In this document: positions 1-64,000 of the stretch, piece after piece | Numbering within the stretch: the stretch's first letter is position 1 | Layout: each line of letters opens with the position of its first letter | Source of the DNA: Emcibacter sp. | GTDB lineage: Bacteria; Pseudomonadota; Alphaproteobacteria; Sphingomonadales; Emcibacteraceae | Assembly (NCBI GenBank): GCA_021741205.1 | Contig: JAIOYI010000010.1 | Coordinates: 29,954 to 93,953, forward strand | Direction: 5' to 3' | DNA: 64,000 bases | Position numbers and translations under genes: made by a program | Notes under the pieces: generated by a model | What the model was told of the DNA's origin: nothing | Databases searched by the model: none | The model's input: only the letters and a program-made list of their open reading frames with translations

Positions 1-636
1 CATCCGATCAAAGAAAGAAATACGTCGTCCATCAATAAAGCGGTCGGCATCAAAACGAGGGATGTAAATAACATCAAGACTATAATCGGATATAAAGAAT
101 GCCGTTTTTATGGCATCGGACGGTGACTTAAGATATTCATCATCCCGACCTATAAAAAAACTATTCCAGTCTTTTGGGAATAGATCATTAATAAAAATCA
201 AATCCCCCGTGCCCCACGTTAACACCTGCCTTCCCACCTTCATATCCATAAAATCAAGCGGACTAAAGGTCATATTGGCTTCACGGATATCAACAAACCC
301 CATTCCTTTTTCCAAATCAACGGCATAATGATCTTCTACAGGATCATAAATAAAATCAGACACAAGATTAAAGGTCACATGATCAAATTCCTTTTCAACA
401 CCTAATTGAAATCTAATCTCACCTACGCTCATGTCTTTTTCATGAGCATCATTTTGCAGGCGCGCACCAATACGGGCATCCAATGAACCGCTTAAGTCAA
501 AAGGCAGACCTTCATCCTCTGTAGAACTTGTCACCATAGGGGATAAATTTTCTAGTCCCTTCGGCAATTCAATTTCCTGTCCATAAGAAAACATAGGAAA
601 AAGAGTCAATAATGATACTGTAATTATTCGGGTCAT
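1..636 (-). CDS. Outer-membrane/porin-like protein (DUF1302/alginate-export-like), truncated by window start
   Basis: Manual minus-strand reading from ATG at 636: MTRIITVSLLTLFPMFSYGQEIELPKGLENL...VGRQVLTWGTGDLIFINDLFPKDW; signal peptide, beta-barrel-like; runs off left edge. Confidence 0.6.
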   Translation of the reverse strand, partial: MTRIITVSLLTLFPMFSYGQEIELPKGLENLSPMVTSSTEDEGLPFDLSGSLDARIGARLQNDAHEKDMSVGEIRFQLGVEKEFDHVTFNLVSDFIYDPVEDHYAVDLEKGMGFVDIREANMTFSPLDFMDMKVGRQVLTWGTGDLIFINDLFPKDWNSFFIGRDDEYLKSPSDAIKTAFFISDYSLDVIYIPRFDADRFIDGRRISFFDRM

Positions 637-646
637 AGTATGTTTT

Positions 647-1435
647 CTATCTTAAATATTCTCGGGGCGCTTTGCGCAAATAGCGTTCGGTAAAAATATC
701 ATCTGGTAGCCCAATGTCATATTTCACATCACTATAACTCATCACAGTTTTCCCACCCGTCTTATGATCTTCCATGCTGCTTGAGGTCACGGTTGGATGG
801 CCTGAAATAACCTCTACCTTTAAGGCGGTATAGCTTCTGATTTTTTGTCCCTGATCGTCATAATATTCGGTCTTTATGGGTAGAAAAGTTGCCTTATGTA
901 TCCAGTTTTTATAAGTAGAAAATTCAACAGCAGCCTTATTTTTGGGCGTACTTTTGACAATGTAATAGGTATCATTTTCTTCCACCAATTCATGGGTATC
1001 CTCTTCAATACCCCGACCAGATACATCTTCATAATAAAAATTTGATCCCACAAAACTTGTCCGTTCATCACTGGCGGCAATGCGTTTGACGAGATCAAGG
1101 GCGGGAAGATAGAGCCAACGATCATCGTCCCTGTCCATATTTTTGACCACCATAAAAACCATTTTCTTCACGTCCGCTGGCTTATTAAAATACACAAAGA
1201 ATTTTTGCACAGCGTCGTCCATTTGTTCGTCATCTTTACGCAGAATGACAAATTCCCGAGATCTTTCCCGTCCTTGATCATCAAAAATGGACATATTCAC
1301 CTTTGCTCTACCGTCACTGCCCTTATAATAAGAGACATGATTGGCATTTTTCACTACCTCCATCACATCAATGGCATAGGCTGGAAAGCTCCAAAGAAAA
1401 GATAAAACGAGAATAATTTTCATCATATTTTTCAT
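647..1435 (-). CDS. Outer membrane lipoprotein-sorting protein, LolA-like
   Basis: ORF 647..1477; likely start at internal MKNMMKIILVLSF with signal peptide; LolA-like fold features (DDRWLYLPALDLVKRI, FVGSNFYYEDV); adjacent to RND gene. Confidence 0.75.
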   Translation of the reverse strand: MKNMMKIILVLSFLWSFPAYAIDVMEVVKNANHVSYYKGSDGRAKVNMSIFDDQGRERSREFVILRKDDEQMDDAVQKFFVYFNKPADVKKMVFMVVKNMDRDDDRWLYLPALDLVKRIAASDERTSFVGSNFYYEDVSGRGIEEDTHELVEENDTYYIVKSTPKNKAAVEFSTYKNWIHKATFLPIKTEYYDDQGQKIRSYTALKVEVISGHPTVTSSSMEDHKTGGKTVMSYSDVKYDIGLPDDIFTERYLRKAPREYLR

Positions 1436-1436
1436 G

Positions 1437-4073
1437 TTAAGTCCTTGTTGAGTTTTCTTTAAACAAAAAGCGTTCAAATAACCTTATTAAGGCAGGAAGA
1501 ATGGTTAAGGTTGCAACGCCCGCCAAAACCAGAATGGCTGAAATAAACACACCAACCGTTTTATAAGGCACCAAAGGCGCCGCAAGCAACGGCATAAAAC
1601 CCACACCAACCACGATCACATTTCGGGCAATGGCACGGGCAGGTTCCCCAAATACAGCATAAGAGGTTTTTTCCCAGTTTGAATGTTGTTTACGTATTTC
1701 ACGGCTACGCGCCAAGAAGTGAATAGTATAATCCACCGCAAGTCCAAGGCTCAGAGAAGACAGAACCGCAACGGGCATATCATAATCCTTGCCAATCAAT
1801 CCAATAATACCGTAAATCATCCCGATGGTAAAAGTCAGCGGGATCATCGCCAATATTCCCCACCAAAGAGACCGGAACAAAAAGACCATCATGATAAGAA
1901 CAATAATAAAGCTGCCGATAAAGGCTTCGGCCATCCCACTCACCATTTTGTCCTGCCAGATCACATTAATATAAGTCAGCCCAAACCATTGATGAGAAAT
2001 ACCTTCTGGTGCAGGATTATTGTTGAAAAATTCATCCACCTTTTTCACAAGTGCACTCATATCACGGTTATCACCGCTCTTTAATTGAAGCCACATATTA
2101 GTCTTTCGATAGTCTGGCGTCACAAAATGCCATAGATCCTGCGGCCTGTGGCTATTTTGATAAGTGATCAGTGTTTCAGCAACCGCCCCACGGCTTTCTG
2201 GGATACGGTAAGCCGCCTTATCACCCATAAAAAGTTCACGATGAACGGTTTTGACCACATCGGACAGGCTGTTGCTTTTACCCACAAGTTCTGTTGATTG
2301 TAAGTAATCCTGCAATTTTCCCATATAATTCAATACATCAGGATTTTTAAAGGTTTCATCTTTTGATAAATAATCGCCAACCCATGTGAGCGCACTATCC
2401 CATTCATCCCAGCTTTCATCAGAAACCGTTTCCATGCGCTGTTCCATACGTGCAATCAAAAGATCAATCAACTGATTACGATCAGAAGATTTTGATTGTA
2501 CTTCATCCACAACAGATGCCATTTCATGGAGAGGCACCAATGGGCTAAATTTCATATGATCTTTTAAGGCCGTGGAAAATTGATCCATATCTGTGCTTAT
2601 GGATGCACCCTCTAGCATTAGATAAGCCATATAAGTTCCAGCGAACCGTTCGTTCAGGGCACGGTCTGCAATGCGTATTTCATGATCTGGCGCAAACCAT
2701 TTTACTGGATTATCATTAATGACAATCCTGTTCATCCCAGCCCACGCAATAATCGCTAAAACGAATACCCCAAAAACAATCAACTTTGCATAAGAAAAAG
2801 TGAGTCTTCCTGTTTTGTTGAGCAATCTCGCAAGAGGTGTACCATTGCCATCACCATCGTCATGCATCAGTCCAAAATCAGCAAATTTTTCTTCTGGCAT
2901 CACCATAATATAGGCTGGAATAAGCGTGATCGTAAATATCCATGCCAAAATCACACCGATCGACACAAAAAGACCGAAAGTCTGCACTGGCGGAATGGGG
3001 GTTAAGGCAAGAGAGCCAAAGCCAACGGCCGTCGTCAATGTGGTATAAAGCATGGGGGCAGACAATTCTTTCATCACATGCTGAATGGTTTTCTTCCGGT
3101 CCTTATACAAAGGATAGCGATCATAAAAATCACTTAAGATATGAATGGCGTCCAATACCGCAATGGGCATAATAAAAATAGGTATCATGCTGCTCATAAT
3201 GTGAACCGTATTCCCCGTTATCACCAACAGCCCCATTGTGCTAATCACAGAAACCATAGCAACAATCATAGGTGACATGACCAATGAGGCCTTCTTAAAG
3301 AAATACCACATCAATAAAAAGATCAAGATCATGGCCATGGGGGCAGAGATTGCCATTTGGATAAACATTTCAACGCCAAAGGTATCCTGCGCCACGGGCA
3401 GACCCGTAATATGATACTGGTCGTTACCCTTGAGTTCAGCGATTTTACCCTTTAATTTTTCAACCACATTGTAGCTGACATTTTTGGCTGTAATGGGGAT
3501 ATAGAGAGCCATAGCCTTACCATCTTCGGATACGATGGTGCCATTAAGCAATGGAAGATTTTGAGCCTTATTTCGGATGGTCAAGGCCTCGGCATCATTC
3601 AAAGGTGGTGCTTTCATCAACCATTCAAATTTAACCACGCCCATACCACCCGGTTCAATATTATCGACCGTGGAGGGCGCCATAAGATCCACGGAAATGA
3701 CACCCTGTGTCTTACCTTCTTTATCCTGCCACTGAATATTTTTGGCAAATTCCGTTAAGTCATAAATATTTTTCAGAGATTGAGCGTTAAAGACCCCTTG
3801 TGAATCCGTCTCATTAACCACCCCCACAACAACCATATCATACAGGGAAAATTCTTTTTTCTGTTGGTTATGAAACATGCGGACAGGCTCATCAATGGAC
3901 AACATGTTTTCAGGATCGGTATCAATTTTAAGAGGATTAAGTAGCGCAAATGAGGCTGGCCAAACACTGGGCAGAACAACAAGCGTTATCATGACAAGGC
4001 TTAATAAACCACTTAGCCATAGAAATACCCTTGGACGGTTCACTGCCGTCTGTGAAATATGAATCATTCTCAT
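1437..4073 (-). CDS. RND/MMPL superfamily exporter
   Basis: 878 aa, two repeated TM blocks with large periplasmic loops, GLAVDYTIHFLARSREIRK and IMPIAVLDAIHILSDFYD motifs. Confidence 0.9.
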   Translation of the reverse strand: MRMIHISQTAVNRPRVFLWLSGLLSLVMITLVVLPSVWPASFALLNPLKIDTDPENMLSIDEPVRMFHNQQKKEFSLYDMVVVGVVNETDSQGVFNAQSLKNIYDLTEFAKNIQWQDKEGKTQGVISVDLMAPSTVDNIEPGGMGVVKFEWLMKAPPLNDAEALTIRNKAQNLPLLNGTIVSEDGKAMALYIPITAKNVSYNVVEKLKGKIAELKGNDQYHITGLPVAQDTFGVEMFIQMAISAPMAMILIFLLMWYFFKKASLVMSPMIVAMVSVISTMGLLVITGNTVHIMSSMIPIFIMPIAVLDAIHILSDFYDRYPLYKDRKKTIQHVMKELSAPMLYTTLTTAVGFGSLALTPIPPVQTFGLFVSIGVILAWIFTITLIPAYIMVMPEEKFADFGLMHDDGDGNGTPLARLLNKTGRLTFSYAKLIVFGVFVLAIIAWAGMNRIVINDNPVKWFAPDHEIRIADRALNERFAGTYMAYLMLEGASISTDMDQFSTALKDHMKFSPLVPLHEMASVVDEVQSKSSDRNQLIDLLIARMEQRMETVSDESWDEWDSALTWVGDYLSKDETFKNPDVLNYMGKLQDYLQSTELVGKSNSLSDVVKTVHRELFMGDKAAYRIPESRGAVAETLITYQNSHRPQDLWHFVTPDYRKTNMWLQLKSGDNRDMSALVKKVDEFFNNNPAPEGISHQWFGLTYINVIWQDKMVSGMAEAFIGSFIIVLIMMVFLFRSLWWGILAMIPLTFTIGMIYGIIGLIGKDYDMPVAVLSSLSLGLAVDYTIHFLARSREIRKQHSNWEKTSYAVFGEPARAIARNVIVVGVGFMPLLAAPLVPYKTVGVFISAILVLAGVATLTILPALIRLFERFLFKENSTRT

Positions 4074-4097
4074 CTCCGAAAGATTTTAAATTTATGC

Positions 4098-4301
4098 TTA
4101 AGAAAACGCCTGACCTGGCTTCACGCCCATTTTCTTTAATATAATAGCCAGCGGGCAGAAGCCGGTAAAGGCCGCCTGAAACATATTAAGTCCTACAAAT
4201 GCCGGAAGTCCCAACCAGTACATATGAACCTTAAGACCAAGCACAAGACCCAAAATTATCATAACACCCGCAAAGGCAAAAACAACACGATCTATAACCA
4301 T
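4098..4301 (-). CDS. DUF2892 family inner-membrane protein
   Basis: MVIDRVVFAFAGVMIILGLVLG...FTGFCPLAIILKKMGVK; YgaP-C-terminal-like pattern. Confidence 0.7.
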   Translation of the reverse strand: MVIDRVVFAFAGVMIILGLVLGLKVHMYWLGLPAFVGLNMFQAAFTGFCPLAIILKKMGVKPGQAFS

Positions 4302-4302
4302 T

Positions 4303-4503
4303 TTATTCTCCTTTTTCTGTATTAGGACAACTGTTACAGCCAAAGGGTAAATACGCCGGACACCAACCCATAAGCCCCGTAGCAAGTGGTACAACACCAA
4401 TCCAACCCCATGGGGTGAAATATCCCAACAAAGCAGACGCGATTAAAGCGATCCCCACAATGATACGTAATATTTTATCCAAGCCACCAACGTTCTTTTT
4501 CAT
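4303..4503 (-). CDS. DUF2892 family inner-membrane protein
   Basis: MKKNVGGLDKILRIIVGIALIASALLGYF...GLMGWCPAYLPFGCNSC. Confidence 0.8.
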   Translation of the reverse strand: MKKNVGGLDKILRIIVGIALIASALLGYFTPWGWIGVVPLATGLMGWCPAYLPFGCNSCPNTEKGE

Positions 4504-4577
4504 AACATCTCTCCATAATTAATATTTATATTAACATGATAACATACGCATTAAACCACAGAAGTATATTAGTATAA

Positions 4578-4591
4578 GTGATTATAGTCAC
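4578..4591. promoter_or_regulatory. Crp/Fnr-type palindromic operator GTGA-N6-TCAC
   Basis: GTGATTATAGTCAC lies upstream of the DUF2892 pair (minus-strand start 4503) and next to a Crp/Fnr gene. Confidence 0.5.
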
Positions 4592-4604
4592 ATAAGATAA
4601 TAAA

Positions 4605-5258
4605 TTATTTTGTCGCTCGGAGAAGTCCTGCTCTATCAAGGATTTCAATTTCACCTCGGCCTAGCCTGATCAATTGCTGTCGTTCAAAAACTTTAAGCTG
4701 CCGACTGACAACCTCTCTGACAGAGCCTAACTCCAGCGCAATATCTTGATGGGTAATGTCAAGGGTAGCGACTTTCTTATCCAGTAACATTTGGGCTAGA
4801 CGTCTGTCCAATTTTTTAAAAACAACCTCCTCCACAAGCATCATCAGCATTGACATACGTTTGGCATAAACGGCAAAGACAAAATGTCTAAAAACCGATG
4901 ATTGATCCAGCAAGCGATTAAAAATTGGCGGTGGAATAATCGCAAGCGCAATATCACTTTCTGCAATGCCTTCTGCGCCGTAATGTTCATCCGAAATAAG
5001 GCAAGTCGTTGTCATAATACAGGATTCACCTGCTTCAACCCTATAAAGCACAATCTCCCTGCCGTCATCGGATGTCTTTTGCACCCTAACCGTACCCAAA
5101 AGCAACATGACATAGCCATTGCATTCGCTGCCCTCAGAAAACATGACCGTACCAGAGGATGCATTTCTATACTGGATACCGTCCTTTAGTATTTTTTTAC
5201 TATCCTCTGAAAGCGCATTAAGCTCTGGAAAATAATTTAGGATATCTTTTGGCATCAT
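4605..5258 (-). CDS. Crp/Fnr family transcriptional regulator
   Basis: cNMP-binding-like N-terminus and C-terminal HTH (ITHQDIALELGSVREVVSRQLKVFERQQLI). Confidence 0.9.
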   Translation of the reverse strand: MMPKDILNYFPELNALSEDSKKILKDGIQYRNASSGTVMFSEGSECNGYVMLLLGTVRVQKTSDDGREIVLYRVEAGESCIMTTTCLISDEHYGAEGIAESDIALAIIPPPIFNRLLDQSSVFRHFVFAVYAKRMSMLMMLVEEVVFKKLDRRLAQMLLDKKVATLDITHQDIALELGSVREVVSRQLKVFERQQLIRLGRGEIEILDRAGLLRATK

Positions 5259-5268
5259 TTGTGAAATT

Positions 5269-6918
5269 TTATTCTTTCATCATAGCATCTCGTTTGGCTT
5301 TGAATTCATTACCTATGCGCCAATTGGGAAAAGTTTCTTCGCCCGATAACCGCAGGCCAATTTTATAGGCAAGCTCCAAATCCTGTATCGCACCCGTTAA
5401 ATCCCAACTGTCCGAATATTCATCAGACGGTTTATGATAGCGGTTAGCGGTATAATCTGCGCTTTGTTCAAGCATCCATTTTCTGCCATGCTCCACACTA
5501 TTGACGCCACCTTCCATATAAAGAGCGGGAACACCCTCTTTTGACAGGCTGAAATGATCGGACCGATAAAAGCCACCCTTTTCGGGCTCAGGGTCTGGAT
5601 TTGCTATACGCTTTTGGGCTTTCACCGCTCTATCCACATAATCGTCCAATTCTGAATTACCGTATCCTACAACGGTAATGTCATGGGTCTTACCATGATA
5701 GGCCAACACATCCATATTGATGGCCGCTACTGTTTTGTTCAACGGCACAATAGGATTCTTACCATAATACTCAGACCCAAGCAGTCCCTGTTCTTCGGCC
5801 GTAACGGCCATAAACATAATAGAACGGCGGGGTTTTTGCTCTCCCGAGGCAAAGGCATTGGCAAGTTCGATCAAGCCTGCGGTTCCGCTCGCATTGTCTG
5901 CTGCACCGTTATAAATTTGATCCCCCTCTAAGGTTTCATCTTTACCAAAATGATCCCAATGCGCCATATAAATGATATATTCATCGGCAAGATCCGTGCC
6001 GGGCAAAAGGGCAACAACATTGTTAGAGGTCACTTGCCGTATGCTGTTTTTGATCGCAACGGACATCTTCGCCTGCAAAGAAACTGCCTTGAAGTCCCGT
6101 GTTGCGGCACTTGCCGTCAATGTCGTATAATCAAGTCCAGCTGCCGTAAAAACTTTGGCCATAATAGCGCCTTGCACCCATGATTCAATGGCAACCCTTG
6201 ACATATTATTATCCGAAGCCCCCAAATTGAATTTAGTCCCCGTCCAGCCAGATTCCACAACTTCCCAAGGATAGGCGGCGGGCTTTGTTTCATGAATAAT
6301 GATTGCAGCCGTGGCCCCCTGTCTTGCAGCTTCCTCATATTTATAGGTCCATCTACCATAATAGGTCATGGAATTTCCCATAAACAAGGCGGGGTCTTGA
6401 GTGGCAAAGCCTGGGTCATTGACCATCATCACCACGGTTTTTCCCTTGACGTCCAAATCCTTATAATCATTCCAGTCATATTCAGGGGCTACAATACCGT
6501 ACCCCACAAAAATCATCTCACTGTCCTGCACAGAAACATCTTCTTTAATTTGTAAAGTGGTCGCTACATAATCTTTGGCATAATTGAGTTCCATCATCCC
6601 GTTTGATGTGTCAAATTTCATGCTCTCAACGGAGGCCCCCGTCATCTCGACCATATTCACACCCTGAAAATAACTGTCGCCATTTCCAGCCTTTAGTCCG
6701 ATTTTCTCGAACTCATGTTTCAGAAAGTTGATGGTTTTTTCTTCCCCGATAGTTGCAGGGGCACGGCCTTCAAATTCATCAGAGGCCAGCGTTTTAATAT
6801 TTTGAGCGAGCCGAGCCGCATCAATATTGATAGGCACTTTGTTAAGTGGCGCCTTATTATAAACCGCAACCGTTAGAACGATGGCTGCAATGAACATAAT
6901 CCATAATATTTTTTTCAT
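5269..6918 (-). CDS. M28 family metallopeptidase
   Basis: ASDEFEGRAPATIGEEKT, AHWDHFG, GAADNASGTAGLIELA, TAEEQGLLGSEYY; start at MKKILWIMF. Confidence 0.9.
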   Translation of the reverse strand: MKKILWIMFIAAIVLTVAVYNKAPLNKVPINIDAARLAQNIKTLASDEFEGRAPATIGEEKTINFLKHEFEKIGLKAGNGDSYFQGVNMVEMTGASVESMKFDTSNGMMELNYAKDYVATTLQIKEDVSVQDSEMIFVGYGIVAPEYDWNDYKDLDVKGKTVVMMVNDPGFATQDPALFMGNSMTYYGRWTYKYEEAARQGATAAIIIHETKPAAYPWEVVESGWTGTKFNLGASDNNMSRVAIESWVQGAIMAKVFTAAGLDYTTLTASAATRDFKAVSLQAKMSVAIKNSIRQVTSNNVVALLPGTDLADEYIIYMAHWDHFGKDETLEGDQIYNGAADNASGTAGLIELANAFASGEQKPRRSIMFMAVTAEEQGLLGSEYYGKNPIVPLNKTVAAINMDVLAYHGKTHDITVVGYGNSELDDYVDRAVKAQKRIANPDPEPEKGGFYRSDHFSLSKEGVPALYMEGGVNSVEHGRKWMLEQSADYTANRYHKPSDEYSDSWDLTGAIQDLELAYKIGLRLSGEETFPNWRIGNEFKAKRDAMMKE

Positions 6919-6988
6919 TTTCTTATCCCAATGTGAATTACAGTGAAACACCACCATATCTTAAAAAAAATAAATGGGAATAAAAATT

Positions 6989-7981
6989 CTAGCAATAAGA
7001 TGTGGTTAAAGCTTTTTTAAATACTTCTTGGTCTATATTCCCACCGCTCAGCAAAATACAAATTGTCTTTCCTGTGACATCCATTTTGCCCGCAAGCAAA
7101 GCCGCAAGGGCGGCAGCTCCCCCAGGTTCCACCACAAGTTTAAGACTTTCATAGGCATATTTTACAGCGTAAAGGGCTTCTTGATCGCGGACAACAAGGA
7201 CATCATCCACATATTTTTGCATGATGGCAAAGGTCATAGATCCGCATAAAGGGGTCAAAAGAGCATCACAGATAGAATCTGATTGATTGTCATTGTTCAA
7301 TCTTTCACCCTGCGCAAGAGATCGTTTCACATCATCAAAGTTTTCAGGTTCAACACCAAATATTTCTGTTTTGGGACTTAGTGTCTTGATAGCTGTTCCA
7401 CAGCCAGAAATAAGACCACCCCCGCCTATGGGGCAAAAAAAATGGTCAAAATGAACGCCTATTTCCTGTCCCTGCTCTATAACTTCAAGCCCTGCTGTAC
7501 CCTGACCGCATATGATATCAAAATCTTCGAATGAGGGAACCAATATGCTGCCCCTTTCTCTGGCAATTTTTTGCGAAATTTCTTCTCGATTTTCTGTTTT
7601 GCGGTCATATTCAATCACCTCTGCCCCATAAGATAAGGTATTATCACGCTTAATCTTTGGCGCATCGGACGGCATAACAATGGTCGCCTTTAGTCCCAAA
7701 ATTTTGGCAGCGGCGGCAACACCTTGCGCATGATTTCCCGACGAAAAGGCAACAACCCCAAGGCTTTTCTCCGTATCAGATAACTGACATAGTCTATTAT
7801 AGGCCCCCCTGAATTTAAAAGCGCCCACTCTTTGTAAATTTTCTGGTTTAATAAAAACCCTTGCCCCAAGCCTTTCTGATAGTGCAAAAGACGGAAAGAG
7901 AGGTGTTTTTACGGCAAACCCATTTAACCGCCTCGCCGCTTTTTGAATATCATGAAGCGTCGGCAAAAGATGTCCAACCAT
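6989..7981 (-). CDS. PLP-dependent threonine/serine dehydratase family (threonine ammonia-lyase or threo-3-hydroxyaspartate ammonia-lyase-like)
   Basis: KPENLQRVGAFKFRGAYN, SSGNHAQGVAAAAK, GGGGLISG motifs. Confidence 0.85.
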   Translation of the reverse strand: MVGHLLPTLHDIQKAARRLNGFAVKTPLFPSFALSERLGARVFIKPENLQRVGAFKFRGAYNRLCQLSDTEKSLGVVAFSSGNHAQGVAAAAKILGLKATIVMPSDAPKIKRDNTLSYGAEVIEYDRKTENREEISQKIARERGSILVPSFEDFDIICGQGTAGLEVIEQGQEIGVHFDHFFCPIGGGGLISGCGTAIKTLSPKTEIFGVEPENFDDVKRSLAQGERLNNDNQSDSICDALLTPLCGSMTFAIMQKYVDDVLVVRDQEALYAVKYAYESLKLVVEPGGAAALAALLAGKMDVTGKTICILLSGGNIDQEVFKKALTTSYC

Positions 7982-7999
7982 ATCAAAAGGCTCTAATTA

Positions 8000-8788
8000 T
8001 TATTTTTTAACAAAACGATAGACAAACCGATTGGTTTTCCCACTAATTGTTTCATCAAACATGGGTATGGTCATATTATCATCTCTATTGGCCAAAAGAT
8101 CAGATTCAGCCTCCAATGTAAAGCCCGCTGCCGTCAATTCAGCCTTAACAATTTCTGGGTCTATTCTGTGCAGCGTTGATCCTGTTTCATGGGGCGAGCC
8201 TTTTTGGGCGGCATGATCCACGATGGCTAATACACCGCCTTTTTTCAATGACTTATAAATTTGACCAAGGGTTCTCTCTACATCGACTTTGGGCCACCCA
8301 TTTTTTTCATCGACATAATAAAAATCATGATAAGCAAGGACAAGAAATAATGCATCCAATTCGTCTGGAATCAGTTCCACATCGTTAATTTCAGCAATTC
8401 TTAATTCCACATTTTCCATGCGTCCCTTTTGAGCCATTCTGTCAATAAGGGCATCCTTAGTATAACCCATATAAGATTGATTATTCAGGGCAATAACTTT
8501 ACCCTCATCCCCTACAACATGAGATAAGATTTCAGCGTAATAGCCGCTACCCGCTAGCATTTCCATAACCGTCATACCAGGCTTAATGCCCATGAATTTT
8601 ATGATTTCTGCTGGTTTGCGATTAACATCTCTTATTCGGTCACTTTCTTCTCGAACTGGATTATCCACCGCAGCTTGAATAAGATTGTCATAGTTTTTAT
8701 CTTCTGCGTTTTTATCTTCTGCATAAGATGGGGTCATCGTTCCAACAAGAAGCGACAGCCATAACAAGATCAACGTTTTTATTTTCAT
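8000..8788 (-). CDS. Class I SAM-dependent methyltransferase, secreted type
   Basis: Signal peptide plus GMTVMEMLAGSGYYAEILSHVVG. Confidence 0.8.
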   Translation of the reverse strand: MKIKTLILLWLSLLVGTMTPSYAEDKNAEDKNYDNLIQAAVDNPVREESDRIRDVNRKPAEIIKFMGIKPGMTVMEMLAGSGYYAEILSHVVGDEGKVIALNNQSYMGYTKDALIDRMAQKGRMENVELRIAEINDVELIPDELDALFLVLAYHDFYYVDEKNGWPKVDVERTLGQIYKSLKKGGVLAIVDHAAQKGSPHETGSTLHRIDPEIVKAELTAAGFTLEAESDLLANRDDNMTIPMFDETISGKTNRFVYRFVKK

Positions 8789-8901
8789 TATTTTACCTTC
8801 CCAAATTATTATTTAATTTAATATTATCATAAAATGGGAGGATATTGTGAACAAAGCGATGAAATAACATTATTTAACGACGAAAAAAAATGACCTATAA
8901 A

Positions 8902-9291
8902 TCAATCCATTAATTTAAAATCAATAAGGATTTTTTTGGCTTCTTCACTGCCATTAAGAGTGGCTTTATTTAACCAGAACTTGGCCAAATCATTGTTTTT
9001 TTCTGTGCCTTCGCCAAAAATATACATTAATCCAACCAACAATTGGGCATCATGTGAGCCGTCTTCTTCTGCTGTTACTGAACATAACAAGAAGGCTTCA
9101 TAAAAATTTGAATTGACAAAAGATGCTATGCAATCCTGTTCAGAAGAAATATTTCCCTTAATATTATTTTCTTCACCAATATTATTTTCTTCAAAAGAAT
9201 ATGCAAATGCATTTGACTGACTACTAAATACGATCATGACCAGAATTATGGGGAGAACCAACAACAGATCAAATAATCTATTTAGCATCAT
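8902..9291 (-). CDS. Sel1-repeat-like small exported protein
   Basis: QLLVGLMYIFGEGTEKNNDLAKFWLNKATLNGSEEAKK is Sel1-like; N-terminal hydrophobic segment. Confidence 0.55.
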   Translation of the reverse strand: MMLNRLFDLLLVLPIILVMIVFSSQSNAFAYSFEENNIGEENNIKGNISSEQDCIASFVNSNFYEAFLLCSVTAEEDGSHDAQLLVGLMYIFGEGTEKNNDLAKFWLNKATLNGSEEAKKILIDFKLMD

Positions 9292-9386
9292 ATTACAGTC
9301 TTATCATTTATAATCTATGTTTATGATTTAATATAAGAAATCAAACCATGATAAGATTGTAAGTCTAAAATCATTTCGTTAATATT

Positions 9387-9887
9387 TTATTTAATTCTGC
9401 TGTAATTGATCTGCCATATTTCTTCCCAACTATTACCATTGTCACTAGTTTTTTGCCAAAGCCAGTTAAAATGATTTTTTTCAATATTGGTAAATAGCAT
9501 TCTCTGATAAGTTAAAGGCTGATCTTTGGTCGGCAAGGTATGGAAAATATAATCATCCCCGTCTTTTTTTCCATAAAAATCATAAAATCCCCCCTGATCA
9601 TCCATCCAAGTCTGCCGCCATTGATTGGTGATACTATCATACATGGAAATGCTGATACCATTAAGGGTGGGGCTTTCGAAATTTTCATTAACAATACAGT
9701 CATTATGACTTTTAACGATCGTGTTGGTGCCCATGCCACCTTCCCACTCTGCCCGCCATGTCCCAACCCAAAAGTTCAGTTGTTCATAGTCACCATCACG
9801 GCATGGTAATATTTCTTCCTCCGCAGCAGAGCTGATTGCTGTTGACATCAAAAAAAACATTGCCCCTAAAATTATTTTTTTCATCAT
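9387..9887 (-). CDS. Hypothetical secreted protein
   Basis: Signal peptide; CRDGDYEQLNFWVGTWRAEWEGG motif (DUF1579-like appearance). Confidence 0.6.
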   Translation of the reverse strand: MMKKIILGAMFFLMSTAISSAAEEEILPCRDGDYEQLNFWVGTWRAEWEGGMGTNTIVKSHNDCIVNENFESPTLNGISISMYDSITNQWRQTWMDDQGGFYDFYGKKDGDDYIFHTLPTKDQPLTYQRMLFTNIEKNHFNWLWQKTSDNGNSWEEIWQINYSRIK

Positions 9888-9917
9888 GTGATGATCCTCA
9901 TTCTATAATTTATCTAT

Positions 9918-10454
9918 TTATTTCAAACGCTCCACTCTAATCATGGCTTTTTTTGTGGGCAGAAACATATTAAACCCATTAAAGGCATTTTTTCTAATTT
10001 CAACCTCGAACTCACCCTTTGGTAGTCTTGCTTTTATTTTATCTTTCTGCTTCCAGATTTGTCCATTTTCCATATAAAGAATAAATTTATTATAGGCCGT
10101 GTACGAATATTTTACAACTTTCAAGGTAATGTGCGTCAGCTCTTGATCTTGTTTTTTTTGTTCTTCCCGCACCTCTTGAATAGGAGATGATTTTAAATGT
10201 GATTGACCAAATGCATCAATTTTATCTTCTTTATCTATTTTTGTTGGTTCATCCTTATACGCATTAGAAACGGATTTCTCAGATGGTATAAGTTTCTTTG
10301 TATTCGTGTCAAAACAGGCTAACCTTGCATTATCATCATTAATTTTAGTACAATTAATAATTGACTGTATTGGATTTTCATAAGCCATAACATCAAGGCT
10401 CATAAAAAACAAAACAAGCGAAAAGCTAGCAACAGCTAATATTTTTTTGATCAT
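9918..10454 (-). CDS. Hypothetical secreted protein with C-x(n)-RLACFD motif
   Basis: Signal peptide, CTKINDDNARLACFDT. Confidence 0.55.
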   Translation of the reverse strand: MIKKILAVASFSLVLFFMSLDVMAYENPIQSIINCTKINDDNARLACFDTNTKKLIPSEKSVSNAYKDEPTKIDKEDKIDAFGQSHLKSSPIQEVREEQKKQDQELTHITLKVVKYSYTAYNKFILYMENGQIWKQKDKIKARLPKGEFEVEIRKNAFNGFNMFLPTKKAMIRVERLK

Positions 10455-10582
10455 ATTAATTTTATCCCTTTATTATTTCCCATATTAGAAAAGTAATAAT
10501 AACATATCGACAATTTCAATAATAATGATATTTATGATCCCATAATTTTTATACAAAAAACTCACATTTTTAGGAAAAGACT

Positions 10583-12430
10583 ATGCCCCAATATCGTTCA
10601 AAAACATCCACACATGGCCGTAACATGGCCGGTGCAAGGGCACTTTGGCGGGCCACAGGCGTTAAGGATCAAGATTTTGGAAAACCTATCATTGCGGTGG
10701 TTAACAGCTTTACCCAATTTGTTCCAGGTCATGTTCACCTAAAAGATATAGGGCAGTTAGTTGCACAAGAAATAGAACGTCACGGCGGTATCGCAAAAGA
10801 ATTTAATACCATCGCCATTGATGACGGCATTGCCATGGGTCATGATGGTATGCTTTATTCTCTGCCCAGTCGTGAAATCATTGCAGACAGTGTTGAATAT
10901 ATGGTCGAGGCTCATTGTGCTGACGCTATGATTTGTATCTCAAACTGTGACAAGATCACGCCTGGTATGATGATGGCAGCACTGCGTTTAAATATTCCAG
11001 CGATCTTTGTTTCTGGCGGCCCAATGGAAGCGGGAAAGACAGCAACGATTAATCATGGGCTTGATCTTGTTGATGCTATTATTATGGGCGTTGACCCTAA
11101 TGTGAGCGACGAGGTTGTCGAAAAGGTCGAACAATCCGCCTGCCCTACCTGCGGATCATGCTCTGGCATGTTTACAGCCAATAGCATGAATTGCCTGACA
11201 GAGGCCTTAGGGCTTTCATTACCCGGTAACGGGTCTTTGCTTGCAACCCATGCATCAAGACGAGAATTATTCCTAGAAGCCGCAAGAACAATCACCAAAA
11301 ATACCAAAGCCTACTATGAAAATGATGATAACAGCGTTCTGCCAAGATCTGTTGCCAATTTTAAGGCTTTTGAAAATGCTATGACCCTTGACATCGCCAT
11401 GGGTGGATCAACCAACACTGTCCTTCATTTGTTGGCCGCCGCACAGGAGGGCGAGATAAATTTCACCATGGAGGATATTGACCGCCTGTCCAAAAAAGTT
11501 CCCAACATCTGTAAAGTAGCCCCCGCCACTCAGAATTACCACATGGAAGATGTCCACCGTGCTGGTGGAATTATGGCTATTCTCGGCGAATTGGATAAGG
11601 GTGGCCTTATTAACCGAGACTGCGTTACAGCCCACGGCGGTACAATTGCAGACGTTATTGATAAGCATGATATTAATCGCTCTCCCTCAGAGGAAGTTCT
11701 GACCTTTTTCAAGGCTGCACCCGGAGGGGTTCGCACAACAGAAGCCTTTTCTCAGAATAAAAGATATAACACCCTTGATCTTGACCGCGCGCAAGGCTGC
11801 ATTCGGGATATCAAAAATGCTTATAGCAAGGACGGTGGCCTTGCCATATTAAAGGGAAATATTGCGCCTGATGGCTGTATTGTTAAAACGGCAGGGGTTG
11901 CAGATAATAATCTCACCTTTACAGGACCCGCACGTCTTTATGAAAGTCAGGATGACGCCGTCAAGGGCATTACAACAGGTCAAGTCAAAGAGGGTGATGT
12001 GGTCGTCATACGCTATGAAGGCCCCAAGGGTGGCCCCGGTATGCAGGAAATGCTTTATCCCACCTCTTATTTAAAATCCATGGGGCTTGGATCAAAATGC
12101 GCTCTTATAACAGATGGTCGTTTTTCTGGTGGCACTTCAGGCCTTAGTATTGGCCATGTTTCACCCGAAGCCGCATCAGGGGGAGCAATTGGTTTGGTTG
12201 AAGACGGCGATATTATAATAATTGATATTCCAAACCGCACGATATTGGTTGATATTTCTGAAACAGAAATGGCACGACGCAGAGAAAATATGGACAAAAA
12301 AGGTCAAACCAGTTGGAAACCAACAGCCCCCCGTAATAGAAAAGTATCAAAGGCTCTTAAGGCCTATGCAATAATGGCAACATCTGCGGATAAAGGTGCT
12401 GTAAGAGATATTTCTAAATTTAAAGAATAA
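10583..12430 (+). CDS. ilvD: Dihydroxy-acid dehydratase
   Basis: Full-length 615 aa; [45 protein letters not shown]. Confidence 0.98.
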
Positions 12431-12440
12431 TCCAAATATA

Positions 12441-12470
12441 AAAAAACAGGCCAGCAAAATGCTGGCCCAA
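12441..12470 (-). terminator. Intrinsic terminator of the minus-strand TPR gene, convergent with ilvD
   Basis: GGCCAGC(12449-12455)-AAAAT-GCTGGCC(12461-12467); the T-tract (TGTTTTTT) follows the stem on the minus strand. Confidence 0.7.
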
Positions 12471-12497
12471 GTCTAGGGAGGAACTGCATATTACAAA

Positions 12498-12893
12498 TTA
12501 ATTGGTGGTAACTTCTAGAGCATGAGCCAAATATTTCCCAATCTTATGATTATTCTCTCCAGCATTCTTAAGCACTACTAAACCCTTTTCATATTCTATC
12601 TTGGCCTTACCATTTTCATTCTGTCTATTATACAAAGACCCTAATTTATAATGGGCATAGGCTTTCACAACGGAATAATCAGAAGTATTGATGATTCTCT
12701 CATATATTTTTTTTGCTTCTTCATATTGTTCGAGGATTAATTTATTATCCGCCACATTAATATCATTGGTATATTCGTTGGAAAATGCCTGATTTATGAA
12801 GCAAAAAGGCAATGCCACCCACAAAAATAATATTCCAATCTTATGTCTAAACTTCATTTCTTTTCCTGCTATTGTCATTATTAAGAATCTCAC
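12498..12893 (-). CDS. Small TPR-repeat protein
   Basis: NKLILEQYEEAKKIYERIINTSDYSVVKAYAHYKLGSLYNRQNENGKAKIEYEKGL. Confidence 0.6.
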   Translation of the reverse strand: MRFLIMTIAGKEMKFRHKIGILFLWVALPFCFINQAFSNEYTNDINVADNKLILEQYEEAKKIYERIINTSDYSVVKAYAHYKLGSLYNRQNENGKAKIEYEKGLVVLKNAGENNHKIGKYLAHALEVTTN

Positions 12894-13110
12894 TATTTTC
12901 TTTATATATTTATAGTGTGACAGAATAGTTTTTATATAAATTTAACAAATTAAACAATTTATCTAAAGCATTCATCAATTTTTATTCATCCTTATAAATT
13001 TTATCAAATACAAGCTGAATAGAGAATGAATAAACTATTTATAAACTTTTAATTTACATATTTACTTTAAGTATAAATACATTATAAATTAAAACTTAAG
13101 GTTGTATTGA

Positions 13111-14661
13111 ATGACAAAGATATCTGAGCGTATTGTTTTTTATCCTGTCGCTATATTTTTTACCCTAACTATATTAGGGCTTGCAGGCGCGTTATATACA
13201 ACAAACCTACAAGAAAATCTTACACAAGAAAGTTTTTTTTCCTCAGCACGGAACAGAGCGAGCAACCTTGCCTCCAAATTAAAACTTCATATGAAAAACA
13301 AACCATTACAAGAAATATTTACCCTCAATGATATTCCCTCTAACCAAACGAATTATATAACTGATCCAGATTTTCACATTTATATTATTGATAACACATC
13401 TGTTACCCCCGAGATATATGATCTAAACAACCATAAAATCATGCTAGAAAACAGTGCAATTCAACTCATCAACAATCAACATGATCTAAACTATAGAGAG
13501 AGGGTAACGACTGATCCCAAGCAACTAGAGTTATTAATCATACCAAACTCCGATAAATTTAAAACAGATTATAATCTCGCAATTTTTATACAGGTCATTG
13601 GTTTATTCATGGGCGCCCTATTCGCTTTTATGCTTAGGCAATCCTTGAGGCGCACAATAGAACTTAGAAAAGAAATTTATAACAGAATTTCTGAAATGAA
13701 AGAATATCTTCAAATCAAAGAAGAGGCCGAAGAAAACAATAAATTATTAAATATTGTTATGGACACATTTCCCCATGGTATATGCGCCTTTGCACCTGAT
13801 ATGACCCTGTTAAAATGGAATAATAATTTACTGACAATTCTAGATCTGCCCACTGCAAGTATAAAGAAAGGAATTCTTTATAAGGTACTCACTAAACATC
13901 TTGACCAAATTTCATATTTTCCTCCCTCTACTGACAACCATTCTATTAGTCCAACAGAGATAACAGAAGACAGTTTTATAAAACAGGACATAAGTTTTTT
14001 CGAAAGAAATCTACAAGATGGCCGCACCTTAGAAGTATCCCTTATACCCATGTCAAACGGTGGCTTTATCGTTGTATATTCCGATATTACCCAAAGAAAG
14101 AAAGCCGAACGCGTCATTCGTCATATGGCCCATTTTGATTCTCTAACGGGACTTGCCAATAGAGCCTATTTCTCCGATAAACTAGATGGTCTTCTCAATC
14201 ATAACCGTCAGGGGGATAATAATCTGGCTCTAGCTCTGATTGACCTTGATAAATTCAAATTTGTTAATGACACCTACGGACATCCCATGGGGGATGCTCT
14301 ATTGCAACGCGTTGCTGAAATTTTAAAAAATCAAATTAGAGACAATGATTTTGCCGCTAGAATTGGTGGTGATGAATTTGCCGTTTTATTTACCAACATT
14401 AATGATGCGAGCGAGGTTCTTATTCCTCTTAACCGAATGATTGATCGCCTAAATAAGCCAATTTCAATTCGAGGAACCAACCTTGATATTGGTGCAAGCA
14501 TTGGCGTTGCCATCTATCCAGATCATGGCTTAACATCAGAAATTTTAACTAAGGTTGCCGATAAGGCGCTCTATAAAGCAAAAGAAAATGGCAGAGGAAG
14601 AATTGAAGTGGCCCCCATAATAAAAGAGGCAAAAACAAAAATATATATCGTCATGAAATGA
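13111..14661 (+). CDS. Membrane diguanylate cyclase with PAS-like domain
   Basis: N-terminal TM and periplasmic region, PAS-like middle, IGGDEFAVLF active site, RDND inhibitory I-site five residues upstream. Confidence 0.92.
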   Translation: MTKISERIVFYPVAIFFTLTILGLAGALYTTNLQENLTQESFFSSARNRASNLASKLKLHMKNKPLQEIFTLNDIPSNQTNYITDPDFHIYIIDNTSVTPEIYDLNNHKIMLENSAIQLINNQHDLNYRERVTTDPKQLELLIIPNSDKFKTDYNLAIFIQVIGLFMGALFAFMLRQSLRRTIELRKEIYNRISEMKEYLQIKEEAEENNKLLNIVMDTFPHGICAFAPDMTLLKWNNNLLTILDLPTASIKKGILYKVLTKHLDQISYFPPSTDNHSISPTEITEDSFIKQDISFFERNLQDGRTLEVSLIPMSNGGFIVVYSDITQRKKAERVIRHMAHFDSLTGLANRAYFSDKLDGLLNHNRQGDNNLALALIDLDKFKFVNDTYGHPMGDALLQRVAEILKNQIRDNDFAARIGGDEFAVLFTNINDASEVLIPLNRMIDRLNKPISIRGTNLDIGASIGVAIYPDHGLTSEILTKVADKALYKAKENGRGRIEVAPIIKEAKTKIYIVMK

Positions 14662-14706
14662 GAAAAAGACTCGAAAATTTTTTATATTATGGCTTTATAG
14701 TGTATA

Positions 14707-14730
14707 TTTTTAGAATATTAATTCTAAAAA
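14707..14730. terminator. AT-rich perfect hairpin downstream of the GGDEF gene
   Basis: TTTTTAGAAT-ATTA-ATTCTAAAAA, 10-bp perfect arms. Confidence 0.35.
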
Positions 14731-14949
14731 AACTTGTTATTATTTCTTTTAATATCTGAAATAATATTATTTCATAAAATCTAAATCTTAAAAATAATCT
14801 AATCTATACAAGATAGATAGGTTATCTCGTTTAGATTATTTAAACTTTATATCTTAAATATATCCCTTAATGCATTGTTTATATTATGAAATATACTTCT
14901 TTTTATATAAATAGGTATTGCATTACCACTTTTTTTTATTTAAATTAAA

Positions 14950-14976
14950 GAACGATCGTTCGGATAATTATTATCC
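14950..14976. promoter_or_regulatory. Tandem palindromes (candidate operators) upstream of the aromatic operon
   Basis: GAACGATCGTTC (14950-14961) directly followed by GGATAAT-T-ATTATCC (14962-14976); ATG at 15010. Confidence 0.5.
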
Positions 14977-15009
14977 AATAGCTTTTTTTCGGATAAACAG
15001 GAGATAACA

Positions 15010-16080
15010 ATGTCATCCATCAATGCGTGGGGTATGTTTTTTGTAAATACAGGCAAGCCGTTAGAAAGACGTGATTTTATCATTGATAGCATTTCTGATG
15101 ATGATGTGGTGGTAAAGGTATCTGGTTGCGGCGTTTGTCATACGGATCTAGGTTTTATATCGGGTTCTGTGGGAACTAAACATGATCTTCCCTTAATACT
15201 AGGTCATGAAATAAGTGGTACCGTCGAAAAAGTCGGCAAAAATTATAAAAATATGCTAAACAAGAAAGTTATTATCCCTGCGGTACTGCCTTGCGGAGAA
15301 TGCGAATTGTGCAAAGCTGGTCGTGATAATATCTGCCAACATCAACTTATGCCCGGCAATGACTTTCATGGCGGATTTGCAAGCCATATTGTCGTTCCAG
15401 CCCGTTTTTTATGTGTTCTTGATAATGATCTTGGTCAATTTAAACTTCATGAGCTGTCGGTGATTGCCGATGCCATTACAACTCCATATCAATCCATGGT
15501 ACGCAGTGGTCTTAAAAAAGGTGACTTAGCCATCGTTATCGGGACAGGTGGGGTTGGTCTTTATATGGCTCAACATGCCCATAACGCAGGTGCCACGGTC
15601 ATTGCCCTTGATATTGATGAAGTAAAAATAGAGGCGGTCAAGAAACAAGGGGCTGATTTTGGTATTTGTACAAAGGATATGGATGTCCGCACCATTAAGG
15701 ATGAAATCCGCAACCTCATCAAAGCCCATAACCTGCCAAAATATCAATGGAAAGTTTTTGAAACAAGCGGATCAACGGCGGGTCAGAATGTGGCCTTTTC
15801 TTTGCTGAGCTTCGCGGGAACCATTGGTATTATTGGCTTTACTATGGGTAAGCTTGAACTGCGCCTCAGCAATATAATGGCCTTTGATGCGGATTTATTT
15901 GGCAACTGGGGATGCAGTCCAAAATATTATCCCGCCGTTGTTAAGGGCGTATTGGACGGCAGTATTAATCTTCTGGATAATATTGTGGAATATCCCCTGT
16001 CAAAAATTAATGAGGTGATTGCCCTTGCTAATGCCCATAAATTAAGCCGTCGTGCCATCATGGTACCAGATCAGGAGTGA
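15010..16080 (+). CDS. had: 6-hydroxycyclohex-1-ene-1-carbonyl-CoA dehydrogenase-like zinc alcohol dehydrogenase
   Basis: GCGVCHTDLGF, GHEISGTVEKVG, CGECELCKAGRDNIC, GTGGVGLY; overlaps the following dch-like gene. Confidence 0.8.
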   Translation: MSSINAWGMFFVNTGKPLERRDFIIDSISDDDVVVKVSGCGVCHTDLGFISGSVGTKHDLPLILGHEISGTVEKVGKNYKNMLNKKVIIPAVLPCGECELCKAGRDNICQHQLMPGNDFHGGFASHIVVPARFLCVLDNDLGQFKLHELSVIADAITTPYQSMVRSGLKKGDLAIVIGTGGVGLYMAQHAHNAGATVIALDIDEVKIEAVKKQGADFGICTKDMDVRTIKDEIRNLIKAHNLPKYQWKVFETSGSTAGQNVAFSLLSFAGTIGIIGFTMGKLELRLSNIMAFDADLFGNWGCSPKYYPAVVKGVLDGSINLLDNIVEYPLSKINEVIALANAHKLSRRAIMVPDQE

Positions 16081-16862
16081 TAAACATGTCCTATAAGACC
16101 CTTGAAATAAATGAAAAATATGATGGTCAGGTGGTGGAAGTTATTCTGAACGATGCCCCTGCCAATATATTGACCGCCGCTATGATGGCAGAAATAAGAG
16201 CCTTTCTGAAAGAGGATAAAGATTGTCATAACCGAAAACTCATCATCTTTACAGGGGCGGGTGATCATTTTTGCTTTGGCGCAAGTGTCGAAGAACATAC
16301 CAAGGATCAGGTTAATGATATGCTGCCGGGCTTTCATCTTATGATTGGTGATATTCTAGCCCATCCCGTCCCCACATTGGCGCGCGTTTCAGGCTTTTGT
16401 CTTGGCGGCGGTTTTGAGCTTGCCCTTGCTTGCGGACTTATTTTTGCAGAAGCAAGATCAAAATATGCCGTACCGGAAATTCAGCTCGGGGTTTTTCCAC
16501 CCGTAGCGGCCGCTCTCTTGCCTTTTCTTTCCAATGGTGTGACGGCAACCCATATGCTGCTTTCTGGCGCAAAGCTTTCTGCACAGGACATGCTTAACTG
16601 CGGTCTTGTCAATGAAATAGCCCAAGGAACAGAACTTAATCAATGCGTAGAAAGCTATATTGAAAAAAATATTCTACCCCACAGCGCAAGCAGCCTGCGT
16701 TTTGCCAATCGTGCAGTACGTATGAGCCTTAACACCATATACCGCCAACATATTTGTGATCTTGAACGGTTATATCTTGATGAATTAATGAAAAGTCAGG
16801 ATGCCAACGAGGGCATAGAATCATTTTTAGCTAAAAGACCTCCAATTTGGAAAAATATATAA
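16077..16862 (+). CDS. dch: Cyclohexa-1,5-diene-1-carbonyl-CoA hydratase-like crotonase
   Basis: HFCFGASVEEH, GFCLGGGFELALACGLIFAEA, SASSLRFANRAVRMS...LERLYLDELMKSQDANEGIESFLAKRPPIW resembles Thauera-type Dch as remembered. Confidence 0.8.
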   Translation: MINMSYKTLEINEKYDGQVVEVILNDAPANILTAAMMAEIRAFLKEDKDCHNRKLIIFTGAGDHFCFGASVEEHTKDQVNDMLPGFHLMIGDILAHPVPTLARVSGFCLGGGFELALACGLIFAEARSKYAVPEIQLGVFPPVAAALLPFLSNGVTATHMLLSGAKLSAQDMLNCGLVNEIAQGTELNQCVESYIEKNILPHSASSLRFANRAVRMSLNTIYRQHICDLERLYLDELMKSQDANEGIESFLAKRPPIWKNI

Positions 16863-17483
16863 ATGAATAATCAGGCTACCATAGATAAATCGCCTCAAAA
16901 TGGACTAGATGAGATTTTAAATAAATCTGCTGATCTTATGGCGCGCCTTGGTTATCACGGCACCAGCATGCGGGATCTTGCCCATGTCACGGGGCGTAGT
17001 TTGTCAGGTCTTTATCATTATTTCAGCAACAAAGAAGAGCTATTATTTCTCATAAATCAGCGGGGCTTCACATCACTGCTGAGCATGACCCATGAATTTA
17101 TGGAACAGGATTTAACGCCCAAAGAAAGACTGTCCCGCTTGATCCATAATCATGTCACCTATTTTATGAGCCATCTTAGTGAAATGCGGGTTATGACATC
17201 AGGTTCCATGGACATGAACGACCAAAGAAGCAAAATATTACGAACACTCAAAAAAGAATATGCGGAAGTTGGTCAAAAAATTGTTGGGGATTATATCAAA
17301 GATCAAACCGGCATTAACTATCCTCATAATATCATCAGCCGAAAAACCTATCTTTTATATGGTATGATGAACTGGATATTTGGCTGGTACTCTGCAAAGG
17401 AACATGGTTCAGCCATTGATGTTGCCGATGATATCTTTCGAACATTTACAAAAGGATGCTGCAATGAACATTCTAAAATCTGA
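16863..17483 (+). CDS. TetR family regulator
   Basis: HTH: ADLMARLGYHGTSMRDLAHVTGRSLSGLYHYFSNKEELLF. Confidence 0.9.
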   Translation: MNNQATIDKSPQNGLDEILNKSADLMARLGYHGTSMRDLAHVTGRSLSGLYHYFSNKEELLFLINQRGFTSLLSMTHEFMEQDLTPKERLSRLIHNHVTYFMSHLSEMRVMTSGSMDMNDQRSKILRTLKKEYAEVGQKIVGDYIKDQTGINYPHNIISRKTYLLYGMMNWIFGWYSAKEHGSAIDVADDIFRTFTKGCCNEHSKI

Positions 17484-19215
17484 TATTGAATTAGGGGATT
17501 ATCTCCCAAATGTTGGCACCATGCTCCTTAATAATAGAGAGGCCTACCAACAGGCCAACGCCTTCGCCGAACGAGTGGACGGCGCCTATAAATACTGGTC
17601 TTGGAAGACGCTTACGGATGATGTCATTTTCTTTGCTCATTATCTTTTGTATTCTGGTCTTAATCCCAATGATGAAAACTTAAACCGCATATGCTTTATC
17701 GCTGGCAACAGCTACAAAAGACTGGTTTGTGAATTGGCCGCTATGAGTTCTGGTTTTGTTGTGGTTCCGATCTTTGCAAAATATCCCAATGAATTGATGG
17801 AAAAACTGATTAATTTTTCTGAATCTGGCATGATTATAAGCGACAATCCGCAAAAAATTGCTTCTCTCAACCCGAGCTGCCTACCAGATAAGATCATCTC
17901 ACTTACGCCAAATACAGAAAATAATTCAAAGAAAAACAGTAACATTGCCTATTTTGACCAAATTCTGTCCCAGAAAATATCGCCCAAAGATAGTATAGAA
18001 ATTGAACAGCTATTCCGTGCTGTTCTACCGCCCACTCTCTTGATGATTATGTACACATCTGGCACCAGTGGTTTTCCCAAGGGCGTGCAGCTTCACCATT
18101 CCAATATCATGAGCCAGCAAAAGGCTCTGGAAATTCTGTGGAAACCAGAGAAGGGCATGCGTTTTTTATGTTATTTGCCCTGGCATCATAGTTTTGGTGG
18201 CTTGTTTGAGCGATTCTTTGCCCTGCATTCTGGCGGTTGTCTTGCCATTGATGATTCATTTGGTAAAGACATTGATCGCTTGCTTGAAAATTTTGCCGAG
18301 ATTAAGCCCCATGTCTATTTCAGCGTTCCTGTAATCTATCAGGCCATTGTTGGCAAAGTACTCACCTCTGAAGTGGCCGAGAAATCTTTCTTCCACGATG
18401 ATCTAAAATTTGTCTTTACGGCGGCAGCTCCCCTGCCCCTGAGCACCTCTGACGTCTTTCGAAGCAAAAAAATCCCCGTCTTGGAAGCATGGGGACTGAC
18501 GGAAACATCCCCCTGTTGCACCTTAACCGACTTTAGCATGGACCGTATTCCAGGCGTTGTGGGCTTTCCTATCCCAGGGGTTGAACTGCGCCTCGGTGAA
18601 GATAATGAGCTTCTTGTACGGGGTGAGAATGTCATGAGCGGCTATTTCCATAATGAGGAAGCCACCAAAAAAGCTTTCTCAGAAGGGGGCTGGTTCCACA
18701 CTGGTGATATAGGCGATATTACCAAAGAGGGCGTGAAAATTATCTCCCGCAAGGAAAGAATGTTCAAGCTCAGCAACGGCGAAAAATTATTCCCCTCCAA
18801 TATCGAGGAAAATGTCTGTCGGCGCTGTAAATTTGTAAAATATGCCTATGTCTTTGGTTCTGGGCAGAAAAATCCTTTTATGTTGATTTTTCCAAATTCC
18901 GAATTAATGGCCGCCAGCGTGCGTAATCAGAAAGACGACCCCGGTTGTGAATTTCCCCGCAGTTGTCAAAGCCTGTCCAGTTGTTTGTCAAGCTGTGTTG
19001 ATGAAATCAATACCTATCAATTAACAGGCTTTGAACGGGTTGGTAAGGCGCTTGTGATACAAAGGGAATTATCCTTGGAAGAAAATGAGCTAACCCCTTC
19101 ATTTAAATTAATCCCAAGACGGATTGAAGAAAAATACAAACCCTATATTGAGGCCATGCAAAATGAAAATTATGAAAGCCTTCCCTCTGATGCCTTCATA
19201 ATAGAATTGGAGTGA
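17464..19215 (+). CDS. AMP-forming acyl/aryl-CoA ligase
   Basis: MYTSGTSGFPKGVQLHHSN, EAWGLTETSPCC, GWFHTGDIGDI; likely start ATG 17464 rather than 17380. Confidence 0.88.
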   Translation: MNILKSDIELGDYLPNVGTMLLNNREAYQQANAFAERVDGAYKYWSWKTLTDDVIFFAHYLLYSGLNPNDENLNRICFIAGNSYKRLVCELAAMSSGFVVVPIFAKYPNELMEKLINFSESGMIISDNPQKIASLNPSCLPDKIISLTPNTENNSKKNSNIAYFDQILSQKISPKDSIEIEQLFRAVLPPTLLMIMYTSGTSGFPKGVQLHHSNIMSQQKALEILWKPEKGMRFLCYLPWHHSFGGLFERFFALHSGGCLAIDDSFGKDIDRLLENFAEIKPHVYFSVPVIYQAIVGKVLTSEVAEKSFFHDDLKFVFTAAAPLPLSTSDVFRSKKIPVLEAWGLTETSPCCTLTDFSMDRIPGVVGFPIPGVELRLGEDNELLVRGENVMSGYFHNEEATKKAFSEGGWFHTGDIGDITKEGVKIISRKERMFKLSNGEKLFPSNIEENVCRRCKFVKYAYVFGSGQKNPFMLIFPNSELMAASVRNQKDDPGCEFPRSCQSLSSCLSSCVDEINTYQLTGFERVGKALVIQRELSLEENELTPSFKLIPRRIEEKYKPYIEAMQNENYESLPSDAFIIELE

Positions 19216-19219
19216 TGTC

Positions 19220-20146
19220 GTGAAAACCCACTACGGCATCATAGGTTTTGGTCCAGTAGGACGTGTTTTTGCGGCCCACCTCGCCGCTGCTGGTCACAGG
19301 GTTTCCGTATTCTACCGTAATCCAAATATCCGTACCGCCATGCTGGGTCATCCCCTTGAAATTAAGGGAGAACTGAACGTATCTGCTGAAATCACCGATC
19401 TTTATTCCGACATGCAAGAATTTCTCGATAGCGGCATTGATATCATTCTAATCTGCACAAAAAGCTCTGATTCACCCGGTATTTTGAAAAAAATAAAATC
19501 ATTAAATTATAAACCGGATATTATTTTTCTTTCCTGTCAGAATGGGTTGGATACCGAATATCAAATCAGCGATATATTTGGCCCCGGACATACGCTGCGC
19601 ATGTCGGTGAATATGGGTTGCGGCAAAACATCGGAAAATGCTGTTCGGGTGAATTTTTCTATGTGTCATTATCTGTCTCTCATGCCTGATATTGATGAAA
19701 AAATCATCACTCAAATAGCAGATGATTTCACCAAATCTGGTGTATGTCTAGAAGTCAGACAAGATTACAGAACCGAGGTTTTTAAAAAAGCTCTCCTTAA
19801 TTCATCTCTCGGCAGCCTCTGTGCGCTCACTCGTCGCACCATGAATAATGTTATAAGCCGTGACTATATGAAAATCATGGTTGCCCAAATTGTCAAAGAA
19901 GGCATCGAGATAGCACAGGCCATGAATATTCCCATCAACGACGAATTTCTTGATGAAGCACTTTGTTATTTAGAAAAGGGTGGCAATCACAAACCCTCCA
20001 TATTGATTGATATCGAAAATAATAAAATCACTGAAAATGAATATATGTGCGGAAAGCTCGCCCATTACGCAGAAGAATATGGGGTTCACGTTACCCTTAT
20101 TCCCATTATCTATAATTTAATTAAAACAACTGAGAGTACCAAATGA
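19220..20146 (+). CDS. Ketopantoate-reductase-like (PanE/ApbA family) dehydrogenase
   Basis: YGIIGFGPVGRVFAAHLAAAGHRVSVFYR Rossmann motif; C-terminal ApbA-like helices. Confidence 0.75.
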   Translation: MKTHYGIIGFGPVGRVFAAHLAAAGHRVSVFYRNPNIRTAMLGHPLEIKGELNVSAEITDLYSDMQEFLDSGIDIILICTKSSDSPGILKKIKSLNYKPDIIFLSCQNGLDTEYQISDIFGPGHTLRMSVNMGCGKTSENAVRVNFSMCHYLSLMPDIDEKIITQIADDFTKSGVCLEVRQDYRTEVFKKALLNSSLGSLCALTRRTMNNVISRDYMKIMVAQIVKEGIEIAQAMNIPINDEFLDEALCYLEKGGNHKPSILIDIENNKITENEYMCGKLAHYAEEYGVHVTLIPIIYNLIKTTESTK

Positions 20147-22131
20147 GAAAAATTGAAAAAATTGGTGTTATAGGTGCAGGAACAATGGGTTCTGCTATTG
20201 CTCAACATTTTTTGATGAAGGACTTAAAGGTCACGTTATTGGACCAGAATGAAAAATCTACGGAACAGGGACGACTGATTATTTCAGAATCCCTGACCGA
20301 GGCCGTAAAAAGGCACATCATCAGTGAAGATAAATTTCAGAAAACCATGTCAAATCTGACCACGACCACCGATCAATCCGCCTTAAAAGATGCAGACCTT
20401 ATTGTTGAAGCCATTTTTGAAGATTTAAAAGTGAAACAGGATCTTTTTAAAGCTCTTGAAAATGTCATTCGTCCAGACTGTATTCTGGCCTCAAACACCT
20501 CGTCTTTTTTAATTTCAGATATCGCAAAAGGCACCCGTCATCCAGAAAGAATTGTGGGTGTGCATTATTTTTACCATGCGGCAAAAAATAAACTTGTTGA
20601 AATCATTCCAAGCCACAAATCCGATAAAAAACTTATTGATGAATTATTCAATTTTTATGCCTATTACGGCAAAACTCCCATTATTGTTAAAGATGCCCCA
20701 GGTTTTGCCATTAATCGCTTTTTCGTACCTTGGCTTAATGAAGGATCCCGCCTGCTCGAAGAAGGATACGGCAGTATTAAATTCATTGATGAGGTGGCGC
20801 GTAAAGTTTTTGGCATCGGCATGGGACCTTTTGCCCTAATGAATGCAACAGGCGTTCCCATCGCCATGCATGCAGCGGACGGCCTTGCAAGTAAACTTGG
20901 TAATTTTTATAAACCGTCAAAAATTCTATGCAATCAAGTGGCATCTGGCAATCTTTGGGATGTGAGCGATACCCAAATTCTTAACGGCGGCGAAGATAAC
21001 GAAGACGTGGTCACATCCCGCCTGATTGGCGCATCATTGGGCATTGCCGCACAGATGGTCAGCGAAGGCGTGGTTGATGCAACTTCCAATGATCTTGGTA
21101 CTCGTGCGGGTCTGCGTTGGCCAATGGGTCCTTTTGAATTGATGAATAAAATTGGCGTCCCAAAAGTTGGAGAAATGGTCAAAGACCTTTTTTCCCATTG
21201 GCACATGCCCATGCCTGATTTCGCCTTTAAGAGTAACAAACCCGTTTCGTTGGAATGGGTCGAGACAAAAACAAAGGGCGAGACGGGTTTTGTCCTATTT
21301 AATCTGCCCGACCGTATGAATGCATTGGGTGAAACAGTGGTGGACCAGCTGGATAAATCTTTTACCAAACTGGATCAAGACCCTGCCATAAAACGCATCT
21401 TTATTTTAGGCCATGGCAAGGCTTTTGTGGCAGGTGCTGATATAAAATTCTTTCTTGATGGTTTGGCAGCCAATGATGTCAATCGCATTCAAAAATTTAC
21501 CGAATTTGGCCAAGAGGTTTTAAACAAAATAGCCGCAAGCACAAAAACAACCTGTGCCTATCTTGATGGTCTGACCTTAGGAGGTGGTTTAGAACTCGCC
21601 CTTGCCTGTGACTATCGCATTGGCACAAAAAACACCACCATCGCCTTTCCTGAAACGGGCATTGGAATATTTCCAGGTCTTGGTGGCACTCAACGCTCAA
21701 GCCGACTGATTGGAACGGGACTTGCTAAATATTTAGTGGCCACAGGACAGTTTTTAAACAGCGAAAAGGCTTATGAATATGGCATAATAGATAAAATCAT
21801 TGATCCTCTCTATGACTTTTATGACTTAGACAAACTAAGCCTTGATAACAGACAATGTGGTAAGGTGGATCAGGCAGACATAGGAAGTCTTTTTAATGAT
21901 TTTGACGGCAATTTTAAGACGGATCACCCTTATGCCAACATATTGTCCCGCAAGGCACCCATTGCCCTAAAACTTGCCATGAAGATTATGGATGAGGGGG
22001 CAAAGCTTCCGCTTCAGGATGGGCTTAAACTGGAACTTGCAAACCTAAAACATATCTTTGCCACACAGGATGCCGCCCTTGGACTTAATAGCGTCGTAAA
22101 AGGCTTCAAGCCAAAATTCACAGGAGCATAA
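20143..22131 (+). CDS. 3-hydroxyacyl-CoA dehydrogenase / enoyl-CoA hydratase fusion (HADH at N-terminus)
   Basis: IGVIGAGTMGSAIAQHF, then crotonase block GHGKAFVAGADIKFF, LDGLTLGGGLELALACDYRIG. Confidence 0.92.
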   Translation: MRKIEKIGVIGAGTMGSAIAQHFLMKDLKVTLLDQNEKSTEQGRLIISESLTEAVKRHIISEDKFQKTMSNLTTTTDQSALKDADLIVEAIFEDLKVKQDLFKALENVIRPDCILASNTSSFLISDIAKGTRHPERIVGVHYFYHAAKNKLVEIIPSHKSDKKLIDELFNFYAYYGKTPIIVKDAPGFAINRFFVPWLNEGSRLLEEGYGSIKFIDEVARKVFGIGMGPFALMNATGVPIAMHAADGLASKLGNFYKPSKILCNQVASGNLWDVSDTQILNGGEDNEDVVTSRLIGASLGIAAQMVSEGVVDATSNDLGTRAGLRWPMGPFELMNKIGVPKVGEMVKDLFSHWHMPMPDFAFKSNKPVSLEWVETKTKGETGFVLFNLPDRMNALGETVVDQLDKSFTKLDQDPAIKRIFILGHGKAFVAGADIKFFLDGLAANDVNRIQKFTEFGQEVLNKIAASTKTTCAYLDGLTLGGGLELALACDYRIGTKNTTIAFPETGIGIFPGLGGTQRSSRLIGTGLAKYLVATGQFLNSEKAYEYGIIDKIIDPLYDFYDLDKLSLDNRQCGKVDQADIGSLFNDFDGNFKTDHPYANILSRKAPIALKLAMKIMDEGAKLPLQDGLKLELANLKHIFATQDAALGLNSVVKGFKPKFTGA

Positions 22132-22134
22132 AGC

Positions 22135-23400
22135 ATGAGCGTATCAGTAACAGGATATCATTCCAAAGACAAAGGCATCGGTGTTTTATTTGATGATATA
22201 TACATCATTGAGGGTAAACGCACGGCCTTTGGTAAATTCATGGGCAGCCTGTCCACGGTCTCTCCCACTGATCTTGGTATTCATACCTCTCGTGCCGCCC
22301 TGACAGCGAGCGGTATTGATGGTGGTGAGGTGGATCAGGTCATTGCAGCCAACATCGGTCAAGCGGCCTCGGACTGTTTCTTTCTGCCCCGCCATATTGC
22401 CCTTTATGCGGGCACAGCTATCACAGCGCCTGCCCTTCTTGTGCAACGCATTTGTGGTTCGGGTGTCGAAGTTTTGGGTCAAGCGGCGGAACAAATTGCC
22501 CTAGGCAAGGCCAATGTGGTGCTTGGCTGCGGCACGGATACCATGAGCCGATATCCTCTCGTCTCCTATTCCGCTCGTCAGGGATTTCCCCTTGGTCGAC
22601 CAGATTATACCGATCTTTTGTGGGAAGCTTTAAATGATACGGCTGCCGTTCCCATGGGCCGCACCGCCGATAACCTTGCCATAAAATATAATTTAAGCCG
22701 TGAAGAGGTGGACGCTTATGCCTTTCGCAGTCAGAACCGCTATGCCGCCGCAATGAAGGCTGGTTTCTTTGACAGTGAAATAACAGCAGTTCCAGCACAA
22801 GGCCAATTTGAAGCGGAAAACCTCATTCCTCGCAAATTCAAATGCAAAAATAAGGCGGGGTTATCCCATGATGAACACCCCCGTCAGACAACCCTTGAAC
22901 AGCTTTCGTCCCTAAAACCCGTTTTCAGCAAGGACGGGCCCACAACGGCGGGTAATGCGTCGGGCATCGTTGACGGAGCCGCATCAGCCATTGTGGCATC
23001 GGGGGACTATGTCAGGGCGCATGGTCTAAAACCCATCGGAAAAATTCGGGGTTATTCTTCGGCGGGGGTGGACGCCCATATTATGGGGATTGGCCCCGTC
23101 CCTGCCATTGAAAGTATTTTAGCAGCTCTTAAAATGAAAGTTTCGGACATTGACCGCTATGAAATAAACGAGGCCTTCTCGGCACAAGTTCTTGCCTGTG
23201 CCCGTGCCCTGAAACTTGATGAAAATACTTTAAACGTCAATGGGGGAGCCGTAGCACTCGGTCATCCTTTGGGGGTGACGGGAATAAGACTTGCCCTCAC
23301 GGTTCTACGCACCCTTCATCGGGATAATAAAGAATTTGGTGTTGCTTCGGCCTGTATTGGTGGCGGTCAAGGAATCGCGATGGTGGTGGAAAGATGTTAA
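22135..23400 (+). CDS. Acetyl-CoA acyltransferase (thiolase)
   Basis: QRICGSGVEVLGQAAEQI, NVNGGAVALGHPLGVTGIR, CIGGGQG. Confidence 0.93.
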   Translation: MSVSVTGYHSKDKGIGVLFDDIYIIEGKRTAFGKFMGSLSTVSPTDLGIHTSRAALTASGIDGGEVDQVIAANIGQAASDCFFLPRHIALYAGTAITAPALLVQRICGSGVEVLGQAAEQIALGKANVVLGCGTDTMSRYPLVSYSARQGFPLGRPDYTDLLWEALNDTAAVPMGRTADNLAIKYNLSREEVDAYAFRSQNRYAAAMKAGFFDSEITAVPAQGQFEAENLIPRKFKCKNKAGLSHDEHPRQTTLEQLSSLKPVFSKDGPTTAGNASGIVDGAASAIVASGDYVRAHGLKPIGKIRGYSSAGVDAHIMGIGPVPAIESILAALKMKVSDIDRYEINEAFSAQVLACARALKLDENTLNVNGGAVALGHPLGVTGIRLALTVLRTLHRDNKEFGVASACIGGGQGIAMVVERC

Positions 23401-24152
23401 AACGTGTTCAAGATAAAGTCGCAATCGTTACAGGCGCCGGACAGGGAATTGGTGCTGCCATTGCACGGCGCCTTGCCCATGAAGGCGCAAAAATTGTTCT
23501 TGTGGATATCAAATCCGAATTCCTCTCCGATATTGTACAGGAACTCACCCAATTAGGCGCCGAAACATTATCCATTGCGGCCGATATCTCAAAAAAGACC
23601 CAAGTGGTTGATATGGTGGCAAAAGCCAAGGATCATTTCGGCACTATTGATATTCTGGTCAATAATGCGGGCATCATTCGGGACGGCTATCTTGCCAAAA
23701 TGAGCGAAGATGACTGGGACAAGGTCATGGACGTGAATTTAAAAGGCCCCTTTCTTTGTTGTCAAGCCGTTTTTGACACCATGAAGTCACAAAATAGCGG
23801 CAAAATTGTTAATATTGTTTCACGCTCATGGCTTGGCAATATTGGTCAAGCCAACTATTCCGCTAGCAAAGGCGGTCTTGTGAGCCTTACCCGCACACTT
23901 GCCCTTGAACTTGCCCGCTTTCAAATCAATGTCAATGCGGTGGCACCGGGCCTTATTGAAACCCCCATGACCCGCAGCATGCCAGAAGAAGCAAGATCCA
24001 GACTTCTTCGCATGCAGCCAACGGGTAAAATGGGATCTGTTGATGATATCGCCTCCGCCGTCTGCTTTTTATCCTCAAATGATGCGGCCTTTATTAATGG
24101 ACAAATACTTCATGTGGACGGCGGGAAAAGTTGTGGCCTTTTATCGCTTTAG
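23394..24152 (+). CDS. SDR oxidoreductase, FabG-like
   Basis: VAIVTGAGQGIGAAIARRLA, NNAGI, YSASKGG, N-terminal TGxxxGIG. Confidence 0.92.
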   Translation: MLKRVQDKVAIVTGAGQGIGAAIARRLAHEGAKIVLVDIKSEFLSDIVQELTQLGAETLSIAADISKKTQVVDMVAKAKDHFGTIDILVNNAGIIRDGYLAKMSEDDWDKVMDVNLKGPFLCCQAVFDTMKSQNSGKIVNIVSRSWLGNIGQANYSASKGGLVSLTRTLALELARFQINVNAVAPGLIETPMTRSMPEEARSRLLRMQPTGKMGSVDDIASAVCFLSSNDAAFINGQILHVDGGKSCGLLSL

Positions 24153-24163
24153 GTGAGGAGAAA

Positions 24164-24646
24164 ATGATGAATTTAACAACAGTTAGCGTGAATGGACTAG
24201 ATTATACCAAGGCCGTATCGCCGTCTATGACCCTGCTCGAATTTTTACGAGAAGAATTAGGTCTTACAGGCACAAAAAACGGATGTGATAGCGGTGAATG
24301 CGGCTGTTGCAGTGTAATGGTTGACGGTAAACCCATGTTATCCTGCCTTATGCTCGTCCTTGAGGCCGAAGGCCACAAGATCACCACCATCGAAGGCATT
24401 GCTCAGGGTAATGACCTCCACCCCGTGCAAGAGGCTATGGTGGAATATGGCGCCATCCAATGTGGATATTGTACGCCTGCCATGGTGATAAACGGGGTTC
24501 ATCTTTTAGAAAATAACAAAAACCCAAGCAATGAGGAGATAAAAGAATGCATTTCCGCTACCGTCTGTCGCTGCACGGGCTATAACAGCATTGAACGTGC
24601 CATCCATAGTGCGGCCGCCAAAATGAAAGGCGGATGTCATGGTTGA
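24164..24646 (+). CDS. hcrC: 4-hydroxybenzoyl-CoA reductase gamma subunit ([2Fe-2S])
   Basis: CDSGECGCCSVMVDGKPMLSC and CGYCTPAMVI...CRCTGY; first gene of a gamma-alpha-beta set; start at MMNLTTV. Confidence 0.8.
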   Translation: MMNLTTVSVNGLDYTKAVSPSMTLLEFLREELGLTGTKNGCDSGECGCCSVMVDGKPMLSCLMLVLEAEGHKITTIEGIAQGNDLHPVQEAMVEYGAIQCGYCTPAMVINGVHLLENNKNPSNEEIKECISATVCRCTGYNSIERAIHSAAAKMKGGCHG

Positions 24647-27065
24647 TCTAACAAAAGGCTATCCCGATAAAGGCTATAAAATTATTGGAAAACCCGTACC
24701 GCTGATCGATTCACGGGCAAAGGTTATGGGGCAAGCCCTCTATACGGACGATATTCGGCTTCATAACCCCTTAACCATTAAAATTTTACGCTCCCCTTAT
24801 CCCAGCGCCAATATTCTATCCCTAGATACAAAGGACGCCCTTGCCCTGAAAGGCGTTAAGGGTATCCTCACGGGGGCTGACTTTAAAAATACCTTTGGTG
24901 TTCTGACCATCAGTAAAGATGAACCCGCCATCGCTCGTGACGTCGTACGCTATGAGGGGGAACCCATTGCTGCGGTCGCTGCAGAAACAGAAACCATCGC
25001 AGAGGCTGCCCTAAAGCTCATCAAAGTGAATTATGAAATAACAGAAGCCGTTCTTGACAGCAAAACCGCACTAAAACCCACAGATCGCCCTTTGCACCCT
25101 GAACTTAACAAAGAAAATAATCTCCATAAAAAAGTGTTGCAGGAATTTGGTGACATGGAACAGGGATTTTCTGAAGCAGATGTTGTTATTGAAAAACGTT
25201 TCCGCTTTGCTTCCATCAATCATGGCTTCACCGAACCCCATGCCACCCAAGTGGAAATTGATAACAAGGGTAATATTACCGTCTATTCCGCAACGCAGGT
25301 GCCTCATTATCTTCATATGGCAATGGCTGAGGTGCTTGAAATACCAGAACATAATATCCGCATTGTAAAACCGCATCTGGGCGGCGGCTTTGGTGGAAAA
25401 AGTGACCCCTTTCCCCATGAAATGATTGCCGCAAAATTCGCCCTTGATCTGGGTCGGAATGTGAAAATTAAATTCACCCGTGAAGAGGTCTTTTTTAGCC
25501 ATCACGGGCGGCATCAAACGGACCTGACCATGAAATTGGGCTTTAGCAAAGAGAAGGGCATTACTGCCTTAGGCCTTGATACGCTCATTGATGGCGGGGC
25601 TTACGGTAGTTTCGGCATTGTGACCACCTATTATAATGGGGTATTATTGCAAGGCCCCTATAAAATACCCAATTTCCGTTTTCATGTGAACCGCATGTAT
25701 ACCAATAAACCCATGTGTGGCGCCATGCGGGGACATGGGGGTGTCAACCCCCGCTTTGCCAGTGAAGTACTTCTTGATATGGCCTGTGCGGAGATAGGAC
25801 TTGATCCCGCCGAAACCCGTCTTAAGATGATCCATAAGGAAAATACCCTCACCACCAATGAATTTCGCATAACTTCTGTTGGCCTGCAAAATGGCTTAAA
25901 AGAGGCCATGCGCCGTACAAAATGGCATGAAAAATACGGCAAACTTCCCTTTGGCAAGGGCATTGGCGTGGCATGTGGTTTCTTTATTTCAGGGAGCGCC
26001 CTACCCATTCACTGGAACAAGCTTCCTTCCTCAACGGTACGGATGACCATTGACCATGACGGCGGTGTTACGGTTTATTCTGGTGCCACCGATATTGGTC
26101 AGGGCAGTGATACCATGCTTGCCCAAATGGCCGCCGAAGTCTTGGGCCAGTCGTTGGGCAACATAAAAGTCATCAGTGCAGATACCCGTATAACACCTGT
26201 TGATCTGGGTAGTTATAGCTCTCGGGTCACCTTTATGGCGGGAAATGCGAGCCGAAATGCGGCCATTCGCATGCGTAAAATTTTGGTCGAGGCGGCTTGT
26301 GCGCTGCTTGACATTGATCCGCCAAAATATGAAAAGCCCGAAAAATCCAAAGACTTCTTCCGACAAGGCGGCTTAAAACCCGACTTTGAACAGGGATTTT
26401 TAGGGCCAAATCCTGACTATTCGGACGGCTTTATTTTTGAGGATGGCCTTATCCGAAGTGAAAACCATAACCAAAGTGTGACCTTCCTTGAGGCGGTGGA
26501 AAAGGCACTTGAATTTGAAGGCATTCTTCAAACCAGCGGCACCTACCGTGCGCCAAAACTTGGCGGAAAATTCAAAGGTGCGGGGGCCGGTCTTAGCCCA
26601 AGCTATAGCTTCACCGCCTTTATCGTTGAAGTGACCGTTGATTCTGAAACTGGATTTATTAAAGTTGACAAGGCCACCTGCGCTCATGACTGTGGATTTC
26701 CCCTTAACCCGCTTGCGGTTAATGGCCAAATCGAGGGCTGCATCCACATGGGACTTGGGCAGGCGCTCATGGAAGAAATGGTTTATGATAATGGAGCGAC
26801 CCAAAATCCGTCTTTTCTCGATTATAAAATTCCGTCCGCCTTTGAACAGCCCGTTGTTGATATTGTCCCAACCTTTAGTGATGACAGCGAAGGCCCCTTT
26901 GGTGCAAAGGAGGCGGGAGAAGGCATATTGGCTCCCATAATTCCCGCCATTGCCAATGCGGTTTATGATGCAGTTGGTATTCGCCTGACCCAACTTCCCA
27001 TGCGGCCTGATCGGGTGATTTTTGCTCTGGAAAAAGCGAAAAAGGACAAAGGAGCCACGTCATGA
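24639..27065 (+). CDS. hcrA: 4-hydroxybenzoyl-CoA reductase alpha subunit (molybdopterin, xanthine dehydrogenase family)
   Basis: GGGFGGKSDPF, CGAMRGHGGVNPRFASE, TDIGQGSDTMLAQMAAEVLG, GAKEAGEGILAPI. Confidence 0.82.
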   Translation: MVDLTKGYPDKGYKIIGKPVPLIDSRAKVMGQALYTDDIRLHNPLTIKILRSPYPSANILSLDTKDALALKGVKGILTGADFKNTFGVLTISKDEPAIARDVVRYEGEPIAAVAAETETIAEAALKLIKVNYEITEAVLDSKTALKPTDRPLHPELNKENNLHKKVLQEFGDMEQGFSEADVVIEKRFRFASINHGFTEPHATQVEIDNKGNITVYSATQVPHYLHMAMAEVLEIPEHNIRIVKPHLGGGFGGKSDPFPHEMIAAKFALDLGRNVKIKFTREEVFFSHHGRHQTDLTMKLGFSKEKGITALGLDTLIDGGAYGSFGIVTTYYNGVLLQGPYKIPNFRFHVNRMYTNKPMCGAMRGHGGVNPRFASEVLLDMACAEIGLDPAETRLKMIHKENTLTTNEFRITSVGLQNGLKEAMRRTKWHEKYGKLPFGKGIGVACGFFISGSALPIHWNKLPSSTVRMTIDHDGGVTVYSGATDIGQGSDTMLAQMAAEVLGQSLGNIKVISADTRITPVDLGSYSSRVTFMAGNASRNAAIRMRKILVEAACALLDIDPPKYEKPEKSKDFFRQGGLKPDFEQGFLGPNPDYSDGFIFEDGLIRSENHNQSVTFLEAVEKALEFEGILQTSGTYRAPKLGGKFKGAGAGLSPSYSFTAFIVEVTVDSETGFIKVDKATCAHDCGFPLNPLAVNGQIEGCIHMGLGQALMEEMVYDNGATQNPSFLDYKIPSAFEQPVVDIVPTFSDDSEGPFGAKEAGEGILAPIIPAIANAVYDAVGIRLTQLPMRPDRVIFALEKAKKDKGATS

Positions 27066-28051
27066 GCACCCTACTTGAAAGTTTCAATTATGTCCGTCCC
27101 ACAAATCTTGACCAATTAAATCTTCTGGTCATGGATTATATCACGAAAGGATATGACTTTACCTTTTCTGCGGGCGGGACAGATATTATTCCGCGACTTA
27201 AAAAACAAATCTTTAATCCTGAAAATCTGATTAGTCTGAGTGGTATAAGTGATCTTAAGGGAATTGAAAAAAAGGGCGAAATTATTATAATTGGTGCCTT
27301 AACCACCCTTGATGATCTCGCGAACCATGATCTTATCAAGAAATATTTTCCCACCCTTGCGCATGCTGCCCATAAGGTTGCAAGCCCCCAAATCAGAAAT
27401 CGGGCAACCCTTGGCGGCAATATCATGGTCGATAATCGCTGTAGCTATATCAATCAAAGTAGCCTCAACCGTGACTGCCACGCCCCTTGTTTTAAAGCGG
27501 ACGGCGATATTTGCCACATTGTGAAGCGCGCCAAACGGGGTGATGAGGTTTTGTGTCAGGCCCGTTTCGTGTCCGATACGGCGCCTGTTTTGTTACTGCT
27601 TGAGGCCAATATCACAATTATGGGTCAAGGGGGTTTACGGAAAATAAAACTCAATGATCTCTATCTCAATGATGGCATTGACAACAGAAGCCTTAGGAAA
27701 GATGAACTCATCACAAAGATTGAGGTCAAAATTCCTGAAAATGAGTCCCTTCATTATGAGAAACTTGCCATCCGTAATGCCCTTGATTTTCCCTCCCTTG
27801 GTGTTGCGGTATGTTTGAGCGAGCAAAATTTAAGCGTGGCCTTAACAGGACTGAACCCAAGGCCTGGACTTTTTAAGGCAAAAATCAAGAATTATAATAA
27901 CTTTGATGAGATGGTATCCGATATCTGTGATCAGGCCTTGGCCTTTGCTGTGACCTATAATCAGGATTTCTTTCCCAGAGCCTACCGAAAAAGCATGATA
28001 CCCGTCTTTATCAAACGTGGTATAAGTAATATCTTGAAGGAAAAAAAATGA
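27062..28051 (+). CDS. hcrB: 4-hydroxybenzoyl-CoA reductase beta subunit (FAD) with HcrB-type Cys-rich insertion
   Basis: FSAGGTDIIPRLK, NRATLGGNIMVDNRCSYINQSSLNRDCHAPCFKADGDICHIV...LCQARFVSDTAPVLL; extra Cys insertion like the [4Fe-4S] loop known for HcrB. Confidence 0.82.
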   Translation: MSTLLESFNYVRPTNLDQLNLLVMDYITKGYDFTFSAGGTDIIPRLKKQIFNPENLISLSGISDLKGIEKKGEIIIIGALTTLDDLANHDLIKKYFPTLAHAAHKVASPQIRNRATLGGNIMVDNRCSYINQSSLNRDCHAPCFKADGDICHIVKRAKRGDEVLCQARFVSDTAPVLLLLEANITIMGQGGLRKIKLNDLYLNDGIDNRSLRKDELITKIEVKIPENESLHYEKLAIRNALDFPSLGVAVCLSEQNLSVALTGLNPRPGLFKAKIKNYNNFDEMVSDICDQALAFAVTYNQDFFPRAYRKSMIPVFIKRGISNILKEKK

Positions 28052-29226
28052 CCGATGTGATGAAAGACTATTTCCTTGATTTGGACAAGGCCGCCCGTGA
28101 CCCAAAGCGAAAAGTAGCATGGTGTACCTCCGTTGGTCCCGCTGAAATTTTGCGGGCTATGGGGTTTGAGGTCTTTTTTCCAGAGAACCACGGCGCAATG
28201 CTTGGGGCAACAAGAGTTTGCATGGATACAATTCCCGTGGCCAACGCCAACGGCTATTCTCCAGAGATTTGCAGTTACCTGACCTCTGATGTGGGGGCTT
28301 ATATGAAGGGGATCACCCCGCTCACCAAGGCTTATGGCATAGAAAGCGTTCCTCATCCCGACGTTTTGGTTTATAACACCAATCAGTGCAAAGATGTGAT
28401 GCATTGGTTTGAATATTATGCCAAGGAATTTAACACGCCCATTTTTGGTATTCATCCCCCAACCAATTTACCCAGCATAAAACAAGAATATATAGATGAT
28501 GTGGCACAACAATTTAAGGATCTTATTGCTTTTCTGGAACCCATTATGGGCCATGCCATGGATCCTGAAAAATTAAAAGAAACCGTTGCGCTGTCTCTGG
28601 AAGCAACCAATCTTTGGTCTGATGTCCTCAATATGGCTCAAACAACCCCAAGCCCTCTGACCTTTTTTGATGGTACTATTTATATGGGCCCCATTGTGGT
28701 CTTGCGTGGCACTCAAATTGCCGTGGATTATTACAAAAATTTATTGGCTGAATTACAAGAAAAGGTCGCCAACAACCATGCCGCCGTTATGGGGGAACAT
28801 AAACGCATCTATTGGGACGGCATGCCCGTTTGGGGACGGCTGCGCAATCTATCCAATATTTTTAAGGAAAATAACGCCTGTGTTGTTGCATCGACCTATT
28901 GCAATAGTTGGGTTTTTTCGGACTTTGACCCCAATGATCCTTTGCCCAGCATGGCGCTGGCCTATATTAAGATATTTATCAACCGCAATGACCAATTCAA
29001 GGAAGCCTATATTGAAAAAATGGTCAAGGATTTCAACGTGGACGGTGTTGTCTTTATGGCCGCACGAACCTGTCCCAACAACAGTAACGCCTATTATAAC
29101 TTACCCCGCAGACTAAAGGATAAAAATATCCCAACCATCATTATTGATGGTGATCTTTGTGATTTACGCTGTTATTCCGATGAACAGTCCGCAACCCTCA
29201 TCGAAGCCTTTTTGGAGACGATTTAA
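28048..29226 (+). CDS. 2-hydroxyacyl-CoA dehydratase / benzoyl-CoA reductase B/C-family subunit (DCCP/YjiM-like possible)
   Basis: AWCTSVGPAEILRAMGFEVFFPENHGAMLGATR; NQCKDVMHWFEYYA; TCPNNSN...IPTIIIDGDLCDLRCYSDEQSATLIEAFLE; PF06050-like pattern with conserved cysteines. Confidence 0.8.
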   Translation: MTDVMKDYFLDLDKAARDPKRKVAWCTSVGPAEILRAMGFEVFFPENHGAMLGATRVCMDTIPVANANGYSPEICSYLTSDVGAYMKGITPLTKAYGIESVPHPDVLVYNTNQCKDVMHWFEYYAKEFNTPIFGIHPPTNLPSIKQEYIDDVAQQFKDLIAFLEPIMGHAMDPEKLKETVALSLEATNLWSDVLNMAQTTPSPLTFFDGTIYMGPIVVLRGTQIAVDYYKNLLAELQEKVANNHAAVMGEHKRIYWDGMPVWGRLRNLSNIFKENNACVVASTYCNSWVFSDFDPNDPLPSMALAYIKIFINRNDQFKEAYIEKMVKDFNVDGVVFMAARTCPNNSNAYYNLPRRLKDKNIPTIIIDGDLCDLRCYSDEQSATLIEAFLETI

Positions 29227-30056
29227 TGTCAAAAAAGAAAGATGATATAATTTTTTGGGGGGTTGATTGCGGCAGCTCAGAAATCAAGGTTGTCGCCCTT
29301 GATCAAGCGGGTAATATCCTCCTCAAACGCAAACAGAAAACCTTGTTCCCTTTGCAAGATCATGTGCGCCATGCCCTGTCTGGTGACGGAGATGATTTAT
29401 CGCCCTTTATAACACCAGAAAGCACAGAAATAAAACAGGGTCATAAGATCATAGCTACAGGTTACGGTAGAAAATACATTAATTTTGCCACCGAAAATTT
29501 GACCGAAATTAAGGCTCATTTCATGGGAGTCGAAAAGCAGCTTGATCTGGGTGACCGCTATAGCATTATTGATATCGGTGGACAGGATTCAAAAATTATT
29601 GCGGTCGACCATAACAAAGTGGATCAATTCATCATTAACCGAAAATGTGCGGCGGGAACGGGTGCCTATATCGAGGAACTAGGCCACAGATTAGAAGTGC
29701 CCTTAAGTGATATGACAGCATTGGCCCAAAATAACGATAAGGAATTATCTCTCAACAGCTTTTGCACCGTATTTTCAGGACAAGAGGTTATCAAAGTTCT
29801 CATGAACGGGGAACGGGTGGAAAATATCATTTATGCCCTCTATAGCTCGGTTGTAAAGCGGGTCATGGAAATGACTGCCATCACCACCGATATTGTTGCC
29901 TTTTCTGGTGGGGTATTGGAATTTCATCCAAAACTTGTACAAATGTTCACCGAAAAATTGCGTGAGGCCAATCCTAACATCAAAACCATGCTCGCCCCCA
30001 ATGCGCAATATTGCGGCGCTATTGGTGCGGCTCTTTTTGGCATGACGGCCACATAA
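29226..30056 (+). CDS. BadF/BadG/BcrA/BcrD-family ATPase (2-hydroxyacyl-CoA dehydratase activase / BCR ATPase)
   Basis: GVDCGSSEIKVVALD, IIDIGGQDSKIIAV, NRKCAAGTGAYIEELGHRLEVPL, NSFCTVFSGQEVI, AFSGGV; the two cluster-binding Cys motifs are present. Confidence 0.88.
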   Translation: MSKKKDDIIFWGVDCGSSEIKVVALDQAGNILLKRKQKTLFPLQDHVRHALSGDGDDLSPFITPESTEIKQGHKIIATGYGRKYINFATENLTEIKAHFMGVEKQLDLGDRYSIIDIGGQDSKIIAVDHNKVDQFIINRKCAAGTGAYIEELGHRLEVPLSDMTALAQNNDKELSLNSFCTVFSGQEVIKVLMNGERVENIIYALYSSVVKRVMEMTAITTDIVAFSGGVLEFHPKLVQMFTEKLREANPNIKTMLAPNAQYCGAIGAALFGMTAT

Positions 30057-30127
30057 TAATTCAACATATTAAATGATTGTGAGAAATGGTATAATACTAT
30101 ATATTATGCCTTAGTCAGTATCATATA

Positions 30128-30589
30128 ATGCTTAAGGCTCAGGGTATAATGCAAGACTTATTTATTTATAAGCGCCAAATTCAATTTGGCGATACTGATG
30201 CGGTTGGTATTGTCTATACGGTGCGTTTCTTTGATTATTGCATGGAAGCCATTGATGCATGGCAACGGGAATATTTAAATATTGATTGGTTCGATATGGT
30301 CGACAAACGCCAAATCGGAACCCCTATGGTCAATATAAATATGAATATGACAGGCCCCCTTGCCCGGGGAAAGGCGCATATTACCCTTCTGATTACTCAT
30401 GTTGGCAAATCCTCAGTTATTTTTCGCCTGCTTGGGCGTGATGAAGATGACAATGAATGCTTTGAAGCCAATTTCACCTATTGCCTAACAGACTGCACCT
30501 ATTTTAAGCCGATCCCCATTCCTGAACAATTTCGCCCCATTATGGAAAGTTATCACAAGCTCTGCCTCGAGATGGCACTTGCCGCATAA
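30128..30589 (+). CDS. 4-hydroxybenzoyl-CoA thioesterase-like hotdog protein
   Basis: IQFGDTDAVGIVYTVRFFDYCMEAIDAW. Confidence 0.78.
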   Translation: MLKAQGIMQDLFIYKRQIQFGDTDAVGIVYTVRFFDYCMEAIDAWQREYLNIDWFDMVDKRQIGTPMVNINMNMTGPLARGKAHITLLITHVGKSSVIFRLLGRDEDDNECFEANFTYCLTDCTYFKPIPIPEQFRPIMESYHKLCLEMALAA

Positions 30590-30661
30590 GCTTTCTTGTT
30601 CTTTTTTAAATTCTTCTGTAAAGTTCATATGAAAGAATAAATTCATCATAATGGAACAGAA

Positions 30662-31681
30662 ATGAAAATACTGGTTACAGGCGGTTCGGGCTATATTGGA
30701 AGCCATACAGTGCTTGAATTATTACAAGAAAACCATGACGTGGTGGTGGTTGATAATTTAAGCAACTCTAGCGAAGAATCCCTGCACCGAGTTAAAAATA
30801 TCACGGGTAAAAATAGTCTTTCCTTTCATAGGGTTGATATTCTGGACAAAGCGGGACTGGAACAGATTTTTTCTGGCCATAAATTCGATGCGGTCATTCA
30901 TTTTGCGGGACTAAAGGCTGTGGGCGATTCCGTATCAAAGCCTCTCACCTATTATAATAATAATGTGGCAGGCACCATCAGCCTTTGTGAGATTATGGAC
31001 AAATATAGCGTGCGCAACCTTGTCTTTAGTTCGTCTGCAACCGTATATGGTGAACCAAAAAGTGTCCCCATCCGTGAAGATTTTCCCACAGGCGGCACCA
31101 CCAATCCCTACGGCACGTCAAAGCTTATGATTGAAAATATCTTAAGCGATTTAGCACAATCTGATCCAAGGTGGAATATCGCAAGGCTGCGTTATTTCAA
31201 CCCCATAGGCGCCCATGAAAGCGGCCTTATTGGCGAAGACCCCAATGATATTCCCAACAATCTTATGCCCTATATCACGCAAGTAGCCATTGGCAAACTC
31301 AAGGAATTATCTATTTTTGGCAGTGATTATCCCACAAGTGACGGTACAGGTGTCAGGGATTATATCCATGTAGTCGATCTTGCGATCGGGCACCTCAGGG
31401 CATTGGATAAACTGATGACGGGTTCAGGTCTTATCACCTATAACCTTGGCACGGGTCGGGGTATTAGCGTGCTGGATATGGTTAAGGCCTTTGAACAGGT
31501 GAGCGGGATTAAAATCAAAACCCGCATAGCTTCCCGCCGTGAGGGGGACATTGCCACATGCTATGCCGATCCCACCCTTGCCAAGCAAGAGCTAAACTGG
31601 AGTGCCATAAGATCACTTCAAGATATGGTGGGTGATGCTTGGCACTGGCAATCGAAAAATCCTAATGGTTATAAGGGATAA
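30662..31681 (+). CDS. galE: UDP-glucose 4-epimerase
   Basis: [49 protein letters not shown]. Confidence 0.95.
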
Positions 31682-32325
31682 TCTTTCGGCAAGAAAATAT
31701 AATCGCCCTGCGCTATATCCTCCGCCTCCGCCGTCCTCTTTAAGCTGTAAGCATAGCCCATAGTTATAAGCGTCCATAATGTTTTAAAGGGGCGGTTTTT
31801 ATCCATTTGGGCAGAATAAGAATAGGCATCATGATGGGGGGCGTGTAGAACAAGATGATCTTTACTTTGAAAAAATATGATTTGCCCGCCGTATGAAAGC
31901 AAGCTCTTTACATCATCCGCATTTTCACATCGGACGATGGTTGCATTGTGAAGCTCCTTTGATGAGGTGAGGATAGTCCAATTATCATGCGGGCTTTTTA
32001 AGCTCATATTGACCAGAAGCACAGACCGCAACGGATCATCGGCCTCATAAAGGCTGTTATGTTTGAAAGATTGCACTACTTCGGCTGCAATAGCACCAAA
32101 GCCCGCATTCAGATCGCCGTAATGATCGCCGTAGTTTGCCTTGCTTGCAAAATATTTAAGGGCATGAATGATATGATCATCATGATAGCCTTCTCGTAAG
32201 ATATCCTGTCCCGCCTTCATGTTTGGGTTTAAGAAAATGTCACCCTTACATCGACCGGAAATGGACAGTATTTCTTTCACCTTCTCTTTCACATATTTTA
32301 AAAAAGAAAGCCGATAGAGGATCAT
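31669..32325 (-). CDS. Hypothetical protein (weak FkbM-methyltransferase-like N-terminus)
   Basis: 218-aa [33 protein letters not shown]...[14 protein letters not shown]; 3' end overlaps the convergent galE end by 13 nt. Confidence 0.55.
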
Positions 32326-32334
32326 ATGGCGTGC

Positions 32335-33282
32335 CTAATTTGTGATCTCTTCGGCAAATTGCCCCTTTGGTCTGTAGTGATGCATATAAAGCGGTAAAAT
32401 CGCCCTGAGCGAGGTCGGGCTAACGGAAAGCTTGGACAGATCCAATGCTTTTTTACCCACCACATTATCGGTCGCTAACATTTTAAGTTGATCGAGTGTA
32501 ATGGGCGGATTGGGTAAAAGACCAAGGAAAAAGACGAAATAAGGAGCGATAGATTTTGGCACATCGACAAAGCATACTTTGCGCATGGCTTCCTTGGCCG
32601 CAAGCTGCATCATCTCCCGCAGGCTGTAAATTTCGGCACCGCCAAGCTCGTAAGTTTTATCTTGCAAGGTGGTGTCGGACAATATTTTAATAATCGCATC
32701 GGCCACATCGCCCACATAGACGGGCTGAAATTTCGTATCACCAGAAAAAACGGGCATCACCGAAAGACTTGAAGCGGCCTGCGCAAAACGGTTAAACAAT
32801 TGATCATGGTTGCCAAAAATAACACTTGGGCGAATGATGGTGGCCTTGGTAAAGGCTTTCTTTACGGCGGCCTCTCCCGCTGCCTTGCTTTTTCCGTAAA
32901 GTGCGGGGGAACTTTCATCCGCTCCAATGGCCGACATATGGACAAGGCTTTTTACCCCGAATTCTTGGCTTATGCGGGCGATAGTTTCGGCGCCCATTTC
33001 ATGAACCGCTTTGAATTTTTGAGCGCCCGTTTCATATAATATACCCACAAGATTTATCACAGCATCCGACCCACGGATTGCCGAACGGACCGAGGTTTCG
33101 TCCCGCAAATTAGCCTGAACCACTTGGATCTGTCCCACATCACCCAAGGGTTTGACATGCATCGAAGAATTAGGCTTTCGAACCGCAACCCGAATACGAA
33201 CACCCGTACGCGCCAAATGCTCTACAAGTGTTGTACCAACAAACCCTGCTCCTCCAAATATTGTAACGAGTTGCTGTGCCAT
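32335..33282 (-). CDS. NDUFA9-like NAD(P)-binding (extended SDR) protein
   Basis: MAQQLVTIFGGAGFVGTTLVEHLARTGVRIRVAVRKP; ATIIRPSVIFGNHDQLFNRFA. Confidence 0.88.
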   Translation of the reverse strand: MAQQLVTIFGGAGFVGTTLVEHLARTGVRIRVAVRKPNSSMHVKPLGDVGQIQVVQANLRDETSVRSAIRGSDAVINLVGILYETGAQKFKAVHEMGAETIARISQEFGVKSLVHMSAIGADESSPALYGKSKAAGEAAVKKAFTKATIIRPSVIFGNHDQLFNRFAQAASSLSVMPVFSGDTKFQPVYVGDVADAIIKILSDTTLQDKTYELGGAEIYSLREMMQLAAKEAMRKVCFVDVPKSIAPYFVFFLGLLPNPPITLDQLKMLATDNVVGKKALDLSKLSVSPTSLRAILPLYMHHYRPKGQFAEEITN

Positions 33283-33475
33283 GACATTCTCCAGAAATGC
33301 TGTTAAATTAAAGCTATATGAGCCCAAATAATCCTTATATTTGATTATCTTTTGCGACCTTTTCAGTCTTCTTTTTATCTTGCCCAAAGTCGTTAGTCCA
33401 GCCTATTTTAAATAATTCATTTCACGTCTTGACTTTACCATTGGCTAATCGTAATCACAGGGAATAAGTCACATT

Positions 33476-33562
33476 GCCCAGATGGCGGAATTGGTAGACG
33501 CGCATGGTTCAGGTCCATGTGTCTGTATGGACGTGGAGGTTCGAGTCCTCTTCTGGGCACCA
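33476..33562 (+). tRNA. tRNA-Leu(CAG), CCA encoded
   Basis: GCCCAGA...TCTGGGC acceptor pairing, anticodon loop TTCAGGT between CATGG/CCATG, long variable arm, GGTTCGAGTCC T-loop, terminal ACCA. Confidence 0.97.
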
Positions 33563-33655
33563 AATTACAATTCAGTCTTATTCAGTCCTAACCAGATTGA
33601 CGCCCCGAAATGAATAATGTTGCACTTTGACCCTTGGATTCAGGATCTGGTATGA

Positions 33656-34759
33656 TTAACCTTCAGCCAATGCATAACTTGTACTCCGTCCACCACCCTG
33701 TTCCTTTCTAAGAACGCCTTGTACTAACAAATCATTTATATCGCGCAAAGCCGTGTCCTGAGAACATTTGGTTAATTTTGCCCATTTAGATGACGTGAGT
33801 TTACCGACAAAACCATCAAGGAGCCGGTTCAGAATTTGGGTTTGCCTTTTGCTGAATGTGCGGCCTCTGTGAGTTTCCCAGAATTGGGCCTTTTGTAACA
33901 CTTTGCCCAGAATAATTTCTGCACCATTAAATGCCCGGTCAAGGCTGCCAAGATACCATTCCAGCCAACCTGTGATATCAAGGCCACCTTTTTGTGTGCG
34001 TTCGAGAATGTTGTAATAAAAAGCCCTATCCTCGCGGATTTGGCTGGACATGCTATAAAAGCGGCTGGGACTTTGTTCGGAACGGGCAAGACATTGGTCA
34101 GAAATAGCACGGGCAATGCGGCCATTTCCATCATCAAATGGATGAAGCGTGACAAACCATAAATGAGCGACCGCAGATTTAAGAACCAAATCCATATCTG
34201 GATTCTCGTTATACCATTTGAGAAAAGCCTGCATTTCTTTGGTCAGGCATTTTGCAGGTGGAGCTTCATAATGAACACGTTCACGACCTATGGCGCCCGA
34301 CACAACTTGCATCGGGCCGTCATCATCGGTTCGCCAAGCGCCAACGGTTATTTTACGCATCCCGCTTCGGCCTGTCGGGAACAAGGCGGCATGCCATGCG
34401 AATAAACGCTCATCTGTGAGGGGATCGTCATAGTTCTGTGTTGCATCCAACATCATCTCAACAACCCCGTCAACATGACGCTCAGAAGGGATCAGGCCTC
34501 CAATGTCCATGCCAAGACGGCGGGCAACGGAAGAGCGCACTTGTTTCTTGTCAAGAATTTCGCCTTCGATCTCGCTTGATTTAAGCACGTCTTCTGTAAG
34601 CGTGTTCAGAACAGCTTCCTCTCGCAAATCAAATCCAAGGGCTTCCATCCTGCCAATCAGGCGGCCTTGATGATGCCGGACTGAGGCAAGCTGCTCTGTT
34701 AGGAGTTTGTCATTCCAATGGAAATTTGGCCAAGTCTTGTTTTGATGGATATACACCAT
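33656..34759 (-). CDS. Fic family protein (DUF4172 N-terminus, winged-helix C-terminus)
   Basis: HPFDDGNGRIARAISDQ Fic core; SSEIEG inhibitory-helix motif; C-terminal HTH-like SSKWAKLTKCSQDTALRDINDLLVQGVLRKE. Confidence 0.93.
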   Translation of the reverse strand: MVYIHQNKTWPNFHWNDKLLTEQLASVRHHQGRLIGRMEALGFDLREEAVLNTLTEDVLKSSEIEGEILDKKQVRSSVARRLGMDIGGLIPSERHVDGVVEMMLDATQNYDDPLTDERLFAWHAALFPTGRSGMRKITVGAWRTDDDGPMQVVSGAIGRERVHYEAPPAKCLTKEMQAFLKWYNENPDMDLVLKSAVAHLWFVTLHPFDDGNGRIARAISDQCLARSEQSPSRFYSMSSQIREDRAFYYNILERTQKGGLDITGWLEWYLGSLDRAFNGAEIILGKVLQKAQFWETHRGRTFSKRQTQILNRLLDGFVGKLTSSKWAKLTKCSQDTALRDINDLLVQGVLRKEQGGGRSTSYALAEG

Positions 34760-34840
34760 ATTCTCCGCATATTATACGGTGAATATAATGGATAATCACT
34801 GCAATCGCAAGCATATTCTACGCGCATTTTACGGTGAATA
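34757..34840. promoter_or_regulatory. Two near-identical palindromic operators upstream of fic
   Basis: CATATTCTCCGCATATTATACGGTGAATA (34757-34785) and CATATTCTACGCGCATTTTACGGTGAATA (34812-34840): 25/29 identical, 55-bp spacing, each internally palindromic. Confidence 0.65.
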
Positions 34841-34911
34841 CCCATTTAATTGTCTCATTTGCGCAATATATATTATGATAACTCAGCCTCTTCATACCAG
34901 TGCCTATCTAT

Positions 34912-34932
34912 GTCCCCTATGGGGCACCAAAT
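34912..34932 (+). repeat. Imperfect direct repeat of the tRNA-Leu 3' end (33545-33565)
   Basis: GTCCCCTATGGGGCACCAAAT vs GTCCTCTTCTGGGCACCAAAT, 17/21, exact core GGGCACCAAAT. Confidence 0.45.
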
Positions 34933-35275
34933 ACTAAGATGACAGCAAACCATATTTTTCTGAGTGATGGGACTCCTAATCAAATCAAAAAGATACTAAC
35001 ACACTGATTTACATAATAAATTATACTTCAAAGTGCGACAGTGAAGTTTCAAAGCGGGGCATAGTTTACGTAACAGGAAAAATGAGAGTTCACAACACGC
35101 CTTATTTTATCATCAATCACATTGACAGCCTCTCAACAGATAACACAGATATTGCTCATATTCTCCCCTATCATTTGGTTGAAAGAGGTTCTGTTACGAG
35201 CTGCCAATAAAAATCTTAATGGTTATAAAACACAAAGAAAATGAGGATGATCGTCTTCATTTAAGTCGGCACATT

Positions 35276-35298
35276 TTTTATCAAAAAAATTGATAAAA
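35276..35298. promoter_or_regulatory. Palindrome upstream of the TMADH-like gene
   Basis: TTTTATCAA-AAAAA-TTGATAAAA, 9-bp perfect arms. Confidence 0.35.
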
Positions 35299-35411
35299 GA
35301 AGAAAGAATACTCATTACTTTGAAGTAGTTTCCAACTATATAATCAGTAACTATTGAACATTCTTTCTAAATATGAAATTCTCTCACAAAAGCTAATGAC
35401 ATGGGAAAATA

Positions 35412-37478
35412 ATGGTAAATTCACCTTATGATATTCTTTTTGAGCCAGTAAAAATTGGCCCCAAAGTAACAAAAAATAGATTTTATCAAGTGCCGCATTG
35501 CAATGGAATGGGGCATCGTTGGCCAAAATCCATGGCGGAGATGCGCGGTATTAAGGCCGAAGGTGGTTGGGGAGTTGTCTGTACGGAAGAATGTGAAATT
35601 CATCCTAGTAGCGATCTTTCTAGCAGTACATTGATGCGACTTTGGGATGATAGTGATATTCCAACACATGCATTGATGGTTGAAAAGGTACAAGAACACG
35701 GAGCATTGGCTGGCTTACAAATGGCCCATAATGGATTTTGTGCCAGCAATCGTTTTTCACGCATACCCCAATTGGCCCCTACGGCACGTGCCACCCGATA
35801 TGATGACCCCATGCAAGCCCGGGGTATGGATAAGCAGGATATCAAAAATCTTCGCCAGTGGTATAAGAATGCCGCAAAACGAGCCATTACCGCAGGCTAT
35901 GACATATTATATGTTTATGCGGGACATAATTTGACTATTTTGATGCATTTTCTGGCAAGCCGATATAATCAGCGCACCGATGAATATGGGGGGTCTTTAA
36001 AAAACCGCGCCCGCCTGATCCGAGAAATACTAGAAGATACAAAAGAGATAGCAGGTGATAAGGCAGCGGTCGCCTTTCGCTTTGCCGTTGATGAATTGAT
36101 GGGTGTTGATGGCATACGCTGTGAAGAAGAAGGGCGAGAAATAGTGGAACTTCTGGCCGATCTTCCTGATTTGTGGGATGTGAATATTTCCAATTGGGAC
36201 AATGATTCACTGACGTCCCGTTTCGGACAAGAAGGTCATCAGGAGCCCTATATTGATTTTGTAAAGAAAATCACAAAAAAACCCGTGGTTGGTGTTGGAC
36301 GATTTACCAGCCCAGACGCCATGGTATCACAAATTCGGCGAGGGGTTTTAGATTTGATAGGTGCCGCTCGCCCCTCCATCGCCGACCCCTTTTTGCCCCG
36401 TAAAATAGAGCTTGGCAAGTTGGATGAAATTCGGGAATGTATCGGATGCAATATCTGTACAAGCGGCGATCTGTTGGGCGTGCCTATTCGTTGCACTCAG
36501 AATCCGACAATGGGTGAGGAGTGGCGAAAAGGATGGCATCCAGAAAAAGTTGCTCCTGCGGGAAGTACCGACAATATTTTGATTGTTGGGGGTGGTCCTG
36601 CTGGACTAGAATGCGCCCTCACCCTATCAAATAGAGGCTATGACGTTACCATTGCAGAAAAAGAAATGACAACAGGAGGACGTCTGAATTTAGAGGCAAA
36701 ATTACCAGGACTTGCCGCTTGGCGGCGGGTGATTGACTACAGGTCATATATGCTATCCCAAAAAGCCAATGTGAATATCTATTTGGACAGTGAATTGGGC
36801 GCAGATGATATCATGGATTTTGGTTTTCAACATGTGATGATCGCCACGGGGTCACAATGGCGGATTGATGGTGTTGGTCGGGAAAATAATTTCCCCATAA
36901 CCATCCATGACGTTGATGTCTATAGCCCAGAACAGATCATGGCGGGCTCAATACCAAAGGGACCTGTTTTAATTTTTGATGATGATCATTATTATATGGC
37001 AAACACGCTTGCAGAAATGCTTCATGACAAAGGGATTGAAGTAATATATGTGACATCATCAGATAAAATTGCCTCTTGGACTGAAAATACACTTGAACAA
37101 AGTAAAATCCAAAGCAACATCATTAATCGAGATATTAGATTAATCCGCAATCATTTTGTGATAAAGGCTCGGAACGGGCAATTTACCCTAAAATGTACAT
37201 ATACGGGGCGAGAAAGGATTGTTGAGGCACAAAGTTTTCTTCCTGTTACATCCCGCAAGCCAAATGATGCATTATACAATGATATGATGAGCAAACAGGA
37301 TGACTTCGCTGCAAAGGGCATTAAATCAGTAACATGCATTGGCGATAGTTATTCACCATCCACCATTGCGGCGGCTGTTTATCACGGCCATTTAGCGGCG
37401 CGTCAGTTGGATGAAAAGAAGGATCTGTGGACGGATTTTAAACGAGAAAATACAAGTAAAATTATGGCAAAGTTCTAA
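35412..37478 (+). CDS. Trimethylamine/dimethylamine dehydrogenase-like Fe-S flavoprotein
   Basis: YQVPHCNGMG (candidate cysteinyl-FMN Cys), CIGCNICTSGDLLGVPIRCTQNPTMGEEWRKGWHPEK cluster motif, NILIVGGGPAGLECALTL. Confidence 0.82.
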   Translation: MVNSPYDILFEPVKIGPKVTKNRFYQVPHCNGMGHRWPKSMAEMRGIKAEGGWGVVCTEECEIHPSSDLSSSTLMRLWDDSDIPTHALMVEKVQEHGALAGLQMAHNGFCASNRFSRIPQLAPTARATRYDDPMQARGMDKQDIKNLRQWYKNAAKRAITAGYDILYVYAGHNLTILMHFLASRYNQRTDEYGGSLKNRARLIREILEDTKEIAGDKAAVAFRFAVDELMGVDGIRCEEEGREIVELLADLPDLWDVNISNWDNDSLTSRFGQEGHQEPYIDFVKKITKKPVVGVGRFTSPDAMVSQIRRGVLDLIGAARPSIADPFLPRKIELGKLDEIRECIGCNICTSGDLLGVPIRCTQNPTMGEEWRKGWHPEKVAPAGSTDNILIVGGGPAGLECALTLSNRGYDVTIAEKEMTTGGRLNLEAKLPGLAAWRRVIDYRSYMLSQKANVNIYLDSELGADDIMDFGFQHVMIATGSQWRIDGVGRENNFPITIHDVDVYSPEQIMAGSIPKGPVLIFDDDHYYMANTLAEMLHDKGIEVIYVTSSDKIASWTENTLEQSKIQSNIINRDIRLIRNHFVIKARNGQFTLKCTYTGRERIVEAQSFLPVTSRKPNDALYNDMMSKQDDFAAKGIKSVTCIGDSYSPSTIAAAVYHGHLAARQLDEKKDLWTDFKRENTSKIMAKF

Positions 37479-37503
37479 AAAATACGATGATTCTTATGCC
37501 CTG

Positions 37504-37764
37504 CTATGCGGAGGATTGGATGAGTATTTCTTTCTGGAAGCGGGATAATTTTTTGATGAAAAATTCCCGCTTCGAGGCCAAACTCCTATCCTCATGAGGT
37601 TCAGAAAACATCAATTCAAAAGGCCCCCGTCCACGGGTATATTTGGCCCCTATCCCATTTTCATGATCCGCTATGCGCTTTTCCAAATCATTGGTAATGC
37701 CCGTATAATAGCTGTTATCTCGGCATTTTAAAATATAGACCATCCAAGAGGTCTCATTACTCAC
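37504..37764 (-). CDS. GIY-YIG nuclease family protein (UPF0213-like)
   Basis: WMVYILKCRDNSYYTGITNDLEKRIADHENGIGAKYTRGRGP. Confidence 0.93.
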   Translation of the reverse strand: MSNETSWMVYILKCRDNSYYTGITNDLEKRIADHENGIGAKYTRGRGPFELMFSEPHEDRSLASKREFFIKKLSRFQKEILIQSSA

Positions 37765-38600
37765 AAAATTTTTCCATGATGGCGAATATGATCCTCCATA
37801 AAGGTTTGGATAAAGAAATATCCGTGATCATACCCCTTATGACGGCGCAGCGTGAGCTTTTGATTCACAGAGGCACAGGCTTCTTCAAAAAGATGTGGTT
37901 TAAGCTGTTCTTCTAAAAAGGGATCGCTCAAACCCTGATCAATTAATATCATGGGGCGTGCGCTAGCATCTCCCAATTCTTTCATTAAAACTGTTGCATC
38001 ATGTGCCGCCCAAAGCTTCTGATCATTCCCAAGATATTTGCCCAATGCTTTATGACCCCATGGGCATTCTGTCGGGGCAACAATAGGGGAAAAGGCCGAA
38101 ACGGATTTATAAATATCTGGATTTTTAAGATAAATCGTGAGCGCCCCATGTCCCCCCATAGAATGGCCAAATATGCCCTGCCTCTTTCCATCCACGGGAA
38201 AATTTTCAACAATCAAGTTGTTCAATTCTTGGGTGATATAGCTATACATCTTATAGTTTTTATCCCAAGGACTTTGGGTCGCATCAATATAGAAACCAGC
38301 CCCCTTACCAAAATCCCATGCCTCCTCATCAGGCACGTGATCGCCGCGGGGTGATGTATCGGGGGCAACCAAAACAAGACCACATTCCGCCGCTATTCTA
38401 TAGGCTCCGGCCTTTGTTGTGAAATTATCTTCTGTACAGGTGAGCCCCGCAAGATAGGTCACGACGGGAAGTTTTTTTCCTTCCCCATGAGATGGGATAA
38501 AAACCGTAAAGCGCATATCACAGCCAAGCTCATTTGATGCATGTTTATAATAAGCAAGTGTGCCCCCAAAGCAGCCATGTTCCGATAATTTTTCCATCAT
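37761..38600 (-). CDS. fghA: S-formylglutathione hydrolase
   Basis: YLAGLTCTEDNFTTKAGAYRIAAECGLVLVAPDTSPRG, GHSMGGHGAL. Confidence 0.96.
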   Translation of the reverse strand: MMEKLSEHGCFGGTLAYYKHASNELGCDMRFTVFIPSHGEGKKLPVVTYLAGLTCTEDNFTTKAGAYRIAAECGLVLVAPDTSPRGDHVPDEEAWDFGKGAGFYIDATQSPWDKNYKMYSYITQELNNLIVENFPVDGKRQGIFGHSMGGHGALTIYLKNPDIYKSVSAFSPIVAPTECPWGHKALGKYLGNDQKLWAAHDATVLMKELGDASARPMILIDQGLSDPFLEEQLKPHLFEEACASVNQKLTLRRHKGYDHGYFFIQTFMEDHIRHHGKIL

Positions 38601-39706
38601 TAATATAACACCACACTGCGGATGCTTTCACCGCTATGCATCAAATCAAAGGCCTTGTTAATATCATCCAAGGGCATGGTATGGGTGATCAGATCATCAA
38701 TGTTGATTTTACCGTCCATGTACCAGTCAACAATTTTCGGGACATCCGTACGACCCCGCGCCCCGCCAAAGGCAGATCCCCGCCAGACCCGACCTGTCAC
38801 CAACTGAAACGGACGGGTTGAGATTTCTTTGCCCGCACCCGCAACCCCAATGATAATGCTTTCTCCCCACCCCTTATGGCAGCATTCCAAGGCTTGACGC
38901 ATGGTGTTCACATTACCAATACATTCAAAGCTATAATCCGCACCACCATTGGTTAAATCTTGAATAGCCTCGATTAAATTTGGTGTTTTCTGAGGATTGA
39001 TAAAATCGGTCATACCAAATTTTTTGGCGATGGCAACTTTGCTCTCATTAATATCAATACCAATGATTTTATTGGCACCAACCATGCGGGCACCCTGTAT
39101 CACATTAAGACCAATGCCGCCCAAGCCAAAGACCACAACATTGCTGCCTGGCTCCACTTTCGCATCAAAGGCCACCGCACCCACCCCCGTGGTCACACCA
39201 CAGCCAATATAGCATACCTTGTCAAAGGGGGCATCGGGACGAATTTTTGCCAATGCAATTTCAGGCAACACCGTATGATTGGAAAATGTGGAACAGCCCA
39301 TATAATGGAGTATGGGTTTACCGTTTAGGGAAAACCGGCTGGTGCCGTCTGGCATCACGCCACGACCCTGAGTTTCCCGAATAGATTGGCAAAGATTGGT
39401 TTTAGGGTGAAGACAATAATCGCATTCTCGACATTCCGGCGTATAAAGTGGAATGACATGGTCGCCTGCTTTTAAGGATTTAACCCCTGCACCCACTTCC
39501 AAAACAATGCCTGCCCCCTCATGTCCCAAAATCGCAGGAAAAGCACCTTCTGGATCATCACCAGAAAGTGTAAAGGCATCCGTATGACAAACGCCTGTTG
39601 CTTTTAATTCAACCAACACCTCTCCCGCACGGGGGCCTTCGAGGTCGACAGTTTCAATGCTTAAGGGTTCCCCAGCCTTAAAGGCGACAGCGGCACGTGT
39701 TTTCAT
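38600..39706 (-). CDS. frmA: S-(hydroxymethyl)glutathione dehydrogenase / class III alcohol dehydrogenase
   Basis: [68 protein letters not shown]. Confidence 0.97.
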
Positions 39707-39897
39707 GATCCAAATTCCTTCGTTATAAAATCAATTTATCCACTATTATATTGAACATCCTGTGGTGACAATATATTTATATAATCACATAGTGTTTCTA
39801 CAGGAAAATAATATAAATGCAAATGTTGGTGGACTATCTAAAAAATAAATTGGATAGGTTTGATGATCTCACCTAAAGGCAAAACACTAGTAATAAT

Positions 39898-40914
39898 TTA
39901 TGAAAACCAACCTCGTGTCCGATGAGAAAACGCCACCAGTGACAGCATCACAGGCACCTCAACCAACACGCCAACAACGGTTGCAAGGGCCGCACCTGAC
40001 TGTAACCCAAATAGTGATATCGCAACCGCAACCGCAAGTTCAAAGAAATTAGACGTCCCAATCAGACAGGCTGGTGCGGCAATATTATACGGTAATTTCA
40101 TGACCTTGGCCGCACCATAAGCCATAAAGAAAATACTATATGTCTGAATAAGCAGAGGAATAGCAATCAGAAAGATTGCCTGTGGCTCATGGATTATTCT
40201 TTCGGCCTGAAGACCAAACAACAATATTACCGTAGCCAGCAACCCCAGAACCGACCAAGGTTTAAGCTGTTTTATAAAATTATTTAATCGCTCCGAATTC
40301 TCATGGATATTTAATTTTTTGCGGCTTAAGATACCAGCCAACAGCGGCAATAAAACATATAAAACAACAGAAAGCAGTAAAGTTTCCCATGGCACATGAA
40401 CATCACTGACACCCAGCAAAAATGCCGCAATCGGGGCAAAGGCAAAAATCATAATGATGTCATTCACAGACACCTGAACAAGAGTGTAATTAGGATCACC
40501 TTTAACCATTTGGCTCCAGACAAAGACCATTGCCGTACAGGGGGCAACACCTAATAATATCATACCGGCAATATATTGGCTTGCCGTCTCGGGGTCGACA
40601 AAATCCACGAAGAAAATCCTAAAAAACACCCATCCCAATGCAGCCATTGTAAAGGGCTTTATCATCCAGTTAACCACAAGCGTCAACATCAGTCCTTTAG
40701 GGCTTTTTCCAACGTCCTTGATTGCGGAAAAATCAATTTGAACCATCATGGGGTAAATCATAATCCAGATAAGAACGGCCACCACCAAGTTAACATGCGC
40801 ATATTCCATAGCCGCTATGGCAAGAAATAGAGATGGTATCATATTGCCAAGCATGACGCCGCCAATAATACATAACCCAACCCAGAGTGATAGATAACGC
40901 TCAAAAATTCCCAT
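39898..40914 (-). CDS. ACR3-family arsenite efflux transporter
   Basis: [59 protein letters not shown]. Confidence 0.9.
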
Positions 40915-41257
40915 ATATCAATGCCTTGATTAACATCTTAATTTTTTCCAAATCAATTATTCTTTTTACGTTCTTGAATGTAAAGTCTAAAAATACTTAA
41001 AAAAATTCTGCCGCAAGATTTTAGGGGCATTTCGTCACCAAGAATGGCAACAGTGAATGACAACCTTATTCTATAATTATTTTTTAATATAATATTTGAG
41101 GGCCATAGTTCTTAAGCTAAAACAACGACCAGAAAGACTTTTGGCAATATTACACCCCATAAGTATGATTAATATATTAAATTGAGTTATCTGCAACTTT
41201 TTGTTATATAGGAAAATAATAAAATATAAATATTTCAAAATATAAAGGGAAAATCAA

Positions 41258-42004
41258 ATGGGTAAATTACTAATATTGTTATATGGTGTTGCTAGTTACG
41301 TCTTGTTTTTTGTAACTTTTTTATATTTAATCGCCTTTGTCGGTAATTTTGACATGGTGCCTTACGTAACCAAAACAATTGATAGTGGAGAAGCGGGATC
41401 AATGGGGTCAGCCCTTCTGACAAATATTGCCCTTATCTCATTGTTTACAGTAACTCACGGGGTTATGGCACGACCTTGGTTTAAGGCAAAATGGACCAAA
41501 ATCATTCCACAAGCTGCTGAACGAAGTACTTATGTTTTGGTGTCCAGCCTTTGCCTCATTGCTCTGTATGTTTACTGGCAACCCATGACAGAAATTATTT
41601 GGCAGACAGAAAATAATACTTGGGTAATCCTGTTATGGGTGACTTTGTTTGCGGGTTTCGGCATTGTTTTAATATCCACTTTCTTAATCGATCATTTTGA
41701 GTTATTTGGCCTGTCTCAAGTATACAGAAATATGACAAATAAAGAGAGAATACATCTTAGATTTGTGGAACCGTTATTTTACAAACTTGTACGCCATCCC
41801 ATTTATACAGGCTTTATCATAGCATTTTGGGCGACGCCTGTGATGACCGTGGGTCACATGTTGTTTGCAACATTATTCACAGCGCAAATATTAATATCAA
41901 TTCCCCATGAAGAAAAGGATCTTGAAGCAAGTTTGGGAGAACAATATAGAAACTATATGAAAAAAATTCCCATGCTTATTCCCTTTTTAAAGATAAAAGA
42001 ATAA
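41258..42004 (+). CDS. MddA/NnrU/isoprenylcysteine-methyltransferase-like membrane protein
   Basis: Multi-TM; SLFTVTHGVMARPWFK, ERSTYVLVSSLCLIALYVYWQP, KLVRHPIYTGFIIAFWATPVMTVGHMLFA. Confidence 0.72.
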   Translation: MGKLLILLYGVASYVLFFVTFLYLIAFVGNFDMVPYVTKTIDSGEAGSMGSALLTNIALISLFTVTHGVMARPWFKAKWTKIIPQAAERSTYVLVSSLCLIALYVYWQPMTEIIWQTENNTWVILLWVTLFAGFGIVLISTFLIDHFELFGLSQVYRNMTNKERIHLRFVEPLFYKLVRHPIYTGFIIAFWATPVMTVGHMLFATLFTAQILISIPHEEKDLEASLGEQYRNYMKKIPMLIPFLKIKE

Positions 42005-42028
42005 TGAGATTGATGCTGTTTTAAGGGA

Positions 42029-44092
42029 TCAAAAATTTACCGCTGTTCCTAAATAAAATGACCGTGGTTTTCCGGGAAAATATCGTTCATGGGTGAAGCT
42101 TGTGTAATCTGCACGCTCTGCATATTTTATATCGGCAATATTCATAATCCGTAAAAATAATTTTGCCTTTTCTGTCACTTTAAAATTTGCCCTTAGATTA
42201 AAATAATCATGGCCTTCATACCGATGCAGATTTTCTGGATCGAGGAAATATGATCCCATATGAGCCCATTCAAATTCTGTCATGATATCATCTGAGAGGT
42301 GCCATATGATCTGCATACTGCCAAAATTATGGGGGGCGGAATCAATATCTTTATACATAAGATTGATCCCATTACTTACATAATCAAATTTATAGCGATG
42401 GCGAGCAAGACTCATATTAGCCCGAACGGATAGATGTTCATTCACGTCAAATTTTACCATAACATCCGTGCCTAAATGATCTGACTTACCATTATCCACA
42501 TTAAAGGATGAACTGTCCTGAAAGATATAATGATCCTTTTTCATGGCATAAAAAGATATATCATAAGTGAAAGAATCTCGTCCTCCTCGAAAACCAAAGG
42601 ATAGACTTTGAAGATTTTCTCGCCCCAGATTTGCGATATTTTGATTGCCCTGCAACCGGTAAAGCTCGGTCGCTTGCGGTGCCCGAAATCCATGATCTAT
42701 ATTCAGGTAAAAATCATGATCATTCTGAAAATGATATAACAATCCAATTTTAGGCGACAATGACGTAAAATCATCTATCCTGCTTTCAGGTCTGCTATAG
42801 CGACAACCGCCAAATCCACATAAGGTTCCATCAGAACGACTTCTGCCCGCAATCATATTATTGTTATAATCATATCGCATATAGTCAAGCCTTGCCCCCA
42901 TGACCAGATGAAGTTTTGAAGTTATGGCGATGTCTGTCTGAACGAAGGCTGCCGCCATGATGCTATCCACATCATAGTCATAGTGTTTTCCCATAGGGAT
43001 GGTCGCCCGCAAGAAAGCAGAGCCTTCTGTTGGCTTATCTTGAGTTTGACGAAGAACGCCACGGGTATATTCAACATCAGCTCCCGTTATAATTTCCACA
43101 TTGCCGCCCTCATTAAAATAGAGCCCCGACTGAAGCCCGATACTGGTCTGACTATTTTCTTCTAGCGGTTGTCCCGGAATGAAATGCATCAAAAATTTCA
43201 TATCAAGGGCACGGAAATAGGGGGTTAATTGCAGCCGAAGTTCATCCTTTATATCTGCTGAAAATTTTGACCAATAGCGCAAAGATTTTGCCTTACGGAA
43301 GGCTTCCGGATTTGGATTTGTCTTTGATATGGCCCGATCCTTATAGGCTTCAAATCCTGTGATATAGCCCGCCGTTTCCTGATCAAGATTGGTGAGCATA
43401 AGAGCTGTGCTTATATCCCATATGTCCCCTTTATAATCATGGCGAAGATTGATTTTCTGTTGATCATAGCCTGAATCTTCTCGGTAACCACCGTCATGGG
43501 TTATGGATGACATGAGCCGAAGACCATGCTGTCCAACAAGAACACCTTTTGAAAAATTAAAGCGGATAAAATCATTCGCCCCCCCTTCGACGGACATATG
43601 ACCATTATCTGTATTAGCGGGTGGGGTTATGACATTTATCATGCCATGAAGCGCATTAGAGCCATACAAGGCCGATGCTGGCCCTCGCATAACCTCTATA
43701 CGCTCTGCCTGTTCGGTAAAGGCCTCAAACAGCTCATTTGCGTTACAAAATCCCGATGAGCGCAAGGGAATGCCATCCTGCGTCATCAAAAACGCGCCAC
43801 AAGATCCCGCCCCCGTTAAGATGGGGGAACGGATTGAGCTTAGGTACTCCTGTCCATCATTGCGGGAAAAATTTATCCCTGCTATGCGGGAGGTGAGCTC
43901 CGCTATATGGGTCGCTTGAATGGCTGAAATATCCCGAACCCCGATCACGGCCACATTACCGCTCTGATCTTTCAACGGTTTCTCACTTCTGCTGCCGATA
44001 GACACCACTTCTTCCAGATCAGTGGGATTGCCATAGGCATTTCCACCGCTGATGCCGCATAAGACGAGCGGAATAATCCAATATTTCATCAT
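42029..44092 (-). CDS. TonB-dependent outer-membrane receptor
   Basis: Signal peptide, plug (VAVIGVRDISAIQATHIAELTSRIAGINFSRNDGQEYLSSIRSP; RIEVMRGPASALYGSNALHGMINVI), C-terminal barrel ending in F. Confidence 0.93.
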   Translation of the reverse strand: MMKYWIIPLVLCGISGGNAYGNPTDLEEVVSIGSRSEKPLKDQSGNVAVIGVRDISAIQATHIAELTSRIAGINFSRNDGQEYLSSIRSPILTGAGSCGAFLMTQDGIPLRSSGFCNANELFEAFTEQAERIEVMRGPASALYGSNALHGMINVITPPANTDNGHMSVEGGANDFIRFNFSKGVLVGQHGLRLMSSITHDGGYREDSGYDQQKINLRHDYKGDIWDISTALMLTNLDQETAGYITGFEAYKDRAISKTNPNPEAFRKAKSLRYWSKFSADIKDELRLQLTPYFRALDMKFLMHFIPGQPLEENSQTSIGLQSGLYFNEGGNVEIITGADVEYTRGVLRQTQDKPTEGSAFLRATIPMGKHYDYDVDSIMAAAFVQTDIAITSKLHLVMGARLDYMRYDYNNNMIAGRSRSDGTLCGFGGCRYSRPESRIDDFTSLSPKIGLLYHFQNDHDFYLNIDHGFRAPQATELYRLQGNQNIANLGRENLQSLSFGFRGGRDSFTYDISFYAMKKDHYIFQDSSSFNVDNGKSDHLGTDVMVKFDVNEHLSVRANMSLARHRYKFDYVSNGINLMYKDIDSAPHNFGSMQIIWHLSDDIMTEFEWAHMGSYFLDPENLHRYEGHDYFNLRANFKVTEKAKLFLRIMNIADIKYAERADYTSFTHERYFPGKPRSFYLGTAVNF

Positions 44093-44093
44093 C

Positions 44094-46199
44094 TTATTTA
44101 TTTATCTTCTGCTCTTCCTGATAGGCTTCCCAAGAAATTTTAATGAGATGACTATGAATGGCCTCCACATCATCTTCACTCAAGATATCCCCAAAACTCG
44201 CCATGCCAAGTGCCTCTCGTTGCCCGCCAAGAACAATATCCTTAAAGCTCTCATGCACCTCTGGCATCATACGGCGAAGATCAGGATAACCACCATTTAT
44301 ATTCCAATGACATTCCCCGCATGCCTTAACAAACAACACGGCACCTCTGTCTAAAACCTCTTGCGTTGCATCAAGGACGGGGGGCTTTGGAATGGGTCCA
44401 AGGGCTGGCAAAACATCGGGCATCGGCACATCACCACCGCCCAATTTAAAAACAATCAAGCGCCCCTCATTGCCATATTTCTCCACCGCCGATCCCACAG
44501 GGAAATAGCCAAATGGCCCGCCGCCATAGCCCGCCATAACGGCAATATATTGCTCACCGTCAATCAGATAAGTCATGGGTGCTGCCAAAATGCTGCTGCC
44601 GGTTTGGATTTTGTGCAGCACTTTTCCACTGTCTGCGGCATAAAACACAAGGAAACCGTCATCTTGGGCTTGTACCACAATATTGCCTGCCGTGGTCAAA
44701 ACCCCGCCATGAAAAATAAAATCGCCGAGCTTATGCCGCCAAACGGGCACCGCCTTTACGGGATCCCATGCGAGCAGGAAACCACCAGTTTCATCTAACT
44801 TATGATCCCCAATTTCTGACGTAATTGTACCTTCGGAGAAATGCGCTCCCTGATTATTAATGCCCTTGATAAATTCAAAATTCTTGCGTTTTTCATAAAT
44901 TGCGGGGTCGTTCATGGCGGGAATATAAACAAGCCCCGTATGAGGATTATAGGCCATGGGTTGCCAGTTATGCCCACCCGCAGGACTTGGCAGAATAAGT
45001 TTTGCTTCATCGTCATAGTTGGACTGGGGCAAAGGTTGCGGTTTTCCTGTTTTCATATCCACATGACTTGCCCAAGTAACAGTCGCATATTTTTCAGCGG
45101 ACAATAATTCCCCCGTTGCACGGTCAAGCACATAAAAGAAGCCATTTTTCGGTGCCTGCATCAATATTTTACGGTTTTTACCGTCGATGATCAGATCGGT
45201 TAAGATAATGGGCTGGGTTGCGGTATAATCCCAATTATCCCCAGGGGTCGTTTGGTAATACCATACCAGATCGCCTGTATCGGGATTAATGGCCAAAATA
45301 CTGGATAAAAATAGATTATCGCCGCCTTTTGGGCTGCGTTCCTTTTGCACCCATGGGCTGCCATTTCCCGTGCCCACATAAAGCAAATTAAGATCCGCAT
45401 CATATACCATACTGTCCCATGCGGTGCCGCCGCCGCCAATATCCCAACGGCTATCTGGGTCCCATGTCTTTGAGGCCATTTCGAGAGCGGGATTTTCAAA
45501 AGGCTTTTTCGGATCACCCGGTACCGTATAAAAACGCCAAGATTTCTTACCCGTTTCAAGATCATAGGCAGTGACATAGCCCCTCACCCCATATTCCGCG
45601 CCTCCATTACCGATCACCACATTTTGACCCGCAATACGGGGAGCGCCTGTGATGGTATAGGGAATGGTGCGGTCGGGAAATGTATCCACCTGCCAAATAA
45701 CTGTGCCATCATGGGCATCAAGGGCAAAAAGACGACCATCAAGGGACGCGGCATAGACCTTCCCCTTCCAGACCGACAACCCACGAGAAACCACATCACA
45801 GCAAGCGTTACGTGCCCACTGTCCCGGAACTTCGGGGTCAAAGGTCCAAATTTCCTTGCCCGTTTTACCATCAATGGCAAAAACTACGCCCCAATTTCCC
45901 GTCACATACAAGACGCCGTCCACGAAAATTGGCGTTGCCTCTAGCCCACGGTGACTGTCGGTAAAATATTGCCAAGCAAAGCCTAGCTCATTTGCATTAC
46001 TATCATTAATTTCTGCAAGCGGGGAAAAATGCGTCTCACCCCCATCACGCCCGCCCGTGAGCCAACTTTCAGGTTCACTCGACAGATTTTGAATGCGTTC
46101 CCGATCAATCCAGCCCGCTTTTTTTTCGGCATTTTTCTGATCACATCCACTGCTCATAAGGCTGAGCATGATAATAACGATCCCGCTAACTATACGCAT
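44094..46199 (-). CDS. PQQ-dependent quinohemoprotein dehydrogenase with C-terminal cytochrome c domain; probable lipoprotein
   Basis: ARNACCDVVSRGLSVW vicinal Cys, PGDNWDYTATQP catalytic region, CGECH heme motif; start MRIVSGIVIIMLSLMSSGC (lipobox) preferred over TTG 46235. Confidence 0.9.
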   Translation of the reverse strand: MRIVSGIVIIMLSLMSSGCDQKNAEKKAGWIDRERIQNLSSEPESWLTGGRDGGETHFSPLAEINDSNANELGFAWQYFTDSHRGLEATPIFVDGVLYVTGNWGVVFAIDGKTGKEIWTFDPEVPGQWARNACCDVVSRGLSVWKGKVYAASLDGRLFALDAHDGTVIWQVDTFPDRTIPYTITGAPRIAGQNVVIGNGGAEYGVRGYVTAYDLETGKKSWRFYTVPGDPKKPFENPALEMASKTWDPDSRWDIGGGGTAWDSMVYDADLNLLYVGTGNGSPWVQKERSPKGGDNLFLSSILAINPDTGDLVWYYQTTPGDNWDYTATQPIILTDLIIDGKNRKILMQAPKNGFFYVLDRATGELLSAEKYATVTWASHVDMKTGKPQPLPQSNYDDEAKLILPSPAGGHNWQPMAYNPHTGLVYIPAMNDPAIYEKRKNFEFIKGINNQGAHFSEGTITSEIGDHKLDETGGFLLAWDPVKAVPVWRHKLGDFIFHGGVLTTAGNIVVQAQDDGFLVFYAADSGKVLHKIQTGSSILAAPMTYLIDGEQYIAVMAGYGGGPFGYFPVGSAVEKYGNEGRLIVFKLGGGDVPMPDVLPALGPIPKPPVLDATQEVLDRGAVLFVKACGECHWNINGGYPDLRRMMPEVHESFKDIVLGGQREALGMASFGDILSEDDVEAIHSHLIKISWEAYQEEQKINK

Positions 46200-46238
46200 T
46201 TGATAATTTTCCCATATATTCATTATGACGAACAAAAA

Positions 46239-46255
46239 TACCGTCTATGACGGCA
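46239..46255. promoter_or_regulatory. Palindrome CCGTC-TAT-GACGG between tetR and the PQQ-dehydrogenase gene
   Basis: TACCGTCTATGACGGCA; shares a motif with the site at 46980-46993. Confidence 0.55.
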
Positions 46256-46273
46256 TATGTCAATAATATAAAA

Positions 46274-46909
46274 TTAATTAGTTTGTATTTTATGATCTAC
46301 TAGCTTTGGCGCTGTTGCCATCAACAACAAAAGACCCCGTATTTCATCCTCAAGATTTTCCCGCTCTGGCCGTATGGGTTTATTATCACCCAAAAACAGC
46401 ATCATACCCTCCATCATAGCTCCCATAGCTAGAGATCTCCTCCGACCCTCTCTCCTATTTAAGGTTGGGTTTAATTCGGCAAGAAGATCACCAATCTGAT
46501 TATAAAAGCTAGAAAATTTACGATCAACCATCTGCATCCACTCATCATCATTCTGGGCGATGCTAAAAATTTCCATAAAAAACCTCTGATTATTCAAATC
46601 CTCAACAAATCCAAATAATTGGTCAAGCACCATATTAAAGCGCGGCAAAGGGTCTTCAGGCAGTTGAAGAATTTCCTCTAGAGGCGGTAAATATTTCTCC
46701 ATCAATTCATTATAAATAGCCTTCATGAGATCATTTTTTGTTGGAAAATAATGTTGGAGAGTCTTCAAATGCATCCCACATTGCCGAGCAATAGACCGTA
46801 AACTTATATTTCTAAGACCCACCTCAGAAATAATTTCATGAGCTGCCTGCAAAATAAGGCGTGCTTTTTCCTCCGATTTATTACTCTTTTGATGAGCGTT
46901 TCTATCCAT
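46274..46909 (-). CDS. TetR family regulator
   Basis: ILQAAHEIISEVGLRNISLRSIARQCGMHLKTLQHYFPTKNDLMKAIY. Confidence 0.92.
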   Translation of the reverse strand: MDRNAHQKSNKSEEKARLILQAAHEIISEVGLRNISLRSIARQCGMHLKTLQHYFPTKNDLMKAIYNELMEKYLPPLEEILQLPEDPLPRFNMVLDQLFGFVEDLNNQRFFMEIFSIAQNDDEWMQMVDRKFSSFYNQIGDLLAELNPTLNRREGRRRSLAMGAMMEGMMLFLGDNKPIRPERENLEDEIRGLLLLMATAPKLVDHKIQTN

Positions 46910-46979
46910 AAGTTACCTATTATTAGATTTCACAAAAAAAGAGAATACTATATGTATATCAGAAACACCACCCTTAATT

Positions 46980-46993
46980 CGTCAATGACGGTA
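46980..46993. promoter_or_regulatory. Palindrome CGTC-AAT-GACGGTA upstream of tetR
   Basis: Reverse complement TACCGTCATTGACG matches TACCGTCTATGACG at 46239. Confidence 0.55.
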
Positions 46994-47066
46994 TAACTCG
47001 GCACAAATACCCTTTTCACGGACATCTAAGAAACAAAAGATCACTAACCAACCGATTTCCTTCAAC

Positions 47067-47711
47067 CTACTGGACAATAATATGAGCAAAAAGAATTTGT
47101 CCGTCAAAATTTTCATCCTTAAAGGACGTCACGGTAAAATTATTAAAATGCTTGCCAATTAGGTGGGTTAAGGTTTTTTTGTTGAATTTAATCACATGAG
47201 AAGGTTCATCAATGGGGCCTAGTCTATCGTTTGGGACAAACAAAAAACATTCCCCATTTGTTTTAAGTACACGTTTTATTTCCTCAAGAAATATTCCTCG
47301 TTTAATGATATGCTCTAGAATTTGAGACGCAATCACAACATCAAAGCTTTTATCCTCGCATTCAATTTTGGGCAAAAAGGATTTGACCATGGAAATACCC
47401 ATATTGTCCAAACGCTCTATACACAGATTAGACAATTCAGTTCCATAAAGATTTTTATAACCATTGTCTTTAAGAAATCTCAGGATAGAACCCGTCCCAC
47501 AAGCGACATCGAGAATATAATCCGTCGCTTGCGTTTTTTCTTTTATCAGTTGGTTTTTTGTTGGCCAAACTCTCTGGGGGCTATCCCATTCCCGTTGGTA
47601 AATGTCATCCCAATAGGCATCGCTATTGACGTTAACACCAAAATTAATGATCTTATGGTATAACAGGGGAAAATGTTCCGATATAAAATTTTTAAATCTC
47701 CACGGGATCAT
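47067..47711 (-). CDS. Class I SAM-dependent methyltransferase
   Basis: YILDVACGTGSILRFLKDNGYKNLYGTELS; FDVVIASQILEHI. Confidence 0.88.
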   Translation of the reverse strand: MIPWRFKNFISEHFPLLYHKIINFGVNVNSDAYWDDIYQREWDSPQRVWPTKNQLIKEKTQATDYILDVACGTGSILRFLKDNGYKNLYGTELSNLCIERLDNMGISMVKSFLPKIECEDKSFDVVIASQILEHIIKRGIFLEEIKRVLKTNGECFLFVPNDRLGPIDEPSHVIKFNKKTLTHLIGKHFNNFTVTSFKDENFDGQILFAHIIVQ

Positions 47712-47715
47712 TTTC

Positions 47716-48138
47716 TTACACGCTGTTGACGGCGAAGTCATAGGTCAGTTTTGCGGATTTCGCGAGCATGGCCGAGGCGGAACAATATTTATCCATAGAA
47801 AGCTTTACCGCACGCTCCACGGCACTTTCTTTTAAATCCTTACCCGAAACCACAAAATGCAGATGAATATCCGTATAAACCTTTGGCATTTCCTCTGCCC
47901 GTTTTCCCGTCACCTCAACCGCACAATCCACAATGTCATTGCGACCCTTTTGCAAAATCATCACCACATCAATGCTGGCGCATCCCCCCGCCCCCATGAG
48001 CAGCAGATCCATAGGACTATGACCAAGGCCGAGACCACCATTAGCCGCGCCCGCATCCATGGTGAGGGTATTGCCCGACTGAGACTCGCCGATAAAGGTC
48101 ATCTTGCCCGCCCACTTAACAGTGACTTTTTTTTCCAT
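47716..48138 (-). CDS. OsmC family protein
   Basis: MDAGAANGGLGLGHSPMDLLLMGAGGCASIDVVMILQKGR. Confidence 0.93.
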   Translation of the reverse strand: MEKKVTVKWAGKMTFIGESQSGNTLTMDAGAANGGLGLGHSPMDLLLMGAGGCASIDVVMILQKGRNDIVDCAVEVTGKRAEEMPKVYTDIHLHFVVSGKDLKESAVERAVKLSMDKYCSASAMLAKSAKLTYDFAVNSV

Positions 48139-48141
48139 GAT

Positions 48142-50802
48142 CTATTCCTTTAATTTTGCCTGTGCGGCGGCCAAGCGGGCGATCGGCACACGGTAAGGTG
48201 AACAAGACACATAATTCAAACCAATACGATGACAAAATTCAACGGAGGCTGGATCCCCGCCATGCTCGCCACAAATACCGAGTTTAAGATTTGCCCGTGT
48301 TTTTCGTCCTCTTTCCGAAGCAATTTTAACAAGCTCACCCACACCGTCTTGATCGATGGTTACAAAGGGGTCCTGTTCAAAAATGCCCGCATGAATATAA
48401 TCATCCAAGAAACTTGCGCTATCATCACGGCTAATACCGAAGGTTGTCTGGGTCAAATCATTGGTGCCAAAGCTAAAGAATTCGGCCTCATGGGCAATTT
48501 CACCCGCTTGCAAGGCCGCGCGCGGCAATTCGATCATGGTACCCACCAAATAATCAAGTTTCACGCCAGATTTTCCAATAATATCATCGGAGATTCTTGT
48601 GACCATTTTTTTCAAGATTTGCAGCTCTTTACGGCTGCCCACCAATGGGATCATAATTTCAGGCACAATGACCGCGCCGCCATCTTTTGATACCTCAAGG
48701 GCGGCCTCGATAATGGCGCGGGTTTGCATTTCATAAATTTCAGGATAAGAAATACCCAAACGACAACCCCGATGGCCGAGCATTGGGTTAAATTCATGCA
48801 AATTTTCCGCCCGTATTTGCAAATGTTCGACACTGACCCCCATGGCTTCGGCAACAGATTGGAAATCCTCTCTCTTTTGCGGGAGAAATTCATGAAGCGG
48901 CGGATCAAGCAAACGCACCGTAACCGGAAGTCCCCGCATAATGGTGAACAGCTCGATAAAATCCTGTTTTTGTACCGGAAGAAGTTTGGCAAGCGCCTTT
49001 TCCCGTCCCGCCTTATCCTCGGCCAAGATCATCTGGCGCACATTGATAATGCGTTCGGCATCAAAGAACATATGTTCTGTACGGCAAAGTCCGATACCCT
49101 CTGCGCCAAATTCCCGTGCGGTTTTGGCATCAAGGGGCGTTTCCGCATTGGCTCTGACGTCTAAGGATCTAATCTCATCTGCCCAACCCATAAGCTTCGC
49201 AAAATCGCCGCTGAGTTCGGGTTTCACGGTTTTCACTTCGCCAAACATCACCTCGCCGCTAGTGCCATCAATGGTCAGAATATCAAATTTATTGATTTTT
49301 CGCCCCATGATAGTGATGGTTTCCTTATTCATATCTATTTGCAGCGATCCCGCCCCAGAAACGCAAGGGCGCCCCATACCACGGGCGACCACCGCCGCAT
49401 GTGACGTCATGCCACCACGGCTGGTAAGGATCCCTTCGGCCGCATGCATACCGTGAATATCTTCGGGGCTTGTTTCCTGTCTGACCAGAATGACTTTCTT
49501 GCCGTCCTTGGCCATGCTTTCGGCTTCATCCGCCGTAAAAACCGCCATGCCACAAGCAGCCCCCGGAGAGGCGGGAAGCCCACGGGTTAAAATATCCCGC
49601 GGGGCATCTGGATCAAGGGTTGGATGCAAAAGCTGATCCAATGCCTTGGGTTCAATGCGCATGATGGCCTCTTTCTCAGTAATGATACCGGCCTCTGCCA
49701 TATCGACGGCAATTTTAAGAGAAGCCTTTGAGGTACGCTTTCCTGACCGTGTTTGCAAAATCCATAACTTACCCTTTTGCACCGTAAATTCAATGTCCTG
49801 CATATCCCTGTAATGGGCTTCAAGTTTAGTGAAGACATCCGCCAATTCCTGATACATTTCGGGCATTGCCTCCTCCATAGAGGGCATTGTAGAGCCTGAT
49901 TTTTCCCGAGAAATTTTGGTCAAATTTTGCGGTGTGCGAATGCCCGCCACCACATCCTCGCCTTGGGCATTGATCAGATATTCGCCGTAATAGGCATTTT
50001 CCCCCGTGGATGGATCACGGGTAAAAGTAACACCTGTGGCACTGGTATCGCCCATATTGCCAAAAACCATGCTTTGCACATTAACAGCCGTTCCCCAATC
50101 GCCCGGAATATTGTTAATACGGCGGTATGTTTTCGCCCGATCAATCATCCATGAACCAAAGACCGCATTAACCGCTCCCCAAAGCTGCTCGTGAACATCT
50201 TGCGGGAAGGGATGACCCAATTCTTCTTCGGCCTTTTCCTTAAAAGCCTTAGCGACTTTTTTCCAATCATCTGCGGATAGTTCCGTGTCCAGAATATAAC
50301 CATTTTCTTCTTTGTGAATTTCCAAAATTTCTTCAAAATTATAATGATCAACCCCAAGCACCACATCAGAATACATCTGGATAAAACGGCGATAGCTGTC
50401 ATAGGCAAAGCGGGCATCACCGCTTTGATGCGCCAGTCCCTCCACTGTCACATCATTAAGACCAAGATTCAGCACCGTATCCATCATGCCCGGCATACTT
50501 ACCCTTGCCCCAGATCTGACCGAGACCAACAATGGATTTTCCCCATCGCCAAAGGAGGCACCGACGGTTTTTTCAACCTCAGAAAGAGCTTTGATCACCT
50601 GATCCTTTAAGTCATCGGGATAGCTGTTCTTGTGATCATAATAATAGGTGCAGACCTCAGTCGTGATGGTAAATCCCGGTGGCACAGGAAGGCCGATGTT
50701 TGACATTTCCGCAAGATTTGCCCCCTTACCACCCAAAAGATTTTTAAGCGTGGCGTCACCTTCTGCCTTACCATCGCCAAATGTGTATACCCATTTTGTC
50801 AT
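48142..50802 (-). CDS. ppdK: Pyruvate, phosphate dikinase
   Basis: 886 aa; LLGGKGANLAEMSNIGLPVPPGFTITTEVC, GGMTSHAAVVARGMGRPCVSGAG, CGEHGGDP. Confidence 0.98.
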   Translation of the reverse strand: MTKWVYTFGDGKAEGDATLKNLLGGKGANLAEMSNIGLPVPPGFTITTEVCTYYYDHKNSYPDDLKDQVIKALSEVEKTVGASFGDGENPLLVSVRSGARVSMPGMMDTVLNLGLNDVTVEGLAHQSGDARFAYDSYRRFIQMYSDVVLGVDHYNFEEILEIHKEENGYILDTELSADDWKKVAKAFKEKAEEELGHPFPQDVHEQLWGAVNAVFGSWMIDRAKTYRRINNIPGDWGTAVNVQSMVFGNMGDTSATGVTFTRDPSTGENAYYGEYLINAQGEDVVAGIRTPQNLTKISREKSGSTMPSMEEAMPEMYQELADVFTKLEAHYRDMQDIEFTVQKGKLWILQTRSGKRTSKASLKIAVDMAEAGIITEKEAIMRIEPKALDQLLHPTLDPDAPRDILTRGLPASPGAACGMAVFTADEAESMAKDGKKVILVRQETSPEDIHGMHAAEGILTSRGGMTSHAAVVARGMGRPCVSGAGSLQIDMNKETITIMGRKINKFDILTIDGTSGEVMFGEVKTVKPELSGDFAKLMGWADEIRSLDVRANAETPLDAKTAREFGAEGIGLCRTEHMFFDAERIINVRQMILAEDKAGREKALAKLLPVQKQDFIELFTIMRGLPVTVRLLDPPLHEFLPQKREDFQSVAEAMGVSVEHLQIRAENLHEFNPMLGHRGCRLGISYPEIYEMQTRAIIEAALEVSKDGGAVIVPEIMIPLVGSRKELQILKKMVTRISDDIIGKSGVKLDYLVGTMIELPRAALQAGEIAHEAEFFSFGTNDLTQTTFGISRDDSASFLDDYIHAGIFEQDPFVTIDQDGVGELVKIASERGRKTRANLKLGICGEHGGDPASVEFCHRIGLNYVSCSPYRVPIARLAAAQAKLKE

Positions 50803-50832
50803 TGTCTTTAGTCCTTAAAGTAACGGGGATTT

Positions 50833-52881
50833 TTATCCCTCAATTTTTGAAAAATCTGCAACCTTATGCATGGTATTTCTAATATCTGCGAGAAGACGAA
50901 GGCGGTTCTTTCGTTCTGTGTCCACATCGCTGTTCACGGTCACCTTATCAAAGAAAGCATCAATGGCAGGACGAAGCTTGGCCAAATGGCTCATGGCGTC
51001 TTCGAATTTTTCCTGAGAAAGAATGTTATCCAACTTGGCCTTCAAGCCATTCAAAGTCTTAAATAATTCCTGTTCTTCGGGTAAGTTGCCCATTGTGGCA
51101 TCACCCGTTATGGGGCCGTCTTTTTTCTCTTCCGCCTTTAAGATATTGGCCGCCCGCTTATAGCCCGCAAGCAAATTCGTACCCTCGTCAGTCGTCAAAA
51201 AATTCTGCAAAGCCTCCACCCGTGCCAACATTCGCACAAGGTCATCTTCACCACCGAGTGAGAATACCGCTGTGATCAAATCATGACGCACGCCTTGTTC
51301 TTTCAAATGGACTTTCAAGCGATCAGCAAAGAAATCGAGAAGATCAGTCATTTTATCTCCTCTCAAGCTTAAAGCTTCATCAGCATAAGCAAATAGCGAT
51401 AATAAATTCAACCGAAGTTTATTTTCAACAACCAAGCGGATAATTCCTAAGGCCGCACGGCGCAAAGCAAAGGGATCTTTGGAGCCTGTGGGTTTTTCAT
51501 CAATACCAAAAAATCCAACCAATGAATCCAGTTTCTCTGCCAAGGCAACCACAACGGAGACGGGATTTGTCGGACAACTATCACTTGGCCCTTTGGGCGA
51601 ATAATGTTCCACAATAGCATTGGCAACGATCTCTGACTCACCTTGCTTTTCTGCATAATATTTACCCATCAGGCCCTGAAGATCGGCAAATTCCCCAACC
51701 ATGCCAGACACGAGGTCAGCCTTACAAAGCAAGGCGGCTCTTTTGGCTTGCGTTACATCAGCACCAATTTTATCCGCAATATAACCTGATAACTTAGCGA
51801 GTCGTTCAACCCGCTGTCCTACTGTCCCAAGTTTTTCATGAAAGACGATATCATTCAGTGCAGGCAAGCGATCATCAAGGGAAATTTTTAAATCCTGATC
51901 CCAGAAAAATTTGGTATCGGACAAGCGGGCGCGCAGAACTCGCTCATTGCCCGCAATAATTTTCTTGCCCTGATCCGTCGTTTTCATATTGGCGACAAAG
52001 ATAAATTTATGGGCAAGTTTGCCGTTCTTATCCATAAGCGAGAAATATTTCTGGTGGCTTTTCATAGCACTCATCAAGGCTTCATTGGGTACGTCAAGAA
52101 AATCCTTGTCAAATTCGCCCATCATGACCACGGGATATTCCGCAAGACCCACAATTTCATCAAGCAAGCCCTCGTCCTCGACCAAGGAAAGCTCTGCATC
52201 CTTCGCCAAAAGATGTGCCTTATCATGAATCAGTTTTTTGCGCATCTCAGGTTCCAGAATAACGTGAGCCTTAGCGAGATTATCCTTATAATCCTCAAAG
52301 GAGGAAACAGTAAAGCTATCCGGTGATAAAAACCGATGACCCCGTGTTTGATTGCCACTCATCAGATTGTCCCCCAGATCAAAGGCGACAATCCTATCAT
52401 CCAAAAGACATAAAATACTGTGCATGGGTCTTACCCAACGGAGCGTTCCGCTTCCCCAGCGTTGTGATTTTGGCCATGGAAAATTACGGATCATATCGGG
52501 CAAAAATTCCGTCAAAAGTTCCGTTGTTTTGCGTCCCTTTTTCTCTATAATGGCATAAAGAAAGGTGCCCTTGGCCTCTTCTCTTATTTCCACTTGTTTC
52601 TGGGTAACATTCGCCCCCTTTAAAAACCCCTCAATGGCTTTCTCTGGCGCATCGGCACGCGGGCCACGGCGTTCTTCTCGTGTGTCGGGCTGTTCATCAT
52701 CAAGTCCCACAATATGAAGACATAGGCGACGGGGGGTCACATAAGCGTCCGCACTCTGAAATTTCAGGCCACCCTCGGTTAATTTGGCGGCAACCAACTG
52801 TTTTAGGTCAGAGGCAGCACGGGCCTGCATACGGGCGGGGATTTCTTCGGAAAAGAGCTCAAGCAGAAAATCAGCCATCAT
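50833..52881 (-). CDS. glyS: Glycyl-tRNA synthetase beta subunit
   Basis: [18 protein letters not shown]...; [10 protein letters not shown]; full length. Confidence 0.97.
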
Positions 52882-53774
52882 ACCGCCTCCCCGATTGAGA
52901 CAAGATAGGCTTCACAGCATGCCTTAGCAAGGGTGCGCACCCGCCCGATATAGGCTTGCCGTTCAGTGACGCTAATCACCCCGCGCGCATCGAGCAAATT
53001 AAAGATGTGGGACGCCTTAATACACTGGTCATAGGCGGGCAGCGGGTAATATTTTTTGTCTGCCTGCCCCATTTTCAAAATATCCTGACATTCCATTTCG
53101 GCATCTTTAAAATGCTGAAAAAGCCGTTCCACATTGGCCAGTTCAAAATTATAGGCGGAAAATTCTTTCTCATTTTGTAAAAACACATCGCCGTAAGTGA
53201 CCCCGTTTCCATTCCAATCAAGGTCATAGACATTATCCACACCCTGAATATACATAGCGAGCCTTTCAAGGCCATAGGTCAATTCCCCCATGACGGGCTT
53301 GCAGTCAAAGCCGCCCACTTGTTGAAAATAAGTAAATTGGCTCACCTCCATGCCGTCGCACCAAACCTCCCACCCAAGCCCCCATGCGCCGAGGGTCGGG
53401 CTTTCCCAATCATCCTCCACAAAGCGAATATCATGATCATACGCATTGATGCCAAGGACTTCTAAGCTTTTTAAATAGAGTTCCTGAATATTGTCAGGCG
53501 ACGGTTTTAAGACCGTTTGAAACTGATAATAATGTTGCAATCTGTTGGGATTTTCGCCGTAGCGACCGTCCGTTGGTCTGCGGCAGGGTTGCACATAAGC
53601 CGCTTTCCATGGTTTAGAGCCCAGAGAACGCAAGGTAGTTGCCGCCTGAAAAGTTCCCGCCCCCATTTCAACATCATAGGGCTGGAGGATAACGCAACCC
53701 TGCTCCGCCCAGTAATTTTGCAATTTCAGAATAAGTGACTGAAAGGCCTTTTCATTTCTTCGGGGACTGTCCAT
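52878..53774 (-). CDS. glyQ: Glycyl-tRNA synthetase alpha subunit
   Basis: [42 protein letters not shown]. Confidence 0.98.
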
Positions 53775-53893
53775 CAGGTCTTGTTCTTTCTTCCCATATA
53801 CGCACGCTTAAGAAACTATCTTAATTTTATAGCAGGAAATTACTGGTCTAGCCCCCTGCCGTCAAGGGATGAATGCCGATAAATGTTAATATT

Positions 53894-54955
53894 TTAATGT
53901 AATACATTATCCGCTCTTATCTGCATAAAACATAAACCCTCAATATCCGGTTGAATATTGATCTCTACGATCAAGGGACCCTGTTCTGTTATGGTGATAT
54001 CAAACCCCGCAAAACGGGTATTGGTCAAAAGCTTTAATGTCTTTATTCCTATTTGTTTTGCCTCAGACCAGAAAGGAACAATCACACCCAGAACCTGTGC
54101 TCCATGGTCCGGGTGAGTGGCGTGAGAGGGATGTTCTGGCGTGAAAAAACATATTTTCTGCAAGGCCCCCGTTTGCATATCTATTTTACTGACCATACCA
54201 CCTGCTGAACTGTTATCGACCAAACTTCCGCCGCGGCCAATTCTGAGAAATCCTCCAAGCACAGTAACATCGCCCGTTTGATCCTCCAAAACATACATTC
54301 TGATGGTATTTACACTTGTAGCATTTAAGGATTTCAACACAGGATGCTGTGAAATATATTTTTCTATTAACCAGCCCCTTCGATCTTCGCCCATTAACAA
54401 TTGAAACAAATCCTCTACGTCATATTCCATCTTGCTCGATATATGGCAAGCATAAAGATTTCCGTCTTTTTTCGTTATATCAAAAGCCTTAAACCCTTCT
54501 CCGCCAGATCCCTCCAGAAGTTTAAAACAAAGTCTTTCCCCAAGATGATTTTTCAAAAGATCATCCAGATCATGGGGATTTCTGAGATTGCCACCAAGAG
54601 AATTTATTCCCCACGCCTCATTTAAAGTTCCCACATAATCAGCAGATGGAATTTTAAACAGATTGAACACCGCTTTTTCATATAATTTATACTGGGTAAT
54701 GCCCTGAAATTTTCGCTCATTTAAGGCATAAATTCTTTTTATGTAATTTTTTCTACTAAGAAAGCCCGTCTTATAGTCCCATGATTTTGATTTGTGCCAC
54801 ATTTCTGCATAATGATAGGTGGAATAGCCAAACCCCCTTGTTAATTGAAACCATGATATTTCTGCTATTTGACGAAAAGTTGAGAGATGATCTTGCTTTG
54901 CCCGCTTTTGGCATAGTTTATAGACTTTGATAAATTTCTGTATTGTTGTTGTCAT
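53894..54955 (-). CDS. Sugar-transfer-associated-type ATP-grasp protein
   Basis: CFKLLEGSGGEGFKAFDI, GWLIEKYISQHPVLKSLNATSVNTIRMYVLED, FAGFDITITEQGPLIVEINIQPDIEGL. Confidence 0.8.
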   Translation of the reverse strand: MTTTIQKFIKVYKLCQKRAKQDHLSTFRQIAEISWFQLTRGFGYSTYHYAEMWHKSKSWDYKTGFLSRKNYIKRIYALNERKFQGITQYKLYEKAVFNLFKIPSADYVGTLNEAWGINSLGGNLRNPHDLDDLLKNHLGERLCFKLLEGSGGEGFKAFDITKKDGNLYACHISSKMEYDVEDLFQLLMGEDRRGWLIEKYISQHPVLKSLNATSVNTIRMYVLEDQTGDVTVLGGFLRIGRGGSLVDNSSAGGMVSKIDMQTGALQKICFFTPEHPSHATHPDHGAQVLGVIVPFWSEAKQIGIKTLKLLTNTRFAGFDITITEQGPLIVEINIQPDIEGLCFMQIRADNVLH

Positions 54956-54958
54956 TTT

Positions 54959-55837
54959 CTATAATTCTCGCCTACTCTCCACATATTTTATTAGCGCCTC
55001 ACGGGGCCAAACAAGATAATAAACCTTTGGGATATATTTTCCCGCCTCAAATAACAATTTACGCTTTTTAGATCTGGCAAAAGCCGAAGACTGAATACCC
55101 TCAGTATTATGAAAGAAAATTTCTGCCCCATTCTGGGTCGGAATTTCCCTGAGATAAGATAGTTTTGGGCTGATTTCCGATATAACAGGATCCATATACC
55201 ATACCATACGCATCATAGCGGTCAGCTCTGGATTTAATTTAAAAATTTCTGCCACAACCGCATAGGATTTTTCCCAACCTTCGGGGCTGAAGTTATTAAG
55301 ATTTGGGGTGTGAATATGTGTCGCAAGAACGGGCTTGCGGGCTTTGATTTTAAATAAAAGAAAATAAGCCATTTTCAGAAATTGCCCAATACCCTTTCTG
55401 AAAAGCATGATACGAGGAATGCCTGATATTTCAACGACACAGGAACCTATAGGAAATAATCTGCCGCAGCATATTCCCAAATCTTTAGTAAATACGTCAT
55501 TTTTCCAATCAAAAACATAATCGCTATCCTGTTCAATATTGGACTTTATGCGATCAAATTCTATTTGATAAAGTGAAAGCAACGTATCAGGAAACCGTAT
55601 TGTCAAATCATTGGGCTGGAATTTTTTTATCAGCTTCAATAAAACCAATTTATGAAAAGCCACATAATCGGAAAGTGCTGTTTTTTCATAAAATTGCAGG
55701 AGATCAGGGCTTCTATAATGATATTTTTCATAAGGCGGGATGTCTTTTAAAAGATCAATATAATTTTCTAGGATAATATCAATCTGTTCATAGGAAATCC
55801 CTAATTGTTGCTCTACGATATCATATATAGCCCGCAT
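54959..55837 (-). CDS. Uncharacterised protein coupled to ATP-grasp gene
   Basis: 292-aa ORF 3 nt upstream of the ATP-grasp gene, same strand; no family recognised. Confidence 0.75.
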   Translation of the reverse strand: MRAIYDIVEQQLGISYEQIDIILENYIDLLKDIPPYEKYHYRSPDLLQFYEKTALSDYVAFHKLVLLKLIKKFQPNDLTIRFPDTLLSLYQIEFDRIKSNIEQDSDYVFDWKNDVFTKDLGICCGRLFPIGSCVVEISGIPRIMLFRKGIGQFLKMAYFLLFKIKARKPVLATHIHTPNLNNFSPEGWEKSYAVVAEIFKLNPELTAMMRMVWYMDPVISEISPKLSYLREIPTQNGAEIFFHNTEGIQSSAFARSKKRKLLFEAGKYIPKVYYLVWPREALIKYVESRREL

Positions 55838-55854
55838 TCATTTACCTCATGAAT

Positions 55855-56709
55855 TCATAATCCAAATCTACTCCACAGAGATTTACTTTCCATGGTTGCC
55901 ATAATTTCATCACTTAATTTAAGGTTTGCGCTCTTAATCCCAATCAAACTTTTAATCAGTCCCTTTTCCTCTTTAATGCGTTTGAATTTGGTTTTATCAC
56001 CAAACTTTTCCCTGCACACAGAATGAATATCACCAATACCATCAATAAGGCCCAGTTTCAAAGCCTCGTTTCCCGCCCAGAATTGACCAGAGAACATCAA
56101 TTTTTCGGTTCCTTTCAAGCGATCCCCTCGACTTTCTTTAACCAAATTTTTAAAGAAAACGTGAATTTCCTTTTGCATCTCTTTTAAAAGTTTTACATCT
56201 TTTTCTTTTTCTGGCTGGAAAGGATCAAGAACAGATTTATTGTCTCCTGCGGCATAAACACGCCGTTCAACCCCAATTTTCTCAATAGCCTTATGAAAGC
56301 CAAAGCCCGTGGATATAACCCCAATGCTGCCAATGATAGAAGCTTCATGAGCATAAATTTCTTCTGCAGCAAGTGAAATAAGATAGCCACCCGATGCCGC
56401 CACATCCTCAGCAAAGGCATAAACGGGTATCTTCTTTTCTTCTGATAATCTTTGAATGTGTCGCATAATCAATTCGCTTTGCACAGGCGATCCACCGGGG
56501 GAATTAATGGCAAGCGCCACCGCTTTCAAATTATAGACATCAAAGGCTTGTTCAATTTTTTCTTCAAGACCCGCCAGATTTAAGGCCGTAGAAAAACGAC
56601 TGGTCGATCCAATCACACCTTCCAAAGGCAAGATCGCCACAACAGGGGTCGGATTTTGAAATAAAGGAATGGGAATCCGGATCAATAATTCTCTTAATTT
56701 TTTCAACAT
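55855..56709 (-). CDS. S49 family peptidase (SppA-like)
   Basis: ALAINSPGGSPVQSELIMRHIQ, AASGGYLISLAAEEIYA, GSIGVI. Confidence 0.93.
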   Translation of the reverse strand: MLKKLRELLIRIPIPLFQNPTPVVAILPLEGVIGSTSRFSTALNLAGLEEKIEQAFDVYNLKAVALAINSPGGSPVQSELIMRHIQRLSEEKKIPVYAFAEDVAASGGYLISLAAEEIYAHEASIIGSIGVISTGFGFHKAIEKIGVERRVYAAGDNKSVLDPFQPEKEKDVKLLKEMQKEIHVFFKNLVKESRGDRLKGTEKLMFSGQFWAGNEALKLGLIDGIGDIHSVCREKFGDKTKFKRIKEEKGLIKSLIGIKSANLKLSDEIMATMESKSLWSRFGL

Positions 56710-56745
56710 ATTTTTGTTTTTATCTCTTTAAATTAATGTGGTGAT

Positions 56746-57531
56746 CTATTTTGTTATATCCAATGCCGCACCGTGACGCAGTATTGCCTCTGCGATTGGC
56801 GTGAAAGTTCCCTCTGATGTATGCACAATCAATCCTGGTTTCAAGGCAATATTTCCTTTACTGCCTTTTCTAGCCTGAATAATGACCCGCCTCGCCTCTT
56901 TGTCTTTTGATGACCATAGGGGGAAAATGATAATATCACCAGCCTTACCATGAAGTGCGGCAATAATATCATCAAGCCTGTCCGCCCGATGCACCAAGGT
57001 TAAATGGCCTAAGGGTTTTGTCATACGAAGGCACAAATGAATCCATTTATGAAGTTCAATATGGCTATCCATGTGGGCAACAGCCCTTGTTTCAAAGGGG
57101 GATGCGGTCGCATCTGTTTTTTTTAAATATGGAGGATTTGAAATCACATGATGATAACTGTTTGGTTCGCATTGGCAAGGCGGGTTTTCAATATCTCCCT
57201 GAAAATATTCAATAAAATGGCCAAATTTATTTTCCTCCGCATTGCGCTTAGCGAGATGCAGCAATTCTTCCTGTAATTCAATACCATGAAAAATATTGTT
57301 TGAAACTTGATGGTGGGTTCTGGATAAAAGACAGCTCAAAATACCGCCCGTTCCCGCCCCCATATCAAGAATATGATCCCCCTTATCATAAGCAATTGCG
57401 GCGGCAAGAAAAACCGTGTCGGTTGCAATGCGATATCCCTCATCAGGTTGGAACAACTTAATTGCTCCCCCCAAAAAATCATCCTGCGTTATGTTCTTTA
57501 ACTTTGTCATTTTATGACTGTACCACCCCAT
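56746..57531 (-). CDS. tRNA1(Val) (adenine-N6)-methyltransferase-like
   Basis: ILDMGAGTGGILSCLLSR; ISNPPYLKK (NPPY). Confidence 0.87.
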   Translation of the reverse strand: MGWYSHKMTKLKNITQDDFLGGAIKLFQPDEGYRIATDTVFLAAAIAYDKGDHILDMGAGTGGILSCLLSRTHHQVSNNIFHGIELQEELLHLAKRNAEENKFGHFIEYFQGDIENPPCQCEPNSYHHVISNPPYLKKTDATASPFETRAVAHMDSHIELHKWIHLCLRMTKPLGHLTLVHRADRLDDIIAALHGKAGDIIIFPLWSSKDKEARRVIIQARKGSKGNIALKPGLIVHTSEGTFTPIAEAILRHGAALDITK

Positions 57532-57540
57532 AATACCCCA

Positions 57541-57777
57541 TTATTCCAGCTCAGAAATAAAGTCAATATCGCCCGCTAAACCATTTTCCCGAATCAGTCG
57601 CACAGCCTGTTTTATATATTTCTCTTCCACCATGACCCTTTGACCTATTCCCATAATACCACCACCAAGAAGGCTCGCATGATGTCCAAGCACGACAAAA
57701 GGGATAGCTTCCTCATTAAAAAGCGCAGAAATCCGCGATATAAGAACATTGTTATCACTGGAAAATATCTCAATCAC
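57541..57777 (-). CDS. DUF2007-like small protein
   Basis: MIEIFSSDNNVLISRISALFNEEAIPFVVLGHHASLLGGGIMGIGQRVMVEE. Confidence 0.85.
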   Translation of the reverse strand: MIEIFSSDNNVLISRISALFNEEAIPFVVLGHHASLLGGGIMGIGQRVMVEEKYIKQAVRLIRENGLAGDIDFISELE

Positions 57778-57952
57778 TTCTTTATATTCCTGATATAATT
57801 GTAATAATTGACCAAGTTACCTTGACCTTTATAGCCCCAGAAGACTATTTTGCCATTAAATATTAATCATAAATGTTAAGTTAGTATGTTGTTGTGATGT
57901 TGTCTGGTAAAAAACATTTTAACCAATCTTAACAAGGATAGGATTCTTAAGC

Positions 57953-58972
57953 GTGGCTGTCATCATATCATTTGAAGAAGAACAAGCAAAGGCGGATACA
58001 GCCCTTCTGCGCCTACAGGCTCTTGTTGCAGACGATATGATTAAGGTTAATCACACCATCATCCATAAAATGCAAAGCCCTGTTTCGCTTATCCCGAAGC
58101 TAGCGGGGCATCTGATCGCCTCTGGTGGCAAAAGATTGCGCCCCATGCTCACGCTGGCAACATCTCTTATGTGTGGCTATAAGGGTGAACGACATGCGGA
58201 GCTTGCCGCTTGCGTTGAGTTTATTCATTCTGCGACGCTTCTCCATGATGATGTTGTGGATGAGAGCGACCTTAGACGGGGTTTAGAGACCGCAAATGCG
58301 GTGTGGGGCAACAAGGCCAGCGTTCTGGTCGGCGACTTTCTGTTCAGCAGATCATTTGAATTGATGGTGGCGGATGGCTCCCTTGAGGTGCTTGCTATTT
58401 TATCCAATGCCTCTTCCGTCATTGCCGAGGGCGAGGTATTACAGCTTACCACCGCCAATGATATGAACACCACTGAAGACGCCTATATGCAGGTCATCGT
58501 TGCCAAAACCGCCGCTCTTTTTGCCGCCTCCTGCGAGATTGGAGCGGTCATCGCAGAAGAAAGCAAAGCTAAGCAAGCCGCTCTTAAAAGCTACGGCAAA
58601 AATCTTGGTATTGTCTTTCAATTGATTGATGATGTACTTGATTTTTCTGCTGAGCAAAAAAAGCTCGGCAAGTCCGTCGGCGATGACTTTCGTGAAGGTA
58701 AGGTGACCCTACCTATTGTGCTTGCCTTTAGACGAGGTAATACAACTGAACGGGAATTTTGGTGCCGTACCATCGAAGAATTGGAACAGAATGACGATGA
58801 TCTGAAAAAAGCCATTAACTTAATGAAAAAGCATAATGCGCTTTCAGACACCGTTGAAAGAGCCCGCCATTACGGCTCCATCGCTAAAGATGCTCTGGCC
58901 ATTTTCCCTGATGATGAATATCGTAAGGCCCTGACAGATATTGTTGATTTCTGCATTAACCGCGCTTATTGA
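57953..58972 (+). CDS. ispB: Polyprenyl (octaprenyl-type) diphosphate synthase, GTG start
   Basis: GGKRLRPMLTLA, LLHDDVVDESDLRRG, FQLIDDVLDFSAEQKKLGKSVGDDFREGKVTLP. Confidence 0.95.
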   Translation: MAVIISFEEEQAKADTALLRLQALVADDMIKVNHTIIHKMQSPVSLIPKLAGHLIASGGKRLRPMLTLATSLMCGYKGERHAELAACVEFIHSATLLHDDVVDESDLRRGLETANAVWGNKASVLVGDFLFSRSFELMVADGSLEVLAILSNASSVIAEGEVLQLTTANDMNTTEDAYMQVIVAKTAALFAASCEIGAVIAEESKAKQAALKSYGKNLGIVFQLIDDVLDFSAEQKKLGKSVGDDFREGKVTLPIVLAFRRGNTTEREFWCRTIEELEQNDDDLKKAINLMKKHNALSDTVERARHYGSIAKDALAIFPDDEYRKALTDIVDFCINRAY

Positions 58973-58977
58973 TCATT

Positions 58978-59418
58978 TCACTTCTTTTTTCCGCTAAAAT
59001 ATTGAGCAATCCAATAGTCCATGCCAAATTTTCCACTGCCAAAGGTCATAATAAGACCGAGCAATAGCATCCAATGATAATGATCCGTTGTGTCAGGATA
59101 AACGAACAGTTCAATGACAAGTGTCATACCAAAAAGACCAACAGCGGCCAGAGGCGTCATAAAGCCCAAAACCAACAGAACAGGCAGCGATAATTCGGCA
59201 ATCGTGGCAAGATAGGCGGCTATTTCCGGCGACAATATGGGAACATTATACTCGTCTGTAAATAAAGCAATCGTAGAATCCCAGCTTTTAATTTTCACAA
59301 GCCCCGACATAAAAAAAGTCTTTGCAATCCATAATCTTGCCGCAAGTAAGGCTATGGATTGTAGCCAATTTGTCTTGCTCGTTAATTTATCCATCATTCG
59401 ACATGCTTGCGTAATCAT
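58978..59418 (-). CDS. DoxX family membrane protein, fourth gene of bufferin-type operon
   Basis: RLWIAKTFFMSGLVKIKSWDSTIALFTDEYNVPILSPEIAAYLATIAELSLPVLLVLG; directly downstream of the DUF2063 gene. Confidence 0.9.
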   Translation of the reverse strand: MITQACRMMDKLTSKTNWLQSIALLAARLWIAKTFFMSGLVKIKSWDSTIALFTDEYNVPILSPEIAAYLATIAELSLPVLLVLGFMTPLAAVGLFGMTLVIELFVYPDTTDHYHWMLLLGLIMTFGSGKFGMDYWIAQYFSGKKK

Positions 59419-59421
59419 AAC

Positions 59422-60183
59422 TTATCCTTTCTCACTTATAAAAACCCCAAGCGACACCGCTTGTGAAAATTCTTGTTGAAAATCTTGAATCTGCTCTCCA
59501 TTATTTTCAATTTTCACCATGGCATCGGCAAAGCTTTCGCCGTTTTGGCACGATGTGACCAGAATGCCAAAGGCATCTGAAATTTTTCGTATCAAAACAA
59601 CATCGTCCTGAGTACGCCATACCAGTATTTTGTGAGGATCTTCTATAAGATGGATTGCTTCTACTTCCACTTTTTGATGTTCCATCCAGATGTCAAGCGC
59701 ATTAAAGCGTTGATCCAATATATGAACGCTTGGATGGAATTTCAAAGAAAGATAAGGATTTAACGATAACCCATTCAGCAAGTCTTTAAAGCTCAAGGAT
59801 ACGGCATCATCAGCAATCTCAGCCTCAAAATGCGCCCACTCCAACGCGGCAACATCAGGCAAATAAAGAAATTTCTGTGTCTGTGGAAATGATTTTAAAA
59901 AAGAAGGGATATCACCGCCAAAATGATGGCGATTACCCAAAGTCTGCGGATGCGCTCTGATATAATGCTTTACCAAGATCCTAAAAAAATCTTCGTCAAG
60001 TATCTTTTGCACCACAGGAAAGGCGTTGGCCAAAATATCCGTCAAACCAAAAAGCGTATTATTATAATAAATATCAAGCCTTGCGGACGTGCATAAGGTG
60101 GGATCAAGAAAGTCCTCACTCGTGCGCTCACCCGTATAAATATCATGGATGAAGGACGCCTGAATTTCATGCAGCGTTGTCAT
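59422..60183 (-). CDS. bufC: DUF2063 protein, BufC-like MNIO partner
   Basis: LHEIQASFIHDIYTGERTSEDF...RLDIYYNNTLFGLTDILANAFPVVQKILDEDFFRILVKHYIRAHP. Confidence 0.9.
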   Translation of the reverse strand: MTTLHEIQASFIHDIYTGERTSEDFLDPTLCTSARLDIYYNNTLFGLTDILANAFPVVQKILDEDFFRILVKHYIRAHPQTLGNRHHFGGDIPSFLKSFPQTQKFLYLPDVAALEWAHFEAEIADDAVSLSFKDLLNGLSLNPYLSLKFHPSVHILDQRFNALDIWMEHQKVEVEAIHLIEDPHKILVWRTQDDVVLIRKISDAFGILVTSCQNGESFADAMVKIENNGEQIQDFQQEFSQAVSLGVFISEKG

Positions 60184-61027
60184 GACATGCCCTCTTCACT
60201 TCTGCTCTGATGTTATCTGCCTTAACCGCCTCACCAATCAGAACATCTAGGGCTGGAATATCAGTGTCCCATTCGATCAAAGTGGGAACATCTCCAAAAC
60301 GTCTTAAGGCATAGGCATAAAGCTCCCAAACTTCTGGATAAACCGGTTTCCCGTGGGTATCGATGTAAATTTTTTCGCCATTCTCATGCTCATTGATCTG
60401 ATATCCCGCCAGATGAAATTGTTTAACCCGTCCGTCATCTATAATTCCATCTATATAGGCTTTTGCATCAATTCCAAGATTATGAGCACTGACGGTGATA
60501 TTATTTATATCCAAAAGTAGCCCACAATCGCTGCGGCTGACTAGTGCGTTGAGAAAGTCCATTTCCGTAAAATCAATATTCGCAAAGGCCAGATAATTGG
60601 ATGGGTTTTCAATAAGTATCTGTCGGTCTATTTTATCCTGAAATTCCAAAACATGATCAACAAAAATATCCAAAGCTTCATTGGTATAGGGTACTGGCAA
60701 TAAATCAGGCACATGAATATGACTATAGCCACTCCACGATAAATGCTCAGAAACAAAAACGGGGTCAATGTCATCGACAAGAGACTTGATCTGTCGCAGA
60801 TGATCCTGGTCTAGTCCATCGGCACGACCCAAGGAAAGACCTACACCATGAAGGGTGACGGGATATATTTGCGAAATTTCTTTTAAAATTTTTCGGGGTT
60901 GCCCACCACCAAAATAATTTTCTGAATGGGCTTCCACAAAGCCAATTTCTGTTTTGGTGGTCAGAAGTTCCCGCGCATGGCACGCACGTAGCCCGATTCC
61001 TGATCGTTCAAGCGTATGTTTTTGCAT
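60167..61027 (-). CDS. bufB: DUF692 MNIO-family peptide-modifying oxidase, BufB-like
   Basis: GIGLRACHARELL...VEAHSENYFGGG, LHGVGLSLG, SEHLSWSG, ILIENPSNYL, LLDINNITVSAHN. Confidence 0.95.
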   Translation of the reverse strand: MQKHTLERSGIGLRACHARELLTTKTEIGFVEAHSENYFGGGQPRKILKEISQIYPVTLHGVGLSLGRADGLDQDHLRQIKSLVDDIDPVFVSEHLSWSGYSHIHVPDLLPVPYTNEALDIFVDHVLEFQDKIDRQILIENPSNYLAFANIDFTEMDFLNALVSRSDCGLLLDINNITVSAHNLGIDAKAYIDGIIDDGRVKQFHLAGYQINEHENGEKIYIDTHGKPVYPEVWELYAYALRRFGDVPTLIEWDTDIPALDVLIGEAVKADNIRAEVKRACHDNAA

Positions 61028-61053
61028 TATGGAAACTCCTGAGCCTTCTAAAA

Positions 61054-61341
61054 TTACATTTTAACTGTCATACCACCAACGATTTTGTCGCATGTGCCTT
61101 TTGGAACATGAATCCATTCACCAGCCGCACCATCAGTTTTTGCTTGACCAGCACAGCTATGGCTATTGGCTTTACAATCATTTTGACCCGCCTTAACAAT
61201 ACCCGCACATTTTTCAGAACTTTCCTTACCGTCCTTGCCATCCATACCATTCTTGGCTTGAACGTTTGATGCCATCAAAGCAGCACCCGCAACAAAAGTT
61301 GTTAAAGCAGCCATAGTCATAAGCGTTTTAGAGAGTTGCAT
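61054..61341 (-). CDS. bufA: DUF2282 bufferin-type precursor peptide
   Basis: Signal peptide, then [48 protein letters not shown] with four Cys; followed by BufB/C/DoxX. Confidence 0.93.
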
Positions 61342-61436
61342 GTTATTTTCCTTTTCAGTCAGTTGTTATGTGGACAAAAAATAGCCCGTTGATTAAAATA
61401 AAGCTGAACATACCTTGAGTGCGTGTTCAAGATGTT

Positions 61437-61463
61437 AATACGTGCCTCAAAGGGTTTGGTTAC
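61437..61463 (-). promoter_or_regulatory. Candidate ECF-sigma promoter for the buf operon: GTAACC-N15-CGTATT
   Basis: Minus-strand GTAACC (61463-61458), 15-nt spacer, CGTATT (61442-61437), about 96 nt upstream of bufA. Confidence 0.5.
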
Positions 61464-61505
61464 ATCCAAACGAAAAAATGTTAAAAATATATTTTATAAG
61501 GATTT

Positions 61506-61532
61506 GTAACCAAAATCATATGTCAACGTATA
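61506..61532 (+). promoter_or_regulatory. Candidate ECF-sigma promoter on the sigma-gene side: GTAACC-N15-CGTATA
   Basis: Same element and spacing as the divergent minus-strand copy; overlaps the annotated 5' end of the sigma ORF. Confidence 0.4.
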
Positions 61533-62071
61533 ACAGTAAGAGATGGGATGAATGGATGCAGGCCACTTTAAGCGGTGACCAAACGGCTTATCGTTTACTT
61601 TTAACGGATTTGCGGCCATGGCTTACGGCATATTTTAAAAAACGCATTCATCACAATACCGTTGAGGATTTGGTGCAGGATACGTTAATGACACTTCATC
61701 ATAAAAGACAAACTTTTAATCCAGACTATCCCTTTGGTCCATGGATTTCAGCCGTGGCACGCCACCGTTGGATTGACCACATGCGAAAGACTCTTAAATA
61801 TGTTGAAACAGAAATTGATGAAAATCATCCTTCAGAGGATCATAAGCAAGATGAATGTGCAAAGCATGACGTGCGGACACTTCTTAACCTCATTCCAGAA
61901 ACGCAGGCTCGAATGATCGAAATGATGAAATTACAAGAAATGACAGTAGCGGAAATATCATGCCAAACAGGACACAGCCCATCATCCGTCAAAATCATGG
62001 TTCATCGTGGCATGAAAAAAATGATGGCCGCTGTTGAGGATATTAAAGTAGAGGACATTAAAGATGAATGA
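61520..62071 (+). CDS. ECF RNA polymerase sigma factor (Caulobacter SigF-like)
   Basis: LVQDTLMTLHHKRQTFNPDYPFGPWISAVARHRWIDHMRK; MTVAEISCQTGHSPSSVKIMVHRGMKKM; start uncertain (61442, 61520 or 61556). Confidence 0.9.
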   Translation: MSTYNSKRWDEWMQATLSGDQTAYRLLLTDLRPWLTAYFKKRIHHNTVEDLVQDTLMTLHHKRQTFNPDYPFGPWISAVARHRWIDHMRKTLKYVETEIDENHPSEDHKQDECAKHDVRTLLNLIPETQARMIEMMKLQEMTVAEISCQTGHSPSSVKIMVHRGMKKMMAAVEDIKVEDIKDE

Positions 62072-62705
62072 TCTTTTAATTGATCAATTGGTCAATGATC
62101 TGAACCCAAAAAAACCGTTGCTCAATAAGTCCTTATGGAAACATTGCACGATTTGTCTTGTTGCTGTGATCATTGTGATTCTATCCTTTATGGGGCTTCG
62201 TCTTGACCATTTAGCCGCCATGCAAAACGGCGCCATGTTCTGGAAGCCTCTGATATTTTTTACCGCATGGCTAGGCAGCATCCTACTCATCACCGATATT
62301 TCTCGACCGCAAGGCGGTTTGAAAAAAAGACATATTATACCCCTTGTGACGGCGGGCATGGTGTTCCTTTGGCAATTTTTTATGCAGAGGCATTCATTTT
62401 CTTGGGATGATATTACACTCGCCCTCAATCACACTTCTGCGCTTGTCTGTGTCTCCATGATTATGGGGTTTGGCCTTATGACGATGATCATAATATGGAA
62501 ATATTGGTTATTAAAAACCGCCACCGAACACCCTACTCTTTTAGGGGGATTGGCTGGATTTAGCGCAGGTTGCCTTTCCGCCACGGCCTATGCGTTACAT
62601 TGTAATCATGACACTATTTTGTATATCTCGGTCTATTACATACTGCCCATTTTGTTGCTTTGCCTTATGGGGGCGTACATGGGCCGGAAATTTCTACGCT
62701 GGTAA
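62064..62705 (+). CDS. NrsF/DUF1109-like membrane anti-sigma factor
   Basis: Six-TM ~213-aa protein overlapping the sigma gene end: MNDLLIDQLVNDLNPKKPL...GGLAGFSAGCLSATAYALHCNHDTILYISVYYILPI. Confidence 0.85.
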   Translation: MNDLLIDQLVNDLNPKKPLLNKSLWKHCTICLVAVIIVILSFMGLRLDHLAAMQNGAMFWKPLIFFTAWLGSILLITDISRPQGGLKKRHIIPLVTAGMVFLWQFFMQRHSFSWDDITLALNHTSALVCVSMIMGFGLMTMIIIWKYWLLKTATEHPTLLGGLAGFSAGCLSATAYALHCNHDTILYISVYYILPILLLCLMGAYMGRKFLRW

Positions 62706-62719
62706 TAGTCCTTTGTCGA

Positions 62720-63016
62720 TCATCGAAATTCCGTATCAATCAAATGATCATAGACCTTTATGGCTTCGTCAATGGCTTCATTCAGACGTTTTTTTGATTG
62801 TATCCACTTTGGCATCATCACATCTTCAACGGAAAAACGTTCAAATTCCACGTCTAAACTCGGGCTAGAATTTTTAAACGCAAGAAGAATATTGCGATAT
62901 TTTTCTGCCAACCCAATAATTTTGCCTAAGGGGCCTTCTGCATGAGCCCATGCTTCTGAACTGATCACTGTCATCAGCAATAGGGCAACGCTGAATTTTT
63001 GCCATGAAAAAATCAT
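62720..63016 (-). CDS. Small exported hypothetical protein
   Basis: Signal peptide ending AWAHA; overlaps the end of the amidohydrolase gene. Confidence 0.5.
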   Translation of the reverse strand: MIFSWQKFSVALLLMTVISSEAWAHAEGPLGKIIGLAEKYRNILLAFKNSSPSLDVEFERFSVEDVMMPKWIQSKKRLNEAIDEAIKVYDHLIDTEFR

Positions 63017-64000
63017 TGTCCGCTATAGACCTTTTTTCCCTTATACCAAGTTTGAAGAATGATGGTCTCACCAATTTGTTCTGTGGGAATGTCAAATAGG
63101 TTATCCTTAAGAATAATGATATTTGCATTTTTACCCACTTCCAACGATCCCGCCTGATCATCAATCCGTAAGGCTTTGGCACCATTAAGGGTAAAAATTT
63201 TGAGCGTTTCTGCTAAGGTTAAGCGTTCTTCCGACCAAAGAATTCCTTCAGCCTTGTCATAGGGATTAGCACGGGTGACAGTGGCCTCAATACCGGGCCA
63301 TGGGCTTATGGTCGGTGAAACGGACGGCCAATCGGAACCCGCTACTATCGTTGCCCCAAGACCAAGAAGGGTTTTGTTCGGCCAATAATGAAGTCCCCGC
63401 TCACCAAGAACGCTGACAATATTATCAATGATGGGCGATGGGAACCATAAATAAGGCGATATATCAGGCGATACATTAAGGACCCCAAAGCGTTTGAGGT
63501 CATCATCAAGGATATAACCCGCATGAGCAATTTCATGCATTTTGTCCTTATTACCATTCATTTTACGGGCATAGTCATAGGCTTCTAGCGCCTCATGGAC
63601 AGAACGATCCCCCGCCGCATGAATTTTAATGGTGAACCCCCTGCGATCCATTTCAGCGATTTCTTTATAAAAATCCTCGCCCGATAAATGGAGCATGCCC
63701 TTATTTTCCCCTGCGTGGGGGTGGCTAATATCAGGGGCATAGGCAATGGTCATTGCCGCAGACCGAGACGAGGTCGGTACGCCGTCCAAAAAGAATTTTA
63801 TAAAATTCGGATCCAGATTTTCCGATCTGTAAATTTTGGCATTTTCACTGTAATAATCATAATCAAGCGGTTCTTGCCGCCCACCATAAGGCGTATGTTG
63901 AGCCGCCGCCACATAGGCCGTAAGACCATCCGTCACATCAATATTATGCATGACTTTAAGAACTTCTATACTCATAGAGGCATCCTTATCGCCTGTAATG
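63013..64000 (-). CDS. YtcJ-like amidohydrolase, truncated by window end
   Basis: IKIHAAGDRSVHEALEAYDYAR, GSDWPSVSPTISPWPGIEATVTR; frame stays open from 63975 to 64000 (ITGDKDAS upstream of MSIEV). Confidence 0.87.
   Translation of the reverse strand, partial: ITGDKDASMSIEVLKVMHNIDVTDGLTAYVAAAQHTPYGGRQEPLDYDYYSENAKIYRSENLDPNFIKFFLDGVPTSSRSAAMTIAYAPDISHPHAGENKGMLHLSGEDFYKEIAEMDRRGFTIKIHAAGDRSVHEALEAYDYARKMNGNKDKMHEIAHAGYILDDDLKRFGVLNVSPDISPYLWFPSPIIDNIVSVLGERGLHYWPNKTLLGLGATIVAGSDWPSVSPTISPWPGIEATVTRANPYDKAEGILWSEERLTLAETLKIFTLNGAKALRIDDQAGSLEVGKNANIIILKDNLFDIPTEQIGETIILQTWYKGKKVYSGQ

Follow-up and report, generated by a model that had tools for sequence, protein, structure and literature searches.

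The window analysed here is a stretch of 64,000 nt from an 18-contig, 2.57 Mb assembly of Emcibacter sp., and it carries two adjoining minus-strand genes set into a conserved block of housekeeping genes, in the interior of contig C10 and not at a contig end (Table 1). One gene encodes an ATP-grasp protein (ATPG) and the other a protein of 292 residues (U292). They are separated by 3 nt (54956-54958) and stand between glyQ and a gene for an S49 peptidase, as a sequence-only reading of the same DNA had placed them. The genes glyQ, glyS and ppdK lie on one side of this insert, and the S49 gene, a methyltransferase gene, a 78-aa ORF and ispB on the other; the 78-aa ORF occupies the place where the sequence-only reading had put a DUF2007 gene, its family being given by position only. 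The S49 protein is 76-83% identical to its congener proteins, counting full-length matches only. Between S49 and glyQ there is no further ORF of at least 80 aa, and so no integrase.

Table 1. Features of the window at and around the insert, and of a second gene set in the same stretch.
Feature	Position	Strand	Description
glyQ	52878..53774	-	Downstream flank of the variable site; PF02091, E 1e-147
glyQ promoter-like element	53837..53865	-	TTGACG-N17-TAATTT; -35-like 53860-53865, -10-like 53837-53842
ATPG	53894..54955	-	353 aa, PF14397 (ATPgrasp_ST); predicted carboxylate-amine/alcohol ligase
U292	54959..55837	-	292 aa, undescribed alphaproteobacterial family
S49-U292 gap	55838..55854	-	17 nt with an AGGT-type ribosome-binding site, read from the sequence
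S49 peptidase	55855..56709	-	Upstream flank of the variable site; PF01343, E 1e-29
Methyltransferase	56746..57531	-	Member of the conserved block; Pfam MTS/Methyltransf_31, conserved order
ispB-type prenyl synthase	57953..58972	+	Outer end of the conserved block; conserved order in relatives
DoxX	58978-59418
DUF2063	59422-60183
MNIO/DUF692 enzyme	60167-61027
DUF2282 precursor-like protein	61054-61341		PF10048, E 5e-23
Sigma-factor-like gene and possible anti-sigma gene	61442-62705		Beside the Bufferin-type operon; from sequence only

Two other gene sets of the window were recorded in passing. A Bufferin-type operon occupies positions 58978-62705 (Table 1); bufferins are described in PMC12452194 as copper-chelating peptides modified by MNIO enzymes. 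Positions 24131-30056 hold genes that resemble the xanthine dehydrogenase family, judged from the letters alone (24131-28051), followed by genes matching PF06050 (2-hydroxyglutaryl-CoA dehydratase D-component) and PF01869 (BcrAD/BadFG ATPase), a set that possibly encodes an aromatic or hydroxyacyl-CoA reductase.

The spacing between S49 and glyQ was compared across 21 genomes of the same family, and in 13 of them (G001, G003, G005, G006, G007, G008, G009, G015, G016, G018, G019, G021 and G024) the gap measures 12-177 bp, against about 2.08 kb in the window; in G017 it reaches 492 bp and holds no convincing gene. The methyltransferase, S49 and glyQ-glyS-ppdK genes keep the same order family-wide, and the remaining junctions of the block are short or constant in the genomes compared (methyltransferase-S49, 12-57 bp; glyQ-glyS, -1 to 35 bp; glyS-ppdK, 7-153 bp), so that the uptake of extra DNA is particular to the S49-glyQ junction rather than a property of the whole block. 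The accessory insertion into a conserved housekeeping block proposed by the sequence-only reading is therefore real.

Beyond that reading, the junction proved to be a recurrent accessory-gene site of the family and not a one-off, with cargo in six further genomes and thus seven filled sites including this one. On the opposite strand, G010 carries a 392-aa PP-loop protein (SGGIDS motif) together with an ATPG 45% identical to that of the window and, beside this intact copy, an ATP-grasp remnant (L066 9341-9693), a C-terminal piece of 98 aa that shares 48% identity with ATPG. A formyltransferase-polysaccharide deacetylase fusion occupies the junction in G013, a deacetylase with a sulfotransferase in G012 and a deacetylase in G022; a formyltransferase in G011 and a glycosyltransferase in G020 were read from the S49 side only, their contigs ending before glyQ. 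Each of the seven cargoes can be classed with surface-glycan genes, provided that ATPG and U292 count as such, in a small sample of filled sites from relatives many of which are fragmented draft assemblies and whose genes were named from Pfam, motifs or sequence reading. The site thus holds interchangeable glycan-tailoring cargo. Inserts of 1.3 kb between S49 and glyQ in another family of the order (G036, G042 and G048) were considered as further cargo and set aside as a separate standing arrangement; they comprise a methionine-aminopeptidase-like gene and, in G036 and G048, a chorismate-mutase-like gene, both so named from sequence.

Upstream of glyQ, the element TTGACG-N17-TAATTT recurs in eight of the nine empty junctions that were read, G016 showing the variant TAGTTT and G006 no such element, and it is kept in all four filled junctions in which the glyQ side could be read (the present genome, G010, G012 and G013). 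Since it is retained in filled junctions, the cargo is bounded, in the junctions legible at both ends, by the S49 stop codon and the element, which we call only promoter-like because it was not among the hits of a scan for the sigma-70 consensus. The space between these two limits would accommodate between one and three genes for surface-glycan tailoring, apparently leaving the flanking S49 and glyQ genes undisturbed. The 17-nt gap and its AGGT-type ribosome-binding site suggest that U292 is co-transcribed with S49, and transcription of the U292-ATPG pair would then probably start with the methyltransferase-S49 operon upstream.

ATPG belongs to the sugar-transfer-associated type of ATP-grasp protein, as the sequence-only reading had it: residues 114-351 match PF14397 (ATPgrasp_ST) with E 3e-37 and 128.7 bits, the cut-off being 31.4, and the YheCD and RimK models match below cut-off. 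In an alignment of ATPG with seven homologues, which extends over the length of the proteins, K145, R219, D319, E331 and N333 are conserved or nearly so; with active-site positions assigned from this alignment and general knowledge of the fold, the protein appears intact and is predicted to be active. No experimentally characterised member of PF14397 was found in the literature searched. The relatives of ATPG in G009, G006 and G065 each have a polysaccharide deacetylase as a neighbour; a second, CarB/Ter-like ATP-grasp gene lies nearby in G009 and G065, with a similar-looking ORF in G006, and the G065 locus also encodes a flippase, a sulfotransferase and a glycosyltransferase of family 2. PF14397 proteins more remote from ATPG, encoded on large plasmids of Shinella and Rhizobium, occur with a flippase, a deacetylase and a type III PLP enzyme, and the Shinella cluster additionally with an ACP, an AMP-binding protein and a nucleotide-sugar dehydrogenase. 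ATPG thus resembles the family in its score, four times the cut-off, in its retained ATP-grasp residues and in relatives that belong to exopolysaccharide-type gene sets; it differs in standing outside a full polysaccharide locus, and no glycan gene was identified directly beside it in the window.

A plausible working model for ATPG is the TupA-like ATP-grasp domain of Campylobacter jejuni Cj1438, which amidates glucuronate in the capsule (PMC11800379) and is likewise an ATP-grasp ligase of capsule synthesis. That domain belongs to another ATP-grasp family, the TupA model being absent from the Pfam matches of ATPG, and ATPG, unlike it, is not fused to a glycosyltransferase; Cj1438 is thus a precedent in reaction type and says nothing for family membership. 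The present genome encodes one protein of the UDP-glucose dehydrogenase family, so a uronic-acid substrate is possible, and its deacetylases are encoded elsewhere and not in the insert.

Two further observations came from these comparisons. Contig C16 of the present genome (L159 8133-12823) holds a second, compact glycan-tailoring cluster of a deacetylase, a GNAT protein, a CarB/Ter-like ATP-grasp protein and a flippase, which again has housekeeping genes around it, dxs-like and tlyA-like ORFs among them, and which speaks for the glycan reading. A family of 389-398 aa with an SGGIDS/SGGIDG PP-loop motif repeatedly adjoins or lies near ATPgrasp_ST genes (L066 6819-7997, L069 9990-12530, L072 3021-4190); it obtains only weak DUF6395/QueC scores and is possibly another undescribed partner.

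U292 is an undescribed family, in agreement with the sequence-only reading, which had recognised none: it matched no model in Pfam (E<=1), NCBIfam, PADLOC or PHROGs, and profile searches against the PDB with alignments of 8 and 19 U292 sequences returned chance matches only (E 0.38 or worse). Judged from the 19-sequence alignment, in which homologues down to about 20% identity share 18 invariant residues, including D119, H174, D216, S256, R259, Y268 and R279, it is a genuine coding sequence, and such a set of invariant residues is what would be expected of an enzyme. No hydrophobic stretch reaches transmembrane strength (Kyte-Doolittle maximum 1.48 over 19 residues). AlphaFold models were of low confidence (mean pLDDT 42.5 and 46.0), probably because only two sequences were supplied as input. 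From the alignment, the C-terminal half (SxxR...GxY...WPR) might be taken as GNAT-like. A defence-system reading was rejected for want of a PADLOC match, and a 281-aa gene of the Shinella and Rhizobium ATP-grasp clusters, GNAT-like by eye, was rejected as a relative since it had no HMM match.

Homologues of U292 are rare: 4 of 401 genomes in the order have one, as do 5 of 385 sampled from the class and 26 of 149 belonging to another family, f70; G016, G039, G119, G630 and G761 are among the carriers. The 19-sequence profile found nothing convincing outside Alphaproteobacteria among 299 phylum-wide genomes, a weak partial match in G965 (E 8.5e-4) being treated as chance, and no homologue was found on viruses or plasmids. 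In f70, a deacetylase of a single family adjoins U292 tail to tail, with at most one small ORF between them, at nine loci (L094, L095, L126-L130, L134 and L135) out of 14 that were compared. Among the other loci, an FkbH-like HAD gene lies between the two in L132 and L133, the distance is about 4 kb in L131, and no deacetylase was seen on the short contigs of L136 and L137. The f70 U292-deacetylase genes occupy at least three settings, named from sequence: ispE/glyQ, dinB-like with nicotinate phosphoribosyltransferase-like, and ftsZ/lpxC-like. Three f70 genomes carry them between ispE and glyQ, and the glyQ flank is therefore used in a second lineage. The homologues of G016 and G119 lie among housekeeping genes (priA/atpH-like and ATP-synthase/gloB-like, respectively) without an adjoining glycan gene. 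Small membrane-like proteins of 99-106 aa adjoin U292 homologues at L087 (10188-10487) and L135 (5528-5848); they look alike by eye and come from two distant families, and the one at L135 has no Pfam match.

Polysaccharide deacetylases (NodB/PF01522) are thus frequent neighbours of both ATPG and U292 and are themselves cargo of the same junction, although none lies in the insert of the window. A further point of contact is the exosortase-A (XrtA/PEP-CTERM) type of exopolysaccharide cluster, one of which, in G630, contains a U292 homologue (L093:6785-7711) together with an XrtA-associated acyl-CoA ligase that clears the cut-off of TIGR03098, an ACP-like protein, a PLP decarboxylase that falls just short of the cut-off of TIGR03099, and deacetylases; however, no such cluster was seen in the window, and U292 matches no NCBIfam model and so is not a named component. 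The sequence-only reading would have been undercut by a place of the pair in a known exopolysaccharide pathway or by earlier characterisation of the 292-aa family, and this holds by half: an exopolysaccharide-type context was indeed found, but no specific pathway containing the pair, and U292 is uncharacterised.

The same reading had suggested that the two genes could form an undescribed amide- or ester-ligase system. The part that stood is the assignment of ATPG to a glycan-associated family of carboxylate ligases, with cell-surface glycan as the best-supported of the pathways suggested; the idea of a dedicated pair fared less well. A two-component ligase for peptide, lipid or glycan, one protein activating the acid and the other binding or delivering the acceptor, would fit the 3-nt spacing in the window and the ATPG-ATPG-U292 arrangement in G039, a genome of a different family of the order in which U292 directly follows two ATPG genes. 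These are, however, the only two lineages in which U292 stands beside the ATPG clade, and a survey of co-occurrence found the families mostly apart: G016 has both on separate contigs, no ATPgrasp_ST protein over cut-off was present in three f70 genomes tested, G119 or G761, all of which carry U292, and no U292 match was present in the ATPG carriers G006, G009, G010 and G065. We therefore regard a dedicated two-component ligase as unlikely; the pair is probably not an obligate two-part enzyme, and U292 and ATPG are more aptly regarded as separate components that come from one functional pool.

We consider it rather probable that the junction is an accessory site and that U292-ATPG is an accessory module for surface-glycan tailoring. 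ATPG would use ATP to activate a carboxylate, of a uronic-acid sugar or an amino acid, to an acyl phosphate, and the attack of an amine or hydroxyl would yield an amide- or ester-decorated building block of capsule or exopolysaccharide. U292 would be a soluble enzyme that serves a pathway of this sort next to polysaccharide N-deacetylases; its linkage to deacetylases suggests that it acts on or near the freed amino sugar, and we would guess at group transfer, with either the freed amine or an activated precursor as the acceptor. Several points count against the glycan reading: in this genome the pair has no complete exopolysaccharide locus beside it, U292 matches no known fold, and the U292 homologues of G016 and G119 have no glycan gene next to them. 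Peptides, proteins and small metabolites are also substrates of ATP-grasp ligases, so that a glycan substrate of ATPG is presumed, and the pair might instead make a secreted or intracellular small molecule, such as an amino-acid amide or a dipeptide-like metabolite. Products of this kind are common for ATP-grasp ligases, and natural-product modules are called to mind by the partners found near relatives (PP-loop, ACP, AMP-ligase, PLP-enzyme and FkbH-like); the cargo of the junction and the neighbours of ATPG, however, are mostly polysaccharide deacetylases, flippases, sulfotransferases and glycosyltransferases, and we give a small-molecule product little credence. Less probable still, to the point of being improbable, is non-functional drift, in which transferred genes decay in a tolerated site with no role here. 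Scattered presence, the ATP-grasp remnant of G010 and the low G+C of the two insert genes (36.6 and 38.9%, vs 42.7% for the window) speak for drift, but the adjacent S49 gene itself has only 40.0% G+C, so low G+C alone does not imply foreign origin; moreover, neither reading frame is broken or shortened, the active-site residues of the ATP-grasp and all 18 invariant residues of U292 are in place, and the cargo at the junction is functionally uniform.

Within the favoured reading of a glycan-tailoring module, a more specific proposal is offered tentatively: U292 may be a new enzyme family, so far restricted to Alphaproteobacteria, that acts right after polysaccharide N-deacetylation, either attaching a group to the amino sugar so freed or preparing the acceptor for amidation by an ATP-grasp ligase, and the S49-glyQ junction may be a cassette site where genes for such decorations pass between related species, singly or a few at once. 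The diversity of surface polysaccharides is usually sought in large capsule or O-antigen loci. In the present case the exchange seems to concern individual tailoring genes, at a short site that borders an essential tRNA-synthetase gene, and locus-based surveys would thus miss such modifications. ATPgrasp_ST seems to be without a biochemically assigned member in the literature searched, and U292, whose family is undescribed, whose invariant residues are enzyme-like and whose genes recur beside polysaccharide deacetylases, provides a concrete and testable starting point.
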